Below are positions 1 through 64,000 of a stretch of 64,000 bases of DNA, in pieces. The position numbers were made by a program, and so were the translations under genes. The notes under the pieces are model-generated. The model did not search any database. It was given only the letters and a program-made list of their open reading frames with translations, and was not told the origin of the DNA. Numbering within the stretch: position 1 is the stretch's first letter; each line of letters begins with the position of its first letter. The stretch is from Flammulina velutipes (lineage: Eukaryota > Basidiomycota > Agaricomycetes > Agaricales > Physalacriaceae). Where the stretch lies: assembly GCA_011800155.1 (NCBI GenBank), contig CM022375.1:1488001-1552000 (forward strand). Direction: 5' to 3'.

Positions 1-1
1 A

Positions 2-442
2 CGCATCAAAGTGGGGTGTCCCCTGATACTTCTGCGAAACTTGGCACCCGTTCGAGGACTATGCAATGGAACACGAATGGTTGTTATTCGTGCCACCCGC
101 TGGGTCCTCGAGGTCAAGCTTATTGGCGGTGACCGCCATGGAGAGCATGCCTTCATACCTCGGATCGTTTTGGTACCCTCGGACCAGGCAGCCATGCCTT
201 TCAGTATGCGTCGGTTGCAGTACCCTGTACGACTCGCATTTGCGATGTCCATCAATAAATCGCAAGGACAATCTATTACAACATTGGGTTTGGACCTTCG
301 GTCATCCGTGTTTTCACATGGACAACTCTATGTGGCGTTGTCACGTGTCACTTCTAGCCATCGTCTCAAAATTCTTCTTTCAGAAAATACACAGAGTTAT
401 AGGACAGTTAATGTAGTATACAATGAAGTCTTACTAGATTAA
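2..442 (+). CDS. Helitron PIF1-like helicase, C-terminal part
   Basis: This is the end of a PIF1-type DNA helicase, the helicase half of the Rep-helicase protein that drives rolling-circle transposition of Helitrons. The frame is open at the left edge, so the gene starts outside the window. Visible are the NKSQGQS helicase motif (in a context reading FAMSINKSQGQS) and the last helicase motif YVALSRVTS, both typical of PIF1 C-termini. The Rep domain is not in view. A Helitron origin rather than a cellular PIF1 is inferred from the following accessory gene and from a terminal-type hairpin at 3567-3596. The visible part has no internal stop. Confidence 0.85.
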   Translation, partial: RIKVGCPLILLRNLAPVRGLCNGTRMVVIRATRWVLEVKLIGGDRHGEHAFIPRIVLVPSDQAAMPFSMRRLQYPVRLAFAMSINKSQGQSITTLGLDLRSSVFSHGQLYVALSRVTSSHRLKILLSENTQSYRTVNVVYNEVLLD

Positions 443-615
443 TAGAAAACTTGTGTGTATTACTGATATAAATGGTAAGTAATTATTCTTGCGCATTCTA
501 GAGATCAGTAAAATGACGCAAGTAGAACCTTCACGAACAGGTGATCTTGGCATGCCGCACGGTCCTGGCACGCTTCATGGTCATATCCAGATTCCAGATG
601 ATTCTAAAACTCAAC

Positions 616-622
616 TATAAAG
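616..622 (+). promoter_or_regulatory. TATA-like box of the Helitron accessory gene
   Basis: TATAAAG lies about 50 nt before the start codon at 670, a common spacing in this window. Confidence 0.4.
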
Positions 623-669
623 ACACTGCCTGAAGCGAACCCTCATTCAACATTGCATCCCCAATTTCT

Positions 670-1676
670 ATGGCTTCATCTCAGACTCAGACTACGACTT
701 CCGCTGCTTCTGGTACCCCTACTATCAAACTGTTCTCTGGACATGCAACAGTTCATGGGCGCTGTGTTCTTTCTGACCGCCGCTATGAGAATCCGCAGAA
801 TCCAACTAACCGTCTCCTTTTCAATGCTAACTTCTATCTTACTCCGAGCGACGGGACATCCTATGATAGCATTATGGGGATTCTTACCTACTTCAAGCAA
901 CCCGGAGATGAATTCAGTGATGAAAATACTGAAGAAGTCTATGATATCTCGGCTAATGTACGGATTTTGGTTCTTTCATGCGTGTTCTTGGTCCACTGAT
1001 TTACTTGTTTAGATTATGTTTTCAGTTAATGCAATTCCCCAGCAGTTCTTAGCCGAAGGAACTGAAGCAAGTGATTATTTCTTTTTGGGTGATATTGTTC
1101 GGGTACGTGAATCCCTCTCTAGCATCTTATTATAGATAACAGATATCTCTCACAGATGGACTATATTGGCACAGTCTCTGAGGGATTTGATACACGATGT
1201 CGCCCAATCTTTTCCATTGCAGGTGTAGCGTCCCAGATTGACGTTCAGCAAAACCGAACATTCCAGGTTGAGGCACATCCTTATACCCACTTCGCACATC
1301 AGAACCAATTGAAATCCTCGATTGTGTTCAAGATGTTTATCCCAAACACTCCCCGGTGGAGGTCTCTCCCAAAGCTCAGTAACGGGGGTTACCTGACTGT
1401 CGATGGATACGGAACATCAGTGACATGCAATGCCGATGGTTCTCCTCAATCTATTCGGCTTGAGGTGGAGAAGCTCACACTTCAAGGCAAGCCATCGCTC
1501 CCACCAATCAATCCAAGCACACCCGGTAAGCAGGTTTGGTATTCATAACTGCTAGAGTCTCAGACTGATGGAACTGCGTAGCCACACCCTCTCCTGGAAA
1601 CAATGGAAACAGCAAGAAGAGGTTCAATTATGGAGACAGTCCGGCTCCCCGCAAGCGCCAGCGTACATCGAGCTAA
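670..1676 (+). CDS. Helitron-associated protein of unknown function
   Basis: A spliced gene whose exons join in frame: 670-975, about 1015-1100, about 1156-1526, and a last exon ending with TAA at 1674-1676. The product is about 290 residues, begins MASSQTQTTTSAASG and is rich in beta-strand-like segments. It ends in a basic stretch, PRKRQR, that could be a nuclear localisation signal. It lies downstream of the Helitron helicase on the same strand, and both are probably inside the same element. I do not recognise the family. A single-strand DNA-binding (OB-fold) accessory would be a reasonable hypothesis for a rolling-circle element, but no diagnostic motif is visible. Confidence 0.65.
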
Positions 1677-3566
1677 TGCACATCATATTATTTATTTATC
1701 AACCTATCTTCTCAAATTTGAATGCTGCTACATATTTCCTACTACGCATAGAACTTTATATTGATATTCTTGGTAATAAACTGTGCCACACTTCCCATGA
1801 ACACTGCATCAACTACGAAATTTCGGAAAAATAGGTTACATGTAGCTCACCTGAGTGCAGCTTATGTCTGCCAGTGTCATAGCCCCAAAGTTTGACATGC
1901 ATTTTATAGCTGAATATCTACATTCTTAGTCTAGAATGAAAATGGAGAGGCCCGTGATCCCACGGGCTATCCTGCTAGTGTGTCTACAAACAACAACAAG
2001 CTCCTGCCTTTGACCATCATCATCAAGAGGTGAGCCCGATCCAGATCTTGGACACGAATCCCACGACCCCCCCCTCCCAGAATATGGAAGGTGAAAGATC
2101 TCGTGACCTGTCGGCAGCCAAGCGGCCATCGTTTGGATCAAATCCACGTTTCTATCCAGAACCACGACATCTGCAGCAGCGTTCAAGGCTCAAGCAGCGT
2201 CGCGCGCGCATAACGCGTCTATCCTCTTTAACTCTTTTCTTTCGACATATTCACCTCATGGAACTCGAGCTCTGTAAATAGCTCCTACCATCATCAATCT
2301 ATCCATGTATATACGGCGCCATCATCCCATTCATCGAACTCGAACTCGAACACCTTCACACTCAACAACAAGGAGAACTTGCCAGCTGAACGCGGAGATG
2401 CCAGCAAGGGAACACGTGGCAAACAGTCGGCTTAGGCCATGTGGGGCACCCGCGTGGCATGATCGGTTTCCAAGATCTGGATCGGGCTCACCTCTTGATC
2501 ATCATGACATATCACTCGCCTCGGCACTTGCACGCCGGAGAGCAGGCCTTGCATGGCTTTTCGGATGACAGACTGGACTTCACGACACTCATCGCCATCT
2601 CCTAGCTATGGCCTTTGACGGTTCTTCCAACAGGGCCCTGCTGTTTTCCGCCATTGGTCGTTAGAGACGCCAATTTTACTTGTGAAAATGACCGGGCAAG
2701 GACTTCGAGGTGTATGTACCTCCACCCGAAATTTGTAGGGTCATTTTCGTTATCTTCTGTGCCCGGACTGATAGACGTACTGCAGGAGAACATCGAAATA
2801 ACATATTGTGCTCATGGGACTCGCTGTATGTTGGAGTTACCTATACAAGGGACTCTGGAACTAACGTCGTTCATGTGTAGTTGCCCGCCTTGCGGCTATA
2901 CGAATCTTAAAGAAAAGAAATATGGTCAACGTCCTCGACCATGGCGACTTTACTGCCATAGCAGCTCGGAGGGGTAGCCAAAGAAGGGGCAGCTGTCCCG
3001 ACCATCGTCGACATAGATCGTTACAAGGCCTCACGGCGGCCGGACTCGCCAGACATATATCCTGCCCATCTCTCCAGAAGAAGCGCTCGTCGAGCATATC
3101 CTGTGGCTCTGGCTCTTCATCACGAATCGGCAGATCAACGATGTACGGGTACACCATTCCCCCATGCCCATCGAAGGCCTGACATTGATATGAAGCCGCA
3201 CAGGAAGCTATACAGCGGGAGATAGAAGGAGATCATTCAACAACTCACTCCCCCCACGCTCAGCCAATAAACGGCGCTAACTATGTCTAATGTATCATGC
3301 CGCAATATCCACTTCGTCTTCCTCCCCATGGCTGGTGACTATAAAGGACAAGTCTGGCTTTTGCCTCTTTCTGGAATGTGAAGCACATAATCAAGTTGTA
3401 AACACTGCTTGACGCTCGTCATTCTGCGGGGCTATGTCCTTTGATACTCCAAGGTATGGTTTTTCGAAATTGAAGAAGGGTGCTGCTGCAATGATAATCA
3501 ACAGAAACTTGATGCTGGGAATCTACCATTGACCATCACTTACTCGAGTACTCGAATCAATGCTGA
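1677..3566. other. Helitron 3' interior without a clear gene
   Basis: About 1.9 kb of short overlapping frames on both strands, none with a recognisable domain or consistent splicing. It contains the inverted repeat at 2023-2051/2470-2498. It could hold captured host fragments, as Helitrons often do. Confidence 0.4.
2023..2498. repeat. Inverted repeat arms about 420 bp apart
   Basis: The segment near 2023-2051 (containing AAGAGGTGAGCCCGATCCAG) recurs in reverse complement near 2470-2498. About 30 bp match perfectly, with a few more matches outward. The 420 bp between the arms show no coding signal. It may be a short foldback element nested in the Helitron. Confidence 0.7.
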
Positions 3567-3610
3567 AACGCCCGCTTCGCTTCCGAAGCGGGCGTTAGTT
3601 GCTGAGCTGA
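3567..3610 (+). mobile_element. Candidate Helitron 3' terminus: hairpin plus CTGA
   Basis: A perfect 13-bp stem (AACGCCCGCTTCG, 3567-3579) with a 4-nt loop pairs with 3584-3596. Ten bases after it comes CTGA (3607-3610) followed by T. A GC-rich hairpin about ten bases before CTRR, with insertion before T, is the classical Helitron 3' end. It lies downstream of the helicase in the expected orientation and about 50 bp before the start codon of the next gene. The assignment is inference; no empty site is available here. Confidence 0.55.
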
Positions 3611-3657
3611 TGTTTACAGGTCTGATAATCTCAAATCATCCCATCCTGGCAATCACC

Positions 3658-5020
3658 ATGGCCTCTGACGCCAACTTTGGTCTAACAGACGAACATGTGG
3701 TGTATGAACTTGCAGCTGTACTCCATTTCTATCTCCTCGATATCTTGGGTTATGGAGTTTACACCAGTGTTTACTTTGTTTCGCTCTATCTGACTTGTAC
3801 GTGCTTCGCTTGACCAGATTCTTCGATTCTCAACGTGTTCAGTGTCTCGGGGATGCGAAAGGCCTCGTATAGGCCCCGCTGTTCTCATTACTGCTATATG
3901 GGTCCTTGTCACTATCCACGCGAGCATAACCTGGGTCAGACTTGACATGATATACATTCGACATGGAGGGAGTCGGGAATCGCAACTCGCGTCGCTTTTC
4001 TTGTCGAGATCGGGAGATTTCGTTCCTTTGCGCGCAACAGACACAGTGGTGACGTTCATCAGTCTAGTCTTGGCCGATATAGCAATGGTAAGCGCATTTC
4101 CTCTCCTCATCCTCTATTCTCTGAGAAATTACTAGATTTGGCGGTGCTGGGTCCTCTACTGTCGAAGGTGGCTCGTCGTTATCATTCCTGGTCTATCCCT
4201 TGTTGCAGGATCAGGTAAATAACGTGCACTGTAGTTCGAACTGCCCTGATAAACATCGCCAGTCTGCTTCATTTGGCGCGCCCGGATCATCATGGACTTT
4301 GCATTCGCGCTCAATAGGGAGATTGACAAACTCAGCAGCCTGGAGCTGATATTCCTCTCGACAACTGTTATTACGAACATATTTTGCACTATCGCCATTA
4401 TCTACCGCATCGTCGCCGTCAGTGGATGGAGAAAGTCGCTGAAGACCTACTGGAGGTTGATAGAGATTCTCATTGAATCTTCCCTCCTGTACACTGCCGT
4501 CTATGTGATCAGGATTGGACTACAGATCCACACCCAGTCCTTCACAGAAGGGCTTGATGAGCGGGTCCTTTTCCCACGTGCATTGCGGTATGCGCTCCTA
4601 CTACTGCTGCGAGCTTGCACGATTGTTGATCTCATTGGGCAGGGAATTGCCCCAACGTTGGTTATCGCTCGTGTGGCGGCGGGCTTCGCAAGACCTGACG
4701 ATTGTTGGACGCGTACATCCCTTCCGCATATGGGGTCGGCCCCGCGGTCTTTGGCTGAGAGTTTGCATTTTGCTCGACCGGGCATCGGCACTGTCGTGGA
4801 CTCGGATATCGCTCCCTTTGAGCGGGGCACTGGGTCGGAGGGGGTCAATGAAGGTCTCAGATCGGAGGAAGACAGTTGTCGTTCTGCTCAACCAAAGTCA
4901 GACAAAAAGACGCCACAGGTTTCTTTACAAGAGCTCCAGCCCGAGGCTGCTCCGACTAAGCGTTTTTCAACTCTAGCCCTAGACCCACGAGGGAATTATA
5001 AAGATACTACTTTATGCTAG
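3658..5020 (+). CDS. Fungal multi-pass membrane protein, paralog 1
   Basis: First of four paralogs of an agaricomycete-expanded integral membrane family (DUF6533/DUF6534-like by recollection). The start MASDANFGLTDEHVVYELA aligns with the other three. Several hydrophobic segments follow, then the conserved exon start IWRCWVLY after an ATG|GT intron, YTAVYVIRIGLQIHTQ, and the last helix APTLVIARVAAGF followed by a long polar, probably cytoplasmic tail. Introns lie near 3799-3840, 4087-4136 and 4217-4266. Paralogs 2-4 have an intron after YSIT; here the equivalent stretch is read through in frame, with a locally different sequence. No function is established; a receptor-like or sensory role is only a guess. 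Confidence 0.75.
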
Positions 5021-6396
5021 GACATACGCCACACACGACTATTATTATTCTTTCGTGCTCCCTTGCTACAACCAACTAATTCTATTATGTTATACACTAA
5101 AAACGGAGCTAAAGCTCACTGAACGATGTCCTCACACAAAATGAATGCTGGACTGAGCACTTCAGCATTCACAAACGTCCACAAACAATAAGAAGCTTTT
5201 TGTCTTCCGACCTCCATCACCTTGCATCATGCATCATGTCTTGCGTCGCGTCTTGCTCGCTGTACGACATAGTGGGCTTACCAATACCCATTGACGTGTC
5301 CGAGTCACGGTTCCACCGACGATGAATTCAACACGGGCATGCTCGTTCGCCGTTCCAACGTAAATTCGCGGAGGACTTGCCTATGGGTTGACAAAGACGA
5401 CGATGCTTTCGTAGTGGCACGTGGATGAGGTATGCCAGTCTGCTTCTACGAGCTCAAGGATCACTGGTTCGGTGCGTCTTTTTTCATTCTATTGCGCAGG
5501 CGGCGGCTAATCAGGAAGCAGAAAGGTTATTGTACTACAGGACAATGTCACTGTGCGCCATCGGACCTTTGGACCCAGGACTCAAGGCGCGTCGCGGTGA
5601 ACTATATTGGTACACCTATTGTTCTCGAATACACTCTCAGCTTACGAGCATTCAGATTCCGAGCAATATGCGACACTATCTACGTCCTAGATTCGCGAAG
5701 CATCTCGGATGCGCGACTGAGGATATCAGAGAGGGTCGATGTAGATCTTTCTAAGGCGTGAGCTGCGACCGGAACTATATCATTCGTATCTTTATGGAAT
5801 GACATGTTTTTCGAACTCGAGAGCGCCGATCATGCTTAGTCTCTCACGTTCTGGCAATGTCTTCTCCATCTGATCCAATCCCGGTACGACAACCAGGTGC
5901 ACGTATTGCCTCCCGCATCGGAAAGTTCCTGCTCTCCTTCTCGCACCGCCTAGGACGAATGACCGAACTTTGATATGTTCTTGTTCGACGAAGAGGCCCG
6001 ATACGATGCCGCTACAGTGACAATGGGAAGACAATCATATCAACTTCTATGAGGTGATGAATTCTCCGAACCCATTCTAAATTTACATGCATTGCCCTCT
6101 AGCTTCTTGTTTTCAGATGATAGGCGCTGTGTGCACACATGCTCTTCGTCCGAAGTCACTGTATCTGTTCCAGCTTGGGAGTTTGAGGTTGTGCCGGGGA
6201 GGTTCGTTCATCATTAGCGGACGGCGTCTGTGAGTTTTCTCTGATAATCATGGGAAACCGACTTCGCTCGAGTCACGTCCGTTGTATTAGCCTTGAAACG
6301 CTTGATATCTTCCATGCGTTGAACTACCCATTTGCTGCACGCTGTGAGGCTCATAAGCACAATTTCCTCTCGCTATGATTTCCGCACAGTTCTGAC
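5021..6396. other. Intergenic region with short unexplained frames
   Basis: Frames at 5425-5760 (+) include segments such as LWVDKDDDAFVVARG that read like real protein, but no start or splicing scheme gives a complete gene, so they may be a relic. Upstream of 6397 the sequence around 6236-6300 resembles 8425-8500 before paralog 3, so part of this region is a duplicated promoter. Confidence 0.35.
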
Positions 6397-7631
6397 ATGT
6401 CCTCACCAGAGTTCGGTCTAACAGAGCAACAGGTTATCTATGAATTAGCAACCAGACTGCACTCTGGCATTCTGGACATCTTAGGTTATGGCATATATAC
6501 TGGTGTCTACTTCGTAGCGCTCTATCTGACCCGTAAGTCTTGCACTTTTATTTCATAGGATTGATTCTCAAGTACGGGGTTAGTCTCTAGAGCAGAGAGA
6601 CGCTCTGCGATCCTAATCACCGTCATGTGGATTCTCGTCACTATTCACGCCAGTATCACATGGGCCTGGCTCGACGACATATACATTCGACATGGAGAAA
6701 CTCGGGAAACGGAACTCGCCATGACTCTCAATGAATCATTTCAGAGACAGCACATTGCAGACGCAGTAGTTACTTTCATCAACCTTGTCTTGGCCGACAT
6801 GACCATGGTGAGTGGACGGATTTTTCGGGCATTTCCGAGTCTCACTATGTAGATTTGGCGATGTTGGGTCTTGTACGGCCGAAGATGGCCAATCATTGTG
6901 ATTCCTGGCGCATCCCTTGTAACAGGATCAGGTACGCAACTCAGAACAGAGCCAATGCATTGCGTTAATAATCTAGTCTGCTATGTCTGGCGAAGCATTC
7001 TCTTATTGGCGCCTACCGGGGTTTGGAAAACTGATAAAATCAGCAACCTGGAGCTCACGTTCTCATCGGCAACTGTTTTCACGAACATATTTTGCACGAC
7101 TGCTATTGTCTATCGCCCACTTAGAGTCAGTGGTTGGAGGAAGTTGCCCAAAGCTCGGACATATAGCAGGATAATGGAAACCCTAATCGAGTCATCCTTC
7201 CTGTACACTGCCATCTACGTGATTAGGATCGGGCTTCAGATTCACACGCAGTACTTCACCAAAGAGGTTGACGAGCGGGTACGTTTCGCCCAAGCGTTGG
7301 GATATTCAATCACGGTACACTTTGATTTCTTTCGATGATTTGAAGGCTCGCTCATAGATCTACGTAGGGTATTGCGCCCACTCTCATTATAGCGTGCCTT
7401 GCCGCTTCTCATCCACAGCCTGCAGATTCCCTGGCACGTACGCGGTTTGATCGTTCAGCCTCAACCCACACGACTGTGGCGGATGTCGACCTCGAACGGA
7501 GCAGATTTCAAGAAGATCCCGATGGACCTGCTAATCGTCACTCACTTTCTATAATATCACTGTCTCAGACATTGTATAGCGAAAAAGACCCAGAGCGAGG
7601 ACAAGTTTCATCCAAGGATGATCAAATTTAG
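6397..7631 (+). CDS. Fungal multi-pass membrane protein, paralog 2
   Basis: Second paralog. It starts MSSPEFGLTEQQVIYELA and ends at TAG 7629-7631. All exons join in frame: to about 6531, an exon with LITVMWILVTIHASITW, one starting IWRCWVLYGRRW, one carrying NIFCTTAIVYR and YTAIYVIRIGLQIHTQ, and a last exon starting GIAPTLIIACLAASH with a polar tail. About seven hydrophobic segments are visible. It lies in the same orientation as paralogs 1 and 3, with introns in the same places, so the array arose by tandem duplication. No defect was seen. Confidence 0.8.
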
Positions 7632-8567
7632 CTTTGATGTGCGCCACTTGCTTTTGTGTACCATTCGGTTCATTCAGCGTCTCCCGGTATCCTAAGCATG
7701 CTCTCACTTTTTGATACAATACACTTACACATTGCTTAATATATCTTCTATTATGTATGGAAGCATTCATCCATCTACGCCACAACCATCCTCTAAGCAT
7801 TCTTTGCTATTTTGAATATGCATTATGCGCACAATTATGTCGAATGATGTACTAAGCTTAGATATCAGAGCGATTCTTGCGACAACACGGTTTGAAATGC
7901 TTTCATTCCGTGTGAATTGATCGTTTGAAATGAACGCCCACAGGGATACACAAACCACAACAACCTTTTGCTTTTTGCTTTAACCGTGCTAACTTACATA
8001 TTTCTCCCGGCATCGCTCCCGTGTCATGACTTACTAACTTACACATGCTCCTGGATGCATCCCAGACGGTCTCCATATACGCAATTTCTCTACCTCAGAG
8101 ATGAGGTGATCGTCAAAGACGGATAGATCTTTCGAAGGAACACTAAATGGATCGGTACCACCAATTGAAACGTCCGGCCTATGCCGACACTGCCTAGGAA
8201 TTGCCTATCTATGGTATAGTCTGATTGGTTGTTGATCAATCCTTGATACGATACCGTCCAGATTCCAACGCGGCGGCGAATGGATGGCGATGAACGAGAA
8301 GCATACTCTATCAATTCCCTCCATGAGGGAACAAATTCTTCGAAGTCATTCCAATTGTCTGTCCAAGTTCGGGATTCTCGGGAGGTCCGTTTGTGTCTGG
8401 CCGCTGAGTGCGTGTAGGACAATTTCTTCTGATAATCAAACAGGGCTGGGGAAGTCCACTTCGTTCAACTCGAGGCTGTTGTATTCTCGAAACACCCGAT
8501 AACTGTACTGCCAGTCCGATGAGTTTTTAAGCATGCACGATCCTCTCGCAATCTGTCAATTTCGACT
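7632..8567. other. Intergenic region, duplicated promoter segments
   Basis: No gene was found. A block near 7945-7975 (ACACAAACCACAACAA) recurs at 18858-18875 before paralog 4. The 8425-8500 stretch resembles 6236-6300 before paralog 2. These shared segments suggest duplication of genes together with their regulatory regions. Confidence 0.5.
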
Positions 8568-9842
8568 ATGTCCTCTAACTTTGGCCTCACGGATGAAGAA
8601 ATTATCTATGAGCTGGCATCTGCCTTTCATTCTAACATCCTCGACATCTTGGGTTATGGGATATACACCAGTATCTACTTTGTGGCGCTCCATCTGATCG
8701 GTACGTCGTTCACTTCCAAACTAGCATCACGGTCCTCATTTGCATGTTTAGTGTCTCAAGGAAGTGAGAGGCCTCGCTTAGGCTCCGCCTTCCTGGTCAC
8801 TGCTATGTGGGTCCTTGTCACGATCCATGCAAGCATCACCTGGTCCAAACTTGATAATATGTTCATTCTACACGGAGATACTCGGGAAACACAAATTAGG
8901 TGGTACATATCATCGCAATTCGACAGTTTCTTTCTACAGTATGTGGCAGATACAATAGTGACATTCAGTAGCCTTTTATTCGCGGACGTGACAATGGTGA
9001 GTGCCCAGATCTTCCTTCATTCGTTTCTCACTATTCCATAGATTTGGCGATGTTGGGTACTTTATGGCCGAAGATGGATCATTGTCGTCATCCCTGCCAC
9101 ATCTCTAGTCGCAGGATCAGGTAAGTAGCATACAATGGCTTATCTTTCGCTCTTAAATCCGTCTAGTATGTTACGTTTGGCGTACCATCCTCCAGTTCGG
9201 ACCTCACGGTGTTTGGCAACCTGATACCTCGAATAACCTGCTGATAACATTTCTTTCAACAACTGTTCTTACGAACATATTTTGCACTACTGCCATTGTC
9301 TATCGCCCGCTCAAGGTTAACGGCTGGAGGAAATCGGTTGGGTCATACCGCAGGATAGTGGAAACTCTAGTCGAGTCTTCCGTCTTGTACACTGCCATCT
9401 ATGTGATCAGGATTGGACTGCAGATTTATTCCCAGTATTTCATGGAAGACCTCGACGAGCGGGTGCGTTTTGCACAAGCTCTGGGATATTCAATCACGGT
9501 GCAGTTGTATTTGTTTCGTCAGCTTGAGCGCTCGCTCATCGCGCTGTCTAGGGTATCGCGCCTACTTTGATCATAGCATGCTTTGCTGCAAGTCATTCAA
9601 GACCGACGCGTCATTCCTTGCTTCCTCTTAACACGAAACCCACTACTCGCCATCTCACAGCGAGTTCACGGCCTGACCGGTCAGCGACCGTTCACACAGC
9701 CGTGGAGGATGTTGATCATGGACGGAGCAGATTTGAAGAGGATTCTGACAGTTCCGTGGGTGATCACTCGCGTTCTGGTGGTCTGGTATTGCATACTGCC
9801 TTCCGCAAAGGGCGAGTCACATTCAAGGATGCCCAAGTTTAA
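8568..9842 (+). CDS. Fungal multi-pass membrane protein, paralog 3
   Basis: Third paralog. It starts MSSNFGLTDEEIIYELA and ends with TAA at 9840-9842. Exons carry LDILGYGIYTSIYFVALHL, FLVTAMWVLVTIHASITW, IWRCWVLYGRRW, a TNIFCTTAIVYR segment and YTAIYVIRIGLQIYSQYF. The last exon, after the YSIT intron, starts GIAPTLIIACFAASH and has a polar tail with several acidic and serine residues. The gene is intact as read. It is closest in structure to paralog 2. Location is predicted to be a cellular membrane; the ligand or partner is unknown. Confidence 0.8.
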
Positions 9843-10587
9843 CACCGCTTTAGGTTATAACATCGGAGAGTCGTAGATATGGAATCCGTCACTCTATTTT
9901 ATTTAAGGTATTTTATCGATCGTTTATGTAACAGATTATTTAGCCAGGCATTCAATCACTAGCGCCACCACTGTGTATCGCCTAGATAAATCACGTCATT
10001 GAACTATGTTCTAGTATTTATAATATCATAGAAAATCGGGACTCCGATCCACACAATTGATCCCGGGACGTCCGAGGTTTGATATGGGCGATCACTCTTT
10101 TTTTCGATCCTGTCTGCGGGCTGGGCAGTCCAACAGTGGGATTGAGGCAATCTCAAGAAGACAAACTGTTGGTCGTTGAATGATTCTACGGCGTTAGAAG
10201 CCATCGCTCATCTAGATTGACGACCGCGAAGCTCACGACTCCCGCCGCCCCGCATCTCAAGCAATCTCCGATCCCCTGACCATATGCCAGAATCAACACG
10301 GAATCTTCAGTATGTTGTTTATCTAATTTGAACGTAGATGGCTGATACGAAGTCGTTCAAGCCCAAGCCCGTGACGATCTTGTCACTTGCTTGCACGAGG
10401 TGATGAACTGTAGATGCACTTCCTTCTTCTTGATCGCTTCGGGACCATAGACGCTGGTAGACGCCGCGTTTGAGGGAAATGGAGAATGCTGTGTTTTGTG
10501 ATCCCACAGGATCGTGATGCTGGGAAAAAGGAGACCTTGAATGATACATAAGAGGCCAAGATTTGAGGGAAAGGGAACCATTGAACG
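9843..10587. other. Intergenic region before the lyase pair
   Basis: No gene was found. Antisense frames at 10319-10763 overlap the promoter and first exon of the next gene and are shadows. Confidence 0.5.
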
Positions 10588-11963
10588 ATGCTGTTCGTGA
10601 CCGTCCTTGGTTTGTCTGGTATTCTGTCCTTGTTGGCAACTGCTAGCTCCATCACGACGCCTGTCGAGCGCGCTAGTGGAGATGTCTTTCCCCGCGCACC
10701 TTCTACCTTCACCCATCCTGGTGTACTCATAGACCGCGCCCAGCTTGATTTCATCAAGGGCAAGGTGAACTCTGGTGCGGAGGTACGCTCGTCTTGTGAA
10801 TCACATATAACCTACCAACTGACTTTTGGTGCTCGCAGCCTTGGACATCAGCATACAATTCAATGCTCTCCTCGTCTCTCGGGAGTCTTTCCCGCAATCC
10901 GAGCCCTACTACAACTGTCGAATGTGGTCCTACGTCGACGCCAAATGTCGGATGTACTCAGGAGCGTCAGGACGCACTCGCTGCCTACGCGATGTCTTTA
11001 GCGTACTATATCACTGGGAGTGCTCAATACGCGCAGAAGGCAATCTCGTACATGAACGCATGGGCGCAGACGATCAAAGCGCACACCAATTCGAATGCGC
11101 CCTTGCAGACTGGATGGGCCGGCGCGTCTTGGGCGAGGGCGGCCGAAATCATTCGACACACGTATGCGGGATGGAGTTCTCATGACGTGTCGAACTTTAG
11201 GACGATGATGAGGAATATATATCTCCCTACTCTCATTGGAGGATCGAACAATAATGGGCATTGGGAGCTGGGTATGTGACTGAACATAATTCCCGTTTCA
11301 CAGTCTTGATTTTGTGATGGCAGTGATGCTAGAAGCCGCTATCGGGATCGCTGTATTCTTGGAGGACAGAACGAGCTATGATATAGCGATGAAAAAGTTC
11401 ATGGAACGCGTTCCAGCGTATGTCTACCTTCTCAAGGATGGAGACTATCCGAAGGCTGCACCAGGGAGTGGACTGGATACGATAGCAAACATCATTTCAT
11501 TTTGGCAGGGACAGCCTACATTCCAGGCGAATGGGATAACACAAGAGACATGTCGGGACTTTGTGTACACCGGTTCGTCGTTGTCGTTTTCGTTCCACAA
11601 TTCCAGTCCTGACTGCCCCGGGCAGGCTATGGCCTCTCTTCCATCTCGCATATCGCAGAGACATCACGCATCCAAGGAACCGACCTTTACACAGGCGATG
11701 TGGGTGAACGACTGAGGTACGGGCTTGGGTTTCACACACAATTACAAACTGGCGCAGAACAGCAACCAAGTTGGTTGTGTCCCAACAAATCGTTGAAGTT
11801 GGGATTGGGACCGATCACGGAGGTGGGGTACAATGCGCTGCACAACAGATTGGGGTATGCGATGACCAATACGGAGAATGTGACGAAGAGTGGGCGGCCT
11901 GCTGGAACGAACTACTTGTTCGTGGGCTGGGAGACATTGACACATGGAGATAACACTCATTGA
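10588..11963 (+). CDS. Secreted alginate-lyase-domain protein, copy 1
   Basis: The protein begins with a hydrophobic signal peptide (MLFVTVLGLSGILSLLATAS), then TFTHPGVLIDRAQLDFIKGK, as in fungal members of the alginate lyase superfamily (PF05426, alpha-toroid fold). Exon joins are clean: GAE|PWTSAYNSML, HWEL|VMLEAAIGIAVFLED and FVYTG|YGLSSISHIAE. The C-terminal part carries WLCPNKSLKLGLGP and ends GWETLTHGDN plus two residues. Length is about 400 residues, normal for the family. It should act outside the cell on uronic-acid-containing polysaccharide by beta-elimination; the true substrate is unknown. Copy 2 follows in tandem, and copy 3 is inverted about 44 kb away. Confidence 0.82.
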
Positions 11964-13314
11964 AGTAAATATGACTCGGAACTCTTATTACTGCGTTGAA
12001 ACTCTTCGACCGTAATTGTTGTTACAGTTTTCTTCCTTCTACTTTTGTTCTTACCGCCCGAATACGGGGAATATATATTTGATTTCTGGCCACTGAACTT
12101 TTGAGACCTTGTGGGTACCTGCAATAACTAGAATGCTTATTTGGCGCCACATGAAAATTATACATGCTATTTTCCATACTTTGACCATGGCTGCCATGTC
12201 ACAAAATTTACGATAGCTGAGATATACATATCCTGCTCTTCCATCAGTTCGTTGTGGTTTTTTTTTTTCGAAAGCCTCTCTCTAACCCGTTGCGCTCGTA
12301 CTCCACCGGGGGCATCATTACTAGTTTCACAATTGAAATGTGCTCTTATTAATGTAAGAGAAACCGTTGGCAATGCACGGCACACTGAACTAGCTAGGCT
12401 AAAGCATTCCAAGCGCCACAGGTTTCCCGGCATGTCACGGGATTTTGGAAATTTGTTCTTGTTTGGTAACTCAACCAAGCTCTCACTCTCCCCGCTAACT
12501 GCCCGTTCGCACTGCGGCCAGTTACACGGCAATACCTCATTAGCATGGGCGCGGGGTTATCTATCTAATGCGTCCATTCTGTCATTTTGACCACGTCGAA
12601 CGATGACCCACGCTGAAGGATCAACGTAATCTTTGCGTTCGAAATCTCAAGTGAATCCAGACGAGTAGACCACTGGGGGGCTCTGAGTCGTGGCCACCTT
12701 TCTCCTTGGTTCTTTGTCACTGAGCAAAAGTCTCCTCACTTCTATTATCTATATCTGCACAATCGGCTTACATTGCAGCCAGGCCGATCGGAATGCTAGC
12801 CTCCTGACAAATGTCCTACATCTCTGGGTGGTCAGTGCGATAACACCAATGCATCGACGATTCCCTCATACATCTTGCAATTGCTATCTGCCGAACACCT
12901 CTCTACTTATCTTTGGAGCTCGTGGCTTCTACGCTTTTTCACCTCGCGGAGATTCTCAGATCGGGACGCCCGTCTGACGTATCCGAGAGCCTGCTGGTAC
13001 ATGAAAGAAAGCCTTCATGATCGGCAGCGACTATCACCGCGAACTGAATTCATTTCCTGCCCATAACTTGGGTTCAAAACTTCTTCATGTGCTGCGTTAT
13101 GTCAATTTCGGTCACCGGGCGGACGTGCTCATCGATTAGTAGGGCATCCCATGTGTTGTTCGGATGCATGTGCTCTCCTTCGAGCGCGCGACCTGCCACA
13201 GCGCCCAAGGCCCTGGCTCACTTCTGCTGATCTCATCATCGAAGAAAGACCATAATCGGACCTCGAATGTCAGTATATAAGAATCCCAAGAGTAGGACGA
13301 GGAACCACTGAACA
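11964..13314. other. Intergenic region between lyase copies
   Basis: No supported gene; frames on both strands are short and lack recognisable motifs. A TATA-like TATATAAG at about 13273-13280 lies some 40 nt before the next start codon. Confidence 0.5.
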
Positions 13315-14690
13315 ATGCTGTTCTCCACAGTCCTTGGTTTTGTCGGTGTCCTCGTATCCCTTGCGACTGCTAGCTCCATCCCGACACCTGTCGAGCGTGC
13401 CAGAGGAGATGTCTTTCCCCGCGCGCCTTCTACCTTCACCCATCCTGGTGTGCTCATAGATCGCGCGCAGCTTGATTTCATCAAGGGCAAGGTGAACTCT
13501 GGTGCAGAGGTACAGTCGTTCATCCAATCACATACAACCTACGAATTGACTTTTGGTGCGCGCAGCCCTGGACATCAGCATACAATTCAATGCTCTCCTC
13601 GTCTCTCGGAAGTCTTTCCCGCAATCCGAGCCCTACTACAACTGTCGAATGTGGTCCTACGTCGACGCCAAATGTCGGATGTACTCAGGAGCGTCAGGAC
13701 GCCCTAGCTGCCTACGCGATGTCTTTGGCGTACTATATCACTGGGAGTGCTCAATACGCGCAGAAAGCGATCTCGTACATGAACGCGTGGGCGAAGACGA
13801 TCAAGTCGCACACCAATTCGAATGCGCCCTTGCAGACTGGATGGGCCGGCGCATCTTGGGCAAGAGCGGGGGAGATCATCAGATATACATATTCTGGATG
13901 GAGCTCTAGCGATGTGTCGGCCTTTGGGACAATGCTGAGGACCGTTTATCTTCCGACCGTCATCAAGGGATCGAACAGCAATGGTAACTGGGAGTTGGGT
14001 ATGTGACTAGATGTCTTTCTTCGTTGGACTCAGCTGACGCTATGGATTCTAGTGATGCTAGAAGCCGCTATCGGGATCGCCGTGTTCTTGGAAGACAAAT
14101 CGAGCTATGATACGGCGATGAACAAGTTCATGGGACGCGTTCCAGCGTATGTTTATCTACTCAAGGATGGTGATTATCCAAAGGCGGCTCCCGGGAGCGG
14201 GCTGGATACGAAGGCGAAGATCGTCTCTTATTGGCAGGGACAGCCTACCTTCCAGGCAAACGGGATAGCGCAGGAGACATGCCGGGACTTTGTTCACACT
14301 GGTTCGTTGATGTCGTCATTATCATGACCGTAGCACTAATCAGCGCTCGTAGGCTACGGGCTCTCATCCATCTCTCATATCGCGGAGACGTCGCGTATCC
14401 AAGGCACTGATCTTTATACTGGCGACATCGGCGAGCGACTGAGGTACGGGCTTGGGTTCCACGCACAGTTCCAGACTGGCGCGGCGCAACAGCCGAGCTG
14501 GTTATGTCCAAACAAATCGTTGAAGTTGGGATTGGGACCTATTACTGAGGTGGGGTACAATGCGCTACACAACAGATTGGGCCAGGCGATGACTAATACG
14601 GAGAATTTGACGAAGAGTGGGCGGCCTGCTGGAACAAACTTTTTGTTTGTCGGTTGGGAGACGTTGACACATGGTGACAATCCTGCTTGA
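13315..14690 (+). CDS. Secreted alginate-lyase-domain protein, copy 2
   Basis: A tandem duplicate of the gene at 10588 with the same four-exon structure. The signal peptide (MLFSTVLGFVGVLVSLATAS) is followed by THPGVLIDRAQLDFIKGK. The middle exon has TTYELTFGARSP only as intron read-through; spliced, it is PWTSAYNSMLSSSLGSLSRN. It ends GWETLTHGDNPA with TGA at 14688-14690. No internal stop or frameshift was found. The central exon is nearly identical to copy 1, so duplication or gene conversion is recent. Predicted role: extracellular polysaccharide lyase, substrate unknown. Confidence 0.82.
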
Positions 14691-15039
14691 AGTAAACTGA
14701 TATATGAATTGTAATACCGTAGTTCTTGTCTTGCTTGTTGTGCAATCGCGAGTTTTCATCAAAGTCAAAGTTCATCAAGACTCTGGGTTCTAATACAAAA
14801 CATTTTTCTTCCTTCTGCCCTCTCGTCGTACGAAGGATGGTCGCAAAATCTTTAGTAAACTCTTCCCCGGCACTTTATCCCAAACTCCGCGCTCCCTCCA
14901 TCATTCGATTTTCTTGGTCATTGTGGCGCAGCCTGTACGTTACGTGTGTGAGTAAAAGGGTAGGGAATGGAAGATTTGACTCACGATTAAACACAGTCTC
15001 CAGGCAGTCGATGAATGTTTCCGCGAATAATATTAGAAA

Positions 15040-15838
15040 TGAAATGAAGAGAGTATAAAGCAAAGAATATGAAGCGATCTTGAAATGGAGCAGATTATGT
15101 GCAGAATATAATGTAGAAAACAAAGAAGAGGTCGAGCGTCCGACAATCCGTATCCAGCGGTCCAAAGAAAGAGTTCTCAAGCCATCCTGCAAGCTGTAAG
15201 CTGCGCCTAAAACAAAATGAGCGACAGGTCTAATCAGAAAAAGGAAGAACTTACAGCCCAGCCCTCTGGCCCGCCACACCGGATGGTAACAGCGCCTCCT
15301 CGGATAACGATACAGCGAGTGCGACCATCTTCTTCGAACGTTTGCTTCGCTTCTTCGATGATGTCGAGGTTGAGCTGAGTGACATTGTCAGAAAGTACTG
15401 GACACTGTTGATGAATGTCGTTTGGGTGCGAGTGGCCTCGTCGGCGTCCTAAGGTCTCATCGCGCTTCCTCTGATAATCGAGGTAATCTACAGGCGATAG
15501 TTTGAAGATATCATCGAGCCGAGCGTGGGTGCTGCGCCGTTTCGAAGGCTGCCATTGAGATGGTATCTGGCTAGGGGTAGAGAAAACGGGGAGTAGGGAC
15601 TCGACGACGACGACGGATTTCTGCCTCTTCGTTGTGAATGCGCGTTTGAGTTGAAGGTAGATTTACGGCGAGGTTCAGAAGAGACGGTGTTGGTGATGTT
15701 GGCGAGCATACCGAGCATAGTAGTAGTGAAAGCGACAGTGATGGCTCAGAAGAGAGATAGTTAAGGAGTTATAAATTGTAAGCAGAGGTTGGTCGGTGAG
15801 ACCGGAACGCCACCGAGACATTATTTCGGAAGATTCCG
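15040..15838 (-). pseudogene. Frameshifted inverted copy of the gene at 51035
   Basis: The reverse complement matches 50930-51780 closely through the promoter, first exon, intron and downstream region. After KSTF the copy lacks four bases (GCAA) that are present at 51095-51100. The original frame, which carries LKRAFTTKRQKS and DDIFKVSPVDYLDYQRKRDE in the other copy, is therefore lost and the local frame ends early. The start codon region and the AG/GT intron signals are still present. The breakpoint on the right lies near 15838, where homology to 50930 fades. It sits about 350 bp after lyase copy 2, whereas the intact copy lies on the lyase copy 3 side, in mirror order. Confidence 0.75.
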
Positions 15839-16673
15839 AGGCTGCCTCCAGACTCAGAGTCAACCGACGTAGAATGCAAGTAGAGGGCTTTTTAAGAGAG
15901 ATTCTGGGAGACTGCAGAGCCCAATACACTGGAGAAGGACAACATTGCCAGTCTGTGGCGTCTTGATGATGCATACCATGAATAAATCTAGATTGCTGTT
16001 GTTAGACTTGCGTATAGTAGGTCTAATGAAAACTTACGAGTTGTACGTTGCGAATTCTACCACAAAAGACCCCCTTCCAAAGCTCGAATTAAGGAATTTA
16101 TTCCAACCATGCGCCCCAAGGAGCCTCCAGTACACAGTGGAAAGACGTCCTGCCAGCATCATTGTTAGATAATCACCAGTGAACATTGAGTTTGCCCGTA
16201 AAGAGTCAGATGCAGTCTATGTATAAGGGTATTAAGTACAGAGTTTGGGAGAAAGGTAGATTGATCCGATCACGTCCGACCCACTCAGTCCCGAAGAGTT
16301 GTTCTTCATCTGTTACCATCACCACCATTGTCGTAGCTTTCCGGCTCTTCCCTTCCTACTTGAAGTACAAAATCTATGGATATTGATACTGCTCGCATAC
16401 TAGCAACTTTTCTAGCATTGGGCCTGTGGCCCTAACAAGACGTTGACCAAACGCGTAAAGTCAGATGTGTTACTTGCGTCCAAATGACCAGGAAAGGGAA
16501 AGGTGCGGCGCTGGTCAATATAAATGTATTCATACTCATATGGGCGCAGTCCTACTGTTCTACCCTCCCTTTACGCCGTACAATGGGATATGCGACACGT
16601 GGATGGGCCACTCCAAGTCAAAAACAATGGATGATAGTGCCGTTAGCCAATCCTTTCTCTTTCACCAACCACT
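15839..16673. other. Intergenic region
   Basis: No gene or repeat was recognised. The stretch before 16674 probably holds the promoter of the deaminase-like gene. Confidence 0.4.
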
Positions 16674-18498
16674 ATGGAGCGCATCCGCCGCGACATTGCA
16701 GACCTTTCATCTCTTCTCGCCGCCCTCGAATACTATCGCCATGAGAAGATTGACGTCGCACCGTATATGCGACCAGGGCATCTGCGTCCGGATAACGCAG
16801 GATTTTTGCAATCGTTGGCGAAGGTGTTGAGCACTGTCGATAATGCGGTATCAGTCACGGGGGGACTGAAAACCAGTGGACATCTGCAGTTGGTTATCGC
16901 TGTCGAGGCAGACCATCAGGATTCAGGTGCGCGGTGCAGCTTCCGCGTTACTTTCTTTGACCAATGTTCTATAGGCTTATCTCGCTCAGATTCTGGTAAA
17001 TATTCCAAGTTGTTTGACGTTCATAGTTTCTTACAGCCAAACAGAAATCACCCTAGTCGGTACACCAGAATTGAAGAAAACTAATCTCAGTCCGATTAGC
17101 GACATATTTTCTTATACAGATAACGGCCACGACACAATCACATGCTTCATCCGGACCCACCTTACACCTCAGACATTAAATCGACGCGACAATCGCCTCG
17201 CCCTTGTCAAAGAGCGCGTTTCCGAGATGCGTCAAAAGATAGTCGCGTCCGACTTGCTCTTCCCATATCACACTGGCGGCTTTCGCGAAATCTTCTGTGC
17301 GTGGCGTGGCACCAACCCAAGCCGCGACTACGCTCTTCTCCCGAAAGAAGGAATAACCTTCCACGTGAAACCCAGCATGGGGGCGTTCATTGCTCAGATT
17401 GTCGTGGGCGTGTGGGATGCGACAACACGTTCCATGCTATTTACCAATGCGAATCTCCCGAGATGGATAAACGGACTGGGACTACTGTTGGGCTACGCCT
17501 GTCTGACGTTTGGCAACCCCGCTGCAGATGTAGAGGAGGTGTTCTTCTTGGCCGAAGCTATACATGTGCTCAAGGGCCTTTTCGCGTCGGAGCACCTCAA
17601 GCTGGTATTCACCAAATCTTCATTGGCGACGCAACTGAAGACGTGTTATGAGACATCCCAATCAATAGGTACGTGTCTTTTTAAGCATCCTGCCTCGAAC
17701 TAACCCTGGCTGGCATCATAGGTCCCAGAGACGTCGAGGTGCATGAAAGCTACCCGCTGCCTTCATGTCTTCAGCGCCTGGTTATCAACTACTTGACCGG
17801 GATAGTCGAAGTTGTCGTCCACGCGAAACATATATATCACCACCGTCTACATATGGACGCTTCGCTGCCACCCGACCAAGACATCGACGATCTCATTGTC
17901 GACGCCATCTATCTGAACATGGACGACACACTATCAGAACCCGTTTCATCTTTGGAAGATATCTTGATTAGATTCGTCCCAGATTTAGACGAGGAGGAAA
18001 TTTGGTTCAAAACCCGACGAGAGCAACTCCAGGCTTATGTCTCCGCTGCGGTACATCCAGAGGCGGCTATAACATGTTTGAAACGACTTCCAGAAGCAGT
18101 GCTCACGTCGGAACTCCAGCTGGATGCACAAACTGCCGAGGTAAGTACGCCTCCACATGATCTGGATTTATCTTCACGCGCCTTTGCAGATTGTGTCCAA
18201 GTGCTCGGCCTTGGCTGAGATTGGGATGAGTCGGAAGATGTGCTACTGTTGCGCAGTTGTAGAGGCTTGGACGTTGCAAGAGTCCGGAATGAACCTGGAT
18301 GGGATGGATCCGCGACGATCCCATGGGAGGATCGTTCCGTGGCTCCCTCCGCGGTATGGACTGTCGAGAGAGAAGCTCGAGGCTCTCAAGGGAGACTTGG
18401 TGGGCACCTTGAAGCTGCTGGTGAAGAAATTAAGGGAGGATGATCTAATGGCTGAGGTGGTTTCCAATATGTGCAAGGATGTCGGCGGCGGACTATGA
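16674..18498 (+). CDS. OTT_1508-like deaminase family protein, probably inactive
   Basis: Starts MERIRRDIADLSSLLAALEY. Best joining: exon 1 to about 16926, one intron to about 17032 (giving DSVSYSQTEITLVG), then exons to about 17670, 17722-18139 and 18190-18498. The C-terminal region has the layout of basidiomycete OTT_1508-like nucleic-acid deaminases (PF14441): a SELQL helix, then IGMSRKMCYCC with the zinc-binding C-x-C-C/C-x2-C pattern, then SHGRIVPWLPP. The usual HAE or HCE catalytic triplet is TSE here, so the zinc-binding histidine is replaced by threonine. Deaminases of this family act on nucleotides or nucleic acids; this copy is probably non-catalytic. The family call rests on motif memory. 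Confidence 0.6.
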
Positions 18499-19146
18499 CT
18501 TCATCTACACACGTCTCTTCCGATTAGTTGGCTTGTACTTGTATCATGTTATCTTAATGAGCTTCGGTCCTTAGAGTAAATGCAGCCTAGATCCATATTA
18601 CGCCACATGAGGACTCAAATTTTATTGTCAGTTTCTGCTTCGACGTGTGAGCTGGCGTGGACGCAAGAGTGCATATGAACGTTTCCAACGAGCCGGTATC
18701 CCCATGCTATTTAAGAAGCACTCAAAGAGGCTCGATCATATGTCAGTCTGCACGAATGCGATAGGTTGCCAGAAGCTATACGAAGTATGACCCGAGCCAG
18801 GTCACAGAGATACGTACCCTGGAATTGATCGCTGGAATTGGCTGCCTACAAGGATCCACAAACCACAACAAACATTTGCGTCTTACCTTCATGGGTGAAC
18901 GAATGACTAAACAGGGTGCTCGATGCATACAACCTCACTCAATTTCTTATTGATTTTCCGGTGCTATAGATCTTGCCGATCATCTCTGGATCTGTGTTCT
19001 AAAGGTAAAGCGCGCGCTAATGTGGTCCGTCATATACGCATGCTTGACGGTCGCAGACGACCCATCCAAATCTGACGATATCTCGCACTGCATGTTCTGA
19101 CACCTAAGTACCATTCCTCTCGTCAAAGTCTCCATCCACTGCCATC
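18499..19146. other. Intergenic region, shared promoter block
   Basis: No gene. The CCACAAACCACAACAA block at about 18857-18872 matches the upstream region of paralog 3. Confidence 0.5.
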
Positions 19147-20352
19147 ATGTCCTCCTCAGAACTTAGTCTAACTACCGATCAAATGGTGTATGAACTAGGA
19201 TCCGTTCTGCATTCTTCCATTCTCGACGTCTTGGGTTACGGGATATATACTGGTGTATATTTCGTGGCGCTCTATCTGACTCGTACGTCGTCCGCTGGCA
19301 CTTTCAACCTCCATAAGCTGAACCTCAAACCAGTGTCTCGGGAGACTGAGAGGCCTCGCGTAGGCTCAGCGGTCCTCATAACCGTCATGTGGATCCTTGT
19401 TACGATTCATACAGGCCTTACCTGGGACCATATCGAGAATGTTTTCATTAGACATGGAACAACTCGGGAGGCACAAATGATGTCGCTGTTGCCTGCCAAA
19501 TCGGATGAATCCTTTACACAGCGAATAATTTATACAGTGACGACATTCGCAGGTCTTTTATTGGCCGACATGACAATGGTAAGTGGGTGTCCTACTTATT
19601 TCAGATTCATATCTTACTGGAATACCCCGTAGATTTGGCGTTGTTGGGCTCTATACGCTCGAAGATGGGTCATCTGTGTCATTCCTGGACTATTCCTTCT
19701 CGCAGGATCAGGTACGCAGCATAGTACATATATAGCTTACTTCCTGTTCTGAGATTCATCACCCACCCTGCAGTCTCTTATGTTTGGCGAACCATCCTAA
19801 TTTTCAGACCTCATAATTTTGTGGTCACCAACCAAGTCAACAACCTGGAACTTGTATTCCTATCAGCGACTGTTCTGACGAACATAGTTTGCACTACTGC
19901 CATTGTCTACCGCATCGTCAGCTGCAGTGGTTGGAGAAAGTCGCTGAAGACGTACCACGGACTGATGGAGATTCTCATCGAGTCTTCCTTCCTATACACT
20001 TCGATCTACATTATTAGGATTGGACAGCAGACTTATGCGCAGTATTTCACAGAAGAGCTTGATGAACGATTCTTCTTCGCTCAGGCTTTGGGCTATTCAA
20101 TCACGGTACGCACACGTTTTTGAGCTTGCGCGCAGCTGTTGATCTTTGGCCGATGTGTAGGGACTCGTCCCAACGTTGGTTATCGCTCGCGTAGCGGCAG
20201 GGTTTACACGTCCGGATGATTCCTGCACATCCCTTCCGCATATGAGGTCGACAATGCCAGCGGGGAGCTTGCAACATGGACGGTCAGCTGATCTGGAGCA
20301 GAGCACTAATAGAATATCTGTCGTTCATGCCTCAAATGTGAATGGGACTTGA
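19147..20352 (+). CDS. Fungal multi-pass membrane protein, paralog 4
   Basis: Fourth paralog, about 9.3 kb away from the other three and separated from them by the lyase genes. It starts MSSSELSLTTDQMVYELG. Exons carry LDVLGYGIYTGVYFVALYL, ITVMWILVTIHTGLTW, IWRCWALYARRW, then VSYVWRTILIFRPHNF, and YTSIYIIRIGQQTYAQYF. The last exon reads GLVPTLVIARVAAGFTRPDD, closest to paralog 1, and ends with TGA at 20350-20352. Intron positions equal those of paralogs 2 and 3. No defect seen; function unknown. Confidence 0.8.
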
Positions 20353-20562
20353 CAGAGCTCGTTTCTAATGGCCAACTTCGTGGTTTTTATGACTTGATAT
20401 AAATAATTCTGTATGAACCCTCCCACTTCATGGGGTGTATCCCTGAGTAAGCATGGGGGTGCGCCACACGACTTACCAAACTCGTTGATCAAACTTTGAC
20501 GAATCCGCTCGTCGTTCTGCAAAGTCTCGAGATTATGCTGGTTCTTAAACACCAGGTCCATC
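20335..20562 (-). pseudogene. Fragment related to the small unknown gene at 43-46 kb
   Basis: A short frame with NDERIRQSLINEFG ending at a GTAAGT donor resembles DEDKRIRDVLVTEHG, which also ends at an intron donor, in the gene pair at 43182-43821 and 45414-45980. The N-terminal two thirds of those genes are missing. It is either a degenerate partial copy or a chance similarity. Confidence 0.35.
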
Positions 20563-20639
20563 GTGACGCCATATACTCTAGACCTCCTACTGGTACAATA
20601 TGAGTCTTTCCCAAGCACTGTGCGCCACATTGATTATTA

Positions 20640-21265
20640 GTGGCTAAAACATATGGGTTATAGAACCTGGCGCCGTGATTCAACGGTTTATTCTATGCCA
20701 ATCCAATTACTGCTTTGTTTGGACGACTGCGCTCTACTGACTGGATGGCGGGTACTTGCCATTGGCCCTCCCTTGGCTTGGATCACTTGTCGACTCTGGG
20801 TTCCATTGGGGTTCGAACTTTAGCCCTTCTTGAAGTTCGGAGTATGTGTTAGCCCAGGCGCATACTTACTCGGAGGATGAAGTTCGGAAAAACGATGCTT
20901 TGTATGGTGGCGCAGAACTCCAGGTACGATCGTATGACCGTGGATACTGAATTCAGTTGACCGGCGAGTTCTCACGGAAACGCCTATTCCAGGCCAGGTG
21001 ATGCTGTTTGGATGGTAGGAAGCGTTGTTCGATAGAGTCGTGCTCCAGAGTCGTCGAATAGCTGGTGCTACGAACAGTGTTGTGATCAAGATGTGATTGG
21101 ATGCCGGGCTTGTAGTGGCCTGGCCAGTCGGTTCCTGTAGCCCATCGGGCACTGATAGCACAGTGCTCGGAGTAGACGCGCCTAGATCACAAGGTGACGT
21201 CGATGACGAATACGGGCCTAGAGTATTAAACGCGGCAGGCTCGCACGTCTTGGTCTCCAACCACC
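20640..21265. other. Intergenic region before glycogen phosphorylase
   Basis: No supported gene. The antisense frame at 20820-21260 has no recognisable motif. The region should contain the phosphorylase promoter. Confidence 0.45.
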
Positions 21266-24200
21266 ATGACCTCTGTTATCGACCCAAAGTCCATTGGCAA
21301 GCCAGCGAGGGCTCGACGCCACGTCCGCACGTTGACGGGCACGTTCAGCTCTGCTATTCTCACCAAAAGCTAACGCATATAGCCAGGCTATCTCCCGGAA
21401 ACCGACGAAGCGGGCAAGGAAAAGTGGCCCAGAGGCGAAGAGGATGTCTGGAAAGACGGGACAAGAGGCATCGACACTGGCAAGTCGTCGTCGTCGTGAA
21501 CGTCGTGCAGCAGCTCATGGATCTCGTTAGATGTCAAGTCAATCACAAAGTCGTTCGTCAACCACGTCCAGACGTCGCTGGCGCGTCAGGCGTACAACCT
21601 CAGTAAGCGGCGCCCTTGGCTCGACGTCGGCCCCCATCTCACACATCGACAGACACATTTGGTGCCTACCAGGCTGCCGCTCTGTCCGTCCGGGACAATC
21701 TAATCGTATGTCCGCTTATCCCCTATGTCCGGACTATCAATTTATCGCATCCAGCTCAACTGGAACGACACCCAACTGACCTACACGCGCAAAGCACCCA
21801 AGAGAGCCTACTATCTCTCCCTCGAGTTCCTCATGGGCCGAACGCTGGATAACGCGGTACCTACTCTTCACCACTTCTCACATTGAGCGCTCTACTGATA
21901 CCGCACCAGCTTCTCAACCTCGGTCTCAAAGACCAATACACTGAAGGTGTTCGCAAACTCGGCTTCAACATGGAAGACCTCTTGGAACAGGAGCGAGACG
22001 CTGCACTCGGTAATGGAGGTCTGGGCCGTCTCGCCGCTTGTTACCTCGACTCGTCCGCTTCGCAGGTGACCGTCATTCTATCGACGCGTCTCTCTCGGTA
22101 CTCACGCGTCTAATGCTTCCAGGAACTCCCCGTCTGGGGCTATGGACTGAGGTACAAGTATGGTATCTTCCAGCAGCTCATTTCGCCTGAGGGTAACCAG
22201 CTGGAAGCTCCCGATCCATGGTTGGACAATCAAAACCCATGGGAGGTGAGTCGTACTCAACCATCCCCCCTGTCAATTACTAATATTCATCCAAGCTTCC
22301 TCGTCTTGACGTCGCCTATGATGTCCGCTTCTATGGCCAATCTGATCGTCTGAATGACGGCACCGCGCGTGCTAGCTGGACTGGCGGGCAGGAGGTCTTG
22401 GCCGTCGCGTACGACGTTATGATACCCGGATGCTACACCAAGACCACCAACAACCTGCGGCTTTGGGAATCCAAGCCCAAGCGTGGATTCGATCTCAACT
22501 CGTTCAACGCTGGCAACTACGAAGGAGCGGTATCGGCCTCTAACAGTGCCTCTGCGATCACCTCAGTTTTGTACCCCAATGACCACACGTGAGTGGACTT
22601 CTCATCTTCTTTCAGCTGGAGCTGACTCTGTTATCAGGACTTGTACGCTCTTATCCACTTCGCATCCAAAACTTTGGTTACTCATCTTTGTTACTAGTCG
22701 GAAAGGAGCTGCGCTTAAAGCAGCAATAGTACGTCCTTCACCTCGCCCTTTTGCATTATGCTCATGTTGGGCATACAGCTTCTGGACCGCAGCTAGTTTG
22801 GCTGACATCTTGAGGCGTTTCAAGAATCTTGGTAAACCAATAACCGAAATACCCGACTGTAAGTGAAGCATGTTCGTCGCCTTCTTCGTGTGTATTCATG
22901 GACCCATCCAGTCATTGCAATTCAACTTAACGATGTATGAACCCTTGTTTCATATTACTCTACGCGATTCTTATGCACGTGTCTAGACGCACCCTACGCT
23001 TGCTATTCCGGAGCTCATGCGCATACTCATTGATGAGGAAGAACTGGATTGGGATGTCGCCTGGGGAATTACCACCAACACGATCTTCTATACTAACCAC
23101 ACCGTTCTCCCGGTGGGTCTAATCCAATTCATCCCCACGCTCAGCTCATTTACATTGTACCCAGGAAGCCCTCGAGAAATGGGCCGTGCCATTAATGGAG
23201 CACGTTCTCCCGAGGTTGGCCTCATCTATATCACATATACGTCGACTAAACCGTTCTATAGGCACATGCAAATTATTTATGATATTGTGAGTGGATCTAT
23301 CCAATTGCTACTGGTATATGCACTGATGATCTTATCATAGAACTTGTGAGTCGAAAATGCTCTGAGTGATGGTCGCTTTTTGACATCCTGCAGCCTCTTC
23401 CTACAAGCCGTCGAGAGGAAATTCCCTGGGGATCGTGACAGACTCGGACGTATGTCTTTGATTGAAGGTAACGCAACCCCAGTCAGAGACCTAGCATGCT
23501 CTGACAAGTAGCGAAACAGAGGGATACCCGCAGCAAGTCCGAATGGCTCATCTCGCTTGCATTGGTATGTTCACATTTCCTGCATGACTTCGTCACTAAC
23601 ACTCGTTGCAGGTAGCAAGAAGGTGAACGGCGTGGCAGAGGTGATACTTTCAGTCTCCAGCTTTCCGAATTGGTCTCTCAACGTTTGCAGCTACACAGTG
23701 ACCTCGTGAGAACGACCATCCTCAAGGACTTTGTAGACTTTGAAGGCATCAGCAAATTTAGTAACGTCACTAACGGGAGTACGTCTTCGACATCTCATTT
23801 GTCCTCCATCCATTCATCATCCCCTCAGTCACTCCACGTCGTTGGTTGGACCAATGTAACCCGGAATTAAGTGCTTTGATCAGCAAAACGTTGAAGCTGG
23901 ACAAGAGCGTGTGGCTCAAGGACCTTGATCGTCTTCAGGGACTACTTCCTTTCGCCGAAGATGAGGCTTTCCGAAATGAATGGGCGGCCATCAAGCAGCG
24001 CAACAAAGAGCGTTTGGCACACTACGTCGAGGTCACACTCGGATTCAAGATCAACACCCATGCCATGTTCGACGTCCAGATCAAGGTGAGTAGGTCTATC
24101 TTTGCTTGAGGTTGAGCTTAATGAATCTCTCAGCGTCTGCATGAATACAAAGTAAGGACCCACCTTTTCGTTCATCTTCCAGCTGTTTGACTGGGTTTTC

Positions 24201-25441
24201 CCGTAGCGTCAAACTTTGAACATTCTAGGTGTCATTCACGTAAGTCCTGGGAGATCTCTTTCACAATGCATCGTACTCATGATCATTCTACAGAGATATC
24301 TAACGTTGAAGGCTATGACTCCCGCAGAGAGGAAGAAGGTCAACCATCGTGTTGTGTTTTTCGCTGGGAAAGCTGCCCCCGCTTGTGAGTGATGGTGCCC
24401 AATGGATGCTGTTTTGTACGCTAACATCACGGTAGATTACATTGCTAAACTGACCATCCGTTTGATCGTTAACGTTGCCCGTATCATCAACAAGGATCCC
24501 GACACGAAGGAGTACCTAACGCTCTACTTCCTTCCAGATTACTCTGTCTCCCTCGCTGAGGTCTTGATCCCCTCCTCCGATATCAGTCAGCACATCTCTA
24601 CTGCTGGTACCGAAGCTTCGGGCACATCCAACATGAAATTCTGCTTGAACGGTGGATTGCTACTTGGCACAGTTGGTGAGTCATCCGATTTTGACGAGTC
24701 TGCATTATCTGAATACATTGCAAGACGGCGCGAACATCGAAATCGCAGAAGAAGTTGGCGAGGAGAACGTTTGTGAGTGCTGTGCATCGATACAGCGTTT
24801 AACTTGACACTGATTGTGCCTTTTTGTCAGTCTTCTTTGGACATCTCACGCCGTAAGCACCCTCGATGAACATTGTGGCTGTTGATCATAAACGTGTATC
24901 GTCTTCTCTAGTGCTGTCGAGGACCTCCGCTATCAACACAAATATCACCCCATTCCTCTTGAGGACAAGTGCCCGGCATTGGCTAATGTGTTGGCCAACG
25001 TCTCGGCTGGCTTGTTTGGCGATGGCAGTGTCTATGAGCCGTACGTGTTGTGAACGTCGGCGCTTTTAACGTTAACTGAGGTGCTATCTCTAGGCTGTTG
25101 AACACGATCAGGCAAGGTGATCACTACCTGCTGTCTGACGACTTCGACTCCTGTACGTTATCTTGCGTATTTCGAGAGAGCAGGACACTAATCTCATCTG
25201 AAAGATATCGCTGCCCTTGCGATGGTGGATGAGGCCTACCTTGATAAGACCGAATGGATCAAGAAGTCTATTAGGACGACCGCTAAGGTTTGTTTTTGAA
25301 TTCCGCGCGGGGATTACAGTACTGATCCGTGTTCTGTAGATGGGCAAGTTCAGCTCTGACCGTGCTATCCTCGAGTACGCAGAGAGCTACTGGAACTTGG
25401 AGGCGACGCCTGTTGAGAAGACGCCTTTCGTAAAGAAATGA
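21266..25441 (+). CDS. GPH1: Glycogen phosphorylase
   Basis: Releases glucose-1-phosphate from glycogen in the cytosol, using pyridoxal phosphate. Family landmarks run in order: [165 protein letters not shown], then [10 protein letters not shown] with the PLP lysine, and [17 protein letters not shown]. There are about thirty introns. Introns 21339-21386 and 21480-21530 use GC donors, and exons 22638-22642 and 23341-23345 are only 5 nt. With these the frame is complete (about 870 residues) and the apparent in-frame TGA at 21497-21499 lies inside an intron. Stop at 25439-25441. Confidence 0.93.
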
Positions 25442-26251
25442 AGGCAAAAATATAGGAATCCGAATAGATAGAACATGGACATGGACACGTGCTAGTAGTC
25501 GTATATTTGATGTTGTAACCCGTTTGTTGTTGTATGTCGAATCAACATCCAAAGAATGAAATAGCGACGAGATGTGTACACCTTCATATACAATCAGTTT
25601 TCCAGAGCAATCATGTTCAAAGTGTGGCGTACAGTAAATAAATATGACCAATCAACCGGCATTTGCCGTCGTCATCTTGTTGTTTCTCTTGATTCATCTT
25701 CGTAGCCACATTTACTTCCACTCTATCCAATGGGACAATTCTGCGGATGTGATATGAAGATGGTGGGCAGCTCTTCCTGATAGGGAAATTTACCGCATCT
25801 GTGCGCCACTGGACACACACTGATTTTGCTCTTAGCCACACGTTGTACGTATTGCCTGATTCAGCAGAGCATGTACAATGTTTACTAACCATAGACCAGA
25901 ATGGAAATTAGATTTACGAGAACCTACGACTCTCTGCATAGCCATTTCTCCCATCATTATAGGTACGCGTGGTTTAGTGGCAACCTTTGTTCTACGAAGG
26001 GATGTAGCACAAAAGGGCGTTGTTCTCCCTCTAAAAGCGACGGATATGTGGGTCCCTCTATTGTCATGAAGGCTCTTGTATTTTCGATGCCAGTAACCTG
26101 TGTCATGGAGACGCGCTCAGTAGTATAATAACACACGAACAAGGGAGATCTGACTCGGACGCACCCGGTCCCACCCAACACCTACCTATAAAAGCGATAC
26201 TCTTGTCACGCTACCTCTTCACCCACTCTTTCTTCTACCACTTCTTCTACC
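25442..26251. other. Intergenic region with ABC transporter promoter
   Basis: No supported gene. A TATAAAAG box at about 26187-26194 lies about 60 nt before the next start codon. Confidence 0.5.
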
Positions 26252-28841
26252 ATGTCAGAAACGCCACCGAACCCAAACGTCTCCCGCGCCAAGCTGGGCA
26301 TCTTCGAGGTGCTGTACGAGGCGCCACAGAGGCGCTTTGTGAGGGACCTCCGCGAGAACGGGCACTATGCAGGTCGATTGTTGGGCGACGCGCTGGCTGT
26401 GGCTACTGTGCCCTTCCTTCTGGCCGCCTCGGCGTCCCTTTGGCTTACCATGTCGGCGTCGCTCAGCATCGTAATGCTGTACACAGCACTTGACACGGTC
26501 AGTACGCCTCGCTCAACAACGCCTCATCCGCCATACTCACCGTCCCCCTCTTTCCAGATCAACGAAGGCCCCTCGTTCGACGCGCGGTTCATCACGGGCC
26601 TCGTCGCGGTGTGGCTCATCTCGGGCGTCATGAATTTCTTGGCCCAGCGTTGCTGGTGAGTCCCCCAACGCCACTGCACTGCGCTGTTTCACTGACTCCC
26701 CACGCTACGCCACGCAGCCGACAACAAGTGCCCATTATCGACTCTATGTTCAAGCGATACTTTTATCCCAAGCTGGCGCGTGGTACGTGTTGCTGTGTAT
26801 ATTTTTCTTGGGGCGTCGCAGCTGACGGGTATTGATAGCGAGCTTGGGGCTCGACCTGAGGGCAGCCACTGGTGAGTGCTATGAGTTCGACGTCGTGGCG
26901 TTCGCTCACTTTTTTTGTAGGTCCGATTACCTTACCCACCTCCACCGAGTATCATATGGGATCATCGTCGGCCACGAACTCGCTGACGCAGCTCGGGGCG
27001 CACCTGGTAATTTGGACGACCATCCTTCTACAGCTCTTGACACAGACGACGCTGTTGTTCCTTTTCGGCTCCTTTTCTGTCCCAGTGGCACTGGGCTTTG
27101 GGCTCGTCCTCCCGACCATGATGCTGTGTATCCCGTCGTCGTACTTTGGTGGCGCCGGTGAGTCCTACCACAACTCGACGTTTGTTCAGACTATCTTACC
27201 TTCTCCTCACAGGTTATCTTTTCTCAACGGCCAATCGTCCCTACAAACTTGCATCAGCTCTGCACCAAATGATCTTCACACCGTGGGAGTATCGTACATC
27301 GATGATCAAGACAGGAAGCATCGAGAACCTGGAAAATGGTTAGTTATTGTTATTCGTTAGTCGCTCTTCGACGACTGACGGTTGATACCTTTCAGCCTAC
27401 TCCGATGCCTTAGACGCTGCCGGTGTGCTCACTTACGACTCGCTGGCCCTCGGCCTCGGAGCCCTTCCTCTTCGTCAGCTCCGCTGGCAAGTCCTAGAGT
27501 TCCTCCTTGAACACTCACCGGTACGTGAACCATTATCCTGTGACGATAAAGCTGGGCTAACGCCCCGACTGGTAGGTGTTGTACGGCCTTTATATGTCTT
27601 CCCAGATTCTCGAAGATCCTACGCTCTTCAAAGCACTCCTCCTGTTGCAGATCTCGTACCTGCAAATCACTCCTAACATCCAAGCTATCAACTCGTCATC
27701 GAACGCGCAGTCCTTTGTCTCTCTTTTGAAAGATATCAAGGCGTTTTATGCGGGGCTTGAGTTACAGTCCCATATGACCATGGTCAATGGCCAAGACACC
27801 CTGAATCTGGAGAAAGAACAGGGCATAAGCCTCTCCATTAAGTAAGAACAGAACTTACCTTTATTATTTCTCGTTCGTTGACCCAGCCTTTAGAGATGTC
27901 TCCTTCCAGTACGGTTCCTCTGACGACATCACATCTGTCTTAGATGGTGTATCCTTCGACGTCTCTCCTGGTCAACTCGTCGTCATTGTGGGCACCAACG
28001 GCTCTGGAAAGACTACTCTCCTCAACCTGCTTTGTCGCCTCATGGATCCCTCCTCTGGAAGCATTCTTGTCAACAACAAAGACATCAGAGACTTCGACTG
28101 GAACTCACTGCGCAAGCACGTCGCTATCCTCTCTCAGAAAGACGTCCTCTACCCGCTCTCGTACGCTAACAACTTCCTGGCTGGCGTCGACTTGTCTCTC
28201 CCCAGAGACGACAAGATGCGCATTCTCGAGCAGGCTGCCGAATTGAGCGAATCCACAGAGGTTTTGGAACGTTTCCCCGAAGAGTTCAACGCTGAGTTTA
28301 CCCCGGTCAGCTATTGCGAAGGTATCAGCGGAGCGGCTGTTGGGCCTATTGGGGATGCTGTCAGAGAAGTTAGTAACAGAGAATACCCAGCTCGCATGCC
28401 GACAATGCTTTCTGGCGGAGAGACCCAGCGACTCCTTCTGTAAGTACCCAACTCCCTCACCACGTCCTTTAGCTCACGTCCCAAACCCAGTGGTCGCATG
28501 TTCGCCAAATTGCTCAGCCCGAATGAATCGTGCGGACTCATGTTGGTCGACGAGGGCCTCTCTGCGCTGGACCCACAGGCACTCGAACGCGTTTCAAAGT
28601 CTCTCCTCAACTTCGTCGACGCTGGGAAGACCATGATCGCTGTCACGCACACGTTTGGGCCACTCGTTCACCGCGCGGATCTCATTCTGTGAGTACTGGG
28701 GATGGTTGTTTGTTTTGAGTCCACAGTCTGACTGGCTTCGATAGGTGCTTGAGCGATGGCAAGATCGTTGAGCAAGGAACGCACGACGAGCTCGTGGCGA
28801 AGAATGAGGTGTATGCGGACATGTATCACGCGCAGATGTGA
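26252..28841 (+). CDS. ABC transporter, half-size, single nucleotide-binding domain
   Basis: The N-terminal half is a membrane domain with several hydrophobic stretches (for example the exons around 26390-26480, 26580-26650, 27000-27130 and 27590-27680). The C-terminal half is one ATPase domain with Walker A GTNGSGKTT, Q-loop ILSQKD, signature LSGGETQR (E in place of the usual Q), Walker B LMLVDE, D-loop SALD and H-loop AVTHTF. All ATPase motifs are intact. About ten introns splice in frame; the domain ends EQGTHDELVAKNEVYADMY and stops at 28839-28841. Half-transporters usually dimerise; the exporter substrate cannot be told from sequence. The downstream transposon was inserted about 120 bp after its stop. 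Confidence 0.85.
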
Positions 28842-28958
28842 AGGCCAAAGATGCCTTGAACGAAGGAAGCCTAATTTTTTTTTTCCATTACTTTTACTAT
28901 GCTCTCAGTATTCACGATTGTAACGACTCACTTTTGATTGAAAGAATTAAATTTTAGA

Positions 28959-28964
28959 CTAAAG
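28959..28964. repeat. Left 6-bp target site duplication CTAAAG
   Basis: CTAAAG directly before the left terminal inverted repeat, identical to 42426-42431 after the right one. Confidence 0.85.
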
Positions 28965-28990
28965 TATGGAATACAGGACTGTCATGCTCT
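28965..28990 (+). repeat. Left terminal inverted repeat
   Basis: Twenty-six bases starting TATGGAATACAGGACTGTCA are the perfect reverse complement of 42400-42425. Just inside, CGGATCACC (about 28994-29002) also occurs near the right end in inverted orientation, and the direct repeats TAAGTACACGAGGC and TAAGTACATGAGGC follow at about 29046-29078. These could be integrase binding sites. Confidence 0.9.
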
Positions 28991-29157
28991 GCTCGGATCA
29001 CCGGCATCAGAATTTGTAAGCAGGACCCCAACACCGGGCTGGCTTAAGTACACGAGGCAGTTCCTAAGTACATGAGGCTTTTGCCTTACCTAAGTCGTAA
29101 GGTCTTAAGTTAAATGCGCCACATCAAATAAGACAGCGTGCAGTAAATTGGTCAGAA

Positions 29158-32100
29158 TTAGTCTAGGTTTGCTCTATCTCTCCAAAGTAGATGAAGATCT
29201 GGCCTCAAATGAACTGCACGGTCGTAGCGCTGAGCGGCAGTGACATTCTTTTCAGGATCTGTCTGATGATAGCCGCTACTGGCACGCTTGGCCACGGGTA
29301 CGGGTGTCCAGTTGGATGCAGGTTGCCGGATTTGAGTGGGAAGTAGACTGCTGTCAGAGGGAATATGCTGATCTATACTGTCCAAAGGATCACCATCCAG
29401 GGTAGATGGCGTCTCAGAGGAAGGGAGCATAGTACCATGTAAGTGGCGCGAGTCAAACGTCCTATGGGATATCTTAGTAGGGGGAATAGCTGCAAAAGAG
29501 GACGTACCAGAACAGGTTGCTTTCTGTAGCTATATAATATCCCCACTCAGGTTGGCAGAAAGCAAACTCGTCCAGTGCGCGTATACCCCGCCAACGAAGG
29601 GTGCAGCAGAATCCACGTGACGCATCCTTATCCCTATGTAGGGGGGCCACATAGTCACTGCAGCGGAAAACGTTGAGACCAGACATGCCGATATGGTCTG
29701 TCATTTTGACGGTATCACGGATCGTCTTCCAAAGGCCACGGAAGGCGAAAGCTGCCACACATTCTAAGAAGAAAGCGTCCTTTGTGAAAGTGGTTAATTC
29801 TTGTTGAGAGCTGTAAAAAAACTCACCTCTGCGATATCCATTAACGCATGAATGCCTTTAATGCTTTGTGCCTCCATGCGCGCGTAGTAAGAATAACCGT
29901 CCCCAAGGGCACCACCTTTGCCTTGCCGGCCTGCACCTCCTCCATACATACCTCCCTCTGAGTAATTGGTGAACTTTGATCCTCGCCGCAAAGGAGACAT
30001 GTCTTTTGGAAGTACGCGTTAATGATTCCATATATCACCATATAGAGATACTTACAGCGCATGTTTCTTTCATGATGCCTTTGTTTCTCTAGGACACGAT
30101 GACTGAATGGTTGAAAGAAAATTCCATCCATCTATGTTAGATCAGCAAAAGTCAAAAGAAGATAACACTACAGGTGACTCACTATATATTCATGTTTCCA
30201 GCTGACCAGCTTGCCCTCATCATCTAAAACTGGGACATCTATAAAGTCAGGCGCGGTTTGCTCAGAGTACGCTGGGATGTTTTCGCGATTCATATCAACG
30301 ACACAGAAGATCTGGCGGTCACAGCGAGCCATGATATCAGGGTCTGAGCGAATAGCTCTGAGTTGGAGCTCATCTGGGTCGTACACCTTTGAAGTGCCCT
30401 GGGATACCAGTCATTATTATTGTATAGAGAAATCAATTATAAGCACTTACGACCGGATTTGCTCTTCGTTTTGGGCAGCGACTAATTCCGCAGCCAGCCA
30501 TCTTGTCGGTATTGGATCGACGGGTGACATAGACGATCTGGGTGCACTGTTGCTCTGGTACCCGATTACAGCAGTGACGACAGCTTCGTATCTATTGGGA
30601 TAGATGAGTGATGATTCAGAAAGATAATTTAACAAAATAACGTTACCTGCGGATATAAAACTTCTCCCGCCTGCTCTCTCTTCAATAAATCATCCTACTC
30701 AGAATGTTAGTACTAAGTAGAGATATTACTATGAATAACACGGCGATGACTCACTTTGGAGATGATATTCCGCCGCAAAAAGGTGGCATACTCCTTCTCC
30801 ATGTCCTTAGCCTCTACAAGTCGGGCAAAAATAACCTCCAAGGTGTTGGCATGGTCGTAGTGGCCATCTCGATATTTTGCTCCTGTGTCCTTGAGTAAAT
30901 ATTGGATCATAAGTGAGTAAAAGTGTCCCCGAGTCTTGGTATCATCACCAATGGCGTCCAAGTAGTAGCCTCCCGCTTCAAGAGCGGGCCCGATCCACAA
31001 GTCATAGATGCGAAGGAAGTTCTCTAGGGAATGGAGAAAGAAGACGGTCTCTGGAATAGCAGCACGAGGAAGGAGCCACGGTGTCTCAGTCAGAGCCTTT
31101 CTAAACTGCGAGGGTTTGGAGATACGCCGCTTGGAGTCATGCTAAGAAGAAGTCTGATGAAGTTCAGATGAAACGAAGACAGATTGGCTCACCAGTTTTT
31201 TGTCGAAACGCACGGCTTTGAAGAGAAGTGTATGTGGTGTCCAGGATGAACTAAGGGAGCTCGGTGTCCATTTGAGTAGTAGAACAGTCAAACTATCTTG
31301 GAGACGCTGATGTCGAAAGACGTCTACTATGTCATTCTCATTATCGAGGCCTCTTGCTAGACCAACAACGTAGTTGGGATCGCCTACACACATCATAACG
31401 GCTGCCAAGCCTGAGTCCTTTCAAGACGTCAGGAAGTTTGGCGAAGAATAGGGCTATCCACTCACGAATACGGCGTGACGCCACTGACGGGTTTCATAAC
31501 GTTGGGCGTTGATAGATTTCATCCCTTTGAGAAGCCACCCGGTGACGCGACGTTTGGCCTGATGCAGATTTTTAGGTTTCGAGTATTTGAGTCCTTCAGC
31601 TAGATAGGACCGTCGTAATCCCTGGCAAAGTGATTCGTAATTGAGTGTCGATACCTTCTTGAACATAAATAAGTATAGATTAGCTGAAAGGTGGAGGCAC
31701 TTAAATACCTCAGTCTTGATGTACTGCCGCGCTATACTCTCCAAACCGGGCAAAACCTGGCAGAAAGCTATGGTCCATTGCACACAGATGTCGCGGTCAG
31801 CTGCTCGGTGTAGAGTTCTGAAGTCCGATACAAGCTCTTCAGGCTGTGACTCAACTCGACGACGTTTGGAAGGAGGAGATGAGGGGGAGGGGGAAAGGTG
31901 TTCAACAGGTTTGACAGGTTCGACGTATTCTTCATCTGAGTCGAAGTAATCGTTTTCAATCTCCCACTCCACGTCGCTATCATCCGTGTCATCCGTCTCT
32001 TCCGCCATTACACCCAAAGCATGCATGGGTTGGCGCTGGACGTTGCTTTGCCGTGCGCGTGATCCTTGCTATGCACTTCATCAGTCGCGTTTGAGGGGCA

Positions 32101-32523
32101 TAAGCGCGATCAGCTTACCGATAGATAGCTACGTTTCCTGTATTTCTCCAATACGGCTTGAATTTCTTCTACGGGTGTGGCCCGGAGGGATCGGCGCAGG
32201 TAAATCTCCGTGAAAAGGTCGACAGCGTCACGGAAGTAGACGCCGGTCATGTCATAGGGAAGTCCCAGCGTCTTGTAGTACCAGAAGAGAGAACTATATT
32301 GGTAGTCCAATGATTGTCCCCAGTGGTCAGACAGACTCTGACGCAGACCGTCTACAGTAGCTCTGGTGGGGGATACGGGAGGCGAGTCCAGCGCGTCCAG
32401 CGAGTGAATAAATTTGGCACAGTCCGGGGGGAGAATAGCATAGAGGGCCGGTGGAACTTCCTTGGGGATTTCAAAAGCGAAGAAAGTGGACTCTCCGTCA
32501 AGAGGGTTGTGTAACGACGAGGT
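29158..32523 (-). CDS. TET/JBP-family Fe(II)/2-oxoglutarate dioxygenase
   Basis: Predicted nuclear enzyme that oxidises 5-methylcytosine (or thymine) in DNA. About eleven exons of about 940 residues join in frame from MTSSLHNPLDGESTFF (an upstream in-frame ATG at 32551 is possible). After an acidic region near residues 140-190 comes a long helical part, then a cysteine cluster (CRHCCNRVPEQQC...CGISRC). The C-terminal catalytic domain has APLHRDKD, where H-x-D binds iron, then EWGYYIATESNLFW joined to TFDSRHLHGTM, where the distal iron-binding histidine is in HLHGT. A downstream arginine in AAQRYDRAV is a candidate 2-oxoglutarate ligand. LHGT and the YYI..NLFW strand are hallmarks of agaricomycete TET/JBP proteins. 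All key residues are present. TET/JBP genes in these fungi are known passengers of transposons, but of the KDZ group. Confidence 0.85.
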
Positions 32524-35500
32524 CATGATGGGAGGATGATAACAAGGGATCAATTAAGTTCGTATTGATGCCGCGCTGGGTCAGTCAGTCGGAAGTGAGG
32601 TACCAAAGTTCGCACGTAGCTATAGTACAGCTAACTGTAATACTCTCAGTAGTAGACATCTCATCTAAGGCGCCGACAGACGTATCTCATAGTCCGAGCG
32701 GCGTAAAGTTCTGAACTGGGTAATATCGTTAGCAGCGTATGGGGCCAAAGTTTGTCCCTACTCGCCGGATCAGCTACCCACTTATTATATCCCTCTCACT
32801 TTCCATCCCGTCTCCTATCGACAAGCACATCCCTGCGCTGCATCCCCCCTCCCCCCTAAGCGCGGCCATATCTGCCATTGTCCACCCCGCACATGCACGA
32901 CACCTATCACTCCATCCGCATTGATCCCGTGGCTTTGTCAGAACTTGGTGTCGAAGCTGCGATGTCGGACATCGTGGGCGTACAGGAGCGCGACACTGGC
33001 TTCGAGTCATGTTCGGACTTGGCGCCGATGCGAATATGAGCGCGGTCGTCGCGTACGAAGAGAGACTTTTTCAGGACAAGTAAATGGGCGGTCGAGGCCC
33101 ACTGTTGCAGCGATGGTGGACAAGTCTATGGGTGAGGCAATATCAACTATAAAACACTGTTAGCAAAGTGTACAGTGAGCTATAAAAGACTTACAAGAGA
33201 ACACATCCAGTGAGTAGTGTCGACCTAGATCGCGATGGCAAAGTAGAGGTGTCGTGAATAGAGAGTGTACGCGATCCCATACGTCGACACGAAGAGAATA
33301 ACCGGGGAACAACTGAGAACATTAGAGCCAGACAGCGGCGTGAAGGAAAAACGACGAACCTCAAATTCGGGGCGGCTAGACGGTCCATGCGAATGCAATC
33401 GAATGGGGAACTTGACATCAGCAGGAGCCAGAGTTCTGAAACTTGAATTCAGAGAACTTTGCGTCGAAGTCGAGCTTTAGAATGATGGCGCGGCGCTAGA
33501 TTGGAGTCGACGTGGCAGGAGGCAATTATGAGCGCGGCCGTCTTGGGGTCCAGTAGTGACCGCCGCGCATCCCGACCTGTTCTTTCGAAGGCTCTGCGGG
33601 ATCGCAGATGAGCCCCGGGCAGCGAGGAGACAGCTCCAACGACGTCGGACGACGAGTAATCGGTAACGTTCATCGCGGGAACGCGGTCGGTCGAGGATGT
33701 TGTAGACGATGATAACGACGCTGTCGTCGACGTGGGCGATGGTATGCCAACGCCCTTTTCAGTCGATCCTCTGGCTCCCCGTCAGTCGTTGGTGCACGTC
33801 GTGACCGATCGAGAACGCAGCATGTGTAATTTGCCGGAATGCGATGGTGCAGCCGTAAGAACCATAGTCGCATCAGTCTGACGATCCTAGGCTTGAAGCG
33901 CCTGTACCAGACCTCTCGTCGCCGCTGTCGTTGCTGCTGTCGCCAGAGAAGTTGTTGCTTGAAGAGGATGTGGAGGAAGATGAGGATAATGAATCAGTGG
34001 CCTCGCTATGCGATGAAACCACGGTATCGTCTTGGTGAAAGGGTATCTCGATGGGAGCCGGCGACGACGACGGACTGCCGGACGATTCTGCGTAGCGGTA
34101 GCGGAGACGCTATAGGCCAGACCCTAGGACTAGCAAAGCAGGCTTCAGCGTGAGGCGGGGGGCGATAGTTTGTCGGTGTGCGTGGCGTTGAGGAAGGGTC
34201 CCAGTAAAATGAGACTTGGATTTGCGAAGCGGTGCGCAGATGGTAGTCCAAAGGCTTTGTTTCATCGTCGGGCGGAGAAGTAGGTAGCGAGGGGTCAAGA
34301 ACGTCGGCGAACTGGAAGAAGAGGTTGGTGTGGGCCAACGCTGGGCGGCGACGCAAGATAGATGGAGCTAGACGGAGACGTCAGTAAAGATAAACGGAAA
34401 GACAAATAAGAAAAGCCCAGAGGCTAGATAGAAGAAATTACTGTAGAAGGAGGAGACGCGCACCTAAGTGAAGCAGAAAAGCCAGTAGACCGTTCCGCTC
34501 ATCTTTCCTTCCAATACCGCCGACCAAACCGAAGGCAGAATCTTGACGATCTTCTGAATCGCCCTAGCGAACGCCACAGCGGTGAGTCGTACGGTGAGTC
34601 GTACAGCAAGGGGAAAGAGGGAAAAAGGGATGACGGTAGGTCAATGTTGAGAGCACGAACACAGCCACAGTCACTACATAGCTTGATTTTACACTATACA
34701 ATATTAATACTTACAGATGTTCCAAGCGGTAGCGGAGCGAATAACTCTGGCGCCAATACATCAACGTTATGACTAGCAGAGATACCTATGTGTAAGAGGA
34801 GACGAGCTGAACGTCTTCCCTCGTGCCATGATTTCCAACGTCGGCCAGAATAAGCACGGCCTGATCACCAAAGTGGTGCGTTTAATGGGCTCCGTCGTCC
34901 TCTCTATCATCCCCCTTTTCTATGAAACACCAATTAGCGCCAGCGCGAATAACGACGGACGACGACGACATACCTTTCTTCCCACAAGCGTCCCCGATAT
35001 TCCTCCCATAGACTCCGGACGAAAGGTGATTGTGGTTGAACGCGGTCAACCTACTTGCTTGACTCGCTCTGCCCGTTCTGGCCAGTGAGCGGTAAGAATG
35101 TACGCATGCGACGTACTCATCCATCCAGGCGGAGGAACATCACTCGACGCCCGGTGACGACACGTGAGGGCGATGGGAAGACAAGGATGGGGTTGAGTGA
35201 AAGCGAAGGACCAGTAGGAATGGAGGGTTTCATGCGGCATCTCCTGGTCGACGACGTGGGATAAGATTGTCGATGACCGCGGGACAAGACGAGCCAGAGG
35301 ACAAGACAAGGGGAGGTGAGGAGGTTCTGTGAGGGAAGAAATGTCAAAAGAAAGTCAGACCACAAACTTGACACACGCACCATGTCGGTAGGCAGGTGTA
35401 AAGACGCTGCGATGCAGAAGACGGTGACCGTTGCGGCTCGATGACCTTCGGCGCGGACGTAAATGGGTGACATACTGCACGGCGGCGATGGCGCAGTTGA

Positions 35501-35855
35501 CGGCGCAGTTGACGGCGTTGGGTGACAAGCGTGTGGTGGCAGGACAGTAGGAGGCTCAGGGCACGGAAAGGTCAGATGGAGACGTGGGTGAAGGGATGGA
35601 TAGGAGGGAACCGCTGGACAGGCAAGGTAACGCCTACCACTCGCCCCACGCATTGGGGACGTTGGCTCAAGAAAACCGGAGAAGCTGAGATGGAGGTTTT
35701 TAAAGACGCTATAAACGATCGACGATCAGGGATTCGCCCACACGTGTGGTCATGTGACCTATCCGAGGCGCTTCCCGGCCATGCACTCAACATGAGGCCA
35801 CCAATCTCTCAACCTACGACCACCACAACCACTACAGCCCACTGTCTCTACAATC
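32524..35855. other. GC-rich central region of the transposon without a clear gene
   Basis: 3.3 kb with many short frames. On the minus strand about 33876-34356 has protein-like pieces (FFQFADVLDPSLPTSPPDDE, then in a shifted frame a serine/aspartate-rich tail SSSSTSSSSNNFSGDSSNDS), and 35117-35480 has another frame starting MSPIYVRAEG. Splicing does not connect them convincingly, so this may be a decayed or fast-evolving fifth gene. The direct repeat GTGAGTCGTACGGTGAGTCG lies near 34581-34605. Confidence 0.4.
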
Positions 35856-36702
35856 ATGCCTCCCACCAGACAAGAGAAAGGTGTTCCAACCCGCTTCCGC
35901 CCTTTCAAGGAGTGGCCTTGGCCAGGCTTCGACCGGCAGGCTAACGACAAGGCCATCGGACGCCACGCTTTTCCCGCTCTGGGAGCCAACTTCAAGAATA
36001 AGGATATTCAATACGATTGGGGTAGGGGCTCTCTTTTACCTGAATGTTTCTTATCTAACTATGTTCTATAGAAGCTCCGGTCGCTATTACAGGAGACGGT
36101 GGACGGTCTCGGAAGACCAAAGGCACCATGGACCAAGGCGACGACCAGGACCGCGTAAGTGGAAACGTCTGGGTCAAGTGGAACCAATATTGCGGTTGCT
36201 TCAACTGGTAAGAGATATTAATATTATTTGTACGGATGTTTGACGCGTGTATAGTAAACTGGTGGCAGAGGACCTTTCTCCGGAGGATGCCCGTACGATC
36301 AACGAGCATCTCAAGGCCTTGGGCTTCAAGAGCTCTCATGACCTGGCCAAAGGGGAAGTCGTTTACTTTGACGATGTCTTCGTCGGTGAGTTCTATTTCT
36401 AGAGTAATTGAAAATATTATTTAGGAGTTCTAGATACTTGGCGGCGCCGTTTCTTCAAGGAGCATCCCGAGCTCTCCATGTGGAAATCCTGTCGTATTCG
36501 CCGAGATACTGGCCGTCGCCAGTGCAACTGTCCACCCCCAGTAAGTAAGTTTTTATGTCTTGAAGATTTATTGTCTAAAGACTTATAGGTGCGCAACCAC
36601 CCGGAGCTCCCTCCTTTCAAGACCTATAAAGGAGAGGCTATTCGGCGCCCTAGGCCTGAGATTGCCTATGCAAAGTTCTACTGGATGGACCCAGAGCCTT
36701 AG
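35856..36702 (+). CDS. Transposon-encoded protein of unknown function
   Basis: Starts MPPTRQEKGVPTRFRPFKEW and ends YAKFYWMDPEP with TAG at 36700-36702; about 225 residues in five exons that join in frame. The middle part is hydrophilic with NQYCGCFNC, then a helix LSPEDARTINEHLKALGF, then VLDTWRRRFFKEHPELSMW and CRIRRDTGRRQCNCPPP. The five to six cysteines and many basic residues suggest a small DNA-binding or zinc-binding protein, but I know no matching family. It is transcribed away from the dioxygenase and towards the alpha-kinase. Its conservation as an intact gene inside the element suggests a role in transposition or its control. Confidence 0.65.
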
Positions 36703-36815
36703 AGGGTTTCGGCGTATGTTTGGTATTTAGAAAGACGGTCTTTACAATAGATTGTGTCGGTGTCTTTACAGTATTCCTCCAATAATAGTTGAATCTCTCT
36801 AGTAAATGATTTCAG

Positions 36816-39738
36816 CTACTTGGCCGCGCAAGCGGGGATGCGTAGAACAGAGTTGCGAAGCGTTCCATCCTCGGCGTAACTGAAAGGACCGAGACCTAAC
36901 CAATGGCACCAGCGATTACAAATGTGTCGGTCAGCAAAGGCATCGAACGCCTGTTCTACATTGCCTTCACCAAAGAGATGGGCGTTTCCGTCTTCACGTA
37001 GCTTTCTATAAATAGTTAGATTAACTGAAGTAGATTCCAAGAGCTAGGGAACGCACGGAGATGTCATTATCTGTGCGTCAGTCAGAAATCCTTTATACCC
37101 TTGGAAGTCAGAGACATAGACCACACGGTACAACTTCTCAAACTGTAAGTGCTGGAGAGCCACTAAAAATTCTGCAGTAGGATACTCGGGATGGTTGGGC
37201 TTGAGAAAGGGAATGGGAGTGGCGTTGTGGATATATTTGACGAAGTCGTCCTCATCTTCCATGGGAATGCGCTCCTCCAGGATGTAGGCCCGGTCGATAA
37301 CAGATTTTTTTGGACCTCGAGGACCTGCGGCAGCTTCTCGGAAAGTCATGAGAACGGCGGCTTCTACAAAGCGAAGTCTAGGAATGTCCACAGGAGGGGT
37401 TGGCCATTCTGCGTTAATTCAGAAATAGGCTTTTAGAAGAGAAATAAAATCAAGCTTACTGGGATCTTGCTGAATATCATAGATGTAGCGCTGACACATA
37501 AGTAACAGCATTGAGGCCCAGTAGTGCGTGTTAAGGTCCTTTAGAACCTTTTGCAGCTCTACGCTACCACTGTATCGGATGCGTGTCAGCTGTCTAAAAG
37601 ACATACAATTAGTAGGTACATGAGGAATAAAATAAGACGTACCCGTTGCGTGTCTTGTCCTCATAGAACTGTTTTACAACAATGGGAGAGTCCAATAGGC
37701 GGTCAAGTCCAGGATAGGGGGTAGAATCTCTAATATAGAGAGAAAGACTGCCGGAGTGTGCAGTCTTGAAAGCGCCTATTCCTAACTCTTGTCCTAATTT
37801 CATGTTGGCATGAACAGAAGCGTTAGCAGGAACAAGATAGTGCTTCGGATTGTACGACAGTAGTTCTTTCTCTCTAAGGACACGAAAGACGTCCAAGACG
37901 GGAACCATAGAGAGACTCCCGGAGAGTTGTACTTGGGGTTCTAATAAGAGAAAGATAAATAGAGAGCAGGGAAAGAGAAGAAGGAGACTGACCGTAACTT
38001 GTCATCTCTACAACTCCTCCAAGAGATACGGCCTCTACTATAGCCTGCTGGTTTAGAGCGTTCCAGGAGATAGGTGGGACAGGTGGTGTCATTGCGGAGG
38101 AGGTGCGCTTGTGCTGGCGGGGGGGAGAGGTCATAGAAGCCTGAGAAGGGTATTAATAGAAAGTAATATATACCTCAGTAGGTGAAGAACATACACTGCG
38201 CTCCCGCTTTCTCTGACTCTCTTCCTCCTCTTCATCCGTGCGTGCAGGTACGGAACCTCGGGCCTTAGGAGAATTGTGCTCAGAGCCTTCGGGATCATCG
38301 TTAAAGTCGGGGTCATCATCATACTCCGGAGCATCTCGATCAAAGGAGTTAGATCGACGAGTTGCACTACGTTTAGAAGGAGGATTTTGATCGCGCTCTT
38401 GAAGCGCTTTCTAGAAATAATATTAATAGAGGTTTCTCAAAATAGATCCAAGACGTACCAAGGTATCCTCAATCCAATCGAGGTAGTCATACCAATCCTC
38501 CCCAGGAATCTCCATTCGCAGGACAATATTAGCCTTTGGAGCCTGCCAAACGGGTTCACCACCTTTGCCTTTCATCTTATATGTCCCATAAGAGAGAAGA
38601 TAAGGTCGTTTGTCGTTATACTCCTCCACAGTAGGCCCGCCCAGATCAATACCACTACCAATCTTCTTTGAACCTTCGTTAGTAATATCCCTTAGAGTAA
38701 AATGAGAGAAATCCCATTGGAACACTCCGTCCTCTGGAGATATTCCTGACTTGATAGTATGTTTCTGAAGGAGGACTCCAGCAACATAGTCACATCGTTC
38801 CCTTACCGCAGACAGGGATGTACGAGCATCAAAGTCCTTCCAGGACTCGGAGAGTGTCTAGGCAAAGATAAGTATCAAAAGACATTATTTATGGGTGAGA
38901 ACATACCGGTATCTCCGAGAGGGCGACCTTGCCAGGTTCCGTATGGCAGAACGTCAATTTGAGTTTGACGGTTTCACCAATAAGGCGAGAGGTAGAGCTC
39001 TGATAGCGGCGAGCCTCCGACTCATAGAAAGCATGATTAGCTGAATATCCATCCTGTGTATAGCCATCAGCGCGAGGCCTAGAGAGAGGATGCGCTTTAT
39101 TTGCAGGCTTAGAAGAAGAGGAGGGACGTCCAATAATTGGACCCATAGTAGACTTTGTGGGGAGAGCCTTCACGTTAGCCTGATACTGTAAATGAGTGTC
39201 TATAAAATTTGGCTCTTCAGTAAGTGTATAGAGAGAATAACTTTATTGAATACCTTTATGAAAAGAGCGCGATGTTACCTCAGCGATAGCTCTAGGATCA
39301 GGCTTCCGGGAGACAGCAGGCATAGAGGAACCCTTGCGAGGTGGTGGTGGTGGTGGTGGCATCGTAGACGTATGAGATGATGATGCTGAGCGACCTGAGC
39401 CTCTAGCCATAGGCTGTGTATGAGGAGTGATTGACGGCGGCAGTGGTCGAGTCATAGTCTCCTGTTGCTGTCGACGAAGAGCTGTTTATTTTTATTAGTT
39501 CAAACACTGATATTAAATAAGAAGAAGAAAGCGTACTGGTCATCATAATAGTCTTAGCTTGATAATGCTCTTTGCAGGGTAAGCAGACCCGTTTCGCCTT
39601 TAGCGCATTCCCTACAACGTCAAACCTCTGACCAGGCTCGATAACAGTAGAGCAGCCCCTGCGTTCACATTGAAAGGCGACTTTCTCTGCCAAGTCGGAA
39701 GTAAAGTCAGCAGGAGTCTCAGGCTCAGAATGAGACAT
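36816..39738 (-). CDS. Alpha-type (eEF2K/MHCK-like) protein kinase with N-terminal zinc motif
   Basis: Starts MSHSEPETPADFTSDLAEK. The N-terminus has a zinc-ribbon-like pattern, C-x4-C followed by C-x2-C (QCERRGC ... RVCLPC). A low-complexity linker follows, rich in proline, serine and charged residues. The C-terminal alpha-kinase domain shows GIGAFKTAHSGSL as nucleotide-binding glycine loop, VVKQFYEDKTRN with a candidate catalytic lysine, AYILEERI, FVKYIHN, then KGFLTDAQIMTSP joined by a GTGCGT-AG intron to LFGEGNVEQAFDAF and RHICNRWCHWLGL, the H-x-C-x3-C zinc site that marks this fold. Stop at 36816-36818. About ten introns. The kinase looks catalytically complete. It shares an intergenic promoter region with the divergent integrase. 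Confidence 0.8.
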
Positions 39739-40349
39739 AGTGAAAGTAAGAACGTAAGAAGAGTGATAATGGGGGAGGAGGAAGATGGGGCAGCTAAACA
39801 ATCTTGAAGCTATCCTTCTTTTAAACCTATATTGGACTTAGAAAAATTGAGGATATTGCTCTAGCGATTACTGGTGCGGAGCGATGCGGGTCTAAATTTT
39901 CTGGCAAGGCAAAACATGAGGAGCCAAGATTTAATTTTGAAGGACTCGCTTCAGGACTTTCCTTGAAGACAGGTCAGTCTAGCCTTTACATGCGGTATGA
40001 ACGTGTATGCTCAGTCAGCTGAATGAAATAGGCGGGATCCTCATACCTCATGGTAGGTACAACACGTGTATGTAGCACTTTCTACCACTGTCTCAAGTCG
40101 AATTGAAGATACGATATTCACCGACTGTCCTTAGTAGCCAATGAGATAGTATTGCCTAGCCCTTTTTTCCCTGACTAGCCACAACACGACTCACTTTGGA
40201 ATAGCTTCCGCGGCTATTCTTGTCAGGTCGATTACACTACTTCTCTTTTCAATACTGGTATAAAAGAATAGGATACACAAGTCAAAAACATATCTCTGCC
40301 TATCCCCAGTGTCTGTCCTCTTCTTACTCTCAGTTCATCTCTGTCAGTG
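39739..40349. promoter_or_regulatory. Divergent promoter region of kinase and integrase
   Basis: 611 bp between the two start codons with no coding signal. TATAAAAG at 40259-40266 lies about 85 nt before the integrase start and is a probable TATA box. Confidence 0.55.
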
Positions 40350-42294
40350 ATGGCAGGTGGCGCATGGAAGCCTAATCGTAAGTGAACTTGCTACTACTTG
40401 CATGCACTTGATGCTGAATAAAGCTTTGATTAGCACCCTTAGCTCTTATTGAGGGTCCTCTAAGAGCTCTTTGGGCCCGAAAGCATCTAACAGAGGATGA
40501 GATATTAGAGCGCCTCCGCACGGAATTTGATACTACCAAGTATGGTCTTGGGTAAGATTGTCTTTCTTGTGAGTGTGCGACTATCCTTGACTGATTATTA
40601 TCTCTTCTTAATAGGAAAACTAAGTTCCGCAAAATACGAGCAGATCTTGGATTGCTGGGAACGCGACAGCAAGGTTAGAGCTTTGACTTTCTATTCTGAA
40701 CGTCTATTAATGACAGATTTAGCTCACAATGTGAACACTATTCGGGACGACATGGTAACCCTTCGGCAACAGTACCCTAATGCTGGTATGAAGGAAATAG
40801 TTACTTTACTCTTTACAGAGTGCGACAAGAAAGTCTCCCGGTATGTGCTGTGTTAGCCTGTATATTTTCATTTTCTAACTATTTTTAGTGCTATTGTGGC
40901 TGCCTATATGCATCGATATGAGGCAGACCTTTTGCGCCAGCGTAGAAGGGGCCGTCTGCGCCGCAAACGCTTCTGGGCAGCGGGATGTAACGACATATGG
41001 ACCTTGGATCAGCACGACAAATGGAAGAGGTTTGGTCTAGGTCTTCATGTTGCACTGGACCCCTTTACAGGACAAGTCAAATGGCTGAAGATCTGGTGGG
41101 GTAACCGAGATCCCCGTTTAATCCTAGGCTATTACCTTGAGACAGTTAGGAACCTGCGATGTAAGTTCTACTTATCTGCAACGGTTATCAACTAATCCTA
41201 ACAATCCTTAAAGATATTCCTTTATGTAGCCAGAGCGATCCCGGATCGGAGAACTGGTGTGTGGCCAAGGGTCATACCTATCTGCGCCAATGTCTTGATC
41301 CCACCCTGGTTGGCACTCTTCAACACAGATGGATGCGGGAAAAGAAAAACATTCCTCCTGAAATATTTTGGTCTAATATGCGTCGCCGCTTTACACCAGG
41401 ATTTCAGGATATTTTAGAGGCTCCAGAGCGCATCCCGGCCATCCGATATCGGTCTACACATCGAATCCAGTAGTAAGTCTTTAGTGTTCTTCAAAAGAAC
41501 CTTGAACTAATACTACGGCATAGTAATGTTTTCAAGTACCTCTTCATCCCTTGGCTTCAACTCGAGCTGGATTTGTTCAAGGACAGATACAACACTACCA
41601 TGAAGCGCCACCAAAAGGATAAGATTCTCCCACAAGGAGGTTGCCCAGACGATATAGAGCAGTACCCTGAGAAGTATGGCTGCATGAACTTCAAGGTGAG
41701 AATAGCTCGTATGGATTCACTAGATTACTGACTAAATTGACATGAGTATAGGTTAATATTGATCCGAAGTCGCAGTATCTCAAAGACCTGGAGACCTTAT
41801 ACGCTCCGCCAGACCACCCTACTTTCGAATTATTGCCACCCGCATTTCATACCCTTCTAGATCAAATCTATGAGGAGTTAGGAAAGCCACAAGTCCGCCG
41901 GGACAATATATGGAATATCTATATGGCTCTCTTAGAGCGAGTAGAGGCCTTGCAGAGGACGGACAGATTGACTATTGATCAGATGGGTCTAGCTGCCTAC
42001 AACGAGGATATCCATGAGGATGACGAACACATGGTGGCCCTTCTGTCTGCCGAGATCCAGGAACTCCAACCTTTGCAAGAGGTCGTGGAGGATGGCTACG
42101 CCGGCGGGGTAAATGGTGGCTTGGGGCCAGGTCGTGGTGACTCAAACGTGGGTGAATATCTTATGGGCGATACAGCTGCTATTCAGGAGGAACACTTTCA
42201 TGACCTGGACATTGATTACTTTACGTCAGACGATGAGGATGATGAGGAGGCTCAGGTGGCGCGGACACTGATGACCTATATCGATGACGAATGA
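40350..42294 (+). CDS. DDE integrase/transposase (IS3EU-like, integrase core fold)
   Basis: Starts MAGGAWKPNPPLALIEGPLR with a short first exon (40350-40377), then in-frame exons from 40434. The N-terminal part is helical and probably binds the ends. The catalytic core has TLDQHDKWKRFGLGLHVALD (first aspartate in TLDQ), then SQSDPGSENW (second aspartate, GSEN resembling the GTEN of eukaryotic integrase cores) and NIPPEIFWSNMRRRF with the likely glutamate about 41 residues later. The C-terminal third has PPAFHTLLDQIYEEL and ends in a very acidic tail (YFTSDDEDDEEAQ). Stop at 42292-42294, only 130 bp from the right end. The order of D, D and E and the family resemblance to rve-type cores support a cut-and-paste integrase. 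All catalytic positions are present. Confidence 0.85.
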
Positions 42295-42399
42295 ATATTC
42301 TTTTATTTTTCTCTTTACTAAATTATTTAGATAATTGACCAATATAGTAGTGGTGTTGGAGGTCCTTGGCTTACTAAGGGTGATCCGCATCACCGGCAA

Positions 42400-42425
42400 A
42401 GAGCATGACAGTCCTGTATTCCATA
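42400..42425 (-). repeat. Right terminal inverted repeat
   Basis: Perfect 26-bp reverse complement of 28965-28990, ending CCATA next to the target duplication. Confidence 0.9.
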
Positions 42426-42431
42426 CTAAAG
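42426..42431. repeat. Right 6-bp target site duplication CTAAAG
   Basis: Second copy of the 6-bp duplication that flanks the element. Confidence 0.85.
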
Positions 42432-43126
42432 CTGGTGAGATCTGAGAAGTTAAAGCCCGAGATGAGTTCTTCGAGGAACTCCGTCCTCCTTTGTGTTGTC
42501 CGATAGTATTCCACTGTGACCGTCTGATGCAGATATGTTGGTGATCGATTCAGCGGCGTATTGAGTATTGATACCTGTTCATTAGGTCAGTCATGCATTG
42601 GAGATTCAATTGGCCAAACGCACCTGCAATCGAACGGGATATGTTGTATGCCAGTGCATATCCGAGTTCTTGATCCGCCTGCTAGTGAATGCTTGCCTCG
42701 TTGTATCCAGCCTTCAATGGCATAGTTCCAGCTCAAGTAGGCTATCCATGTAGAGGTTAGGGAGAACAGCCTCAATAAAAATAGAAAGCAAAGACATACT
42801 AACATGTCTACTCAACTTGGTGAGCCGCTAGTTGATGAGCGCTATTTCCATCCCTATGGTTTTACCATTGGATACCAAACGACGAAAGTTGTCCTTGTGC
42901 AATTATACAAAGATGCCAGCACGATTGAGTCCTGGATATCTTGTTGCATTTGTCTCATGTCAATGATCGTCGCAGGTTGACGAAAAAGCTTGATTGAGTC
43001 AATGATCGGAAGTCTAGGCCTGACCCACTCATTCCCGAATGATGAGCTTTGACCAAGCCTCGTTCGCGCAAGGAAGATATTCGCGTAAATTTCAAAGGAA
43101 GAATAGAGCCCGTGGGAGGAGTTCAT
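42432..43126 (-). pseudogene. Possible gene remnant at the transposon insertion site
   Basis: Minus-strand frames include IDMRQMQQDIQDSIVLASLY and, after an intron-like break, ADQELGYALAYNISRSIAG or TVTVEYYRTTQRRTEFLEEL, which reach the target duplication. They read like a real protein, but two frames compete in the last exon and no start is certain. The element may have cut this gene or its 3' end. Family not recognised. Confidence 0.3.
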
Positions 43127-43181
43127 TATACTCGAAGCTCAATAGCGAGACCATGAAGGTAATTCAAGAGGAGTTATCGAG

Positions 43182-43821
43182 TCAACTGAAAGAAATATCA
43201 TGGACAAATAGTATTCTATTGTAACGACACAATTGATCGCTATAGTGTTTGCGGCAATGATACATACAGGGACTTCCGTAGTAGCATTTCCAGATCGTTG
43301 GGTGAAGCCCTGAGGAATATCAGTCTTGAGTTGTAAGAACTAGGACTACACAACTTGCCATGCTCGGTCACCAGTACATCGCGAATCCGCTTGTCCTCAT
43401 CTGAAGGGACCAGTCTGCGGTCCTCTTCCATGACCTCCTCATATCCATCGGGTCCGTCATTGATCCATTCACCTCTCTTGTGCTGGGAGATGACATAAAA
43501 ATCATTCCATGTCGTATCCCGGCGCTGGGAAAATGCCGCATTTACATCCAGACCATGCTCTCGAAGATGCTTGGTGAGGTAAATGACAACATTGAGGTCC
43601 TCAAAGTGGTCGTCACTCAGAGTGTATTGATGAAAACGCTTGAACCAATCCAAGCCGTCGGCGACTGGGATCACGTAACCGCCAGCTATCAAAGTGCGCA
43701 AGCGTGGTTTTCCTTTCTCGAGCGGAGAGCGGTACCAAGGAGGAGGAACAGGAATTCCGGGAATTGGACTGTACAAGACAAGATCTAGATTGGTGGTGTA
43801 GTCGGGATGGGAATTGGACAT
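43182..43821 (-). CDS. Small protein of unknown function, copy A
   Basis: Starts MSNSHPDYTTNLDLVLYSPI. Family core: PPPWYRSPLEKGKPRLRTLI, AGGYVIPVADGLDWFKRFHQ, YTLSDDHFEDLNVV, DTTWNDFYVISQHKRGEW and DEDKRIRDVLVTEHG. The last exon follows an intron whose donor is GCAAGT (GC-AG); spliced, it reads GLHPTIWKCYYGSP, matching copy B. The remaining C-terminus differs from copy B and may be altered. About 190 residues, no signal peptide or membrane segment. Family not recognised. It is divergent to copy B, about 1.6 kb apart. Confidence 0.7.
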
Positions 43822-44166
43822 GGTGGCTAGGAATGCTGAAGGTGCGACTGGGAGAATCGGTCTAGTTCTAGTTTAAGGGTGTGTCCAACATGCATTTAAA
43901 AAGACGTAAGAATGTGCTCGGTAAACGCCGTGCTCCCGGTCAAGGTTCTACTCAAGTTCTACTTACCTCACTTGCCTGTATTTGGCCCTTCCAGTCTATC
44001 CAATTCCAGGTTTGTTATGTGTACATTGAACAGTACAGAAGCTTGGCACTGAGAACATACTTCCCCACAGTGACCTGTTCGCCTTCTGAACAACCGGCGC
44101 ATACCGTGACTAGTATCCATTGAATTTCCAGGTCCTGGTTGGAGGAATCCATTTATTCCTGTCATT

Positions 44167-44750
44167 ATGCCATCCCACGAACCAAAGGCTAGGAGCTCAA
44201 AGAAGTCGAAATATGTCATTTTGAGTGGCTACGCGTTGCCCTCCGACGACTTTCGTCTTTTCGTTTCAAGCATACCGGCCCTCAAAGCCGCTGTATCGAG
44301 TTTTCCTTCAGATGAACCCATAATCTTCGAATTCTTTACCTCCATGTATGCGGTGTGGAAGACAGACGACCAACCGCGCGCGCCCAGAGTTAAATGTATG
44401 ATCTCCCCTTCAGTGCATTTCAAGTTTATATTGACTCACCTTCTCAAGATCTATTCGAAGGAGACGTCGCTGAATATCCGGACGATTTTCTCGGCGAAGA
44501 AACGTCCTCGCACATCACCTCGTGCCTCTTCCCCGTGCGATACACCCCCTGTATCGAAGACGAAGAGCTATTGGAAGGCGCTCCGTACTCCACCGAGACC
44601 CAGAAAGACAAGGATGCTCTAGCTAGAATTGTGAAATTAGTGGAGGAGAGTGGAGGCAAGCTGGATACTACCAAAATGACCTTTCGATGGGTCCATGCTC
44701 TGCACCCATCTCGTGCTACCAATGTAGGCGCCACTTCTTTCTATCTTTGA
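44167..44750 (+). CDS. Hypothetical protein
   Basis: Starts MPSHEPKARSSKKSKYVILS; two exons join as APRVK|YLFEGDVAEYPDDFLGEE and the protein ends NVGATSFYL with TGA at 44748-44750. About 180 residues with a basic N-terminus and an acidic centre (FEGDVAEYPDDFLGEE). It lies between the two divergent copies of the small unknown gene. No family recognised. Confidence 0.6.
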
Positions 44751-44994
44751 GTCTTACACATGACTCAATCCATTTCTAGTATTGAGTCTGAAACGTGACG
44801 TCGAGAGGCAATGCAGGCATGCCCTTGGGCCTTTCCCACCTAGTACCAATGTACACTTATCTACAACCTGAATAGCTTTGTCTCCGATATTAGACCACGT
44901 CGAAGAGTTCTTCCAGCAAACACATCTAACCCAAGGTTGAAACGAGAGCCCGCCACATTGACCTTCCACACGGACTGGCAGGTAGTAGAGCAAC

Positions 44995-45342
44995 AGAAAT
45001 ACAGATATGTAGTACACATTACAGTAAATCACAACGACACCTCCACCTGGATCTTGGCCAGATACGAATACACATCTGGCGACATCCTATACTTAAGCAT
45101 ACCCGTGAGTGACATAATCGCCCTCGCCTTATTCGCCACCGAGCTCAGAGTCTACGAGAAACAGAAACAGAATATGCACGTAACAAACATAAACACAACT
45201 TACCATCTGCCGTGTCGCCTCTGGCATCGGCGACGTCTTACACCGCTCATGTACACCAGAAAGCGCATCCATAGCCAGCATAACATACTTCGGCAACGTC
45301 CTCTGCAGTGACTCGCGCCGAGTGATCTTGCCCGTATCAGCT
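44995..45342 (-). pseudogene. Duplicated 3' fragment of the NIC96-like gene
   Basis: The segment repeats about 46165-46530 in the same orientation: the last exon, its intron with the GTAAGT donor, and part of the preceding exon (ESLQRTLPKYVMLAMDALSG, MPEATRQM). Relative to the intact gene it lacks an in-frame stretch equal to about eight codons (AEEFKFLH) and has no upstream part. It is a non-functional tandem relic. Confidence 0.8.
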
Positions 45343-45413
45343 TGAACAAAAACCACCATCTGCTTATATCCTTCCCTCCGCCACATCGCCACCAGTAACA
45401 CATTTCAATCACC

Positions 45414-45980
45414 ATGGCCGACTCCCATCCTCCCGATTACACCACTAATCCAGATCTTGGCGTCCTGTACAACCCGATTCCCGGGGCTCCCATTCCTCCT
45501 CCTTGGTACCGCTCTCCACTCAAGAAAGGTACTCCACGCTTGCGAACTTTGATTGCTGGCGGTTACGTTATCCCAGTTGCGGATGGCGTCGATTGGTTCA
45601 AGCGTGTTCACCAATACACGCTAAGTGACGACCACTTCGAGGACCTCAATGTTCTTCCTCATCTCACCCAGCAACTTCGAGAGAGTGGCCTCGATGTCAC
45701 CGTCGCGTTTGCTGAGCGCCGTGACACAACTTGGAGTGACTTCTATGTCATTTCGCAGCGCAAGCAGGGCGAGTGGATTCACGATGGACCCGACGGCGTT
45801 GAAGAAGTCTTGGAAGAGGACCGCAAGCTCGTCCCTACGGAAGAAGACGAGCGGATTCGTGAAATATTGGAGAAAGAGCATGGTAAGTTTTGTAGTTCTT
45901 TCTCAATAATCAAAGATTGATATCTCTCAGGGCTTCATCCGACAGTGTGGAAAACCTACTACAGGAGCCCTCACATGTAA
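45414..45980 (+). CDS. Small protein of unknown function, copy B
   Basis: Starts MADSHPPDYTTNPDLGVLYN and shares PPPWYRSPLKKGTPRLRTLI, AGGYVIPVADGVDWFKRVHQ and YTLSDDHFEDLNVL with copy A. A GTAAGT-AG intron leads to the last exon GLHPTVWKTYYRSPHM with TAA at 45978-45980. About 180 residues, soluble. It lies between the intact NIC96 gene and its duplicated tail, so the local rearrangement may have carried it along. Function unknown. Confidence 0.75.
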
Positions 45981-46183
45981 GGGCGCCACAAATGGTAGCC
46001 GAGAGCGCTCAGGTCTTCATTCACAATGTACTCTTCACTTGTCTCGAATCCTGCTCGAATCTATGTCGTAGCCGGCAATAATAACTGATTTTTGAAGATT
46101 ATTCATGCGAGATACATGGCACCAGAAAGTCCAACCAGAGCCAGCATTGACAGTAGAGCACAGTAATACAGATACACATTAAA

Positions 46184-49150
46184 TCACAACGACACCTCCA
46201 CCTGGATCTTAGCCAGGTACGAATACACATCTGGCGACATCCTATACTTGAGCATACCCGTGAACGACATAATCGCCCTCGCCTTATTCGCCACCGAGCT
46301 CAAAGTCTGCGAGAAACAGAATCAGAACAGGCACGTTGCAAACATGAACACCACTTACCATCTGCCGCGTCGCCTCTGGCATCGACGACGTCTTGCACCG
46401 CTGATGTACACCAGAAAGCGCATCCATAGCCAACATGACATACGTCGGCAGCGTCCTCTGCAACGACTCGTGCAGGAACTTGAACTCCTCCGCACGTCGA
46501 GTGATCTTGCCCGTATCAGCGTCGAGTGGGATCAAGTCGGTCGCTTCCATGCACTGCAGCGCCAAGTCTGGTCGACCAGCCGCTTTCGCATCCATCGCCT
46601 CCCGGATCTTCAGCAGCCTCACAACAGCATCCTTATCCTTCCCACTCGCCCTGTTCGTCCGCTCGTAATGCCGTACAATATCCGCCGCCGTGCGCTCGAT
46701 AGCCCGCGCCTTCTCGTCCGGCGCCGGTTTGCTAACAGTTCCGCCCAACGCTGTCGCCAGACATGACATGACCGTCACGTAGTCGCCAGCGAGGTCATAT
46801 AGCTTGATGGCCTCCGGTATACGATCGTTCTCTTCCGACTCTTTGGCTGCGCGGACGAGAATCTGGTCATTGAAATGTCGGATGTCCGATAGTTTGAGTA
46901 ATGATATCCCCTGCTCGATGACACCGCTCTGTATCACTGTCAGTATGATGGCGCCGAATCACGCTGAAGTACTTACAAATCTTGATCCATCTGCTCTAAA
47001 CCCGCCAACCAACTCCTCCCAGGCAGGTCCACTGTTGCTTAAGACGATAATCCGTCTCACCAACTCCCAAGCACTCTCCACCTGCTCTTTGCCCACATCC
47101 GGCTGGTCAGCAGCCAGACATACGCAGTAGACGTATTGCAATGCCTCCTTGGCATCCATCTTCACGAATTGACGCATGTAACGCCATATCATAGTTGTTA
47201 CACTGAGGGAAGGGGGCCCGCTGGGAGGGATGCATACTGATAAAAGTGATTAGACATCAGTACAATGAGAAATTTGATCAACATACGGGGAGTCATTTCG
47301 GACGTCTCCGCTCGAGACGGTACTCGCAGGAGTCCGTGGTATGCAAGCGCAATCGCAAGATGGACGGCTTCCACTTCAGTATCGGGATTGTCCCACAGCG
47401 CAGCCACAGCCTGGAGCACATTTGTAAGTCTTGAAGAAACGATCCTGTCAAGACGACTCACCCTCTCGAACTGGCCACTCATCAACAGTACACTAGCCCA
47501 AACACCCTTACGGGAGGTAGGTTGGTTGCCATCGAATTGTCGTTCGCCGTACCCAAGCAACACTTCGCCAAATGCACGCAGACCACCTTCTTCGTCCTCG
47601 TCAAGCATGGCTAATTGGAACCATAACCAGTCCTCCGTAGTGGTGGTGACATGTGGCACACTTCGCCTATGAGGGTCCAAGCGCCCCATGAGCTTGTAGA
47701 GGGCGAGCTTGAACGGATCAGCAGTCGCTGCGTTGAGCATGTGCTGGTTATATGTGCTCTGGAGCTCGGCGCGCGCTTGTGGAGATATTCTGGATGACAA
47801 TGTGAGTGAGTTGTCAATAGGTAATGGTTATCTGCTCTCACTTGCGTTCAGTCGAAGTGGCCCAAGCACGGAAGAAGGACACAAATCCTTTCTCGTTACG
47901 GTTGATGGCATCTTGGTAGTGTAGAGCTTCTTCGAGCGCTTCGTCGATATGGCCGGTTCGTACAAGGTAGAACAGTCGGGCCCATATTGGCTGGCCAGCG
48001 ATGATCTTCGGGATGTTAGCATCGGTAAAGGTCGTTACTCGGGCCACGAACCTGTATTCTCTCCTCCCATTCACCATTCTTGTAATACATCACGAATAGG
48101 AAAGCCCTAACTTTGTTGGCAATGCTGGGATCACCACCCAGCAACGCCTCTGTAGGTCGAGACTGTATGGTCTTATCCATGACATCCCAGTACTGCTCCT
48201 CCAACGCCTCGCGTGCACCTTTTGCAATCTGTACCCGCAGAGCTATTGCGTCTTTTGAATTTAGGTCGTTCGAAGTGTAGGCTTTCGCGTATTTGCGCTC
48301 GAAGATGGGAGGGTTCACGATGTGGCCGAGGGGAGGAAGTGAAGGAGGCTCTGCGGTGATTTTGGAAAGTATATGAAAGGTTTGTAACGTTTGCTGTGAG
48401 TTAAGGGAGGCGGCGACGTCCATGAAGGCGTGCACGACAGGGAAGGATATGCCTCGTAGCCGTGCGGCGTTGAGCTCGGTGACGACGCGGTCGTACGCCA
48501 TCATGCGATTTTGCATCTGAAGGCTCAGGCTTGGAGTCGAGGTGGATGCCTGCAGCAGCGGTGAGCAAACGACAAAAGTGGCGAGTATATGCGTACCATA
48601 AGGCTGCTCTTGCCGTGCATGCTCTTCTTGAGGTCGGATACGGCACGATTTTCGACGTTGACGCGTCCACCGAGCTCTTCGAAGACGCGTTTCTTTTTTA
48701 ATTCCCATTCCCGCTGTGCTCTGTCCTCCAGCATCCGGTAGAATTCTTCCTGCGTCTCTCGTCGGCATTCTTCAATGGTCGATATGAGCGTCTGTTCGTG
48801 TGCATGTCGTAGGAAACCAGAGACATCCGTGTCTTGCAGAGGTTGCAATGGTGAAAATGTGGTTGAGGTATTCAGATGAGCTATTGACTCTGACAGGGCA
48901 GATGCATCGACGCGTGCTTGGGCCAGAAGATAGTTTCTATACGTAGATAGTCAGATTTTAGCGCGAGAACGACCAGAGAGACGACGAACGCGCGATCCGC
49001 ATCGTTGGAAGTTCCAGGTTGGCGCGAAACGAGGCGTCGCGACTGGGCTTCAATCTGGTCGAGAGATAGCGCCACAGAAGGTAAATCAGGCCGATATAGA
49101 TGTGAGTTGAGCGTCTTCGACGCCGTCAACAGTGCTGAAAGGTCGGACAT
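46184..49150 (-). CDS. NIC96: Nucleoporin NIC96/NUP93
   Basis: Scaffold protein of the inner ring of the nuclear pore, where it anchors the central channel subcomplex. Starts MSDLSALLTASKTLNSHLYR. Landmarks include FLRHAHEQTLISTIEECRRE, AGQPIWARLFYLVRTGHIDE, DPFKLALYKLMGRLDPHRRS, EDWLWFQLAMLDEDEEGGLR, FVKMDAKEALQYVYCVCLAA and IPEAIKLYDLAGDYVTVMSC, in the order typical of the family's alpha-helical scaffold. The last exon reads IMSFTGMLKYRMSPDVYSYL and stops at 46184-46186. About ten introns, around 830 residues, the normal length. No break seen. It shares an 85-bp intergenic region with the divergent Fic gene. Confidence 0.88.
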
Positions 49151-49235
49151 CGTCGACGTCGATGATGGTGGTCAGAAAGAGGAAAGGATATTTGGCGGCG
49201 GCTTCTGTATCACACACGGGCACAGCCACCTCTAT

Positions 49236-50873
49236 ATGAGTGCCACTTGCTCCGAACCTATGGACTGTCTTAATCCCATTCTTCTCGTCAGTGCTCGTTG
49301 TTTCTGGAATATCTGAACTGATAAAGCTCTGACTACGCTTAGAACACCCCTGAGTTCCTCAAGAATGAAGGCAGCCTTCAAATTGCAAGCTTCCCCGACG
49401 CGCTTACTGCCATTCGTCGATTCGAGGCACTACTGGAGGCTTATCCTGACCGACATCCCTTCATACTTGTGAGATTGGGTTTCGCCTACATATTGGCGGG
49501 CTCTCGCGGTGTGGCCATTGAGCTACAAGAGGAGGTATGACTAGACCACTCTAATATGTGTGTGCTAACTCTTTCAGGCCAAAAAGCGTCTGGCAGAGAT
49601 GGGTATTGTGGACAATGTTCTGGAGGATCTCATTGAACAACAAAACAATGTCTTGCATAGTGAGGCTACTGAGGCTCTCATGACTGACATGTCAGGTAGT
49701 TGTAAGTCGTTTTTTACTTGTTTTGTGCGCCACACTCATTACACCACTATGCAGTGGGATTTTTTCAGAGATGGCGTCCTTCTTCGTCCTATCGTCTTCC
49801 AATGAGTTTAGCCTATCCAATTGGTCACGACTCGGCTCACAAGGAGTGGCAGGAATTGTTTCCGCAGGACTCAAAGCACTGCCGAGGGTTCATCACCTCC
49901 CTCGCAATAGAGACCAATCACCTGGAAAATACCTTTCTGATAACGGAAAATGTTTGTCGAATGCTTCATTCTTATCATCGTCGAATAACCTCTTTCCAGT
50001 CGTGTCTTGACCTAATTCATCGTGGCTTGTCGGAAGGTATAATCGAAGCCGCTCCTACTAGCCAAGTCCAGGATCCTGGACTCATCAAGAGCATTCTCAA
50101 TGACACCATCGCGGTAATGAATTCATACTTTGCTGGTTCATAGCTAAGATCATCATATGCTATCCCAGACTTACGACCTTCTGGGTGACGCAGTAGAGGA
50201 CCCTGACTTGATAACGCCACAAAAAGTGTGCGATCTTCACAGGTGTATGATGCGGACTGCGGGATTTCTCTCCATTCCAATCGTTCCTGCTGGATACTCG
50301 CGCCATGTCACAAAGGAATCTGTCACCATCCAAACACAGAAAGGTCCCATACAGTGCTGTCCGTACTTGGGGGTCGAGAATGAACTGAAAAGGATATGCG
50401 AAAGATCTGCGGTGGGATTATTTCTTCTTTAGGACTTTGGACTCACGACTGACTATCCTCCTTCAGGATTTGATCCAAGATACCGATATTAACCCATTTA
50501 TCGCCGCAAGCTGGATACATTTCCTCCTCGCTCGGTGTCATCCATTCAACGTATGTTACATTTCATTCTACGTAAGTCCTTCATTCTCTTTACTAACTTC
50601 GACACAGGACGGAAATGGTAGAATTGTGCGCTTAGTTGCATCCATCCCGCTCATCCGGGCGGGCTATCCTCCTCTATTCATCGGACTGAGCCAACGCAAT
50701 GACTATTTCAACGCCATTAACGCAGTGCGCAATATATACTCTGTTCTCTATCGATTGCTGATCTCTGCGCTTAGGCTTACAACGGGAACTACAATCTATT
50801 GGCGCAATGCATATGCGATGGCATGCGGCACGGAATCAACAGAGTAAAAGACATGGCCTCTCTTCCTCTATGA
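49236..50873 (+). CDS. Fic-domain protein (predicted AMP-transferase) with TPR-like N-terminus
   Basis: Starts MSATCSEPMDCLNPILL. The N-terminal exons look helical and TPR-like (SFPDALTAIRRFEALLEAYP, PFILVRLGFAYILAGSRGVA). The Fic motif is HPFNDGNGRIVR, with the catalytic histidine; it is formed by splicing, because an intron (about 50553-50608) separates HPFN from DGNGR. Upstream, SLAIETNHLENTF matches the inhibitory helix of class II Fic proteins (S/T-x3-E-G/N), with the blocking glutamate present and T replacing G/N. This resembles FICD/HYPE architecture, but no signal anchor is obvious, so the target compartment is unclear. The best 3' splicing gives a C-terminus ending KDMASLPL at TGA 50871-50873. 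Confidence 0.78.
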
Positions 50874-51034
50874 TTCCTTGATTTACGAAGACTTTGGTGT
50901 CCGAGTCTTTCGGGAATTTCCGACGAAATGTCTCGGTGGCGTTCCCGGTCTCACCGACCATAAACCTCTGCTTACAATTCATAACCCCTTAACTGTCTCT
51001 CTTCTGAACCATCACTGTCGCTTTCACTACTACT

Positions 51035-51710
51035 ATGCTCGCCAACATCACCAACACCGTCTCTTCTGAACCTCGCCGTAAATCTACCTTCAGCAAACTC
51101 AAACGCGCGTTCACAACGAAGAGGCAGAAATCCGTTGTCGTCGTCGAGCCCCTACTCCCCGTTTTCTCTACCCCTAGTCAGATACCGTCTCAATGGCAGC
51201 CTTCGAAACGGCGCAGCACCCACGCTCGGCTCGATGATATCTTCAAAGTATCGCCTGTAGATTACCTCGATTATCAGAGGAAGCGCGATGAGACTTTAGG
51301 ACGTCGACGAGGCAACTCGCCCCTAAACGACATTCGCCAACAGTCTCCAGTACTTTCTGAAAATGTCAATCAGCTCAACCTCGACATCATCGAAGAAGCG
51401 AAGCAATCGTTCGAAGAAGATGGTCGCACTCGCTGTATCGTTATCCGAGGAGGCGCTGTTACCATCCGGTGTGGCGGGCCTGAGGGTTGGGCTGTAAGTT
51501 TTCGATTTTTTCGTTTAGACCTGTAGCTCATTTTGTTATAGGCGCAGCTCACAGCTTGCCGGATGGCTTGAGGACCATACGACCCTTTCTCTGGACGCGG
51601 ACGCTCGGACGCTCTACTCTTCTTTGTTTTCTACGTTATATTACCACATAATCTGCTCCATTTCTGCACATTCAACATCGCTTTATATTCCTTGCTTTAT
51701 ACTGTCTTAA
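51035..51710 (+). CDS. Hypothetical protein (intact member of an inverted duplication)
   Basis: Starts MLANITNTVSSEPRRKSTF. Exon 1 carries LKRAFTTKRQKS, DDIFKVSPVDYLDYQRKRDE, NLDIIEEAKQSFEEDGRTR and CIVIRGGAVTIRCGGPEGWA; a GTAAGT intron then leads, with acceptor CACAG, to LAGWLEDHTTLSLDADARTL. The basic N-terminus suggests nuclear or mitochondrial location but nothing specific. A further coding-like stretch at 51830-52109 (RHAELWMVGEWCDGKTHILL) may be a later exon of the same gene or a separate gene. A frameshifted copy lies inverted at 15040-15838. No family recognised. Confidence 0.65.
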
Positions 51711-51829
51711 TTTTTTCCCTAATCCTCGAGACTCGGACACATTCTTTACTATCCCTGGACACTGGATTCAATCGTGAGCCAACTTATTCCTTTCTTTCCC
51801 TTCTTACTCACGTTCCAAAATGCAGGCTA

Positions 51830-52109
51830 CGTCAAATTAAACAAGAAAACGAAGGATGGAAGACATGCTGAGTTATGGATGGTTGGAGAATGGTGCGACG
51901 GGAAAACCCATATTTTGTTGGATGGAGAGAAATATTTTGTATGCCCAGAGTCTCAATATACTTGGACTTTGATGAAATCAGTTCGAAGCAAAGTCCAATA
52001 CGCCCATATAAAACTCAAAATCAAAGTGAAATGCTTGTACGAACCGTTTTCCAACGCAAATACGCCAAAGCGGCGGCGCCGTGGATCGAACCCGAAACTC
52101 AACAAATGA
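51830..52109 (+). CDS. Coding-like exon of uncertain ownership
   Basis: After an acceptor (TGCAG) an open frame reads YVKLNKKTKDGRHAELWMVG, then DGKTHILLDGEKYFVCPESQ, ends with a basic segment (PKRRRRGSNPKLNK) and TGA at 52107-52109. It begins in the middle of a frame, so it should be a 3' exon. Joining it to the preceding gene needs an unusually long intron. Only its promoter-side flank, not the exon, resembles the inverted copy near 15 kb. Confidence 0.4.
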
Positions 52110-52158
52110 CGTCAGCTTTAGGCCTAGAACGCGCCACACATCTCTCTTCCTGACTATC

Positions 52159-52650
52159 ATGTCGTTTCTCAATGCATTCCGCGGTACCGTACGCACCTCC
52201 CACACTCTAAGACATTACACTGACTAACATCATTTGCAGCGCGTAATATCCGTCTAGTGCGTCCTTCCATACCGGTCTATCACTCATACTAACCATCTCC
52301 TTTTCAGCCACAACCCCGCCTTGGAAGCATCGAAAAAAGCTGTTCAGATTCTCACCGCAGCTACCACTGGGCCCTATCCCCCTAACGACCGTAAAAATCC
52401 GCCTTTGAACTTCAAACTGGACGTCGAGGAAGACCCACCTACCGGCGAGCAGATGCAAACAATTCGCGAATACCTCGACCCGGACTCGCCGAGACCTGGT
52501 CCGACGACGTATCCCATCGTCGTTGACTGGTTCGGCGGAAAGGCGTACGTGGGAAAGAACTTGGATGGGGTGACAAAGATGTTGGAGGAGCTGCGGCAAG
52601 AACGCGATGCGTCGTTCTCTCACAAAGCAAAATCGTGGAAGTTTTGGTAA
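52159..52650 (+). CDS. FMP46: Fmp46-like mitochondrial thioredoxin-fold protein
   Basis: Three exons: 52159-52188 (MSFLNAFRGT), 52240-52256 and 52308-52650, joined as RVISVYHNPALEASKKAVQI with GT-AG introns. Then come NFKLDVEEDPPTGEQMQTIR, YPIVVDWFGGKAYVGKN and the end SHKAKSWKFW; TAA at 52648-52650. The pattern of a beta strand, HNP, a helix and a VDW..G..YVG segment fits the fungal DUF1687/Fmp46 redox proteins of mitochondria (PF07955). About 130 residues, normal size. The usual catalytic cysteine of thioredoxins is not seen, as in others of this family. Confidence 0.75.
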
Positions 52651-54548
52651 AGGCTAAAGTAAAGCTATACGTGCACTGACCTATGCGTAAAATGCAATCT
52701 TAATCTCAACTCACATAGCAACTTAGGGCTCACTGCATTTCAATTAAAGCGCCCAGGGGGATGGCACTGGAAAATTCCGCGAGATACGCTGGTGCAGCAC
52801 CCTACGTCATTTCTGTCCATTTTGGTCAACGGCAATGTGCCGAATTTGATCTCATCAATCGATAGATAGATACTACGACCGCGACGGTCATCTAAGAATA
52901 TCATCTATATCTATCATGGCACGCAAAAAGGCGCCAACCAAAACGCACAACGGCCCCGATCTCTACACAACATACCACCATTCTGATCGAGGCGCCGGCT
53001 CAGATGATCTCTGATGCATTCATATCGAGAGCGGAGGAGAGACTTATGGGGGTGGCAGAGGATGTTACAGAGGAGTTCAGAGAGCGTACGCGTCATGTCG
53101 TTCCAGATAGTGAGGGAATGGAGGCCGTACAGGAGATCTTGAAACGGGAAAGAGCAGCAACTATTACGGTACATACTTATACAAAGAGGCAGCGAGCATG
53201 TACATACAGTAGACCAAATTCATAGCACATAAATACAATAGCCTTCATTGGGTTAACACAGCAACTCTACGTTATTCTGTATGCAGACGCGCCACAGCCG
53301 TGCCCTAGCCGAGCGGCTGATGTCGGCAAGACCCTTAGAAGACCTAGACTATGACGTGGGGTGCTGCACCAGCGTATCTCACGGAATTTTCCAGTGCCAT
53401 CCCCCTGAAAGCGCCTCCCCGACTCAGATCGCAACAGCCTCAGGTCCACGCAGCCCTGGATCGACGCATCGACTTCAAACGACGATTTCTTCACAATTCT
53501 TTCTATATTGACGCTGGAATCTAGAAGCACAACACTTAGACTAGCGTTGTCGCCTTCCGGGCCTTAACTTGACCTGAAAATTGCGAGTTGTACCCACTCC
53601 ACACTCTTCCGTAGCGCTCAGTCAAGGATACCACAATTGTTCTACGTGCTACGGCCTTGGTTCACAGGAGACGTAACCAAGCATGGATTACGTCTCACTG
53701 TACACTCATGCTCATAGAAACATAGTACGTTTTCCACCGCCTTCAATGTTCATCGTCACGTTGATCAACGTCCTCGTCACCTTGCTTGTCAAGGTCATTC
53801 AAAAGTGGAAATTATACCGCCGGCTTGCACGGAACAAACAAGTACAAACCGACGGCTGCTTCGGCTTTCTCCGATACAGGTCTCCCGCCACTTAGCGTAC
53901 TTAACGCTCAGCACGATTCTCATATTGCTCACAACATAATTGAATCACTCTCATTCCTCAAATATAACTTGACCTTCAAAATTGTGACAGAACTGAATGC
54001 TCATGCTACACGCCACATATAAAGTCCTCCTCCTCATGCCTCAATTGGGCCACGTGACTTACAGTCCGTAGCCACATTGAACATACAAGAGAGCTGCCGC
54101 TGGGCATCCTGCTCCAATATCTCATGGAATTTGCTTTCCTCTGACCTGGCTTGTAATGTGCACGCCAATGCTCGATGTTGCTTATAAAATCAACCCCTTC
54201 TATATCCTACCCCAGATAGATAAAGTTCTGCCATCCTCCCAGTGACCCACTGTACATTGTATGCCCTGAGTACAAAACAAGCAAGGTTGTGCGACGCCGC
54301 AGGCGGCACCTCCCGAGTCTTGATCAGACTCAGCATCCTTCGCTTTAGCAGCCGACGTACCTCTTAGTTGCGTTACGCGTTGCTAGATACATCGTCGAAT
54401 CTATGTTACCCGACACTCAGCATGCAGATTTAGTTGCCCCGAAAGCCAACATGCTATGCGTTCTCCAAAGTTAAATACGAGCCTACGTGAGTCCTGACCA
54501 TCATCGTCCCACACAAGTACTTTCGAGCTGGCCTCGTACTACACAACA
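52651..54548. other. Gene-poor region with one uncertain small frame
   Basis: At 52917-53176 (+), MARKKAPTKTHNGPDLYTT can be followed, only with a one-base frame change, by ILIEAPAQMISDAFISRAEE and RLMGVAEDVTEEFRERTRHV. It is either a small gene with a frameshift or two unrelated frames. The frame at 53683-53895 (MDYVSLYTHAHRNIVRF) has one hydrophobic segment and no support. Confidence 0.35.
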
Positions 54549-55636
54549 ATGTTCGCACACACATACATCTGCCTCGTTCTCGCCCTCTTCCACTTCAGTC
54601 ATGCACTGTATGTCCCACCAAAACTGTGCCTTCTTGGCTGTCCGCTCATGTTCAACAGTCCTAGCTCAAACTCCTTATCGACTCATGTGATATCCGCTCG
54701 TAATGGTTCTGCTAAAAAGCTTGACATTGGTGGGAAGACATACGACATCGAACGCCTCGATGATAAACTCCAGAGCAAGGAGTCCGTGGTCTACAAGGTC
54801 GTCGGGGGATACGAAGGCACGCCCGCCGTGGTGAAGATGATAGTAGATTACTGGCATGGTAGTGCCAACAACATAGAAAAAGAGGTCGAATTTACAGACC
54901 GGGTGAGACACATTACTGTCTTCTGCGGGCAAGATCTAACAGATTGTCCAGGTGGGCCTGCGACTGGCTGACGGCGCTGCCAAGATGCCTGATGGGCGTG
55001 ACGCCCACGCCCTCGTTATGAAAGACCTTCGGGAGAATGACCCGCCCCTCAAGACTCTTCCTGAGTGGTATCGCGAGCATGAGAACATGAACCTAGCAGC
55101 CGTGCTGATCAAGTTCCGGTTACTCGTCATGAGCAGCCTGTTGAATCTAGCAGAGGAACACAACATAATGTCTGTTTCTTTATTTCGCTGCACAACTCTA
55201 TTCATTCATTCCTCCTGACAGGTACAAGGATTTATCGTTTGCAAACCTCTTCATCGACAAGAACATCACGAGAGTCACGCCTGTAGACTTCACCTTGGCG
55301 ATTCCAAATCACCTCAAGCCCGAAGGTGTGAAGAAGGGAAAGGGTATAACTGAAGTCGACGATCAAGAGACAAAGGACGACGAAATCCTAGACTATAAAC
55401 TCCTTCTGCACAAAAGCCTTGCGAACTTGTTAAACATGAAATGGTTCAAAATGGAGCTTCGGACAATTGGAGATACGATGAGGCAGTAAGTCCGCGCTCA
55501 TGTACTATTATAATCGAGACACTGACAAGATTGGGATAGGGTTGATGTAAACCATATGTTGAACGGTGCTGATGAGGGGGCTCTCGCTATATGGAACGGA
55601 CGTAAGGAGGCTCCTGATGTACCGTTGTACAACTAG
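54549..55636 (+). CDS. Secreted protein-kinase-like protein
   Basis: The signal peptide MFAHTYICLVLALFHFSHAL is followed by a kinase-like fold. The candidate ATP lysine is in TPAVVKMIVDYW, the alpha-C glutamate in NNIEKEVEF, the catalytic loop in NIMYKDLSFANLFID (aspartate and asparagine present, histidine-less HRD) and the metal-binding aspartate in TPVDFTLAI (DFT instead of DFG). Introns near 54903-54951, 55170-55221 and 55486-55540 join in frame; stop TAG at 55634-55636. It resembles agaricomycete protein-kinase-like proteins with small C-lobes. Activity in the secretory pathway or outside the cell is possible but unproven. It faces lyase copy 3 tail to tail. Confidence 0.65.
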
Positions 55637-55798
55637 CCCAACATCTAACTTACGGTGCGAGTAATCAAATTTAATACTTGGTTCACCGTCGCTGCACGTA
55701 ACCACGTACATACGGAGCAGAGTCGACTCAGCACTCAGACTGCCATTTTATGACTAAGTAACTGCGTTCAAACATTCAGAATTTGAAGTGTCTCCGAG

Positions 55799-57177
55799 TT
55801 AAGCAGTATTATCGCCATGTGTCAATGTCTCCCAGCCTACAAAGAGGAGGTTCGTCCCAGCAGGTCTCCCTCTCTTCGTCAGTTCCTCCGTAGCAGGCAT
55901 CGCCTGGCCCAGTCTATTATGAAGCGCATTATAACCCACTTCCGTAGTTGGTCCCAATCCCAACTTCAACGATTGTTCAGGACACAACCAACCCGGCTGC
56001 TGCACCACGCCAGTCTGGAGCTGCGCGTGAAATTCAAGCCCGTACCCTAGTCGCTCGCCGACATCGCCAGTGTAAACGTCAGTTCCTTGGATGCGTGACG
56101 TCTCTGCGACGTGCGAAATGGAGGAGAGTCCGTAGCCTGCGCGCCAGTCAGGGAACGGATTACGGTGAACGGAAACAGACTACGACGAACCAGTATGAGA
56201 AAAATCTCGACACGTCTCCTGCGATATCCCGTTTTCCGGGAAGGTAGGCTGTCCCTGCCAATAAGAAACAATCTTCGCCCTCGTATCCAGACCACTCCCG
56301 GGGGCAGCCTTTGGATAATCACCATCCTTAAGCAGATAAACATACGCCGGAACGCGGCCCATGAACTTGTCCATTGCTATATCATAGCTCGATTTGTCTT
56401 CCAAGAACACAGAGATCCCGATAGCAGCTTCCATCATCACTAAAATGCATAAGGTCAGCCAAGTTCAACGAGTAAGGACGTTTAGTGACATACCCAGCTC
56501 CCAATTCCCATTGAAGTGCGATCCCTTAATGACAGTCGGAAGATACACATCCCTTAGCATCGTCTCAAATGTCGACACGTCGTTCGAGCTCCATCCTGAA
56601 TATGTATATCTGATGATCTCCGCCGCTCTTGCCCAAGACGCGCCAGCCCATCCAGTCTGCAAGGGCGCGTTCGAATTGGTGTGCGCTTTGATCGTCTGCG
56701 CCCATGCGTTCATGTACGAGATCGCTTTCTGCGCGTATTGAGCGCTCCCAGAGATGTAGTACGCCAAAGACATTGCGTAGGCAGCTAGTGCGTCTTGCAT
56801 CTCTTCACTGCATCCAATATCCGGCGTCGAGGTGGGACCACATTCGACGGTTGTAGTAGGGCTTGGGTTGCGTGTGAGACTGCCGAGAGACGATGAGAGC
56901 ATCGAATTGTATGCTGATGTCCAAGGCTGCGCACACCAGAAGTCAGTTGGTAGGTTGATTATTGTTAAGGAAGCGAGCGTACCTCTTCAGAAGAGTTGAC
57001 CTTGCCCTTGATGAAATCAAGCTGGGCGCGGTCTATGAGCACACCAGGATGGGTGAATGTAGAAGGCACGCGAGGTAAGACATCTCCACTGGCACGCTCG
57101 ACAGGCGTCGGGATGGAGCTAGCAGCCGCGCACGACACGAAGAGACCGAAAACACCGAGGATGGTGAAGAACAGCAT
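55799..57177 (-). CDS. Secreted alginate-lyase-domain protein, copy 3
   Basis: Signal peptide MLFFTILGVFGLFVSCAAAS, then TFTHPGVLIDRAQLDFIKGK. The exon structure equals copies 1 and 2: after the first intron PWTSAYNSMLSSSLGSLTRN, then GNWEL|VMMEAAIGISVFLEDKS, then the last exon from YGLSSISHVAETSRIQGTDV. It ends GWETLTHGDNTA, stop at 55799-55801. It is somewhat more diverged (for example DIGCSEEMQDALAAYAMSLA), and no defects were found. A TATA-like TATATATATAAAG lies at about 57209-57222. The inverted position, next to the intact copy of the hypothetical gene at 51 kb, mirrors copy 2 and its pseudogene neighbour. Confidence 0.82.
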
Positions 57178-58125
57178 TGTTCCGTGGTCCCTTCTTCAAT
57201 CTTGGACCCTTTATATATATATTGGAACTCGAAGTCTAGTTACGGCCTTTCTTCGTATTGTGATCAGCGGAAGATAAACCAGGCCTTGAGAAACGCGGTA
57301 GGAAGCGCACTCGAAATAGAGCACATGATGTGGCAATCTCCTAGCTATACTAAACAATGAGCCTGTCTGCCCGATGACCAAAACTAACATAACACACCAC
57401 ACGAAGAAGTCTTCGACTAAGGTTACTTATCGGTGATAAATGTCTCCAGCTCGCGGTGATAGTAGCTGCCGATCATGGAAGTCGTCTTTCGTCAACGCGT
57501 GTACCTCCAAGTTGGTGATACATATCCGCGAGGAAGGGAAACATAGAAGCCAAGGCCAAAGATAATTGAATAGAATGCATGTCTAGCAGATATCAGATCA
57601 TAAGAGTGAATTCTCGACGCAGTAGTGAAAACGGAGGAACGACGCAAAGCCTAGGTTTCATGGAATCAAGGTCGTCAATTCCTAGACGGAAGAGAAGCCT
57701 CGAAAAGTCCCGCGCAGCGAGGGAAGATAGTTCCACTGTTGGTACCAGGAGATAGTGCTTTGTGTCCGACGTAGTGGTTAAAGCTCAACAGGCAAACAAA
57801 GCAACTTCGCGTATAAATTTAAAATAAACATGTACAATCAATGTGGCGCCAAAATATCCGGAACTATCCACAAGGTGTCTAGATCTCCTTCCTTCGACAT
57901 AATCTTACTTAGCTAATGCGTATGTGAGGCTATAAGAAGCTCAGAGAAAGACTGAAGACAATCGTCTTCTTCGTGTAGTCCTGAAAATGATATGGTAAAT
58001 ATGAGGCGGCCTTTCGAATAGCGGTATCGCTTGCCAAAAGGATTGACTAGACATGCATTGAGAGATATAACCCCGCAGAAGCGGCTCAGAGTGATAGAAT
58101 ACAGTAGATACACACACAACGGTCC
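57178..58125. other. Intergenic region
   Basis: Promoter of lyase copy 3 on the left and downstream region of the Tag1-like gene on the right; nothing else recognised. Confidence 0.5.
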
Positions 58126-60007
58126 TTAGAATCCAACCCTCAACATATTCTTCTTCCCAATCTTCACACTCCCCTTAAACGGCAAACCGTCCAACCTCAA
58201 CGCCTCTCCGTTCCCAACAGGCAAGCCCGGTACATCCACACTGACTGCCACGATCCCCAGTAACCCAGCAACAGCACCATCCGTTCCAAACACCACCTTT
58301 CTCACAAAATTGCTAAACTCATTCTGCCTCCCCGGGAGCACCTCCAACGGCACATCGTCAATCTTCGCCGTGACTTCGAATGCCGAACCACCCTCTTCCC
58401 CTGGTTCCAACGGTATCCGTACACAGTCACTGTCCAACCAGTCATCTGGCCGAATATGGGCAAACGCCCGCTCGGGGAGCGGGTCAGGGAACGGTGGCGT
58501 ATCAGGTGGCGTCCCAGGCCCAGCAATGTAGTCCGGCACTTCCCCATCAAAGACGAGAACGTCAGGAAGGACATGCGTAACGTCCACGTCAATGTCCATC
58601 CCCTGCGGTAAAACCACCCGCGCAAAGACCGTCCCACTAGCGAGGAACGTGTTCCCGGCCTTCAGCTTCATGTCATGTATGGTTACGTTCCGAAGAACGC
58701 GTGGTTGTGGATGGGGTGCAGGGAATTCGGCGTCGAGATCTAGTTTGGGGATCAGAGGTGTTGAAAGGATGATGGGATTCGGCAGCGCTGAGAGATAGCG
58801 CGACAAGAAGGTTGACAGAATGTCCGTCGAGTCAGACGGTACGGGCAGCACTGAGCCAGTGATCAGTAGCGTGATGTTTGGATGGGTGGTCGTAAATGAA
58901 GCTGTGTTCACAGCCGCTATGTGCACGCCAGGTTGCAACGAGATGACGAAAGGAAGGGAGGGAACTGTAATGTTAATGGTAAGCGGTGCAGGATCCACGA
59001 TGCTCGCACGACCTGATATCGACAGCTGATCCCCTACGGTCGAAAGACTGAATGTTTCCAGAGTCATTAAGTCAGATAGTGGCGGAAAAGGAATGTTGCG
59101 ACCAGGCTGAGGAAGCCCCGGAAGTTGAGGAACTGGAAAAAGAAGTTGGTGACGATGAATATGCGGTTATGAGTGACGTACTCTTCAATACAAAGTAGGT
59201 TTTGATGTCGTTGAATTCTTCCTGTATTCTATCTCGCCAGCTGTGACTGCCAATACGACCCCCCTGAACCCTAACCGACCCAACATGGACGTTGATGATA
59301 GCCTTGCCACGCCTCCAAGCCTCTCCAAAGTACGAGACAATGTCCGATGTGTTCTGCGTAGGTTGCAGATACACTGTCGTTGAGACATGCTGAAGCCACG
59401 AGGAGTCGTAGGGTGGATCTACCGTCAACACCACCTCGACCGGAGGCAGGTCTAGCGTGGCCAACAAACATCCCTCGTCGGAGACCAGCTCAACGTAATC
59501 AAGGTCGATGGCAAGGCGGTCAACACGACGTATCCCCCACCGCCCAAATGACTTCCAGATTTCGGAGAAGAGACTATCCCCGTCGTTCGTATTGAGACCA
59601 AGCGCACGCCCCGCATCCAGGCCAACTCTGCCGTCTATCGTCACCCAAATGCCGCCAGACTCAGTAACATTGAGCACGTTTATTCGGTCTGGTCCTTGGA
59701 ACTGCATGGCGCTATTGAGAACATGGTCCGGGGATATATGGGAGACGCGAGCGGCGTAGGACCATGCTATGAGCACCACAAAGATGAGGATTGCGACACA
59801 AACGCATAGCGAGATGAAGAAGACGCGTAGCAGTTTGGAGACGAGTCGATTTCGTGTTTGGTCGGGCGTAGAGGAGATGAATGTGCTAGATCCGCTGGGG
59901 AGAAGTGGTGTTGTTTCCGAAGGTACATGTAAGGCTGGAGCTTTGCCCTTTCCTTTGCCTTTGTCGGGTCCATTAGGTGGGGATTCGGCATCTATTTCTG
60001 GTCGCAT
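58126..60007 (-). CDS. TAG1: Tag1-like vacuolar membrane protein
   Basis: Starts MRPEIDAESPPNGPDKGKGK, with TTPLLPSG, a likely sorting signal. One membrane helix lies at about residues 65-85 (VFFISLCVCVAILIFVVLIA), followed by a large lumenal part with several N-glycosylation sites. The single intron has donor GTACGT and acceptor TTCCAG near 59125-59180, giving KIPQLPGLPQPGRNIPFPPL, then MTLETFSLSTVGDQLSISGR. The arrangement fits the fungal proteins formerly called pre-rRNA processing proteins and now Tag1 (terminates autophagy in yeast). About 640 residues, complete. Stop at 58126-58128. Confidence 0.7.
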
Positions 60008-60951
60008 AGGAAAGATATCATGAATAGCAGATGAGCAAGAACGTGAGCAAGAACTCTCTGGGCGTTTGTGGGCTGCAATGAAGATAGTTCAGCATATGTA
60101 ATGATACTGCGGAAAAAGACGGCGCACGTTCGTTAACTCTCGGTCGTCAATAAAAGTTTATTATTCCTTCGCCGTTACCGTTACCGTCTCCGTCTCTGTC
60201 CGCGCTTGCTGGCAGTGCTTGATAGTTGGTGGTAGAAAAGCAAGATTCGGATGTCACGACTGGTCACAGTTCACTGAGGCAAGGGCCGCCGGCAATTCTA
60301 TGTAACTTATGACTTTCACTGCCATGTCTTTTCCTCAGAGAGCTAACGCAAACCTCCAATGGCACGAAGGTGACACTGTGTCATCAAGATTCAATGACCG
60401 AATAGCTGCCTGGTTGCGCACAAACTCTCCGCGCGGCGACTCTCCCTTTCTAAATTGCCAGCTGGGTCCAAACGAAGCAGCCTCTTCGTCTATCATATCG
60501 CTTCTCCCTCAGCGCTCGGTCTTTGTTGTGGCCGTTTATATCATCCCCGAGGCTATCTACAGGTACAACTATTCAAATCAGCCTCCCTTCGATCTCAGTT
60601 TCGACTCCCCCGAAACATATTCTATACCAGCGCGCTCTATGCTTTATCCTACCCGTACTGGCCCACTTTCTTCACCTACCTTGTACCAAGACTGCCGCCT
60701 AGAGGACAGAGTGGTCTCCCGCCCATTAAATCATCATCCCGCCGAATTACCATCAGACCGCCCAAAATTATTCACTCCGCCCTAAAAAGAATAACAAGTT
60801 TGCTCAAAAAGATTACCACTCCGCCCTAAAGAATAATCTTCCCGCCCCAGTCATCATCCCGCCCTAACGCAGACTGCTCCTCAAACGCGCCAGACGCTCC
60901 CGCCTCCATCTTTTTTCATCGGATTTTGCCGGCAACTGTACAGTCCCATCA
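60008..60951. other. Region before the retrotransposon ORF1
   Basis: A 159-codon frame at 60309-60785 (MTFTAMSFPQRANANLQWHE) and three copies of CCGCCCTAA between about 60771 and 60875. This is probably the 5' untranslated region of the non-LTR element, whose exact 5' end I cannot place. Confidence 0.4.
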
Positions 60952-62220
60952 GTGGCTGCGCTGCATTCCGTTTTTGGACAACTGCTTCCCTTTGACGGCG
61001 CCAACAATATCTCGATGACCCTTTCACCTGCTGCTTCTGCGCCGGACGCTTCTGCGCTCGACCGAACGGACTCCCCTCCCCCACCTCCTGTCCCCCCCTC
61101 TCCCACGTCGACTGGACTACAGATCGGAAACGACGACATCGAAGAAGACGCCGTCGCCCCACCTGGGAAGAGGTCCCCTGGGAAGAAGAAGGCCCCACCC
61201 GCGAAGAAAGCTGCGCCCGCAACCCCCTCAACTTGCACGTCACGTTCGGCTACCTCTGCGGGTTTCGTGGATACCGTCGCCAAAAAGAACGCGTCCTTGC
61301 AGCGCGAAGAGTCACCTATTCCTACAGAGCCGGACTCTGACGCCCTCACACTTCGCCTCGACCTTCTCGAGGACGCCTACAACAAAAAGTTCAACACCAT
61401 CCTCGGCCCCGCTCCTTCCTCCATCCTATCCCTCCTCAAGGCCACTCGCGTTGATGTCACTAGAGGCGCCCTTGTCACGCCTGTCCACGAAGGGCTCCCT
61501 GTCCGTTTCGATGAGCTGGAACGTCGCGTGAAGATCCTGCGCGGCCGGGTCGACAGTGACTCGTCGCTGGTGGCCTCGGCCATTAGCACGGCTCAGGCCG
61601 CTGCGAGTGGGGAAGATATTGTGGCCCTCCAGGCGGAGATCACCTCCCTCAACAAAGCCTCGCAACAGCACCTGGATTCCCTACGCTCCCTCGACAAACG
61701 CATTGCCGACAGCGCTGCAATTATCCTGAGACTGGAGTCCCAGGACACTGGCAAGCGCCGTCGCGAAGAATCTCGCTCCCCCTCCCCACGTCGACGACCT
61801 CCCTCTCCGCATCGTCGCCGCCCATCTCCTTCTCGTCGTCGCCCTTCCCCACCACGTCGCTCTCTTACTCCTCCTCCTGGACCATCTCACCACGGGAGGA
61901 GGGGTCGCTCGCTCTCTCCACCTCCACCCCAGCCTCCCCCTCCTGCCTACATCCCCTGCGCTAAACTTGGCAAAGTCGAGTTCAAGCTGCACACGGACCC
62001 TGGGCCGAAACGATCCATCTACAGCCAGGTCGTTGCAGTCGTCGCTTGTCATGATCATGCCGCCGCACTCCAGGAGCTGATCAAGGACGTCAGATTCCTC
62101 ATGGGCGTACCCTTTGCCAACATTTTCTTTCGGAACAACAAGGACCGCGATACCTTTATCTCGACGTGGGGCAGCGGCCGCTGCCATGGCTATGAAAGGG
62201 TTACCGCTGTGCGCAACTAG
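60952..62220 (+). CDS. Non-LTR retrotransposon ORF1 protein
   Basis: 422 codons, intronless, starting MAALHSVFGQLLPFDGANNI. It has an N-terminal proline/alanine-rich part, basic KKKAPPAKKAAPATP, a possible coiled coil (ALQAEITSLNKASQQHLDSL) and a strongly basic Arg-Ser-Pro region with repeated RRRPSP units at about residues 275-310, which should bind RNA. The folded C-terminal domain (LGKVEFKLHTDPGP to YERVTAVRN) could be an RNA-recognition fold. Stop TAG at 62218-62220, and ORF2 continues in the same frame. As the nucleic-acid chaperone of LINE-type elements it should package the element RNA. Confidence 0.7.
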   Translation: MAALHSVFGQLLPFDGANNISMTLSPAASAPDASALDRTDSPPPPPVPPSPTSTGLQIGNDDIEEDAVAPPGKRSPGKKKAPPAKKAAPATPSTCTSRSATSAGFVDTVAKKNASLQREESPIPTEPDSDALTLRLDLLEDAYNKKFNTILGPAPSSILSLLKATRVDVTRGALVTPVHEGLPVRFDELERRVKILRGRVDSDSSLVASAISTAQAAASGEDIVALQAEITSLNKASQQHLDSLRSLDKRIADSAAIILRLESQDTGKRRREESRSPSPRRRPPSPHRRRPSPSRRRPSPPRRSLTPPPGPSHHGRRGRSLSPPPPQPPPPAYIPCAKLGKVEFKLHTDPGPKRSIYSQVVAVVACHDHAAALQELIKDVRFLMGVPFANIFFRNNKDRDTFISTWGSGRCHGYERVTAVRN

Positions 62221-64000
62221 GATGTTGGGATGGCGGACGGCCCAGACGATTCTTTCCTTATTTCAGACAATCTATCTTCAATGGACACTCATACCTTACT
62301 CGACGCCCCCATTTTGCCATACCCGATTACGGGGCCTACTGCCCAATTATCATATGTACCCACACGTAGTGTACTTGAAAATGCATCTGGTCTTGCCTCA
62401 ATTTTGTCCGTCTCTGTCCGATTATGGAATATTAAGGGAAACCTTGCCACTGGCCTAACCCATCCCACCTTCTCACGTTCCGTTACTACCTTTGATATCA
62501 ACCTGTTCCAGGAGACTCATTTGGTTCCCGAGCAGGAACATTGTCTCAAGATTCCTAAGGGATACTCCGTACTTGCAATCTCCCGAACACCGAACAACAG
62601 CTTGCATCGAAATTGGGGCGGGGTTGCTGTCATATACCGTTCATCTATCAATATCACCCTCATACACGACATGTGCTCTCCAGATCTAATGGTCTTGAAC
62701 TGTGGCTCATTCCTCCTTTACAATGCATATGTCCTTCCCGATAACAGCCCATGGCAAAGCTGGACGCAACTTCACCCACTCCAACGGCTACAAGAATCAC
62801 TAGCAGGTGCTTGCCTCCTCAATTTACCTATCATTCTGGCTACAGACTTCAATGGACGCACCGGTTCTGAGACGGCATCGACATTAGATGCTCCGCGGGA
62901 TTCTATTGATGATAAAATAAATGCTCGGGGTCGTGCACTACTCCAGCTGCTAAATGACAGTGATATGAGCATCCTCAATGGGACTCTGCCTCATCGACAA
63001 AATTCACGGGGGTGGACGTCATATCAAGGAGTGTCCAACGACAACCGTGTTGCTGTCGTCGACTATATATCATGCTCACGCTTAATACAAGCCTGTGTTA
63101 CGGACCTCAAAGTCTCTTCACGGTCAGACTGGTCAGATCATGCGTTCATCTCTTTCAATGTCCAACTTCCAACTGGTCGTCTCACTCAATCCTTGCCCCC
63201 ACCATCCCGAATGCTATTTGGTGATATGCGTCCTCTCACCTATCTCGATTCGCGGGTATCCACAATGTTTGAACATTCGTCCGACAAAACTCAGCTTCTC
63301 AACGACCTCTATGGTCTTACTCGTGTTCCCGAAAAGAGAGCCTACTTGGTGTACTGTGATGGGTCGTGTCTTAACAACGGTACTGATAGTGCAACCGCGG
63401 GGGCAGGAATATTCTTTGGCAAGGGCAGTCACCTTAACCTATCTGTTCGTGTTACGGGGCGACAAACCAATAACCGGGGGGAGCTACTAGCCATTCTTTG
63501 TGCAATCCAGAATGTCCACCCACAGGAAACGTTACATATCTTCACTGACTCAGAATATGCCATTCGCGCAATCATATTCTGGGCTCCAAAACATGCCCGA
63601 TCTGGATGGTCTTGCGAGAACTCTGACATACTAAAGGACATCGCTGCCTGGATACTCGCGCGTCCGGCTCCTGTCTCTCTCATCTATGTAAAGGGCCATA
63701 GTGGTATCTACCAGAATGAACAGGCCGACGCACTGGCAAAAGCGGGTGCAGTCTTACCTTTACCGGACGGCAGCTACATGTCTTCCTCTCCACCTGCAAT
63801 GTGGAACGATATTGGCACTGACGGAGGAGGGTCAGCTAAGATTTCGACATCTTTACCAGAATTACCAACTCTGAACATTCAAGTAAATCTGGATGCTATG
63901 GACCTACCTCCGGAGACTCATCGGGGCAGATCAATAGCACGCGAGACCAGAGCGGCAAACTTGTCTGAGCTTCTGGATGCGTCTGGACAACCCGCTACGT
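62221..64000 (+). CDS. Non-LTR retrotransposon ORF2: APE-type endonuclease, then RNase H (partial)
   Basis: The frame is open from TAG 62218-62220 to the window end; first ATG at 62230-62232. The endonuclease has all AP-type landmarks: LWNIKGNLA, FDINLFQETHL, GGVAVIYRS, LATDFNGRTG, VVDYISCS and SDWSDHAFISF. Then comes an RNase H domain: AYLVYCDGSC (first aspartate), NNRGELLAIL (glutamate), IFTDSEYAI (aspartate) and GHSGIYQNEQADALAKAG (histidine and last aspartate), all intact. The reverse transcriptase must lie beyond the window if the element is complete. No stop or frameshift in 590 codons suggests a young copy. Confidence 0.85.

Follow-up and report, generated by a model that had tools for sequence, protein, structure and literature searches.

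Does a DNA transposon of a mushroom carry, besides its own integrase, a TET/JBP-type dioxygenase by which it could escape silencing? The question is raised by a mobile element of 13,461 bp at positions 28965-42425 of the window, a stretch of 64,000 nucleotides from a Flammulina velutipes contig (the C8 copy). The reading considered most likely, with a probability of about 0.6, is that of a complete IS3EU transposon in an agaricomycete host, the gene 1 product of which is a TET-like anti-silencing dioxygenase. The features of the element are as follows.

28959-28964, no strand: left target site duplication CTAAAG (sequence)
28965-28990, plus strand: left terminal inverted repeat, 26 bp, perfect (sequence and whole-genome end search)
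29158-32526, minus strand: gene 1 (934 aa in 12 exons), a candidate Fe(II)/2OG dioxygenase whose likeness to TET/JBP is confined to a motif (H791xD793 ... H842)
32527-35855, no strand: variable, GC-rich spacer with host-genome fragments (sequence comparison)
35856-36702, plus strand: small gene, 220 aa, 5 exons (splice model, mapping onto the C3 copy)
36816-39738, minus strand: alpha-kinase gene, 806 aa, 10 exons (PF02816, E 2.1e-12)
40350-42294, plus strand: IS3EU integrase/transposase, 524 aa, 8 exons (PF24764, rva_4)
42400-42425, minus strand: right terminal inverted repeat, 26 bp, perfect (sequence and whole-genome end search)
42426-42431, no strand: right target site duplication CTAAAG (sequence)

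The boundaries, perfect inverted repeats and CTAAAG duplications given in an earlier note, made from the sequence alone, were confirmed to the base. The perfect repeat reads TATGGAATACAGGACTGTCATGCTCT, and imperfect similarity extends to about 70 bp. The termini are TATGG..CCATA; they thus show the TA..TA given for IS3EU in PMC10045372, and are of the TAYGG..CCRTA type of the TET+ families of rusts (PMC12730594). A whole-genome search with the 25-bp end, allowing up to 3 mismatches, returned 15 matches compared to 0 for a reversed-pattern control, and 12 of the 15 formed facing pairs; a chance origin of the ends is therefore excluded.

The search of the same genome for these ends, as proposed in the earlier note, recovered further copies in which boundaries and genes agree. 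All four genes, in unchanged order and orientation, lie between 6-bp duplications at two further sites of the 38-Mb genome. The C3 copy (C3:175677-189300, duplication TCATCT) is 80-83% identical to the C8 copy at the DNA level, and in a comparison including 0.5-1 kb of flank on each side the match stopped at the element ends. The C5 copy (C5:2866182-2878908, duplication ACATTT) is far more diverged, and its integrase contains an in-frame stop; the final two exons modelled for this integrase extend past the right element end and were discarded as alignment artefacts. Duplications of 6 bp were present in five of seven paired copies: those on C8, C3 and C5 and two pairs on C10 (CGAAAT and AAATGG). 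No duplication was seen for the pairs on C15 and C22; these are located in inverted repeats with family ends on both arms and were left out of account, since they may be palindromes created by assembly. At all three sites, three accessory genes accompany a mobile unit made up of the integrase gene, the ends and the 6-bp duplications. According to the earlier note, copies with the same ends, without these genes and with boundaries elsewhere would refute its reading. The C3 and C5 copies keep both boundaries and genes, which supports it; there are also shorter copies, such as one of 2.7 kb on C10, which share the ends and lack the genes. Such gene-less short copies are ordinary for DNA transposons.

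Splice models of the four genes were predicted from sequence. All four are predicted to be open frames, and they were transferred to the C3 copy with equal exon numbers and 0 stops, which agrees with the multi-exon genes first described. The alpha-kinase matched PF02816 at 48 bits (cut-off 21.3) and the integrase PF24764 at 34.1 bits (cut-off 26), which confirms these two proteins. Residues D150, D209 and E250 of the integrase were invariant in 13/13 aligned proteins, and are read here as the putative DDE triad. A Pfam scan of the four proteins gave no match for the small gene and no KDZ transposase. NG86 dN/dS values between the C8 and C3 copies were 0.09 for gene 1, 0.087 for the small gene, 0.069 for the kinase and 0.056 for the integrase; the three accessory genes thus look constrained between these two closest copies.

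The identity of gene 1 is less firm. Its designation as a TET/JBP dioxygenase was not established by the tests applied, and the protein is treated as a candidate on the basis of its motif. The core HxDxD plus a distal His was found, at the level of pattern, in 7/7 family sequences. The distance from HxD to H is 51 residues, near the 53 of three Tet_JBP-like proteins encoded in the same genome, and a Cys-rich stretch is located at about residues 544-579. Pfam Tet_JBP (PF12851) was not detected in the whole protein up to E = 1 or in the core up to E = 10; a comparison protein from the genome, scanned alongside the core, reached 27.7 bits, and all the comparison proteins match this family only below its cut-off of 34.9. 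Gene 1 was searched against a protein database both as a single sequence (residues 420-880) and as an alignment of three copies; no homologue was returned by this method, which requires shared 5-residue words and may miss distant relatives. PDB profile searches gave chance matches only, and from viral contigs 34 pattern matches were obtained, of which 0 were confirmed as relatives. Against the three Tet_JBP-like proteins, hhalign returned a probability of 0.1%, and a profile alignment scored not above shuffles; with shallow profiles and comparison proteins below the cut-off, both tests had low power. The Arg at +11 past the second His of these proteins is absent from the gene 1 sequences. One gene 1 exon folded alone gave a pLDDT of 52, and this model was discarded.

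These negative results suit an alternative in which the IS3EU element is the same and gene 1 encodes an unrelated HxDxD...H metal binder, such as a nuclease, a structural protein or a hydroxylase of non-DNA substrates. It is a real possibility, which the missing Arg also favours. However, published TET+ IS3EU elements carry TET/JBP together with an alpha-kinase (PMC12730594), the HxD-to-H spacing is close to that of the Tet_JBP-like proteins, and published PE-type TETs are themselves scarcely recognisable at sequence level (HHpred E 1.4 and 19; PMC12730594).

A TET-like function of gene 1 would also agree, tentatively, with the pattern of CpG decay. In the related C9/C3b family (C9:1942985-1984262 and C3:132265-147728), neither gene 1 nor a PF12851 match was detected in elements of which much is unread. 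This family shows an excess of CpG transitions (odds ratio 5.4, p 7e-8), compared to odds ratios of 0.9-2.1 in the C8/C3 family with gene 1; each side of the contrast is a single pair of copies, and the two pairs differ in divergence (2% vs 16-18%). Mild CpG excess occurs in places in the gene 1 family as well, namely in the right 1.46 kb (odds ratio 2.1, p 0.02) and the right coding part (1.55, p 3.5e-4).

Host sequence was detected between gene 1 and the small gene, where the spacer contains four fragments, all identified by sequence comparison.

33605-33741, no strand: 91% like C3:1841823-1841954
33746-33913, no strand: 94-95% like C1:2382200-2382455
33914-34071, no strand: 85% like C9:358572-358741
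34074-34323, no strand: 87% like C2:2376187-2376432

The C1-derived fragment precisely lacks an intron-like GT..AG stretch of 50 bp that its source has, and a further 105 bp are deleted; the last 16 bases were aligned by eye. Intron loss was rejected for the fragment as a whole, because only one of the two gaps is intron-like, the other, of 105 bp, being simply a deletion. Since exactly one intron-like stretch is missing, an RNA copy is hinted at as the source of this fragment.

The fragments raise the question of whether the accessory genes are likewise chance passengers, with no part in transposition or silencing. The spacers of both the C8 and the C3 copy do take up host-genome fragments, 67-95% like their sources, and the C2-derived one shows frame-breaking gaps. 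Nevertheless, most of the spacer between the accessory genes is not preserved across copies, whereas the same three genes are kept in three insertions, open in C8 and C3 with dN/dS below 0.1. This weakens the passenger explanation and makes it improbable. That neighbouring host genes were assembled by chance between unrelated repeats, with no transposon involved, found no support and is refuted by the perfect repeats with duplications and by the same unit at three sites.

For the complete IS3EU transposon, the following sequence of events is proposed. The integrase would move the element by DDE chemistry, and the alpha-kinase, presumably an old IS3EU partner, may modify transposition or host proteins. 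Gene 1 would be a divergent Fe(II)/2-oxoglutarate dioxygenase acting like a transposon-borne TET; by oxidising methylated cytosine on the element DNA it could let the element escape silencing. The small Cys-containing protein is perhaps its partner.

IS3EU elements with TET/JBP and alpha-kinase were reported from seven rust species and Tuber indicum (Kojima 2025, PMC12730594; December 2025), so that a kinase-carrying IS3EU with TET-type cargo is not new as such. The elements agree in the IS3EU integrase, TAYGG..CCRTA-type ends, 6-bp duplications and an alpha-kinase oriented opposite to the transposase (here minus and plus strand, respectively), plus an oxygenase gene, here a candidate only. 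In all published families TET lies between transposase and kinase; in the C8 element the kinase adjoins the integrase, and the small gene separates the kinase from gene 1, which occupies the opposite end; in the C3 and C5 copies, too, gene 1 is beyond the kinase. The terminal repeats exceed 30 bp in the rust families, compared to 26 bp of perfect repeat here, with imperfect similarity to about 70 bp. Gene 1 differs from PE-type TET in having HxD in 7/7 family sequences instead of the hallmark HxE; it has no Tet_JBP match. According to PMC12730594, agaricomycete TET genes occur only on Kyakuja, Zisupton, EnSpm, Plavaka and Helitron2. The KDZ transposons among these (Kyakuja, Zisupton) are likewise mushroom DNA transposons with oxygenase cargo, but the C8 element has an unrelated transposase and 6-bp duplications. 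Plant Pack-TYPE transposons also hold captured host sequence between terminal repeats; in PMC8903248 they are described as non-autonomous, whereas the C8 element encodes an integrase, and one of its fragments lacks exactly one intron-like stretch.

Of the earlier interpretation, the complete, mobile IS3EU element and its three accessory genes, among them the kinase and the small gene, thus stand; the TET/JBP identity of gene 1 is not established. Its theme of convergent capture by a second transposon class is already published, because TET+ IS3EU elements and TET genes in 11 transposon lineages have been reported (PMC12730594). New are the probable agaricomycete host, the different gene order and the host-genome fragments in the C8 and C3 spacers.

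Relatives of the small gene appear, tentatively, to be situated near KDZ transposases. Within 8 kb of a KDZ transposase match, a distance picked after the distances were known, 4/5 small-gene and 2/10 gene 1 relatives were found in this genome; at 4.5 kb the counts were 1/5 (p 0.10) and 1/10 (p 0.20). KDZ loci in question lie at C1:1629-1638 kb, C1:3700-3709 kb, C3:3062-3071 kb and C5:2345-2350 kb. A wider proposal, considered doubtful, is that gene 1 represents an additional dioxygenase family of HxD type, distinct from the PU, AG and PE types, with no relative detected outside the Flammulina velutipes genome. Like its small partner gene, it would have been taken up by both IS3EU and KDZ elements of one mushroom; its carriers would escape CpG methylation, and the IS3EU cousins lacking it would decay at CpG.

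With this finding, the range of kinase-carrying, probably TET-like IS3EU elements comes to include mushrooms; the gene order is new, and the type of oxygenase possibly so. It also provides a natural experiment, since IS3EU families in which gene 1 was detected coexist in one genome with others in which it was not. The methylation of both families can be compared directly, which may reveal whether an oxygenase carried by a transposon shields the element that encodes it.

A CTAAAG target site duplication (TSD) was found on both sides of the element, which has perfect terminal inverted repeats (TIRs) of 26 bp and is 13,461 bp long (window positions 28965-42425), and the structure claimed in the earlier note was exact. 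A search of the same genome for the element end yielded further copies, several with a 6-bp TSD of their own. With the 25-bp end and up to three mismatches, 15 sites were obtained, 12 of them in facing pairs and unpaired single ends on C9 and C21 (C1, C2 and so on are contigs of this genome; the C8 copy is the window's own element). A reversed-pattern control of the 25-bp end gave 0 sites in the whole genome at the same tolerance.

Further element copies and end pairs
C3:175677-189300, second full-size pair, TSD TCATCT
C5, left end C5:2866182, right end C5:2878908 (located separately), matching TSD ACATTT
C10, short copy of 2,717 bp, TSD CGAAAT
C10:1669068-1674167, short copy of 5,100 bp, TSD AAATGG
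C15 and C22, two end pairs inside inverted repeats, direct TSD absent

The DNA match between the C8 and C3 copies, compared with flanks included, started and stopped at the element ends. C10:1669068-1674167 enclosed frames resembling reverse transcriptase, RNase H and integrase, which we take to be those of a Ty3/Gypsy-like retroelement. The inverted repeats C15:25967-44815 and C22:17392-35615 were nearly identical and carried a C5-type IS3EU end with the same flank on both arms; a single arm of this type lay at C21:133277, and C21 ends shortly beyond. A palindrome or an assembly artefact is possible for these repeats on small contigs.

Splice models were built in this analysis for the four genes of the element.

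Gene models
Minus strand, gene 1 (candidate TET/JBP-like), 934 aa, 12 exons
Plus strand, small gene, 220 aa, 5 exons
Minus strand, alpha-kinase, 806 aa, 10 exons
Plus strand, IS3EU integrase, 524 aa, 8 exons

All spliced frames were open in the window, as had been described before, and likewise in the C3 copy with equal exon numbers. The predicted integrase-type transposase and alpha-kinase were both recovered by Pfam (PF24764 and PF02816, respectively); the small gene had no Pfam match. The kinase weakly resembled eEF2 kinase in the PDB (E 0.0029). The protein database contained 183 integrase relatives, 120 of them listed; among the matches listed, the best was from Paramarasmius palmivorus (55%), and the named ones belong to Agaricomycotina, nearly all of them to Agaricomycetes. 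These relatives suggest that the host is most likely an agaricomycete close to Marasmiaceae. D150, D209 and E250 were invariant in 13 of 13 aligned proteins, i.e., the window's integrase and 12 of the 120 listed relatives.

Amino acid identity between the C8 and C3 copies was 85.5% for gene 1, 74.5% for the small gene, 88.5% for the kinase and 96.9% for the integrase. The C5 copy contained all four genes in the same order and orientation as C8, at 70%, 47%, 40% and 58% identity, respectively; its integrase had one in-frame stop, and the stop in its kinase alignment was upstream of the likely start. dN/dS, confined to C8-C3 since C8-C5 has saturated synonymous sites or stops, was 0.09, 0.087, 0.069 and 0.056 by NG86 and 0.126, 0.135, 0.09 and 0.102 by YN00 (same gene order). 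The lowest dS was that of the integrase (0.24) and the highest that of the small gene (1.75), a spread that points to mosaic C8 and C3 copies. The integrase 3' half (41335-42425) was 94-99% identical to the C3 copy, as if recently exchanged between the two, and the rest of the shared element was mostly 68-92% identical, with one further 250-bp block at 94%.

The assignment of gene 1 to the TET/JBP dioxygenases stood only in its motif pattern. HxDxD and a distal His were kept in seven sequences of the gene-1 family, and the HxD-to-His spacing was 51, versus 53 in three in-genome comparison proteins found with PF12851. Pfam gave a single sub-threshold TPR_9 match (E 0.2) and no Tet_JBP match, no homologue was found in the protein database, the PDB search was negative, and no relative was confirmed in viral contigs. 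Both hhalign and profile alignment against the three in-genome proteins were negative, a comparison that is weak both ways because these proteins score 23.4-28.3 bits to PF12851, under the cut-off of 34.9. Gene 1 lacks the Arg that these proteins bear 11 residues after the second His. According to the accessible text of PMC12730594 (Kojima, 2025), PE-type TETs were recognised by HHpred at E 1.4-19 and by predicted structures, and such faint recognition is a precedent in favour of the assignment; however, their hallmark is HxE, whereas gene 1 has HxD. Since the sequence tests were negative, motif, spacing and precedent positive, and HxE and the +11 Arg absent, gene 1 is termed a TET/JBP-like candidate and not a member. 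Fold prediction for a single contiguous gene 1 exon (pLDDT 52) was uninformative on fold. A decayed gene-1 relative with 40% identity and six stops in the alignment was located at C8:171735-175022.

The 3.3-kb spacer that separates gene 1 from the small gene was mostly not common to C8 and C3. In the window, 32940-35152 was a patchwork of host-genome fragments drawn from several chromosomes. The C8 spacer fragments were 67-95% identical to five other loci, on C1 (two), C2, C3 and C9; four of them abutted, no more than 4 bp apart (0-4 bp), and a 43-bp match to C7 was also present. The C3 spacer (C3:179350-182500; 3,151 bases searched) matched C13 and C6 at 90-91%, and because its host fragments differ from those of C8, host DNA may have been captured at the spacer more than once. 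Long open frames were found in both fetched fragment sources. The C1-derived fragment lacked exactly one 50-bp GT..AG intron-like stretch of its source, a hint that capture may have proceeded through RNA.

Gene-1 and small-gene relatives were also compared with KDZ transposase matches. Among the matches listed, at least four of the five small-gene relatives outside known IS3EU copies (p 8e-6) and at least two of ten gene-1 relatives (p 0.05) had a KDZ transposase match no more than 8 kb away, the expected genome share being 3.6%; at 4.5 kb the counts were 1/5 and 1/10, neither significant. Cargo shared with KDZ transposons is a lead only, as the 8-kb distance was picked afterwards, transposons cluster, the matches are those listed and the shorter distance was not significant. 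One gene-1 relative (C6:2055724-2060820) had a KDZ transposase match about 4 kb away on the same strand.

A second IS3EU family was reached via integrase and kinase matches at C9 and C3:142-147 kb. Its two copies were 97.8% identical across 3.2 kb to CCATA and divergent beyond, and identical ends paired at C3:132265-147728 and C9:1942985-1984262. The C9 ends were 41 kb apart versus 15.5 kb in the near-identical C3 relative, possibly by nested insertion or large cargo. In the parts of these elements that were read, no match to gene 1, its relative L068, the small gene or PF12851 was found. CpG transitions were strongly enriched between the two copies: 25 fell at CpG and 21 at C/G elsewhere, an odds ratio of 5.4 (p 7e-8). 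For C8/C3 the overall odds ratios were 0.89 and 1.28, and the two segments of lowest divergence gave 1.58 and 2.11. A mild excess was seen in places, namely on the right side (p 0.018), in right-hand coding sequence (odds ratio 1.55, p 3.5e-4) and in the right 1.46 kb (p 0.024). Heterogeneity had p values of 0.005 and 0.034 with the two segments of lowest divergence. The C15/C21 and C10/C15 comparisons, with two CpG transitions each, had no CpG excess. CpG observed/expected was 0.88-0.90 in C8, C3 and C5 and 0.97-0.99 in the window flanks, and the other family had 0.78 over its 3.2 kb. These CpG comparisons are limited by saturation, coding constraint and the use of single copy pairs.

A literature search on IS3EU with an alpha-kinase, most subscription papers being outside its scope, gave PMC12730594 alone. 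In its accessible text, TET-carrying IS3EU elements are known from seven rust species and Tuber indicum, those of rusts with 6-bp TSDs, TAYGG..CCRTA ends and TIRs of >30 bp; TET is placed between transposase and alpha-kinase in all such families, and only Kyakuja, Zisupton, EnSpm, Plavaka and Helitron2 are named as TET carriers in Agaricomycotina. IS3EU as such is not new in agaricomycetes, as published titles cover Ganoderma and Phlebopus. The window's transposon is truly of the IS3EU type, its accessory genes are conserved, and it is a variant within a kind already published.
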